Shown here piece by piece: positions 1-26,109 of a stretch of DNA of 26,109 nucleotides (positions are counted from its first letter, which is position 1; each line of letters starts with the position of its first letter). A program made the position numbers and the translations under genes. This stretch comes from a virus: the IMG/VR virus record IMGVR_UViG_3300027861_000177, positions 1 to 26,109 of that record. One strand, given 5' to 3'. The notes under the pieces were generated by a model, which saw only the letters and a program-made list of their open reading frames with translations, was not told where the DNA came from and searched no databases.

Positions 1-2820
1 TAAATCAAAAACTTCTTCTTCTACAACTTCTTCTTCTACAACTTCTTCTTCTACAACTTCTTCTTCTACAATTTCTTCTTCTCCTATAGGACGTTTATCT
101 GCAACAACTTTTTTAGCTCCAGACCTAGTAATGTCAATTATTCTGTTTTTCAAAAAAGCTATTTTGTCATCTATCTCTTGAACTTTATCAGGAAAAACAT
201 CAACATCTAAACCATCTCTTTCAGCTTTTAGTTTGTTTATTTCTGAAATAACAGACATAACACTCAAAGATGTTTCTGCGCTTAATCCTTTAGGTATTTT
301 GTTTATTGTTTCTCTGTAAACTTCAATGTCTGATAATATTCTTTTTACCTGCTCTTCGGTGTAAATTCTTTTAGTAACCTGGCTATTTAAAAGTTTAGTT
401 GTTTTGCCTACATCTTTAGATAAATTATACAAAGCATTCATTTTATCTACAGCGGCCACCCCTGGTCTAAATCTTTTATTGTAATTTGTTTTTATATTAG
501 AAGACATGTTTCCTGCAAAGGGCATAAAGAATCCTGCAGCTGCAGAAAGTATTGTGGTATTAATAAATTCATCGCCACTAATAGTGTTAGCCATTATTTC
601 CTTCTTAGCAAACTCATTAACATTATCTCCAATAACGTATGCTTGACCTACTTGCTGAACATTTTCTTGAACAACTTCTTTTCCACTTTCTAAAAGGTAT
701 CTTTTGGCTTTTAATCCTGCTTTTGTCCAATAAGCTTTGGCTCCTTTTGCTCCTGCTTTTTCGTATGCTTCCAATGCTCCTTTTAAAAGTACATTGTTCG
801 CGTTCTTCCCAAATATTTTATCCATAGCATAAGTCTGCGTGGATAGGGGTGCTGTTAAAACACCTAATACAAGCCCTTGTGATCCTGCTATAGACTGAAT
901 TTCTTCTGCCTGATCAATAGACATTCCGCCATCTAATGCTTGCTTATAAGATTGTTCTGCTAAGTTTGTTGCAAACAAAGTTCCCTGAGCAACCATAGCA
1001 GATGCTGTTGTTGCTTTCATTGGTATTTTAGACATAAAATTAACAACCTTAGCTCCTTTATCAGTTAAAGACAACGCACCGCCTATACCAGCTCCCACAT
1101 TACCAAATCCTTTTGTGAGGGCTATTTGAAACATCATATCTGTTACAATACCTGTTCCTTGTATAATCATTCCTGCCGTGGAAAATGATGTCCCCTTTAC
1201 TCCTTTGGATAGCACTTCTTTTTGAATGTAATTCAATTCATTTGGAGTTAATACATTAGTAACTCTTATTCCTAAGTCTTTATCATATACTTGACCTTTA
1301 TCATCAACCAAATATGTAGTTCCGTCTACATCTTTTTCCTTACCACTTGCGTAAGTGTATCGCATGAAGTCTTCTCTTTCTAGTTCGGTTTCAGCTTGAT
1401 TCATTCTTACTTCATCAGCAACGCTATCTAATCCAAATAAATCATATGTACCAGCACTAAAAGTACTCAATCTGTCCTCTAAAGACCTATATCCTTGCTT
1501 AAAAGCTTGACCAACCCCTTTAACCTCTCCATTTTTCATGTCTTGATAAAGCTCTTCGTTTGCTACGTCTCTTTCCTTTAACTTGGATGTAATTATTGGA
1601 AAGTCTTTTTCTATGAATTCACCTAATTGTTCGTCATCTACACCTGAACTAAATGAAATTTCTACACCATCAAAAGATGGATGCCTTCCTTTGTTTTTTA
1701 ATTGATAGTTTACAATTTGAGATTCAACGTTTCTCTCTACTTGTTTGTTTATGTAGTTTGTTAGGTATTGTAATTTTAATCTTTCTGCTGCAAGCGAGGG
1801 ATTATAGTTTCCTGAAAAATCATAAGACCTTCCGTCTTCAGAAATAGTTTCATCCTCTAAAAGCCTTAAATACTCCTCTTTATATCCTTGCTCATTTAAA
1901 TACCCGTCAAAGTCTTTAATTTTAAAGCCCTTTACCTTCTTAAGGTCTTGAACATCATACATTGTCGATACCTCTGTATCTTCAAAACCTGTTGGCACAA
2001 AGTCATCTTCAGCTAATTCATACTGCTCTTCTGTAGGAGCTCCTTCTCTATTGAATATAGCATTTAACTCATCCTCTGTAGCGTCAGGGTTGGCATCGAT
2101 AAGTTTTTTTGTTTCGGCATCAAAAGACTGTGTAGCCTGAATAGCTTCTAGTTTTTTTAATTCATCTTCAGGACTAGAAACAAACTCAACTAAATCAGAT
2201 TTATTTGTATAAGAATAAGGGTTATTTAAATCACCTTTATCTATTATTGCTTGGTATTCTTCAGGAGTTTTTATAGATAATTCTTTTAGTTTTTTAATGG
2301 ATGTTTTACCTCCTTTAATGGCATTATCTATTTCTTTTTCTGTTATAATTTCGTTTTCAAGTGCTTTTTGAATATTATAATCAGATAGTATTTTTTGCTT
2401 TAACTCAGGATTAATTTGCCTTTGGCTTCTAGACATCATTCTAGCCCTAATAGAGTTTGCGGATTCAAAAGCGTATGGCTCTGATTCTATTGCGTCTAGC
2501 TCTTGAAAATCATCTTGCAAGTACTCATAAGGTTGTTCTTCAGATTCATCTATTTCTTCTAAAGAATCCAAGGAGCCAGGACTTGTTTCCGTTTCGATAG
2601 TGGATTCCGTAACTTCCTCTACTACATCTGAAGGAGTATCGACTTGATTTTTTTTTTCAACTAAGGATGATTCAAATTCTTGTAAATCTGCAAAAGCACC
2701 TGGTTTTATTATAGAAAACAAAGTTGCATTATCAACTTGGTTTGCAAAATCTTGAAACTCTTCAAGAGATGAAAAAGCTCCATCAACAGTTAATTCAAAT
2801 AAATCTTCAATTTCAAACAT
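1..2820 (-). CDS. Large internal virion / ejection-type protein (partial, C-terminus outside the window)
   Basis: An uninterrupted minus-strand frame starts at ATG 2818-2820, 2 nt after the stop of the 718-aa gene, and reads for 940 codons to the window edge without a stop. The N-terminal 300 residues are acidic and Glu/Asp-rich (for example SLEEIDESEEQPYEYLQ). From about residue 540 to 700 the sequence becomes Gly/Ala-rich with apolar stretches (GFGNVGAGIGGALSL; STAGMIIQGTGIVTDMMFQI), typical of proteins that insert into membranes during ejection. Just before the edge it has a pentapeptide repeat of the type VEEEV. Size, composition and position as the third and largest gene after two Ala/Gln-rich structural genes resemble T7 gp16-like or crAss-like cargo proteins. 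No enzymatic motif is visible in this part; any catalytic domain would lie beyond the edge. Function is inferred mainly from context. Confidence 0.75.
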   Translation of the reverse strand, partial: MFEIEDLFELTVDGAFSSLEEFQDFANQVDNATLFSIIKPGAFADLQEFESSLVEKKNQVDTPSDVVEEVTESTIETETSPGSLDSLEEIDESEEQPYEYLQDDFQELDAIESEPYAFESANSIRARMMSRSQRQINPELKQKILSDYNIQKALENEIITEKEIDNAIKGGKTSIKKLKELSIKTPEEYQAIIDKGDLNNPYSYTNKSDLVEFVSSPEDELKKLEAIQATQSFDAETKKLIDANPDATEDELNAIFNREGAPTEEQYELAEDDFVPTGFEDTEVSTMYDVQDLKKVKGFKIKDFDGYLNEQGYKEEYLRLLEDETISEDGRSYDFSGNYNPSLAAERLKLQYLTNYINKQVERNVESQIVNYQLKNKGRHPSFDGVEISFSSGVDDEQLGEFIEKDFPIITSKLKERDVANEELYQDMKNGEVKGVGQAFKQGYRSLEDRLSTFSAGTYDLFGLDSVADEVRMNQAETELEREDFMRYTYASGKEKDVDGTTYLVDDKGQVYDKDLGIRVTNVLTPNELNYIQKEVLSKGVKGTSFSTAGMIIQGTGIVTDMMFQIALTKGFGNVGAGIGGALSLTDKGAKVVNFMSKIPMKATTASAMVAQGTLFATNLAEQSYKQALDGGMSIDQAEEIQSIAGSQGLVLGVLTAPLSTQTYAMDKIFGKNANNVLLKGALEAYEKAGAKGAKAYWTKAGLKAKRYLLESGKEVVQENVQQVGQAYVIGDNVNEFAKKEIMANTISGDEFINTTILSAAAGFFMPFAGNMSSNIKTNYNKRFRPGVAAVDKMNALYNLSKDVGKTTKLLNSQVTKRIYTEEQVKRILSDIEVYRETINKIPKGLSAETSLSVMSVISEINKLKAERDGLDVDVFPDKVQEIDDKIAFLKNRIIDITRSGAKKVVADKRPIGEEEIVEEEVVEEEVVEEEVVEEEVFDL
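11..82 (-). repeat. 15-nt tandem repeat coding for VEEEV units
   Basis: On the + strand the unit acttcttcttctaca is present four times without change (11-25, 26-40, 41-55, 56-70) and then in a diverged fifth copy up to about 82. It lies in frame in the partial large virion gene and encodes an acidic Glu/Val pentapeptide repeat on the minus strand. This is a coding microsatellite, probably a flexible acidic linker that can change length by slippage. Confidence 0.9.
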
Positions 2821-2822
2821 AC

Positions 2823-4979
2823 TTATTTTTGTGCATTAAATATTTTAGTTGCTTCTTTCATATCTACCTTATCTTCGGTCATAATTTGTGCAATAGTTCT
2901 TCTTGTTGTTGTTGTTTCACCTCCTTGAACAGTTACTTGTTTTGTTGATTCCTCCCTTGCAGGAAACAAATTTTTAAAAACAATATCTAATTTATTTTTT
3001 ATATCTCTAACTAATTTTGGTCCTTCTAAACCATCCTCAAGAGTAAGATTTATAACTTGGCTTTTTCCATCACCATAACCAATAGTAATGGTTTCATTAG
3101 TAGTATCAGCGTCTACGCTAAAATCAATATCTTCACCATATTTAGTTTGTCCAGCATTTATACTTTCTGTTATAGATTTACTTAAATCGTTAATCTCACT
3201 ATCGTATATCTCATAACTGCTTGATCCTATTTTATCTAAATCTTTTTGAATAATTGTAATAGGAGATTCATTGTCTTTATTCAATGAAGTTGTTATAGTA
3301 ACAGGAGCTAATGCTTCTGTAGTCAAGCTCTTTGTGATTTTAGGAACATATTTTCTACTAGCTTTTTCATTTAAGTCTTCTAAGAATTTGTTATTTTTAA
3401 GATAATTACGTTTAACTTTATCATATGAAGGGTGATTTTTTGTTTTAAACAATTGATACAATTGTTTACCGTATTCATCAGCAGTCGCATTGATATAATT
3501 ACCGTTATCGTCTTTTACTTTAAACATAACGTTATCGGTTCTAGTTGCTCCATCGTCATTTGCAACGGTAATAGCTAATCCAATTTTTACACCATCGCCA
3601 TCCATTATATCTTCTTGTTTTTGAAATTTATAATCAGAAGAGTTTTGAAGTGTTGTTGCAGCAGCTGAAACATCTTTTTGTGCATCTCCACCATATGTTT
3701 TATTTATTGCTCCAAATATAGTAGTAGCATCATCTATTAATTTTTCACCTCTATCTGCTGCAGCATTGGGGGCTGATGGTTTAGGTTTAGTATCTCTTCC
3801 TGTTATTTTTCTCTCCAACCCTGCATATACAGCTGATTTAAATATTCTTTGAGCTGCTATTTCTGCCTCATCTGTTTCTTCAGGCATAAATAGATTACTC
3901 ATTGGATCTAATGTAGATATTACATATTTATTATAAGCACCAGGTTTTGTTGCTCCAGTTGAAGGGTCTAAGTAAGTATACTCAATTTGTTTATTTAAAT
4001 CAATACCTTGAGCTTTCAATCCATCAACCTCGTTTGGCATGACAGGTATCTGTTCCATGCCTGGAGGCATATTATCCATCAATATACTCATTCTTTGTTC
4101 TACAGTAGCTGTCCCTGATACTGTTGCTGCATCAATAAGTCTTTTTATTTCTAGGTTATTTCTAGCATCATCAACAACTATACCTGTATACCCAGGTTGA
4201 GTTTTCATTACCTGAAAAGCTTTACTTAAAGCTGTATCCTCAGCCAATGCTTTGTTTATACTATCATCCATATAAACTCTAGGTGATTTTTGATTCTTAC
4301 CCTTTAAAAGAGTTGAAGCACCAATACCTGACATAGTAGGATCTACAATTGGATTTCCATCAGCATCTAAAACCAATTCCCTAGTGTTTGTAGTGGTGTT
4401 TATTTTTGTTTTATAAAGACTCATATTAAGACTTCCGTCCTCACTACTTACAATTTTGTATAAATTAGGGTTTCCTAAAGTAGTTTGAAACTTTTGTATA
4501 GCAGCTTGAAATGCTCCCCCAGTTGGCTTTATGTAATTACCTTTTTCATCAGTATATCCTTGCATTTCTTTTAAGGACTGTTGAAAGTTAGCGTCATAAT
4601 CTTTTAAATAAGAGGAAAGTATTTCATAGCTTTTGCTTGCGTTTTCTCTAAAAATAAGATTATCCGTAGGGCTTATCATACCTTTTTGAAGCATTTTTTG
4701 ATTATCATACAATCTATCTTGAGTACTTTGCAAAGCTTCTAATATAGCAGCGTCTACAGTTTTATTACCTGTCATTCGCTCGCTTGCTAGCTTTTTTGCG
4801 TCTTGATAAGCTTTGGCTGTATCTGTTTTTAGTTTTATCTCGGCATCATCTATTCCTTTCTTCCAAGATGCAACATCTTGCATTCCTTTAGTTATACTTG
4901 AAAGCGTGGTTGTTGGGTCGCTTACACCTGTAAAACCTTTATCTAATGCAATTCTAGTTGCGTCTAATTTATTGCCCAT
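2823..4979 (-). CDS. 718-aa probable internal virion / cargo protein
   Basis: The protein starts at ATG 4977-4979, directly after the TAA of the 334-aa gene with no gap, so translation is likely coupled. It is hydrophilic, rich in Lys, Asp, Thr and Ala, with helical N-terminal stretches (residues about 1-150) and no signal peptide or clear membrane segment. I do not recognise a catalytic motif. It is the middle member of a three-gene set (334 aa, 718 aa, more than 940 aa) placed after the tail genes, the arrangement of ejected internal proteins in T7-like and cargo proteins in crAss-like podoviruses. A role as a virion-internal protein injected with the DNA is inferred from position and composition. 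It could also be an unrelated tail-associated protein. Confidence 0.7.
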   Translation of the reverse strand: MGNKLDATRIALDKGFTGVSDPTTTLSSITKGMQDVASWKKGIDDAEIKLKTDTAKAYQDAKKLASERMTGNKTVDAAILEALQSTQDRLYDNQKMLQKGMISPTDNLIFRENASKSYEILSSYLKDYDANFQQSLKEMQGYTDEKGNYIKPTGGAFQAAIQKFQTTLGNPNLYKIVSSEDGSLNMSLYKTKINTTTNTRELVLDADGNPIVDPTMSGIGASTLLKGKNQKSPRVYMDDSINKALAEDTALSKAFQVMKTQPGYTGIVVDDARNNLEIKRLIDAATVSGTATVEQRMSILMDNMPPGMEQIPVMPNEVDGLKAQGIDLNKQIEYTYLDPSTGATKPGAYNKYVISTLDPMSNLFMPEETDEAEIAAQRIFKSAVYAGLERKITGRDTKPKPSAPNAAADRGEKLIDDATTIFGAINKTYGGDAQKDVSAAATTLQNSSDYKFQKQEDIMDGDGVKIGLAITVANDDGATRTDNVMFKVKDDNGNYINATADEYGKQLYQLFKTKNHPSYDKVKRNYLKNNKFLEDLNEKASRKYVPKITKSLTTEALAPVTITTSLNKDNESPITIIQKDLDKIGSSSYEIYDSEINDLSKSITESINAGQTKYGEDIDFSVDADTTNETITIGYGDGKSQVINLTLEDGLEGPKLVRDIKNKLDIVFKNLFPAREESTKQVTVQGGETTTTRRTIAQIMTEDKVDMKEATKIFNAQK

Positions 4980-5984
4980 TTACTCTGTTATTTTAAAAGG
5001 ATTAGTGTCAAAAATACTAGAAAATGAATTTATCACATTGTTAAAGTCATATACTGATTTCCCTTCTTGTTCTTTTTTATCTTGAGCAAAAGCTAGTATA
5101 GAATTTAAATCTACACTCATCCCATTAATGTTTACCATATTTTGAGGAGCTGTACTAACTCCTGCAATGTTTTCTCCTAATGTTTGATTTCCGTTACTAG
5201 AAACTGTGTTTACAATTTTTTCACCAATTGATTTATCACTATTGATTACTCCAGGTAAATTATTTCTTCCACTAACGTCAATAGCTGAAATATCTCCTTT
5301 ATTAAATTTTCTTATTTCTTTTCCTGTATACTTAGATATTTGAGACCTAGCATCATCAATACTAATACCCTCTGATGCAGCTAAGTTCTCAGCGGCTTTA
5401 TTTGCAGCTTCTCCTTTAAGAGAATTTGCTATGGAAACTCCTGTCTGTAAAGCACTAACACCTGCGTCTATAAATGCACCTGTAGACTGTCCTTTTAATT
5501 TATCTGCTTGAGCTGTTAATGCATCGGCTTTTAGACCAGCTGATGCTGCCCTATCATCTTGAAGTGCTGCTATTTCTGATGCAGACATTTCTCCCGCCTT
5601 AGCACGAGCCATATCTATATCTAGTTTTTGTTTAGCAAATTTATCAGCAGTATCCGACAAGGTGGCGTCTGAAACTTGTTTTATCTTACCTGCTGCCGCG
5701 GCCACTCCTCTTTGGTCTCCTTCTTGAACAGCTTCTAATATTTGAGCACCCATTACATTGCCTCTCTCTAATTGCTTATCATATACATCTGTAGTGGCTC
5801 TAACTGCGTCATAAAAATTCTGCTCTAATCTAGCTACAGATTCTTTTTCTAGTTGTTCTTGTTCCAACCTAAGTCTACCAGCTTCACGGGCTGCAACTTT
5901 TGCTGCATCGCCTGCTAATGCTCCTTTTACAATAGACCCTCCTATTGATACTGTAGCTGCTGCTATTGTTGTAAATGTTGCCAT
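4980..5984 (-). CDS. 334-aa Ala-rich internal virion protein (T7 gp14-like by position)
   Basis: The start is ATG 5982-5984, one nt after the GNAT-like gene's TAA. The first 30 residues are small and apolar (TIAAATVSIGGSIVKGALAG), followed by a long charged helix rich in Ala, Gln, Glu and Arg (residues about 30-150; EAGRLRLEQEQLEKESVARL), and then a second Gly/Ala stretch around 170-190. A short apolar N-terminus followed by coiled-coil helices is the usual look of the small internal or ejection protein of podoviruses (T7 gp14, P22 gp7 type). It is more Ala-rich, and so locally higher in GC, than its neighbours. No catalytic motif is seen. It is probably co-translated with the 718-aa gene, which begins on the base after its stop. 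Confidence 0.7.
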   Translation of the reverse strand: MATFTTIAAATVSIGGSIVKGALAGDAAKVAAREAGRLRLEQEQLEKESVARLEQNFYDAVRATTDVYDKQLERGNVMGAQILEAVQEGDQRGVAAAAGKIKQVSDATLSDTADKFAKQKLDIDMARAKAGEMSASEIAALQDDRAASAGLKADALTAQADKLKGQSTGAFIDAGVSALQTGVSIANSLKGEAANKAAENLAASEGISIDDARSQISKYTGKEIRKFNKGDISAIDVSGRNNLPGVINSDKSIGEKIVNTVSSNGNQTLGENIAGVSTAPQNMVNINGMSVDLNSILAFAQDKKEQEGKSVYDFNNVINSFSSIFDTNPFKITE

Positions 5985-5985
5985 A

Positions 5986-6390
5986 TTATAATGTTTTAAT
6001 CATTTCTTTATTATACGTTCCAGATTCAGTATAACCATTTTCTTCATAATGCTTAGTTAATGATTTTGACTTTAAAAGAGCATATGAATATTTACATCCA
6101 GATATCTTTAATGAATTTGTTAGCACACCTATTAAAAGTAATAAAGCTTCTTTTCTTTTTTCTTTATTCTTATATTCAAAATTAGAAATAACCCAATCAC
6201 ACCAGCCTACTTTGGAATTTGTTATGTAAATATATCCTGCACAAACAGGAGTTTCTTTATCATACACTATAAAACCTCCTTCTCCATTATTTGGTAAAAA
6301 ATCTTTTGGCGGAGCTGTCCATCTCCAATCTTTCCACCATTTTACTAATATTGAATCATAATCTTCTGAATTTAACTTTCTTACCTCCAT
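5986..6390 (-). CDS. GNAT-like acyltransferase, 134 aa, in the virion operon
   Basis: The open frame extends up to 6456, but that start would give a hydrophobic leader overlapping the 256-aa gene by 47 nt. The internal ATG at 6388-6390 begins MEVRKLNSEDYDSILVKWW, the normal N-terminus of this kind of protein, and lies just after the neighbour's stop and a promoter-like box. The order of elements fits a compact GNAT fold: a mixed first strand and helix, GGFIVYDKETPVCAGYIYI as central strands, a Lys-rich helix (about 75-95), and a C-terminal LTKHYEENGY resembling the final 'Y..xGF' segment of the family. The classical acetyl-CoA loop (Q/RxxGxG/A) is not clear; EKRKEALLLLIG occupies that place. 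The substrate is unknown, and the protein may be catalytically degenerate or structural. GNAT-like genes among virion genes are, as I recall, common in marine phages. Confidence 0.6.
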   Translation of the reverse strand: MEVRKLNSEDYDSILVKWWKDWRWTAPPKDFLPNNGEGGFIVYDKETPVCAGYIYITNSKVGWCDWVISNFEYKNKEKRKEALLLLIGVLTNSLKISGCKYSYALLKSKSLTKHYEENGYTESGTYNKEMIKTL

Positions 6391-6395
6391 CAAAA

Positions 6396-6403
6396 CAAAG
6401 ATA
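6396..6403 (-). promoter_or_regulatory. Bacteroidota-type -7 box (TATCTTTG) before the GNAT-like gene
   Basis: The minus strand reads TATCTTTG, matching TAnnTTTG. The box lies between the stop of the 256-aa gene and ATG 6390, only 5 nt from the start codon, so a transcript from it would be nearly leaderless. No TTG at the usual -33 spacing is evident. Confidence 0.35.
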
Positions 6404-6409
6404 CAAAAA

Positions 6410-7180
6410 CTAAGGATTACTTTTAAACACATCTGAATCAATAGTAAAAAGCTCAACAGATTCTGTACTATTATTCGTTAATTTAAATTGTAAAAAATAC
6501 CCCAATGTACCGTAAGACTCTGCAACACTGTTTTTTACATATAAAATATAACTCGAAGGCACTGTCCCACTTATAACAGGGTTTAGTATTTTAATAGTTT
6601 TGTTATTGTTACTAATTTCTGTTATTTCACCTATCTCTTCAATATTACCAGCGTTGTTATAATAAGCTGTGTCACCAATACTAATTATAGAACCTATAGA
6701 GAAATCAAAAGTTAATGTTATTTCAGAAGGACCTGAACCAGTAGTAGATGAAAATGTTCCAATCCCTTGAGCTGATCTAAGTTCTAAATTTTGAGAGTTT
6801 GCAATTCTTCTTATAAAAGCAAAGTAAGCACCTTCTTTTAATACAAAATAAGAAGCAGGAATAAATCCCGTGCCTAAATCAGAAATCAGTTCACAATCCC
6901 AAGGATCATCACTTTCAAGCTCAATTGTCTTAAATACCTTAGTGGTAGTTGGCTCTTGATTAAAAACACCTGTTATGGTAGAATCATAATCTACACCATA
7001 ATAGTTATTTCTTCTTTCATTAGTATTATGCCTATAAAGATTACCATTTTTAAATGTATATAAATATTGGTTCATTCCTAATGTAAAGTCAGGATTATAA
7101 CTATAAAAAGAAGGCCATCCATTTACAGACTCACTAAATGTTAAAGTATATTCCTTTGAATTAGAATTGTTATCAGACAT
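6410..7180 (-). CDS. 256-aa tail-associated structural protein
   Basis: The protein starts 3 nt after the stop of the Cys-rich 243-aa gene. Its N-terminal 60 residues contain WPSFYSYNPDFTLGMNQYLY followed by TFKNGNLYRHN. I recognise this pattern from tail and muzzle-associated proteins of Bacteroidota podoviruses, including crAss-like ones, where a 'W.SFYSY.P' segment precedes a 'F..G.LY.HN' strand. The rest is Ser/Thr/Asn/Ile-rich with alternating polar and apolar residues, consistent with beta-sandwich or Ig-like modules. There are no Cys motifs, unlike its upstream neighbour. Co-location after the 1474-aa muzzle gene suggests that it decorates or extends the short tail. The exact role is not known. 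Confidence 0.6.
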   Translation of the reverse strand: MSDNNSNSKEYTLTFSESVNGWPSFYSYNPDFTLGMNQYLYTFKNGNLYRHNTNERRNNYYGVDYDSTITGVFNQEPTTTKVFKTIELESDDPWDCELISDLGTGFIPASYFVLKEGAYFAFIRRIANSQNLELRSAQGIGTFSSTTGSGPSEITLTFDFSIGSIISIGDTAYYNNAGNIEEIGEITEISNNNKTIKILNPVISGTVPSSYILYVKNSVAESYGTLGYFLQFKLTNNSTESVELFTIDSDVFKSNP

Positions 7181-7183
7181 TTT

Positions 7184-7915
7184 TTAAGGGTTTACACAAG
7201 GTCCTCCAGGGATACTTCCACATTCAAGAATATCTAAAACCTCATTATTTAATAATTGCATTATTTTCCAATTTCCAACAAGAGTACCTGATTGTTGACC
7301 AAAAGTATCAGAATAAGCATAGTATCCATCATTCAAAGCCACTCCAGCTATATCATCTCCAATAGATAAATTTGAATAGTCATTACCCTGTACTGATGAC
7401 TTTGCAGAGGTCATAGAATATGTTGGGCTTGACGCACAAAAATCACTGCAAGTATTTCTCACTGAAGATATGTAAAAAACACCTGAAGGACACGTAGGAC
7501 ATGTTGTTAAAGAACCTAGAGTCCCTAGATTTTGTTGTCTATATTGATTAGAGTTTTTTATTTTATACCACCCATCTGGAGCAAGATTTAATAATCCTGA
7601 GTCAGCATACATCAATGTAGTAGAAGGGTTCGTAAACGAGTCTCCTGTATTAAAATAGGCAGTATATGCGCTACTACTCACACAACATAAATCACTAGCA
7701 GAACTTCCGTTAACTCTTAAGCTTTCGGAACTCCCTGTACATGAAGGACATGTTGTAGAGCCAGGGACTAAGGCTCCTGATGATTGTTGTCTATATATTC
7801 CATTTTGCTGATAAAATCCATCAGCAGAAGGAGTTGTTAGTGCTGCATCATCAAAAACAGCAGTTGCTAATAAAAAATCAGCATTATCTAAATATTTGTT
7901 TACTGTTGTTGCCAT
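7184..7915 (-). CDS. 243-aa Cys-rich repeat protein of the tail module
   Basis: The protein is built of about two and a half copies of an approximately 80-residue module. The recurring core is '(D)G(F/W/Y)Y...YRQQ..G.L...TCPxC', seen at residues about 32-59 (DGFYQQNGIYRQQ, then CPSC 56-59) and about 114-142 (DGWYKIKNSNQYRQQ, then CPTC 139-142), and in degenerate form at about 197-232 (NDGYYAYSDTFGQQSGTL, ending in a single Cys). Cys/Ser segments lie between them (SDLCCVSSSAYTAYFNTGDS; RNTCSDFCASSP). Paired cysteines could be disulfides or metal sites. The gene starts 9 nt after the 1474-aa gene, whose C-terminus carries its own Cys repeats, which suggests that the two proteins interact. Probably an adhesin-like tail accessory or fibre protein; function inferred. 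Confidence 0.65.
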   Translation of the reverse strand: MATTVNKYLDNADFLLATAVFDDAALTTPSADGFYQQNGIYRQQSSGALVPGSTTCPSCTGSSESLRVNGSSASDLCCVSSSAYTAYFNTGDSFTNPSTTLMYADSGLLNLAPDGWYKIKNSNQYRQQNLGTLGSLTTCPTCPSGVFYISSVRNTCSDFCASSPTYSMTSAKSSVQGNDYSNLSIGDDIAGVALNDGYYAYSDTFGQQSGTLVGNWKIMQLLNNEVLDILECGSIPGGPCVNP

Positions 7916-7924
7916 TTATTTTTT

Positions 7925-10900
7925 TTAAGGTTGTTCTTCATTGCAATCACAACAAGCAGATTCTGCTGTTGATGCGTCATAACATAATTCTGTTATAATA
8001 CCTGATTCAGGACTGCAATCACAACAAGCACTTTGAAAGCTTGTTGCATCATAGCAAAATGTTTGAATATTGCTATCTCTTAAATCCCATACCAAATATA
8101 AGTATTTTTCATTACTTGGATTTGCATAAATAAATTGAGCAAAATACCCTTCACTTGTTGGAAAAGTTTGTATTGGTGTTATATTATTTAATAGTGGAAT
8201 TAATATGTTTATATCAGCCTCTTGGTAATTTACATCAGAAATTAAATACAAAAGTTTATCAGAAAAAGGATTGAATAAAGAATTATTAGTTTTTATTTCC
8301 ATATTAACTACAGAACCTTCTGCGGGAATAGTTCCGAAAGATTCTAATCCTGTTTGCTCTTGAAAAAGAGAAACTCCATCTGATTCAAATGATATAATAT
8401 TAGAATTGTAAGGACTAATATTTCCTGACAAACTCCAATTATACCTTATTTTAGCCACTTCACCTACTTCAGATGAATTGTTTAAAAATATTTGCTTTAC
8501 AGTTAAATCGTTTGCAGTTGGACAATTAAAGACCATATTATAACTACTTTCTTGTTGAGGCATTATAATTACTTGAGCTGTTATTGGGTTGCTCATTGTT
8601 TTAGTAAAACTCAACACGCCCGTGCCTGAAACAGTACTATCTATAACTAAAACTTGATTATAAAAAACATTCACTTTTACAAGACCAGAACTTATATCGT
8701 AATCTATATTTACATCACCTATTATTGTAGATAAATTTAAATTAAAAGAAAAAGACTCTGAAGTTTCTAATTGATTTAAAACATAACCACAACTTCTTTC
8801 CACTGGAGGAACAGGAACTAAGTTTTCATTTGAACTTAACACATATTCATTCATGTAAGGGTCAAACCCTCCTATTTTTTCTGTATAGAACGCTTTTAAA
8901 AATAAATCTCTAAACCAACTACGCATACCTAATTCAGAAATAACAGATAGTTTGTCGGATTTAGCTGACCCTCCTTTTAAATTTATAACAGAACTTCTTT
9001 TAGCGTCTGTAAAGTACACATCAAAACCATATGATGCAAAACTCTCAGGATTATTACTTATACCATATTCTTCTATTCTAGCTAATTGAGTTCCTAATAC
9101 TTCAGGTATGGATACTATAGCTCCTCCTGCTGCTGCATCAGATAATAAATTCTTTCCAACTAGTACATATGATATTTTATCTTCTTGTAAAGCAAGTATA
9201 TCTGTTTGTCTTGCATGCATTTTTCTTAATGGCCCAAACTCTCTTTCAAGAGTTTTAAAGTTTGACAATGCTAAATTAAATTGATTTAATTTATTTAATC
9301 TACTTTCTTGATTAAATACACCGCTATAAGTTATATCTGAAAATCTATGAACTTCTTTATAATCTTCTTCCGACACAGAAGTAACTTTACTCCCTAATGA
9401 TAAATTAGGTGTAGTTAAAGCGTCTAAAATCTTATCAGATTCTGCTCCATTTCCAAATGTGTAACAATTAAAAAATGTTAAATCAATAATTGCAGGATTG
9501 TTTAATGTTTGGTCCTGATCAGCATCCATGTCTCCTGATAAATGAAATCCATTTTCTATATTGAAAGTTTGCTCATTTTCATAATACAATTCATCATTTG
9601 CTTGAATTGGCTCTGTCTCAAAAACAGTTAAAGTGGTAGCTCTATTTACTACAATCTGAACAGTCTCATAAGAACCTCTTCCATCTATACCTCCGCATTT
9701 TGGAGTACCTGTTTGTATAATCAACCAAAGATTACCATCAGACTCTTCTTGAAAACTAATAGTTGTAGTCCCCGGATTAAAGTAATTAGTAAAATAAGGC
9801 TGTACTGCGTTTATTTGATCTATATTATTTATTGTGTCATCGCTACCAGCAGATATTCCATTTGTAAAGTCTATGTTTTGTCCTTGAACAAAAGCAGCAA
9901 TATTTGCATAATCTTGACCTGCTGTAAATGTTTTATTATAGTCATAAGTTCTACTTCCACATCTAGAACCTCTTTTATTTCTATTAGTATTAAATCTAAA
10001 TTCAACTAAACTTCCTGCAGGAATATCAAAAGGAATATAACTCCCAGGGGTTGATTCATCTTCAATCGCACAAGAAACTCTTGCATAGCTGTAACTAGAC
10101 CCTGTTCCAGGTAGCTGAGTAATAGCATTATAGCCTCCTACACTAGTTCTGTCAATAAATGAATTTTCAGGGGCATTTGCAGAAAAATTAGATGGTTTAA
10201 GTTGCATATAAGTCCCAGAAGGTTGTCCGCAAGTTCCTGATATTACTTCACCATCTGCATTTTTTCGACATAAGAAATCTTCTGTTTGACTTTTAAAATC
10301 TAAAACTTTAGTTTTTGTGCATCTAAGGACAGCTCCACTACTATCTGATTTTACAAATAAATTAGAGTTATCTTTAACCTTATCTCTATTGTCTCCCTCA
10401 AGCTTATACCAAACAAACCCCGTCTCCTCTTCTCTAAAGAAAATATTAGAGTAAATTGTTCTGTGACCTGTTTTTGATTCTTTTATAACAAATTTATATT
10501 TTTTTGCCCAATAAGGAGGATAATTGTTTAATTGTACTCTTATGTTATTTTTTGTTATTGAGTTTTCACATGGAATGTAGATTGTGTTTTCTGTATCTAC
10601 TAAAGCAGTAGTACTTCTTCCGTACTCATCCATATATACAATTCCAATTTCATAATCTCTATTACTATGAAGACTTTGTCTCGAAGAATCTAATGAATAT
10701 AAACCCGTTACTTCAGTTGCTTGAAGATATTCATAAGCAAAAGTCCCTGGATTAGCTATTTCTTCAAATTTTAAAGCAGGAACAACAATGCTTACAATAT
10801 CACTTCCTAGAGAACTTTCTATAACAAATCCCTGATTAGTAGATGAAACACCAAAGCCAACATAATCCCAATTGTTTTTTGCTACAATACCACAATTAAA

Positions 10901-12349
10901 AACATCCGTTACAGATGTTCCGTTTGAACAATTAGGTATTGGTTGAAAAGAAGATACAGCATCAATAAATTCAGGGCTAGTTACCAAGTCATGAATACTA
11001 GTATAATTTTCTTGAAGGTTAAACAAAAATGTAAAGTTAAATTCATTTTCGGGCTGAGTTCCATCATCATAAGAAGCATCTCCACTATATTGACTATTTG
11101 AGTAATTAAAATCAATTCCTATTTGAGAACCTTGAACTAGTTCGATGCCTGAAAAATTAATAGTTACTTCGGAGTTATCAACGAAAACTATTCCATCTAA
11201 AGAGTAATTGAACCCTGTTTTTAAACCTTCAATTTCATCATTTACTAAAGACTGTGTTATTAAAGATAAATCATAATTTAAATAAATCGGTTTACCGTTT
11301 TCATTTACAATATTGTATCCATCAACATAGTTTCCATACATTAATCTGTTACCCATAATCGTCAAAGACTGAGCAATTCTAGGAACGTTATCATAAAGTC
11401 TTAAAAGCTGTTCTTCAGGTAAGGCTGTGTATATTTTTTTGTTTGTAAATTGAATTGATTGAGTTGTGTTATCAAGCCACCCTTGATCAACTTTATTATA
11501 TCTTTCAATTACATTTATTGATTGACTTGTAGAAAACTTAAACAATACGTCAACATCTTTTACATTTATGCCTCCAGTATTAAATGAAATGCTAACACTG
11601 TTAAAAATGTTTTTCATTCCATCATTATTATACGTGTCGTAATTTAATTCAAAAGGCCCTGGTGTAAAAGCTACTTTTGTAAATGGAGATATAGCAGAAT
11701 ACTCACCATCTTCATACTTCCACCTATAAGCAAAACTTAAAAACAAATCATCCATGTAATTTTGCTCTCCCGCAATTTGAATTTGTTGTAATTTAGGCGC
11801 ATCTAAAGGAGGAGCTAATATAACACTTATGTCCTGCTCGGTTACTTGGTCTATTCCAGATACCGGTTTTAAGTAATTTCTATTTACATTTATTTTTCTA
11901 GGAGGATTTAAGTTATCTGTAAAAAATAACAAATCTCCAATTAAATCTATTCCATTTACTAAAAAATCTTTACTAAAATTTAATACAGAGGTTGAAATTA
12001 CATGGTAAAATAAAATAGAAGTTTGAATATTAAAAGAAACAATCATATCAACCTTTTCTGTTGGAGACAATATGTTTCCTTGATCGTGAACGAACCAATA
12101 TATTGTTTCATTAGCACCATCTTCATACGCACCAATACACCTAGCGTTTGAAGTTAATGGAACATTTAAATACTTTAATTCAACCAAAAGAGTATTTCCT
12201 TTTGAATTTTCTACAGCACCTATTTCAGTTCCTTCAGTAGAACCTAACCTTACATTTAAAGCGTCTATGTATTCTCCTTGAGGAACTAATCGTTCATCAA
12301 CGGATTTATTCATTCGACCTTTTATAAAGTTCTTTTGAATTTTAGTCAT
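7925..12349 (-). CDS. 1474-aa tail muzzle / nozzle-type (stabilization) protein
   Basis: This is the largest complete gene in the window, starting one nt after the stop of the 307-aa connector gene. The N-terminus has FIKGRMNKSVDERLVPQG followed by a YIDALNV segment and a GAVENSKGN strand. This 'KGxMN.D.DERL.P.GEY.DA.Nv...G...GxxEN.kGN' pattern is what I associate with the gp12-like nozzle of podoviruses and the large muzzle protein of crAss-like phages. Around residues 1106-1125 it has GFDVYFTDAKRSSVINLKGG, and around 1160 GGFDPYMNEYVLS, repeat-like strands expected in the beta-propeller part. The C-terminus ends in two CYDA...ACCDC units. The size is close to what I remember for crAss-like muzzles. 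It should form the distal end of the short tail, docking on the ring proteins encoded just upstream. Confidence 0.8.
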   Translation of the reverse strand: MTKIQKNFIKGRMNKSVDERLVPQGEYIDALNVRLGSTEGTEIGAVENSKGNTLLVELKYLNVPLTSNARCIGAYEDGANETIYWFVHDQGNILSPTEKVDMIVSFNIQTSILFYHVISTSVLNFSKDFLVNGIDLIGDLLFFTDNLNPPRKINVNRNYLKPVSGIDQVTEQDISVILAPPLDAPKLQQIQIAGEQNYMDDLFLSFAYRWKYEDGEYSAISPFTKVAFTPGPFELNYDTYNNDGMKNIFNSVSISFNTGGINVKDVDVLFKFSTSQSINVIERYNKVDQGWLDNTTQSIQFTNKKIYTALPEEQLLRLYDNVPRIAQSLTIMGNRLMYGNYVDGYNIVNENGKPIYLNYDLSLITQSLVNDEIEGLKTGFNYSLDGIVFVDNSEVTINFSGIELVQGSQIGIDFNYSNSQYSGDASYDDGTQPENEFNFTFLFNLQENYTSIHDLVTSPEFIDAVSSFQPIPNCSNGTSVTDVFNCGIVAKNNWDYVGFGVSSTNQGFVIESSLGSDIVSIVVPALKFEEIANPGTFAYEYLQATEVTGLYSLDSSRQSLHSNRDYEIGIVYMDEYGRSTTALVDTENTIYIPCENSITKNNIRVQLNNYPPYWAKKYKFVIKESKTGHRTIYSNIFFREEETGFVWYKLEGDNRDKVKDNSNLFVKSDSSGAVLRCTKTKVLDFKSQTEDFLCRKNADGEVISGTCGQPSGTYMQLKPSNFSANAPENSFIDRTSVGGYNAITQLPGTGSSYSYARVSCAIEDESTPGSYIPFDIPAGSLVEFRFNTNRNKRGSRCGSRTYDYNKTFTAGQDYANIAAFVQGQNIDFTNGISAGSDDTINNIDQINAVQPYFTNYFNPGTTTISFQEESDGNLWLIIQTGTPKCGGIDGRGSYETVQIVVNRATTLTVFETEPIQANDELYYENEQTFNIENGFHLSGDMDADQDQTLNNPAIIDLTFFNCYTFGNGAESDKILDALTTPNLSLGSKVTSVSEEDYKEVHRFSDITYSGVFNQESRLNKLNQFNLALSNFKTLEREFGPLRKMHARQTDILALQEDKISYVLVGKNLLSDAAAGGAIVSIPEVLGTQLARIEEYGISNNPESFASYGFDVYFTDAKRSSVINLKGGSAKSDKLSVISELGMRSWFRDLFLKAFYTEKIGGFDPYMNEYVLSSNENLVPVPPVERSCGYVLNQLETSESFSFNLNLSTIIGDVNIDYDISSGLVKVNVFYNQVLVIDSTVSGTGVLSFTKTMSNPITAQVIIMPQQESSYNMVFNCPTANDLTVKQIFLNNSSEVGEVAKIRYNWSLSGNISPYNSNIISFESDGVSLFQEQTGLESFGTIPAEGSVVNMEIKTNNSLFNPFSDKLLYLISDVNYQEADINILIPLLNNITPIQTFPTSEGYFAQFIYANPSNEKYLYLVWDLRDSNIQTFCYDATSFQSACCDCSPESGIITELCYDASTAESACCDCNEEQP
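7942..8060 (-). repeat. 72-nt spaced direct repeat coding for C-terminal Cys modules
   Basis: The sequence tgcaatcacaacaagca occurs at 7942 and again at 8014 (+ strand), with weaker similarity continuing about 30 nt further. In the 1474-aa protein this encodes two successive 24-residue units, FCYDATSFQSACCDC and LCYDASTAESACCDC. It marks an internal duplication at the extreme C-terminus. Confidence 0.8.
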
Positions 12350-12350
12350 G

Positions 12351-13274
12351 TTATTTTATCCACTTATTTTGACCTCTTAGATTCATTAATAATCTCCCTG
12401 GATGTATGTTGCTTATTCTTATTTTTGCGTTCCTAAGAAGTGCTGATTTTTCTTTCCTAGCTCTATTTATAATATACTCTTGTACTCCAAATTTACTAGA
12501 AAGGATTGAAAATTTTATATAAGAATAAATAAACTCTTCAAATAATTTATTTACGTTTATTTCAGAATTAACTCCGTTTTCCATACCGTCAGAAATATAC
12601 TCTAAAACAACTAACTCACCTGCCATGTCAGAGCTAAAGTTAATTACACCTGATTTTTTATTTATTTTAAATGTAGGATTTTTATTTGCTGTCTCTGTAT
12701 TTAAACCATATCTCCCCCCGATAGGATATTCAAAATACCATATTCCATTATAAAAATATCCTTCTTGTCCATCATAATCACTATTAGCGTTTAAGTATAT
12801 TGTTTTATTACTTCCTTTAATTCTATCAATGTCTACTGTTGAGAATTCAGGTTTTAATACATTTCCATCTTCATCAAATAATATTTTATAATTATTATCT
12901 TGAAGATATGCGCTACTCCAATTTGTTTGAATGTTTTCAGTTAGAGGGAATAACGTTCCATTTTTATACATAGAAATTCTAACCCAATTTACATAATTGC
13001 TTGGAAGAATAAATCTTAACGAATCATCAACTGCTAACTCTAATATTTTTATTTCCTTTAAAGAATCATAATTTAATTCTTGTATTGCTCGTTTTGCGTG
13101 AAATAAAATATTATATCTTTCTACGTTATTTATTAATTTATCATTTCCAACATACATTAACTCAAAGTTATTTACTATGTTTTTTAATGATACATATTGA
13201 TAAGACCCCCAATTAGCATCTTCAGGGTTTAACCCATCATTTTCATAATACTGATATTGTGTTAAATATGCCAT
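12351..13274 (-). CDS. 307-aa connector / ring protein
   Basis: The protein starts at ATG 13272-13274 with an AAGGA six nt upstream, one of only two clear Shine-Dalgarno sites in the window. It is a mixed alpha/beta protein whose C-terminal helix-loop (RKEKSALLRNAKIRISNIHP followed by GRLLMNLRGQ) is strongly basic. I recall a similar 'LLRNAKIRLSNIHPGRLLMNLRGQ' end in Bacteroidota podovirus structural proteins of the head-tail region. The N-terminal half carries helices that would pack in a dodecameric ring (NVERYNILFHAKRAIQELNY). Position between the 225-aa connector and the muzzle gene supports a role in the portal-to-muzzle stack. I cannot assign it to a specific ring. Confidence 0.65.
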   Translation of the reverse strand: MAYLTQYQYYENDGLNPEDANWGSYQYVSLKNIVNNFELMYVGNDKLINNVERYNILFHAKRAIQELNYDSLKEIKILELAVDDSLRFILPSNYVNWVRISMYKNGTLFPLTENIQTNWSSAYLQDNNYKILFDEDGNVLKPEFSTVDIDRIKGSNKTIYLNANSDYDGQEGYFYNGIWYFEYPIGGRYGLNTETANKNPTFKINKKSGVINFSSDMAGELVVLEYISDGMENGVNSEINVNKLFEEFIYSYIKFSILSSKFGVQEYIINRARKEKSALLRNAKIRISNIHPGRLLMNLRGQNKWIK

Positions 13275-13280
13275 ACACTA

Positions 13281-13285
13281 TCCTT
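13281..13285 (-). promoter_or_regulatory. Shine-Dalgarno AAGGA of the 307-aa connector gene
   Basis: AAGGA on the minus strand, six nt from ATG 13274. It is notable because most genes here have only A/T-rich leaders. Confidence 0.5.
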
Positions 13286-13295
13286 GTTGTTTGTT

Positions 13296-13973
13296 TTATA
13301 TTTCTTCCTCTGATTGCCCAAACTGCACTAATGGTATTTCTCTTATTGACATACCTGCATATTGTAATATTTTATTAACTAAATTTACTTGATCTGATAA
13401 TGGTAACTCAAAGTCCTGATAATCAGCAGATGATTCATCAAATAAAGGCTCTCCTTGACTTAAAGACACATAAGTCCATTTTGGGGCTTTAGGGTATCTA
13501 ATATACTGACAATTTACAACACCTGTTAAAGCAGGATATATAGTAATGTCGTCAGCCTGTGCGGTATATACGGGAAACATTGTAGATGGTTCTGTTAATT
13601 GAGAACTATTTAATAAAAGTATTTTACTTTGACTAACTCTTTCTATTTCCGTATTCCCTTGAAATATCTTATTTATTAAATAATAATCTTCTGGCAAAGG
13701 GTAAACACCTACTACTTCAGTAATAGGAGATGTAACTGAAAAACTATCTATAACTTCTACAACTCCTTTTACAATGTCAGCATAATTACTTCCCGAAACC
13801 CTGGCATTTTGTTTTACAATCCAATTATTGTATTGATAAAAGTAATCTTCAAATATATCTAGTTGAGCTTGTTTTGCATATAAATTAAAATCACTTGGAG
13901 TGATATATCCATAATTGTTTTTATTTGCAATTGAAAGAACAGTAGCTCTTACAGTGTTTATAATAGATGCCAT
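13296..13973 (-). CDS. 225-aa head-tail adaptor / ring protein
   Basis: The N-terminus reads YITPSDFNLYAKQAQLDIFE followed by YFYQYNNW, a helix pair of the kind seen in the first ring or adaptor protein of crAss-like and related podoviruses. It continues with LPEDYYLINKIF, a short strand region (DDITIYPALTGVVNCQYIRY) and PKAPKW. The C-terminal helix LVNKILQYAGMSIRE matches the usual end of the family as I remember it. It is the first gene after a terminator/promoter junction, and has an AAGGA Shine-Dalgarno six nt before ATG 13973. Its role would be to bind the portal's external face and recruit the 307-aa protein and the muzzle. The family is recognised by pattern only; confidence is good for 'connector', lower for which ring. 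Confidence 0.7.
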   Translation of the reverse strand: MASIINTVRATVLSIANKNNYGYITPSDFNLYAKQAQLDIFEDYFYQYNNWIVKQNARVSGSNYADIVKGVVEVIDSFSVTSPITEVVGVYPLPEDYYLINKIFQGNTEIERVSQSKILLLNSSQLTEPSTMFPVYTAQADDITIYPALTGVVNCQYIRYPKAPKWTYVSLSQGEPLFDESSADYQDFELPLSDQVNLVNKILQYAGMSIREIPLVQFGQSEEEI

Positions 13974-13979
13974 TTATAA

Positions 13980-13984
13980 TCCTT
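13980..13984 (-). promoter_or_regulatory. Shine-Dalgarno AAGGA of the 225-aa adaptor gene
   Basis: The minus strand reads AAAAGGATTATAAATG; AAGGA is six nt before the ATG, the same spacing as before the 307-aa gene. Confidence 0.5.
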
Positions 13985-13988
13985 TTGA

Positions 13989-13996
13989 CAAATATA
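13989..13996 (-). promoter_or_regulatory. Bacteroidota-type -7 box (TATATTTG) for the tail operon
   Basis: TATATTTG on the minus strand matches TAnnTTTG and lies 15 nt before ATG 13973. It begins one nt after the U-tract of the preceding terminator. A TTTG occurs 16 nt further upstream in the terminator hairpin and could act as the -33 element. It probably drives the 225-aa, 307-aa, muzzle and accessory tail genes. Confidence 0.5.
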
Positions 13997-13997
13997 C

Positions 13998-14027
13998 AAA
14001 AAAAAGAAGCTTCAAAAATGAAGCCTC
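13998..14027 (-). terminator. Intrinsic terminator after the 264-aa gene
   Basis: The minus strand reads GAGGCTTCA, loop TTTT, TGAAGCTTC, then eight T after a short step. Stem arms are + 14019-14027 and 14006-14014 (9 bp including one G-T), with the A8 run at 13998-14005. It lies 24-53 nt past the stop of the 264-aa gene. Confidence 0.85.
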
Positions 14028-14050
14028 TTTATATGTTTGGTTAATTAATT

Positions 14051-14845
14051 CTAATCTAGCTTTGTTTCTAGTATTCTTAAAACTTCTAACCCTTCATCAC
14101 TTTGAAGAAAAGAAGCTAATATAAACAACGGATCTTCTCCGTAAGGAATGGTTAATAATTTATTTTTATTACCTGTTATATTGTAATAAATATCTTTTTT
14201 GTTTTTAAGAACTAAAATATTTTCACTAAAAAATTTAGCACATTTATTTTGTAATCTTAATAATGGATCATTAAGAGCTTCCATAAACTCATTAGGATAT
14301 TTATTTGCAAACAATCTAACATCTCTTTTTAATTCAGATGAAGTTAAGTTATCAACTCTTAATCCTATCACTACTCTAGATATAGTTTCAAGCATTTCAA
14401 TATCTAACTCTTTAGCGCATATTTGAGCTTCTAATGCTAAGTCTAATTTACTAACATCAGTACTTGCGTCTTTTTCCTTATCAACTTCAATAAACATATT
14501 ACCTAGCCCAGGATGATGAGCTAAAAATTTTTGCAATATTTGATTTTCTTTAGGAACAAATAATAATCCATCTTCAAACACAATTGGCTCTAGTATTACA
14601 TTTTCATCTTGTTCGTCTTCAAATATACTTTTTTGATTTCTTGAATATCTTAAAGCTCTATTGACTCCCGTCTCTTCATCAAACCATAAAAGAGATTTTC
14701 TTTTAGTGTTTCTTGATGGAATAGAATAACTTAACGGAGCTTTATCCTTGGTTAACTTATACGTCTTGTTTACAAAAGTTAATTTTTTTTTCTTAGGAGA
14801 AAAAGTTGTTTTTTTTGCAGTAGTAGTTTTTTTTGTAGTTGTCAT
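14051..14845 (-). CDS. 264-aa conserved structural-module protein of unknown role
   Basis: The first 30 residues are a Lys/Thr-rich, probably disordered tail (TTTKKTTTAKKTTFSPKKKK). A conserved-looking core follows: SLLWFDEETGVNRALRYSRN, SIFEDEQDENVILEPIVFED and LQKFLAHHPGLGNMF, then a helical region about residues 130-260. I recall the combination of 'R.IRY..N..SIF.DEQ' and 'IVF.DG.L.V' from proteins next to the capsid gene in marine and Bacteroidota phages, but no function is established to my knowledge. The basic tail would suit binding to DNA or to the acidic scaffold or capsid interior. The gene stands alone between terminators at 14876-14905 and 13998-14027, and no TAnnTTTG box precedes it, so it may be expressed by readthrough from the capsid gene. 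Confidence 0.65.
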   Translation of the reverse strand: MTTTKKTTTAKKTTFSPKKKKLTFVNKTYKLTKDKAPLSYSIPSRNTKRKSLLWFDEETGVNRALRYSRNQKSIFEDEQDENVILEPIVFEDGLLFVPKENQILQKFLAHHPGLGNMFIEVDKEKDASTDVSKLDLALEAQICAKELDIEMLETISRVVIGLRVDNLTSSELKRDVRLFANKYPNEFMEALNDPLLRLQNKCAKFFSENILVLKNKKDIYYNITGNKNKLLTIPYGEDPLFILASFLQSDEGLEVLRILETKLD

Positions 14846-14875
14846 TTTATTTAAATTTAATTTGATTTTATAATT

Positions 14876-14905
14876 AAAAGGCTCAACGTTAAGCTGAGCC
14901 TTTTT
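14876..14905 (-). terminator. Strong intrinsic terminator after the major capsid gene
   Basis: The perfect core stem GGCTCA/TGAGCC is extended inward by one G-T and one C-G pair (arms 14880-14887 and 14893-14900, loop 14888-14892). Flanking AAAA (14876-14879) and TTTTT (14901-14905) make it symmetrical, so it could work on both strands. It begins 15 nt after the capsid gene stop. Confidence 0.85.
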
Positions 14906-14919
14906 AGTATTAATTACTT

Positions 14920-16347
14920 CTAATTATTAAAAATAAAGAAGTTGTTAGCACCTAAAGTACATAATGCTCTTTCTGATAAGAAGTTTACTTCCATCGCATC
15001 TAAATCCGATGTAGAAGCTCCACCAGCTGAACCTGTAATCCAAGTTTTGTAACGTCTATCTTCAGTTTCTGAAGCTCTGTATCGAACATGTAAGAATGGT
15101 CTCTTAGCGTTCTTTCCAAGAACTTGGTCGTATACTGTTGTAGATCCTGCAGGAACTAATATTCCATTTACAGCACCACCTACAATATCACCACGCATTG
15201 TTGGGTCGTTTAAGTATTTCCAGTCAGTCTTGTAAAAGTCATAACCTCTACGGAAACCTGTAAACCCAAGGTTTAACGCCATTTCTTGGTCATTGTCAAA
15301 AAGACCATAAGAAGTTCCACCTGCTCCATAAGAGTTTTGAGCTGCTAACATATCATCGATATCAAATCCAAAGTCTCTGTTTAAGAAAATTACATTTTCT
15401 TCAATAGAACCTTGCTTATCTAAACGAGCAATAATAGAGTCAAAATCTGATAAAGCATTAGGATTTCCACCTGCCCATACATTACCTCTTTCTTCAACAA
15501 CGTAGAAAAGACCTTCAGACCCCTTGTTACCTACACCTGATGCAACTCCTTGAACAATCGCTGCTGCTCCACCTCCTGCTTCAGCAGGAACCGCTTCAAC
15601 CATCGCTGTTTCAAGATAATCTTCAAATCTTAAACGAGTTTCGTGCTCAGATTTTAAGTACCACAAGTAACCTGTCGCACCGTTTTCTGTAGTTACGTCA
15701 ATCCATCCAATTTGAGCCATATCAGAACCACTAACAGCGTAATGGTCTTTTATTATAATTGGTGAATTTTCAAAAATTTGATCATCTGCCTCTAATTGAC
15801 CTTGCATTCCTTTAGTTCCTTTTTGGAACTCAGAACCGTAGATAAATAAAGAACACTGCACACCTGATGCCATTGTTTGACCACCTGCTTCATAATAAGC
15901 AACATCAATTGTTCCAGCTGCAGTATCAACATCAGTAACAATGGCTTTATTGCTATTTGTTGAGTTAATAGAACTGTCAGATAACATAATTGTTTGACCA
16001 ACTCTAATTGCTATAGAACCTGATCCAGGGACTAAAACATCATTAATCGTAAGTGTTGCTGTGTCTGCTGCTGCAGCTGCTCCAGAAGTAACGTTAGTGT
16101 ACTTCGTGTGTAATCTTCCTTGCTCAGCCCATTTAATAAGGTCTGAATTAGAAGGCATCTCTGCGCCTACCATTCTTAAGAATGACGCTACCGATCTATT
16201 ACCATATCTTTCAAATTCTTTTTCATATGTATCTGGAAGATACTGATTTAAGAAATCAAAATTAGTAATATAGTTTGTTTGTAATAAGACTTGCTCTGAA
16301 CTAGGTTGCAAATCAAAACCTGGGACTGTTTGAACTGATCCTGCCAT
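14920..16347 (-). CDS. Major capsid protein, 475 aa (HK97-type fold expected)
   Basis: The N-terminal region contains FERYGNRSVASFLRMVGAEM and then IKWAEQGRLH at residues 71-80. The C-terminus ends FLSERALCTLGANNFFIF (456-473). I recognise both patterns from major capsid proteins of Bacteroidota podoviruses and marine viral genomes. Residues about 85-165 are a Thr/Val/Ser-rich segment that could be an inserted beta domain, and GFTGFRRGYDFYKTDWKYL lies in the later P/A-domain region. Composition is more Gly/Ala-rich and higher in GC than the neighbours, as expected for a very highly expressed protein. It follows the scaffold-like gene by 19 nt, and its transcript ends at the strong terminator just downstream. 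The HK97 fold is established for tailed-phage capsid proteins in general; here it is inferred. Confidence 0.88.
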   Translation of the reverse strand: MAGSVQTVPGFDLQPSSEQVLLQTNYITNFDFLNQYLPDTYEKEFERYGNRSVASFLRMVGAEMPSNSDLIKWAEQGRLHTKYTNVTSGAAAAADTATLTINDVLVPGSGSIAIRVGQTIMLSDSSINSTNSNKAIVTDVDTAAGTIDVAYYEAGGQTMASGVQCSLFIYGSEFQKGTKGMQGQLEADDQIFENSPIIIKDHYAVSGSDMAQIGWIDVTTENGATGYLWYLKSEHETRLRFEDYLETAMVEAVPAEAGGGAAAIVQGVASGVGNKGSEGLFYVVEERGNVWAGGNPNALSDFDSIIARLDKQGSIEENVIFLNRDFGFDIDDMLAAQNSYGAGGTSYGLFDNDQEMALNLGFTGFRRGYDFYKTDWKYLNDPTMRGDIVGGAVNGILVPAGSTTVYDQVLGKNAKRPFLHVRYRASETEDRRYKTWITGSAGGASTSDLDAMEVNFLSERALCTLGANNFFIFNN

Positions 16348-16366
16348 GATTTTAAAATTTTTATAA

Positions 16367-17467
16367 TTATTGTTTATTTTTACTGCTTCTTATTCTCAAA
16401 CCTTTACCATCGTTTTCGCTAATTGCCCTAGCTTTAAATCCTGTATCACCAATTTTTTGTGGTGTTGTTCTGACATTCATGTTGATGTTTTTGCTTTTTT
16501 TAGCAATATCACCTACACCGTCTGCCTTGCCTTGCTCATAAAAATACTTAGCAAAGCGTTCAGGATCCATAGCAGCACTTAATGCCCTATGCCAGCCTTG
16601 TGCATCTGAAATTAAACCGTCTTCACCTATATATTTTCCTATAAAATTATTTAAGTTTAGTTGTTTAGATTTCATTTCCTGTGCATCTCCATAAGAATAA
16701 CCTATTTTTTTATCTCCCATTTCGAACTCAAAACCTTTGAATTCAGGATTAAAAACTTCGTTTGTTCTTTTTTCGAAATACTCATTCTTTTTTTTATTAG
16801 CTTCTTCAATAGTTTTAGACTCTTGAATATAACTTTTATAAGCATCAAGTTCTTTTTGCATTTCATCAGAAATAGAATTCCCACTTGACTCAAGAGGAAT
16901 ACTGTATTTTTCTTTAAAATCATTAAGATACTTTTTTGCTTTAGAAAGTTCTCTTTTTTTAGCTATATTTTTCTTTTTAATTTCAGACTCATCGTCTATA
17001 TCTTCATCATATGAAAATCTAGACTCCATTAAATAATGAATGTCTTCATTATCTAAATCCTCTTCTGTTAAAGAATAATATTCAGCTAACACTTGATCGT
17101 CTTCTAGTTCATTGTAATTTTTATTTGCTTTTACAAAATCACCAAAACCTCGACCAGTTTCTTTTTTAAATTCTAAATACTTAGAGACATCTTCCGGTAA
17201 TTTTTGATTTACTTCTCTTTGAGTAAATAAATCATCTATTGAAGATATTTCCTTGTCTTTATATCTGTTTTTAATATATGAAAGAACGTCTTCATCTTTT
17301 ATTTCAACAGGCTCTTCTGCTTTTTGAGGCTCTTCTGCTTTTTGAGGCTCTTCTGCTTTTTGAGGCTCATTATTTAAAGATTGCTCATGTTTTTCTAAAA
17401 GATCTTTTTCTACCTCTTGAACAGATTTTTGTTCAATTGGATTTACTTCTTTTACTGTTAATTTCAT
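16367..17467 (-). CDS. Capsid scaffolding protein, 366 aa
   Basis: The protein is highly charged (Lys, Glu, Asp) and predicted helical over most of its length, with long coiled-coil-like stretches (residues about 150-240: KKKNIAKKRELSKAKKYLND). There is no apolar core of an enzyme. Residues 34-53 contain three EPQKAE hexapeptides. The C-terminus is basic (GLRIRSSKNKQ), as expected for the capsid-binding end of scaffolds. It sits between portal and major capsid protein, the standard scaffold position, and begins 15 nt after a TAnnTTTG box. The scaffold assignment comes from composition and synteny, since scaffolds are poorly conserved in sequence. An internal core protein is the alternative. 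Confidence 0.75.
   Translation of the reverse strand: MKLTVKEVNPIEQKSVQEVEKDLLEKHEQSLNNEPQKAEEPQKAEEPQKAEEPVEIKDEDVLSYIKNRYKDKEISSIDDLFTQREVNQKLPEDVSKYLEFKKETGRGFGDFVKANKNYNELEDDQVLAEYYSLTEEDLDNEDIHYLMESRFSYDEDIDDESEIKKKNIAKKRELSKAKKYLNDFKEKYSIPLESSGNSISDEMQKELDAYKSYIQESKTIEEANKKKNEYFEKRTNEVFNPEFKGFEFEMGDKKIGYSYGDAQEMKSKQLNLNNFIGKYIGEDGLISDAQGWHRALSAAMDPERFAKYFYEQGKADGVGDIAKKSKNINMNVRTTPQKIGDTGFKARAISENDGKGLRIRSSKNKQ
17310..17368 (-). repeat. 18-nt tandem repeat coding for EPQKAE units
   Basis: The unit ggctcttctgctttttga (+ strand) is present three times without change at 17310-17327, 17328-17345 and 17346-17363, with a partial fourth copy. It lies in frame in the scaffold-like gene, and the exact identity of the copies suggests recent expansion. 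Confidence 0.9.
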
Positions 17468-17482
17468 TAGATTTGATTTTTA

Positions 17483-17490
17483 CAAAGTTA
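17483..17490 (-). promoter_or_regulatory. Bacteroidota-type -7 box (TAACTTTG) for scaffold and capsid genes
   Basis: TAACTTTG on the minus strand matches TAnnTTTG, 15 nt before ATG 17467, in the 53-nt gap after the portal stop. No TTG at the -33 spacing is visible; the upstream sequence is pure A/T. It may give the extra transcription needed for capsid and scaffold. Confidence 0.4.
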
Positions 17491-17520
17491 ATAATTTAAT
17501 TTAATTTATTTTTAATATGT

Positions 17521-19956
17521 TTATCTTGGCTCAAATTCAGCTAAATCGAAACCATCTAAACTATCTTCCGAAGACTCAAAACTAATTGGAGGTAAATTAT
17601 TTTTACGTTGCTCTATTAGCTTTGATTGTTCTGTATTTGACTGACTAATTCTTTTAGCTTTAGCATCTTCTCTTTGAGATTCTCTATTTTTTAATGCATC
17701 AACTTCAACTCCTTTTAATTGCATATTTAGTTGAAACTCTAACTGCATTAACTCAGCTTTTATAGCTGCTTCTCCTTGCATTTTTTGAACAGCAAATTTA
17801 GACTTAGCTTCTTCTATCCTCATTTCAGATTTAGTTTCCATTTGAAGCTTTTGCATTGCTGTTTGAGCCGCCATTTGTTGAGATTGCATATTTATTTGAG
17901 CTTGTTGCTGTGCTGATGCTGATTTTTGTTGTTGTTCAAAATCTTGTTTTCTTTTTCTTTTAAGCTTTAATACTTGATTAGCTAGTTTTATGTTTCTTAT
18001 CTCTCTAATATCAATAGCGTCTTCTAAATTTATTGAATCACGCTGTAAAGCCATTTGAATATTAGCTTCTAACATTCTTTTTTGTTCTTCATCTGGCTGT
18101 ATTTCAATAAATATTCCAAAATCACTAAGATATAATTCTTTTATTTCATCAAGAATCCCAACATTAAACTTTCCAATTTGATTTACAAACTCTTCTCTAA
18201 AATCAGAGTATTCAAGCATATCTGCAATTCTGCTAGATAAAGCAGTACAGAGTCTTTGACTAATTTGCAAACCCGCTTCTAGTATATGTCTAGTAGCAGT
18301 GTTGCTACTTAATGCAGCTAATTTTTGCAATCCTACTAACGAATATGAATCAGGAGTAGACCCGTCTCTAGCTTCATTTAAACCTGTAACATCTCTCAGC
18401 ATCTGTAAGTAATGGTTGTATGAACCTATTAAGCTTTGAATTTTTGCTTGACCTGAGCTACTGTTTAATTGTTGGATAGGAACTTTTGCTTGGTTAAAGT
18501 CTCCGTCTTGTGTGTAGCTTCTTCCAATAACACTACCTGTTTGAAAAAACATTCTTAATGCATCTTCAGGGTTATATGCTTGACCTGTTCCTAAATCTAC
18601 TTCATTTAATCCGTCTGCATCTATAAATACACCGTCAGGAACTACTCTAGATATTACTTGTTGTAGTTTTAAATGAGTTATTTGAATTAAATCAGCAAAC
18701 GTAATCATTCTTCTGACTAAAGATTCTAAAGCTCCTTTATACATTCTTGGAGCACAAGCTATAAATTCAGGGTATACTTCTTGAGATGCCGATTGAGGTC
18801 TAGCCATATTTTCAGACATTTCCCATTTAAGAAGAATATTTGTACCCATTACCATAACGCCTTCATACCAAACATCAATTGTTTTAGATACTTTTTCAAA
18901 CCTACCCTCTTCCATCATTTCTTGAGTAGGGTTAAAAGTATCGTCTTTTTCAATTAGTCTTTCGGCCCCAGAAGCATTTACCTTTTTCTTATATGTAAAA
19001 GTTTGAGTTGTTTTGTAATTAAAAAACAAAACAGTTGCACTATCTTTACTAAATAAACTATTATTATAATACTGAGCTGTATTATTATAGTCATACCAGC
19101 TTTGACTATATTTAGATATTTCTTCCATATCTACTCTTGTCAAGCTTGGGTTTATTTTTTTAAGTTCGGTTATTGGTAATGTTTTAATTTCACCCCAATA
19201 AAAACAATCTTGAAAATGAGGGTCTTCTGTATAACTGTATACAACATTAGCCGGATCAACATAATCAACTACTATTCCTGCCCCTGGTAAGAATCTGTTT
19301 TTACAAATTGAAACACCTAAAACAGTTTGGTCGTAATAAAGTTGTTTTTGTATTTCATTATACCTGTTACTTTCTAGTACAGTGTTAATTGCTTCTTCTT
19401 CAGCTATTTCAATAGATGGTTTATACTTTAATTGCATATGAAGAGCTAATTCTTCAGAAGTATTTGGAATTTCTTCTTCTGATGTAGCAAAAGTATTTAT
19501 TCCAAACTGAGATTGAACTTGTCTCATTAAATCTTTAGACAACATATCTTTTTCAAGCTGAACCTGATATTTACTTCTTTTATCTAAAGACATTCCGTCT
19601 TGAGCATAAGCATTTACTTTAAAAATTCTATCAGACATTCCATTAACAACAATGTCTACAAATTTTGGAATAATAGGGATAGGAGTCCAGTCTAAATTTA
19701 AATAACTTAAATCACCATCAATTGCTAACTCATTTTTATATTTTTTAATATTTTGCTCTCCTCTAGCATACAATCTCAATCTATGAAAATCAGCCCATTG
19801 ATTATAAAATCTGCCTTGTCCTCCGTCTTTTCTAAACCACTCGTATTGAATAGCTTGACCAATTTGTAATCCAAAATCAAAAGATTTTTTTTCAGAGTCA
19901 GAAACAAATTGACTTGGAAATCCTGTTGGATTTATATTTATCTTTACATCTTTCAT
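17521..19956 (-). CDS. Portal protein, 811 aa
   Basis: The gene begins on the base after the TerL stop. The N-terminal part has FYNQWADFHRLRLYARGEQN and then IPKFVDIVVNGMSDRIFKVN, the start of the portal core. RRMITFADLIQITHLKLQQV and EARDGSTPDSYSLVGLQKLA lie in the helical wing/stem region. From about residue 666 the protein becomes a Gln/Lys/Glu-rich coiled coil (FEQQQKSASAQQQAQINMQS), as expected for an extended barrel inside the capsid, and it ends in an acidic tail. Length is at the upper end for portals and fits podoviruses. A dodecameric ring at one vertex, serving as DNA channel and docking site for terminase and the ring proteins encoded at 13973-12351, is the established role of the family. 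Confidence 0.85.
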   Translation of the reverse strand: MKDVKININPTGFPSQFVSDSEKKSFDFGLQIGQAIQYEWFRKDGGQGRFYNQWADFHRLRLYARGEQNIKKYKNELAIDGDLSYLNLDWTPIPIIPKFVDIVVNGMSDRIFKVNAYAQDGMSLDKRSKYQVQLEKDMLSKDLMRQVQSQFGINTFATSEEEIPNTSEELALHMQLKYKPSIEIAEEEAINTVLESNRYNEIQKQLYYDQTVLGVSICKNRFLPGAGIVVDYVDPANVVYSYTEDPHFQDCFYWGEIKTLPITELKKINPSLTRVDMEEISKYSQSWYDYNNTAQYYNNSLFSKDSATVLFFNYKTTQTFTYKKKVNASGAERLIEKDDTFNPTQEMMEEGRFEKVSKTIDVWYEGVMVMGTNILLKWEMSENMARPQSASQEVYPEFIACAPRMYKGALESLVRRMITFADLIQITHLKLQQVISRVVPDGVFIDADGLNEVDLGTGQAYNPEDALRMFFQTGSVIGRSYTQDGDFNQAKVPIQQLNSSSGQAKIQSLIGSYNHYLQMLRDVTGLNEARDGSTPDSYSLVGLQKLAALSSNTATRHILEAGLQISQRLCTALSSRIADMLEYSDFREEFVNQIGKFNVGILDEIKELYLSDFGIFIEIQPDEEQKRMLEANIQMALQRDSINLEDAIDIREIRNIKLANQVLKLKRKRKQDFEQQQKSASAQQQAQINMQSQQMAAQTAMQKLQMETKSEMRIEEAKSKFAVQKMQGEAAIKAELMQLEFQLNMQLKGVEVDALKNRESQREDAKAKRISQSNTEQSKLIEQRKNNLPPISFESSEDSLDGFDLAEFEPR

Positions 19957-22203
19957 TTATCTTATGATTTGACTGTAACTTCCTTTGTTGTCGTATTTAG
20001 CAAAGTTAAGTTTTATTTTTGATTTTTTATTAATAGGTTGATATAGGGTTTTTTGACAAGCCATTATAGCCAATCCAGAACTAATAGAGGCGTCAAACTT
20101 AGTTCTATTACTTATATTAAATCTAGCCCAATCTTCTAGAGTTCTTGTAAAATACATAGATCCCATTGCTTCTAAATCTCTAAATGTACCTAATAAATCT
20201 AATCCCACGTATTTTTCTATATACGACTCAATTGCCGCTGCATGAGCTTGTTTTATATCTTCTGAACTGTTTGGTATTCCACCAAGTTCACGCTCTGTTT
20301 TAGACAGCTTATTCCAAGACTTATCGGGTCTATTTATTGAATACCCTCTATACCCCCTATTTTTAAAATGATATAATAATCTAGGTTTGTTGTTTTCTAT
20401 TAAGATAGGCATTCCATAAAAAACACAAGCCATAAGTATTTCTTCAAAAAATATTTCTGCTGTTTGTGGCCTAGCAATATATTGTAAAAAAAATTCATTT
20501 ATAGGACCTTCATCCATGTGAAACTTTGTTAATCCATGGCACGCACCATTAGAAGCACCTCCTCCGACAGTTCCAGATATATCATAGCTATCACAGCCAA
20601 AAGCCCCCATATGTTCATTCCCGGGATAAAATACTCCATTTTTTGTGTATTTTTTATTTTGGAGTAATTTATTTGGTGTCCAAGAAATTAAAAATCTTCC
20701 TTTATTGTTTGGACTAAATATAACTTGAGTATCTTTTATTCCATCTTTCCAAGAAAAAGAACCTCTAGTTAAAAACTTATCTTTTATTAAAGAATCATTG
20801 TAGTCAATTTGCTGATATATTTTTGTGAGGTTAAAAAGAGATTGCTTACTTTCATCTCTAAATGCATGTGACTCTGTTCTAGGAAATTGTCTATAAAATT
20901 CATTTAAAGCATCAGGATCATTTTTTAAACTATCAACTTCTGCCTCCCAATAATCAATCGCACCTTGTTTTATTAATTCTCCATCTATTCCAATTATGGG
21001 TTTTTCAGGAGTTCTAAAAACAGGCATTCCATACTTATCAATAAACCCCTCCATGTTATATTCCATGGGAATAAATAAACTATATAGCCCGCTTTTAGTT
21101 TGACCATTTCTATTTCTATTAGTAACCTTGGAATCAAAGTATAATTTTTTTCCATTGTCTCCACCTTTTTCTAAAGCATTAGCAGTAGAACCCATCATAC
21201 ATTTACCAATAACCTTACTACCCAAACGTAAACAAGTTTTTGTAACTCTCCAATTGTTTAATATATTATTAGGTTTTTCCCATTTTTTTGATTCATCATG
21301 AACTAATAATTTTAGCTTTTCCCCATCATAACTATTATCTCCTGTATTTTTCCAATCAATAGAAGTATCTAATCCTTCAATAGCATCCTCTTCTTCAATA
21401 TACATATTTTTTTTTGTAATCTTAGAAGCAGGAACCCTAAAAGCTAATTCTGTTTTAGGCTTATCCATACCATCTTGAATAGGTTTAAAAAAGAAAGGAT
21501 AATTATTTACAATAGGAACAACTTTATCAGTAAACATTTTTTTAGCATCAGCTCCTGTTTTTGAAAGTATACCTAATCTAGCATCTTTACTTATAGTTCC
21601 AATATTTGCAGATTCTTCGCTTGCCATATACGAAAATCCTGAACGCCTTATTTTTAAATAATCTTGACCAAAACTCCTTTTATCAGCTTTACAAGCTTCC
21701 CAATGAAGGTAAAAAATCCTATTAGCATCTCTATAATCAGGAAGACCTACGTCTATTTTAGTCCACTGAACATACATATAATGAGAACCAGTTATATAAG
21801 TTTCTACCCCATTATTCATAAACCAAAAACCTTCTTCTCTTCTATTAAACTCCTCTTCAATATAATCAACCCATTCATTTTTAAATGATGAAGGAGCTGA
21901 GTGCCATTGAAATATAGATTTTATTTTTTGTAATTGTTTTGGATATTCAAAAGGAACCCAATGTTGTTCAGATTGTTTTTTACTATTTGAATGTATTTTT
22001 TTAGGAGGTTTAGGTAATGCTATTTTTAATCCTTCTATCTCAACAATATCTTGAATTTCACCAGATTTTGATATAACTATAAAGTCATATTTTTCATTAT
22101 AACCATAATCCCAAGATTTAGATTTGTTTTTATTAGTTATTACGGTTTTTGGTAAAAAATCTTTTAAATTTTTTATTAAACTATGTTGATCTTCGTTCTG
22201 CAA
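19957..22203 (-). CDS. terL: Terminase large subunit (ATPase-nuclease), 748 aa, TTG start
   Basis: The ATPase domain shows a deviant Walker A at residues 184-191 (KIRRSGFS, preceded by GQDYL), Walker B KLLVHDES with D303/E304, and a coupling motif MMGSTAN at about 337-342. The nuclease domain has GAFGCDSYDISG (D538, D541), an acidic ILIENN (E603), and a late Asp in KFDASISSGLAIMA (D704), in the order of RNase-H-type terminase nucleases. There is no ATG before the conserved part. TTG at 22201-22203, inside the preceding gene (23-nt overlap), is the only usable start I see, since the upstream frame closes shortly before. A weak AGGA is very close to it. It packages DNA through the portal encoded next to it. 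Confidence 0.92.
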   Translation of the reverse strand: MQNEDQHSLIKNLKDFLPKTVITNKNKSKSWDYGYNEKYDFIVISKSGEIQDIVEIEGLKIALPKPPKKIHSNSKKQSEQHWVPFEYPKQLQKIKSIFQWHSAPSSFKNEWVDYIEEEFNRREEGFWFMNNGVETYITGSHYMYVQWTKIDVGLPDYRDANRIFYLHWEACKADKRSFGQDYLKIRRSGFSYMASEESANIGTISKDARLGILSKTGADAKKMFTDKVVPIVNNYPFFFKPIQDGMDKPKTELAFRVPASKITKKNMYIEEEDAIEGLDTSIDWKNTGDNSYDGEKLKLLVHDESKKWEKPNNILNNWRVTKTCLRLGSKVIGKCMMGSTANALEKGGDNGKKLYFDSKVTNRNRNGQTKSGLYSLFIPMEYNMEGFIDKYGMPVFRTPEKPIIGIDGELIKQGAIDYWEAEVDSLKNDPDALNEFYRQFPRTESHAFRDESKQSLFNLTKIYQQIDYNDSLIKDKFLTRGSFSWKDGIKDTQVIFSPNNKGRFLISWTPNKLLQNKKYTKNGVFYPGNEHMGAFGCDSYDISGTVGGGASNGACHGLTKFHMDEGPINEFFLQYIARPQTAEIFFEEILMACVFYGMPILIENNKPRLLYHFKNRGYRGYSINRPDKSWNKLSKTERELGGIPNSSEDIKQAHAAAIESYIEKYVGLDLLGTFRDLEAMGSMYFTRTLEDWARFNISNRTKFDASISSGLAIMACQKTLYQPINKKSKIKLNFAKYDNKGSYSQIIR

Positions 22204-22459
22204 ATCCTGATAATGGTTGAGGTTTATTTTTTGACTCTTTTCCTTCTATTAAGTTTTTTTCTGCCTCTATTCTAGTTAGTATTTCGAAAGCATCAAATAT
22301 AGCTAGTTTTTTAGTAGCGGCAGCATTTTTTAATTTATCAGCAGCAAGCTCATCATCTTCTCCGTATTTTATAATTTGCTCTTCAGCAACTTTTATTAAT
22401 TGTTTAACAGCTTTTTCACCAGCTTTAATTATGTCTAGTTTTATTTTATCTACATTCAT
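22181..22459 (-). CDS. 92-aa small helical protein, candidate terminase small subunit
   Basis: The protein starts with an ATGA overlap with the 187-aa gene and overlaps TerL by 23 nt. It looks all-helical: IKAGEKAVKQLIKVAEEQII, then LAADKLKNAAATKKLAIFDA and FEILTRIEAEKNLIEG, followed by a basic tail. Small terminase subunits are short helical DNA-binding proteins encoded just before the large subunit, so position and composition fit. I see no definite helix-turn-helix, so another helical packaging accessory is possible. The tight overlap implies that translation of TerL depends on this gene. Confidence 0.5.
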   Translation of the reverse strand: MNVDKIKLDIIKAGEKAVKQLIKVAEEQIIKYGEDDELAADKLKNAAATKKLAIFDAFEILTRIEAEKNLIEGKESKNKPQPLSGFAERRST

Positions 22460-23019
22460 AATAGTAAAGTTACTTGATGATCAAACATTCTATAAAGCTT
22501 TTCCCCATCAACATTAAATTCGTATTCACTATTTGGTTTAAAGGAAACTTTATCGCCTTTATTTACTCCTTTGCTAATTAAATATTTATTTGGATACTTA
22601 ACCAATCCCATTAAAGGTTCTTCATTTTCATGACTTTTTAAATAAGTTTGTTCTTTTTTTATTGGCTTTATCATGCAATATTTAGAATGAGCATTCCAAA
22701 CATTATTATGTTTGTATAAAAAAAATTGATCATTGTCTATAAAGAATAAATCATCTTTAAAAAAACTTTTACCACTTCTTTCTACTCCTTTCATATCATT
22801 ATAATATTTAAAAACATTATGATGAACTAGCAATGTATCACCCACTTGAACAGGCCCATTGTAATTTATAGGAGTTTCTACAACTATTGCATATCTATTT
22901 GAAGCTTTGTGATCTTCTTTTGAAGTACTGATAATAAAATTTATATTTCCTATTTTTTTAGTACTATCGTATCTTTTATTCCCCTTAGGTTTTACAATAA
23001 AATAAAAAGGTGATTTCAT
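22456..23019 (-). CDS. 187-aa protein with possible duplicated GroES-like folds
   Basis: Linked by ATGA overlaps to both neighbours. Two halves look alike. Residues about 5-104 run from YFIVKPKG through VGDTLLVHHNVF (59-70) to FFKDDLFFIDNDQFFLY. Residues about 113-187 run from KYCMIKPIKK through KGDKVSFKPNSEYEF (154-168) to DGEKLYRMFDHQVTLL. Each has the order 'strand with K-P, then GDxhhhh, then a strand ending in D/E-x-x-hhhh' found in GroES-type chaperonin barrels. Phage co-chaperonins such as T4 gp31 are known, and position beside terminase, portal and capsid genes would suit a folding role. This is fold-level pattern reading; the mobile loop is not obvious, and a structural beta-barrel is the alternative. 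Confidence 0.45.
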   Translation of the reverse strand: MKSPFYFIVKPKGNKRYDSTKKIGNINFIISTSKEDHKASNRYAIVVETPINYNGPVQVGDTLLVHHNVFKYYNDMKGVERSGKSFFKDDLFFIDNDQFFLYKHNNVWNAHSKYCMIKPIKKEQTYLKSHENEEPLMGLVKYPNKYLISKGVNKGDKVSFKPNSEYEFNVDGEKLYRMFDHQVTLLL

Positions 23020-23249
23020 TCAAAATATATATTATACTCAATAGAAATAGGCATATTACAATTAAAATCTTTCCATAAAAAAATTTCTCCTTTTTTGTTT
23101 TTTATAAAAATACCTATTGATTGATGATTTTTATTCATTTTTATTAAATGAATTAAATGACTTCCTCCTAGTATTTCTTGCCCCACAACATAATGCATAG
23201 CTCCTCCTTTGTAGTCAGGACCAACAGCTATCTTACGAATATCATTCAT
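23016..23249 (-). CDS. 77-aa conserved-type hypothetical protein, first gene of the packaging operon
   Basis: The small soluble protein starts MNDIRKIAVGPDYKGGAMHY, with a VGQEI segment next, followed by alternating strands (HQSIGIFIKNKKGEIFLWKD). I recall similar 'DIRKI..GPDYK..MHY.VGQ' openings in Bacteroidota phage proteins of unknown function. It has no membrane segment and no metal-binding Cys/His pattern. Its stop overlaps the next start as ATGA. It is the first gene after the terminator/promoter junction at 23271-23312, and so heads the operon that runs through terminase and portal. Function unknown. Confidence 0.6.
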   Translation of the reverse strand: MNDIRKIAVGPDYKGGAMHYVVGQEILGGSHLIHLIKMNKNHQSIGIFIKNKKGEIFLWKDFNCNMPISIEYNIYFE

Positions 23250-23270
23250 TTAATTAGATTTAAATTATAA

Positions 23271-23278
23271 CAAATATA
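23271..23278 (-). promoter_or_regulatory. Bacteroidota-type -7 box (TATATTTG) for the packaging operon
   Basis: TATATTTG on the minus strand, 22 nt before ATG 23249 and 3 nt after the U-tract of the preceding terminator. It is the same octamer as at 13989-13996 in the same arrangement. No TTG at -33 is seen. Confidence 0.5.
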
Positions 23279-23281
23279 GGT

Positions 23282-23312
23282 AAAAAAAAATACCCCTAAA
23301 AAAAGAGGTATT
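23282..23312 (-). terminator. Intrinsic terminator closing the fibre / structured-RNA transcript
   Basis: The minus strand reads AATACCTC, a T-rich 8-nt loop, GGGGTATT, then nine T. Arms are + 23305-23312 and 23289-23296 (8 bp with one G-T), and the A9 run on + is 23282-23290. It lies about 100 nt after the fibre gene stop, directly behind the structured element. Confidence 0.8.
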
Positions 23313-23406
23313 CTAAGCGAAGAGGTGACGCTAGTTGAGATCATCACAAAGATGAGTCTCTAATTGCGAACATCTCAAGGATGTGACACTAACTGCGCAC
23401 CTCGCA
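23311..23406 (-). repeat. Imperfect 29-nt tandem repeat array with internal dyads
   Basis: Two full units, 23340-23368 and 23369-23397, match at 22 of 29 positions. A weaker unit (23311-23339, about 17 of 29 against its neighbour) precedes them, and a partial start of another (CACCTCGCA) follows. Consensus on + is a CATC-loop-GATG dyad followed by a spacer ending CTAAyTGCG. Several differences are in paired positions and keep the stem. The outer half-units supply the two arms of the closing stem. Confidence 0.75.
23313..23406 (-). ncRNA. Candidate structured RNA: three-way junction made of tandem 29-nt repeats
   Basis: This GC-richer stretch in an AT-rich gap folds well. Closing stem P1 pairs 23322-23336 with 23391-23403: GAGGTG/CACCTC, CGC/GCG and AGTT/AACT, 13 bp with single-nt bulges at 23328 and 23332. 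Inside are P3 (23337-23345 with 23351-23360, 9 bp, bulged 23356, 5-nt loop) and P2 (23370-23374 with 23380-23384, 5 bp, 5-nt loop). On the RNA, J1/2 is 6 nt, J2/3 is 9 nt, and P3 abuts P1 with no linker, so the two could stack. It lies on the strand of all genes, starts a few nt after the fibre stop and runs into the terminator at 23282-23312. It is not coding, because the 29-nt period puts TAG in every frame. Family not recognised. A DNA site is the alternative. Confidence 0.55.
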
Positions 23407-23410
23407 TATT

Positions 23411-24316
23411 TTAAAGAACTATTGAAGCAGGACCATTAGAGCCTTGTGTTAAAGTATATCCTGCTACAATTTTATAATCAGTATTGTTATATTGATATTT
23501 TAACATTAATGCGTTTGATAAATTTCCAAATATATATGGTAATTCATGGTTTGTGTTTGTCCATGCAGGGTTTGGAATGCCTATAGCAAATTTCATTATA
23601 ATTTGTGATGTTCTTCTTTCGTTTGGATTATTCTCAGAATTTACATTATCAGCAGGTCTTATAACTGAAAATCTTGTACCCCAAAAATCATCTGTTGTTG
23701 TCGCAGGAAGCGATGTTACTTCTGCATTTGTATTATCATACAAAAATCCTAAAGGATTAAAAGGCACTTCGATATATGTATTAGGTCTTAAAGAAGCAAA
23801 GTCAGTTATCAGTGACCCTGTCTTAGCAATCTTTAATTCACTGTTTATATCCCATTCTGTTGGAATAGAAAATAAAGATTCACCTGAGACAAAACCAGAC
23901 TGCTCGCTTGATGCCCAATTGCTTCCTGGGAAATTAGTTCTTTGATACTCTCCATTGTTATGAGAAGGATGAATAAAATTTGCCCTTTTCATTATATACA
24001 CACCATCTATTAGTCTAGTTTTTGACTTTCTATATCTAAACATAAAAAGCCTAGGATTTTTAGTTAACCAATCTGTTTCAACAGGTTTTTGCATAGCCAC
24101 AAAAGCTTTATTATTTCTTGTAGTTGCATCAACATATGGTCTTTTCAAAACATACATATAAGGTGTAGGAATATCATCAGCTTGTCCTATGTAAGTTTTT
24201 AAAGCATCAACAGTGATGTTCTTAGTAGCATTACTAGGCGTACCATTTGTTTGACTAATAAGTATTTTGTCACTTCCTTTCGGAGTAACAGAATTGTATG
24301 TGCTAATCTTTGGCAT
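23411..24316 (-). CDS. 301-aa probable fibre / appendage protein
   Basis: The N-terminus PKISTYNSVTPKGSDKILIS followed by TKNITVDALKTYIG resembles the virion-attachment segment at the start of many Bacteroidota phage fibre or appendage proteins, as I recall it. The rest is Asn/Thr/Pro-rich with aromatic residues and no membrane segments or enzymatic motif (for example RLFMFRYRKSKTRLIDGVYI, HPSHNNGEYQRTNFPGSNWA, IIMKFAIGIPNPAW), compatible with a beta-rich receptor-binding or decoration domain. It lies between the lysis cassette and the packaging operon, with its own promoter-like box 19 nt upstream, and its transcript continues into the repeat/hairpin element. It could be a tail fibre, a head fibre or a decoration protein; the sequence does not decide. 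Confidence 0.6.
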   Translation of the reverse strand: MPKISTYNSVTPKGSDKILISQTNGTPSNATKNITVDALKTYIGQADDIPTPYMYVLKRPYVDATTRNNKAFVAMQKPVETDWLTKNPRLFMFRYRKSKTRLIDGVYIMKRANFIHPSHNNGEYQRTNFPGSNWASSEQSGFVSGESLFSIPTEWDINSELKIAKTGSLITDFASLRPNTYIEVPFNPLGFLYDNTNAEVTSLPATTTDDFWGTRFSVIRPADNVNSENNPNERRTSQIIMKFAIGIPNPAWTNTNHELPYIFGNLSNALMLKYQYNNTDYKIVAGYTLTQGSNGPASIVL

Positions 24317-24335
24317 AACTAAAATTTTACTTTAT

Positions 24336-24343
24336 CAAAGATA
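24336..24343 (-). promoter_or_regulatory. Bacteroidota-type -7 box (TATCTTTG) before the fibre gene
   Basis: TATCTTTG on the minus strand, 19 nt before ATG 24316, in the 34-nt gap after the holin stop. It is identical to the box at 6396-6403. No -33 TTG at the usual spacing. Confidence 0.45.
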
Positions 24344-24350
24344 CTAATTT

Positions 24351-24794
24351 TTACTTAATGTATTTTGATAAAACTTTTCGTGCAAAACTCCTAAACCCAA
24401 GTACATCAATAATAATTGCAGCAAGAACCCATTTATACCACGTTGGTAACTGATCTAAGTTTTGGTACGACTCCTTTACATAGACAGAAAGCTTTGTCCA
24501 TTCATTATTATTAAACGCAATTAAAAATGGAGTTATTGTGGCTATAAACACAGGAACTAAAAATATATAGGTTACAACCTCATCTTTTAATGTGTGTCTT
24601 TTGTTTTGAGCAGTAACTAAGTCAATCTGATTATCTGAATCAGTGTTAGAAAGTATTCTATCAACTTGAGCTTTTGTCTGTGCCTCTATAATAGAATGCT
24701 CTTGCTTTGCTTTTAACTTTTTTAATTCTGCTCTGCTATTCAAAGCATCTTTACCTATACCTAAAAGGTTTCCAATTATTTGTAACAGGTTCAT
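24351..24794 (-). CDS. Holin candidate, 147 aa, 3TM (GTA-holin) type
   Basis: The frame is open to 24824, but ATG 24792-24794 forms an ATGA overlap with the stop of the preceding 79-aa gene and gives MNLLQIIGNLLGIGKDALNS, so I use it. An N-terminal amphipathic or weakly apolar helix is followed by a charged coiled region (residues 20-70). TM segments follow at about 73-93 (VVTYIFLVPVFIATITPFLI) and about 119-136 (WYKWVLAAIIIDVLGFRS). This order, with a 'P.WYKW' ahead of the last helix, is what I associate with the 3TM holin family first described for gene-transfer-agent release. It is in the same operon as the M15 peptidase, so forming membrane lesions that let the endolysin reach the wall is the likely role. 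Confidence 0.65.
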   Translation of the reverse strand: MNLLQIIGNLLGIGKDALNSRAELKKLKAKQEHSIIEAQTKAQVDRILSNTDSDNQIDLVTAQNKRHTLKDEVVTYIFLVPVFIATITPFLIAFNNNEWTKLSVYVKESYQNLDQLPTWYKWVLAAIIIDVLGFRSFARKVLSKYIK

Positions 24795-25030
24795 AGTGAA
24801 ATATTTATTAAATAAAATATGCATGGTAGTATTGTGTAAACAAAGTCTACTACCTCTGATGTACCCTTTCCTAAAAAGTCATCATATATAATTTCTTTTA
24901 CAGCAGCTAAGGCTACAACAATAGACACCGATACGACTGTACTAAAAACAAGTAATGATAAAAATAGTATAACACTACCAACAAAAAAGTGTAGTAGTTT
25001 ATCTTTTGGTATTTTATTTAGTATGGCCAT
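24791..25030 (-). CDS. 79-aa small membrane protein of the lysis cassette
   Basis: Starts 13 nt inside the end of the peptidase gene and ends in an ATGA overlap with the holin candidate. After a short basic N-terminus (ILNKIPKDKLLHF), an apolar region spans about residues 13-44 (VGSVILFLSLLVFSTVVSVS), long enough for one or two TM helices. A short polar loop with KEIIYDDFLGKGTSEVVDF follows, then a C-terminal TM helix (about 61-79). The 'KDKLLHFxxG' opening and 'EVVDF' before the last helix recall small phage and bacterial membrane proteins of unknown function (possibly DUF2279-like). Position suggests a second holin, an antiholin or a spanin-like partner; I cannot decide. Confidence 0.6.
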   Translation of the reverse strand: MAILNKIPKDKLLHFFVGSVILFLSLLVFSTVVSVSIVVALAAVKEIIYDDFLGKGTSEVVDFVYTILPCIFYLINISL

Positions 25031-25371
25031 AGCACTGATTGATCTTTATCAAAATCTAGGTCTACATGAATAAATGTTTTTGCAACGCCAATTCTCTGGA
25101 AGCCTATTTCTTGAAGTAAAAATAATAAATGGAATCTATCTGTAGAGTTAGTACACTTTATGTCTACAGCTAATCCTTTTAAATGAGATGAGTTAGGCTT
25201 ACCCCCAACTTTTGCGTTATGCTCTTTTGTCCTGTAGCCACTATTTATTATAATCGGTTTTCCAAACTTTTCTCTAACCTCGTTTAACATTTCAACTAAA
25301 ACCTCGGACATTAATTTTCCACTGCCAGGTTGGTCAGGAGAATCAAACTCGTGTGATGGGAAGTAATTCAT
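25018..25371 (-). CDS. M15-type zinc peptidase endolysin, 117 aa
   Basis: The whole protein is one small peptidase domain of the Peptidase_M15_3 kind. It opens with HEFDSPDQPGSGKLM, continues with PIIINSGYRTKEHNAKVGG, and has the zinc signature SSHLKGLAVD with H63 and D70. The third ligand, H102, and an acidic residue at D104 lie in FIHVDLD. The H-x6-D ... H-x-D spacing is intact, so it should be active. Proteins of this type cleave peptide cross-links of peptidoglycan as D,D- or L,D-carboxy/endopeptidases. There is no signal peptide, so it needs the neighbouring holin candidates to reach the periplasm. ATGA overlap with the upstream gene and a 13-nt overlap downstream mark a tight lysis operon. 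Confidence 0.85.
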   Translation of the reverse strand: MNYFPSHEFDSPDQPGSGKLMSEVLVEMLNEVREKFGKPIIINSGYRTKEHNAKVGGKPNSSHLKGLAVDIKCTNSTDRFHLLFLLQEIGFQRIGVAKTFIHVDLDFDKDQSVLWPY

Positions 25372-25703
25372 TTATATTTTTTATGTATTTCGTCAAAGTT
25401 TTCCAATACCTTGTTTACCTCTTTTAAATCTTCAAGGTGTGTTTTTTTGCTTAGTAAATCTTGTTCTTTTAACTGATTTTGTAGTTTATTAAATTTATGC
25501 TTTGATATTAACTCCATTACCTTAAAAGGTAATTGAATAAGTAAGTAGACAAACCCAACAATACCAAAGTAAGTTTTTAAATTGTCATCAATATCTTTAA
25601 AAAAATCAATATTAGATATTGCTAATATATCCATAAGATTTAAACCCCACATAGCCAAGCTAAATTTTTCTAAGTACCAAAAAAATAATTTTATATCAAA
25701 CAT
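25368..25703 (-). CDS. 111-aa membrane-anchored coiled-coil protein of the lysis cassette
   Basis: Two apolar segments (about residues 5-28, FFWYLEKFSLAMWGLNLMDI; about 44-65, TYFGIVGFVYLLIQLPFKVM) are followed by a Lys/Glu/Leu-rich helix to the end (KHKFNKLQNQLKEQDLLSKK), which looks like a coiled coil. The gene starts one nt after the stop of the 112-aa gene and overlaps the endolysin start as ATGA. The topology would suit a holin or an inner-membrane spanin-like component, but no family motif is recognised. The place directly before the endolysin favours a lysis role. Confidence 0.55.
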   Translation of the reverse strand: MFDIKLFFWYLEKFSLAMWGLNLMDILAISNIDFFKDIDDNLKTYFGIVGFVYLLIQLPFKVMELISKHKFNKLQNQLKEQDLLSKKTHLEDLKEVNKVLENFDEIHKKYK

Positions 25704-25704
25704 T

Positions 25705-26043
25705 TTACATTTCAGTTGTTATTGGTGGTGGAACTTCTGCATTTCTTGGATAACCATAAAATTGATGAGCTGATGCATCACCTGGGTAAACCTCATTACT
25801 TCCAAAGTCTAAGTCATCTGTACTCATTATATCGTAAGCCCATCCTGGGTAGTATACAGGATTTTCAGGATCTGTTGTTTTAGCAGGGTCTATGACCTTT
25901 CCAATATAAACAACTGCTTTTGTTCCGTTGATATACTGCATTGTTGTAACACCTTCTTCTGTTACTTCTTGCCAAACGTCTTTTTGTATTAAAACGTCTT
26001 TACCTTGTTGTTCTGTATCAAATACTGTTTTATAAATATTCAT
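25705..26043 (-). CDS. 112-aa hypothetical protein before the lysis cassette
   Basis: The frame could start at 26064, but ATG 26041-26043 comes 2 nt after the stop of the preceding gene and gives MNIYKTVFDTEQQGKDVLIQ, a better N-terminus. The middle is an alternating strand region (TTMQYINGTKAVVYIGKVID), and the C-terminal part has PGWAYDIMSTDDLDFGSNEV and PRNAEVPPP. No membrane segment or catalytic motif is seen. I recall similar small proteins near fibre and lysis genes in marine Bacteroidota phages, without known function. It might be a fibre-associated or chaperone-like protein; that is only a guess from position. Confidence 0.6.
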   Translation of the reverse strand: MNIYKTVFDTEQQGKDVLIQKDVWQEVTEEGVTTMQYINGTKAVVYIGKVIDPAKTTDPENPVYYPGWAYDIMSTDDLDFGSNEVYPGDASAHQFYGYPRNAEVPPPITTEM

Positions 26044-26045
26044 AA

Positions 26046-26109
26046 TTATATTGTCGTTAAACATTGTAATTGTGCATCTGTTAATGCTTCTTTGTAAACT
26101 GCTACTGCT
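26046..26109 (-). CDS. C-terminal end of an unidentified gene (partial)
   Basis: The minus strand enters the window in an open frame reading VAVYKEALTDAQLQCLTTI and stops at TAA 26046-26048, 2 nt before the next ATG. A 'YKEALT.AQL..LTTI' ending is, as I recall, common at the end of phage fibre-region proteins, but only 20 codons are visible, so no product can be assigned. The two-nt spacing to the next gene makes it part of the same operon. Confidence 0.5.
   Translation of the reverse strand, partial: AVAVYKEALTDAQLQCLTTI

Follow-up and report, generated by a model that had tools for sequence, protein, structure and literature searches.

Several described systems share parts of their layout with the element reported here. 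In diversity-generating retroelements, a hairpin lies downstream of the variable repeat, just beyond the 3' terminus of a receptor-binding phage gene, and the packaging RNA of phi29 is a small phage RNA with a three-way junction, located near packaging genes. Tandem repeats are found in type III antitoxins, the units of which fold singly into pseudoknots and range in repeat number from 3 to 5.6 (PMC8860590), and a phage-borne type III form, pseudo-ToxI, provides a precedent (PMC3475682). In TIGR arrays, the spacers act as guides and a Nop-domain protein is required (PMC12045711). The element described below, termed the trefoil, matched no Rfam 15 family at the gathering score, either in the window or in loci of its four sequence classes, which agrees with the earlier note, where no family had been recognised. 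Sub-threshold Rfam matches reached at most 19.7 bits and fell largely on the adjoining terminator. In addition, no description of the element was found among open-licence papers. We know of no natural RNA in which three tandem units close on themselves and are kept at three across four sequence classes. The trefoil is previously undescribed, and its newness lies in its architecture and its family.

The window, i.e., the whole stretch of DNA that was analysed, is a 26,109-base viral record from IMG/VR. Its genes lie on the minus strand, and PHROG matches were obtained to terminase, portal, virion and GroES-like families. Through the GroES-like protein, the window is related to isolated Flavobacterium elemo phages and to Cellulophaga and Maribacter phages; the trefoil-bearing viruses are a group of Bacteroidota phages. 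The trefoil occurs once per record, in records of up to 62.7 kb. In the window it follows a 301-aa gene and is followed in turn by a 77-aa ORF, a GroES-like gene, a small ORF and the terminase gene. The GroES-like co-chaperonin gene (22456-23019, minus strand), directly upstream of the terminase gene, is conserved in many relatives. The gap between positions 23250 and 23410 is indeed gene-free and repeat-bearing, as had been noticed before; the repeats, read in that earlier note as two units flanked by fragments, are three 29-nt units, which on the minus strand run, in order, GCGAGGTGCGCAGTTAGTGTCACATCCTT / GAGATGTTCGCAATTAGAGACTCATCTTT / GTGATGATCTCAACTAGCGTCACCTCTTC, followed by GC. The features of the locus are as follows, in minus-strand order:

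23411-24316, minus strand: putative tail-fibre/adhesin gene of 301 aa that precedes every class 1 trefoil; its family is marked by KFAIGIPNPxWTNTN
23317-23405, minus strand: predicted trefoil RNA, composed of three units of 29 nt and a final GC; covariance model match of 104.6 bits, the window itself being in the model's alignment
23395-23405, minus strand: closing stem P1, 5' arm GCGAGGUGCGC, pairing with 23331-23317; 97-100% of cells paired, five double-changed pairs (altered on both sides)
23390-23394, minus strand: junction linker 1, AGUUA; ARYUA is conserved in all three linkers
23366-23389, minus strand: arm H1, 3' half of unit 1 with 5' half of unit 2, loop CUUGA; 92% of cells paired, 8 of 9 pairs double-changed
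23361-23365, minus strand: junction linker 2, AAUUA
23337-23360, minus strand: arm H2, 3' half of unit 2 with 5' half of unit 3, loop UUUGU; 92% of cells paired, 9 of 9 pairs double-changed
23332-23336, minus strand: junction linker 3, AACUA
23317-23331, minus strand: closing stem P1, 3' arm GCGUCACCUCUUCGC; covariation as for the 5' arm
23287-23314, minus strand: intrinsic terminator, 11-bp stem then U tract, directly past the trefoil; also present in relatives without a trefoil
23271-23278, minus strand: TATATTTG, which matches the -7 promoter element of Bacteroidota and precedes the operon of the 77-aa, GroES-like and terminase genes
23016-23249, minus strand: conserved 77-aa ORF, the first gene past the terminator; its start is conserved in relatives

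The comparative data show three tandem units that are predicted to form a cyclic three-way junction: pairing takes place between adjacent units and between the first half of unit 1 and the last half of unit 3, and three near-identical linkers join the stems. In each arm, a small asymmetric internal loop separates the outer stem from a short inner stem next to the junction. The closing stem, for which 13 bp had been proposed, contains 11 pairs (9 + 2) and two bulges, of 1 and 3 nt.

On the minus strand, the fold surpassed every one of 200 dinucleotide shuffles in stability (z -3.4; plus strand, z -2.7), and RNAalifold predicted the trefoil unaided from 19 relatives, both in line with the three-way junction of the earlier note. 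The first relatives were loci fetched by means of the terminase and the GroES-like protein, and more were added by a linker-spacing scan. In the resulting gap-free class 1 alignment of 19 distinct sequences, 94.9% of cells were paired according to the trefoil and 21 of its 29 pairs were double-changed, and none of 500 shuffles matched any of these measures. Six held-out sequences from outside the model (L222, L239, L250, L244, L185 and L173) scored 77-99 bits. Across all 25 distinct relatives, 22 of the 29 pairs were double-changed, so the suggestion that unit-to-unit differences in the stems preserve pairing holds; homologues with broken stems would have spoken against an RNA, and with 94.3% of cells paired (score 0.54 vs 0.14 when shuffled) the result favours one. 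Because the shuffle control leaves relatedness in place, the strength of this evidence was judged mainly by the number of pair types per column (up to six) and by slid controls, in which 34-51% of cells were paired. Chance is excluded, since conserved and compensated copies exist in other phages. Furthermore, G-U cells numbered 41 and A-C cells 2 in the alignment without L250, against a shuffled expectation of 49 and 24, and this excess of G-U over A-C argues for a fold of the coding-strand RNA. Within a class, stems are kept through compensatory change, and linkers and loops are kept by sequence.

As the units are alike, two other folds need weighing. Unit-by-unit hairpins, which correspond to the earlier idea of a hairpin repeat unit that arose by duplication, pair 77% of cells compared with 95% for the trefoil; the arms are formed between units. 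A rod fold, in which unit 1 pairs with unit 3 and unit 2 folds on itself, loses in all 12 discriminating sequences and equals the trefoil in 13 sequences with near-identical units. The nearest-neighbour energy model, evaluated with all covarying pairs forced, prefers another fold in many or most single sequences. Coding by a small ORF was also considered and set aside: the unit length of 29 nt is not divisible by three, and L170/L174-type members have no ATG before GCGAGG.

Four sequence classes share one three-unit layout, and every complete copy that was read has three units. A class 1 scan blind to unit number recovered 21 complete distinct arrays, all with three units; three apparent single units in the same scan were cut by contig or locus ends. 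Class 2 occupies the same position as class 1, with linkers UGGUUYG and loops UAGU, and its six distinct sequences are 97% paired with six double-changed pairs. Classes 3 (L289, L295, L299 and L305) and 4 (the single sequence L310) were exposed by a scan for nothing but the cassette of terminator and promoter, and again have three units. From class to class, the linkers are wholly replaced. A 15-mer scan found one true relative (L165), the remaining matches looking like chance, and no credible blastn match to the element was found in phage isolates. A GIY-YIG endonuclease was looked for in 3 records and found in none.

This layout can be set against the described arrays and RNAs. Like TIGR arrays, the trefoil has two alternating short conserved segments with similar-sized variable segments between them and a terminator at its end; TIGR arrays, however, mostly comprise 5-15 units, whereas the trefoil has three. 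Its variable segments are not free guides, because they are mutually complementary, form stems and carry compensatory changes. The Nop-domain Tas protein (PF01798) was absent from 15 records, possibly partial, with positive controls. The phi29 packaging RNA is likewise small, built around a three-way junction and close to packaging genes; the trefoil differs in lacking an Rfam match and in being linked to the fibre rather than to the terminase side. As sibling phages with the same downstream operon have no trefoil, the element is probably not needed for packaging in this group; the 77-aa ORF, too, is found in phages without trefoil repeats.

The gene upstream of the trefoil yielded no Pfam or PHROG match, and fold and family searches gave nothing significant; its predicted structure was poor (pLDDT 61.5). 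We infer a putative fibre from its place after the lysis genes and from a short conserved N-terminus followed by exchangeable sequence. No tblastn match was obtained in phage isolates with three fibre subfamilies as queries, nor was the fibre C-terminus found in bacterial genomes. A search with this C-terminus returned 47 loci, all 47 of which carry a trefoil soon past the fibre stop, at a distance of 5-15 nt in class 1 and 7 nt in class 2. Because the query derives from trefoil-bearing loci, a terminator-anchored census served as the independent test. Herein, all 49 contigs with the fibre mark carried a trefoil and no fibre occurred without the RNA, while 20 of the 23 contigs without the fibre mark lacked it; eight further contigs had too little sequence. 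The Fisher value for this census includes no correction for relatedness, and the one class 4 contig (L310) seems to have been counted under the loose class 1 pattern, which leaves the totals as they are. The fibre family is not strictly required: in the other three contigs (L209, L210 and L212), the gene preceding the trefoil, which is of class 2, encodes a different appendage protein of 164 aa and has no fibre mark. L096, L293 and L316 contain a close relative of this appendage gene and no trefoil. The fibres of classes 3 and 4 are 43-44% identical to that of the window, and those of class 2 about 37%.

In class 1, the distances between RNAs follow those between fibres (Mantel r 0.81, p 0.0002) much more closely than those between the next genes (r 0.27, p 0.04). 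Between the window and L165, identity is 96-100% across the fibre and the RNA and 65-73% beyond about position 23200. Taken together, this identity pattern and the correlation between RNA and fibre distances indicate that the fibre gene is swapped together with the RNA and the terminator, as a single module. The linkage of fibre and RNA could be mere co-transfer of adjacent DNA. Sequence evidence gives good support to the RNA fold, to the rule of three units and to the link with the fibre. In another group of loci (L288, L302, L307, L313 and L292), the appendage type ends in ...YYSVIPSTF and a single conserved hairpin, GTAGGTGACTTACCTAC, replaces the trefoil before the same terminator; appendage types therefore seem to carry their own 3' UTRs. 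In L197 and L235, the fibre frame is shifted near its end (stop at ...KYQYIKL, 58 nt before the RNA) and the trefoil is intact.

With regard to transcription, the intrinsic terminator that the earlier note had placed on the coding strand was confirmed at 23314-23287 (minus strand). The consensus of the Bacteroidota -7 element is TAnnTTTG (PMC6847099). All 25 relatives have this motif past the RNA, and none of them has it within the 100 nt upstream of the RNA. Since the motif follows the terminator, the packaging operon probably has its own promoter, and since no promoter motif occurs in the 100 nt before the RNA, the trefoil can be read as 3' UTR sequence belonging to the preceding gene. The simplest reading is that it would be part of the fibre 3' UTR. 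Of the small phage RNA or riboregulator proposed previously, the structured coding-strand RNA stands, its free-standing status finds no support, and riboregulation is possible. Attenuation through pairing of P1 GAGG with terminator CCUC was examined as well; it is possible in most class 1 copies and is not possible in L017/L244 (GAAG) or in class 2, so this pairing lacks conservation and the idea was set aside.

We infer that the trefoil is expressed and functional. Our leading proposal, held tentatively and at somewhat less than an even chance, is that the putative fibre mRNA may carry the trefoil in its 3' UTR as a structured element that acts in cis and is read by a specific partner. The trefoil would be transcribed as the tail of the fibre transcript and would fold while emerging, and its near-symmetric junction would be recognised by the partner, which could thereby tune the lifetime or the translation of the fibre message. 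A candidate partner is the fibre protein itself, acting as an autoregulator, which would best account for the linkage as well as the three-fold layout; an RNA-binding protein of the host would be equally workable. Specific recognition is preferred over a bare block to exonucleases because unit length and number are fixed and the unpaired linkers are conserved.

Two alternatives are unlikely, but have to be weighed. First, the trefoil may be processed out of the fibre 3' UTR as a trans-acting small RNA whose loops or linkers act on other RNAs of the phage or the host. A discrete fold ending in a terminator, together with conserved unpaired loops and linkers, suits such a role, and 3'-UTR-derived small RNAs affecting phages are known in other systems (PMC13250501). 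Against it, the trefoil has no promoter motif of its own; the best local pairing candidate, in which a linker would pair with the region where the 77-aa gene starts, is not conserved; and with linkers replaced in full among the four classes, the targets would have to change too. Second, and again improbable, the trefoil and the terminator hairpin could simply block 3'-5' exonucleases with no specific partner. The stable fold directly before the terminator is what a stabiliser of this kind would look like, but a bare barrier needs neither exactly three units, nor a fixed arm length, nor three conserved linkers, and sibling phages have the same terminator without a trefoil. Were this the case, the kind would already be known and the trefoil would be only another member.

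Tail fibres are usually trimers. A more specific form of the cis-acting proposal, which we regard as rather doubtful, would match a near-C3 RNA to a C3 protein: the trimeric fibre would bind the three linkers of its own mRNA, each fibre subfamily would have its own linker code (hence four classes), and the recognition pair would coevolve and move as one module. With its tie to a putative host-recognition gene, the trefoil may show that phage adhesins are controlled at an additional, new level; alternatively, it may be a natural RNA scaffold with three-fold symmetry.

An antitoxin-like reading of the repeats is very unlikely. Tandem RNA repeats followed by an intrinsic terminator in a phage do recall ToxI (units of about 30-36 nt) and its phage-borne form (PMC3475682). 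However, ToxI units are independent pseudoknots, variable in number and placed beside a toxin gene, whereas the trefoil units pair with one another and are fixed at three: folding of each unit into its own hairpin accounts for 77% of cells vs 95% for the trefoil, and all 21 distinct complete class 1 sequences have three units. The linkage to one fibre family would be left unexplained. ToxN (PF13958) gave no match in 15 records, and the control genomes were silent too. The least probable reading, a hot spot of recombination or exchange at the DNA level, by which fibre modules would be shuffled and for which the RNA fold would be incidental, gains from the trefoil's place near the edge of an exchanged module, but that edge is some 100 nt further downstream, close to where the 77-aa gene starts, both the excess of G-U over A-C and the compensatory changes favour a one-strand RNA fold, and the retroelement reverse transcriptase (PF00078) was absent from 17 related records of up to 62.7 kb, possibly partial, with positive controls. 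The retroelement hairpin is alike in being a structured element just past the 3' end of a receptor-binding gene, and unlike in being a single hairpin where the trefoil has three arms.

Elsewhere in the window, a 366-aa gene between the portal and the major virion protein (16367-17467, minus strand) contains the perfect peptide repeat QKAEEP three times.
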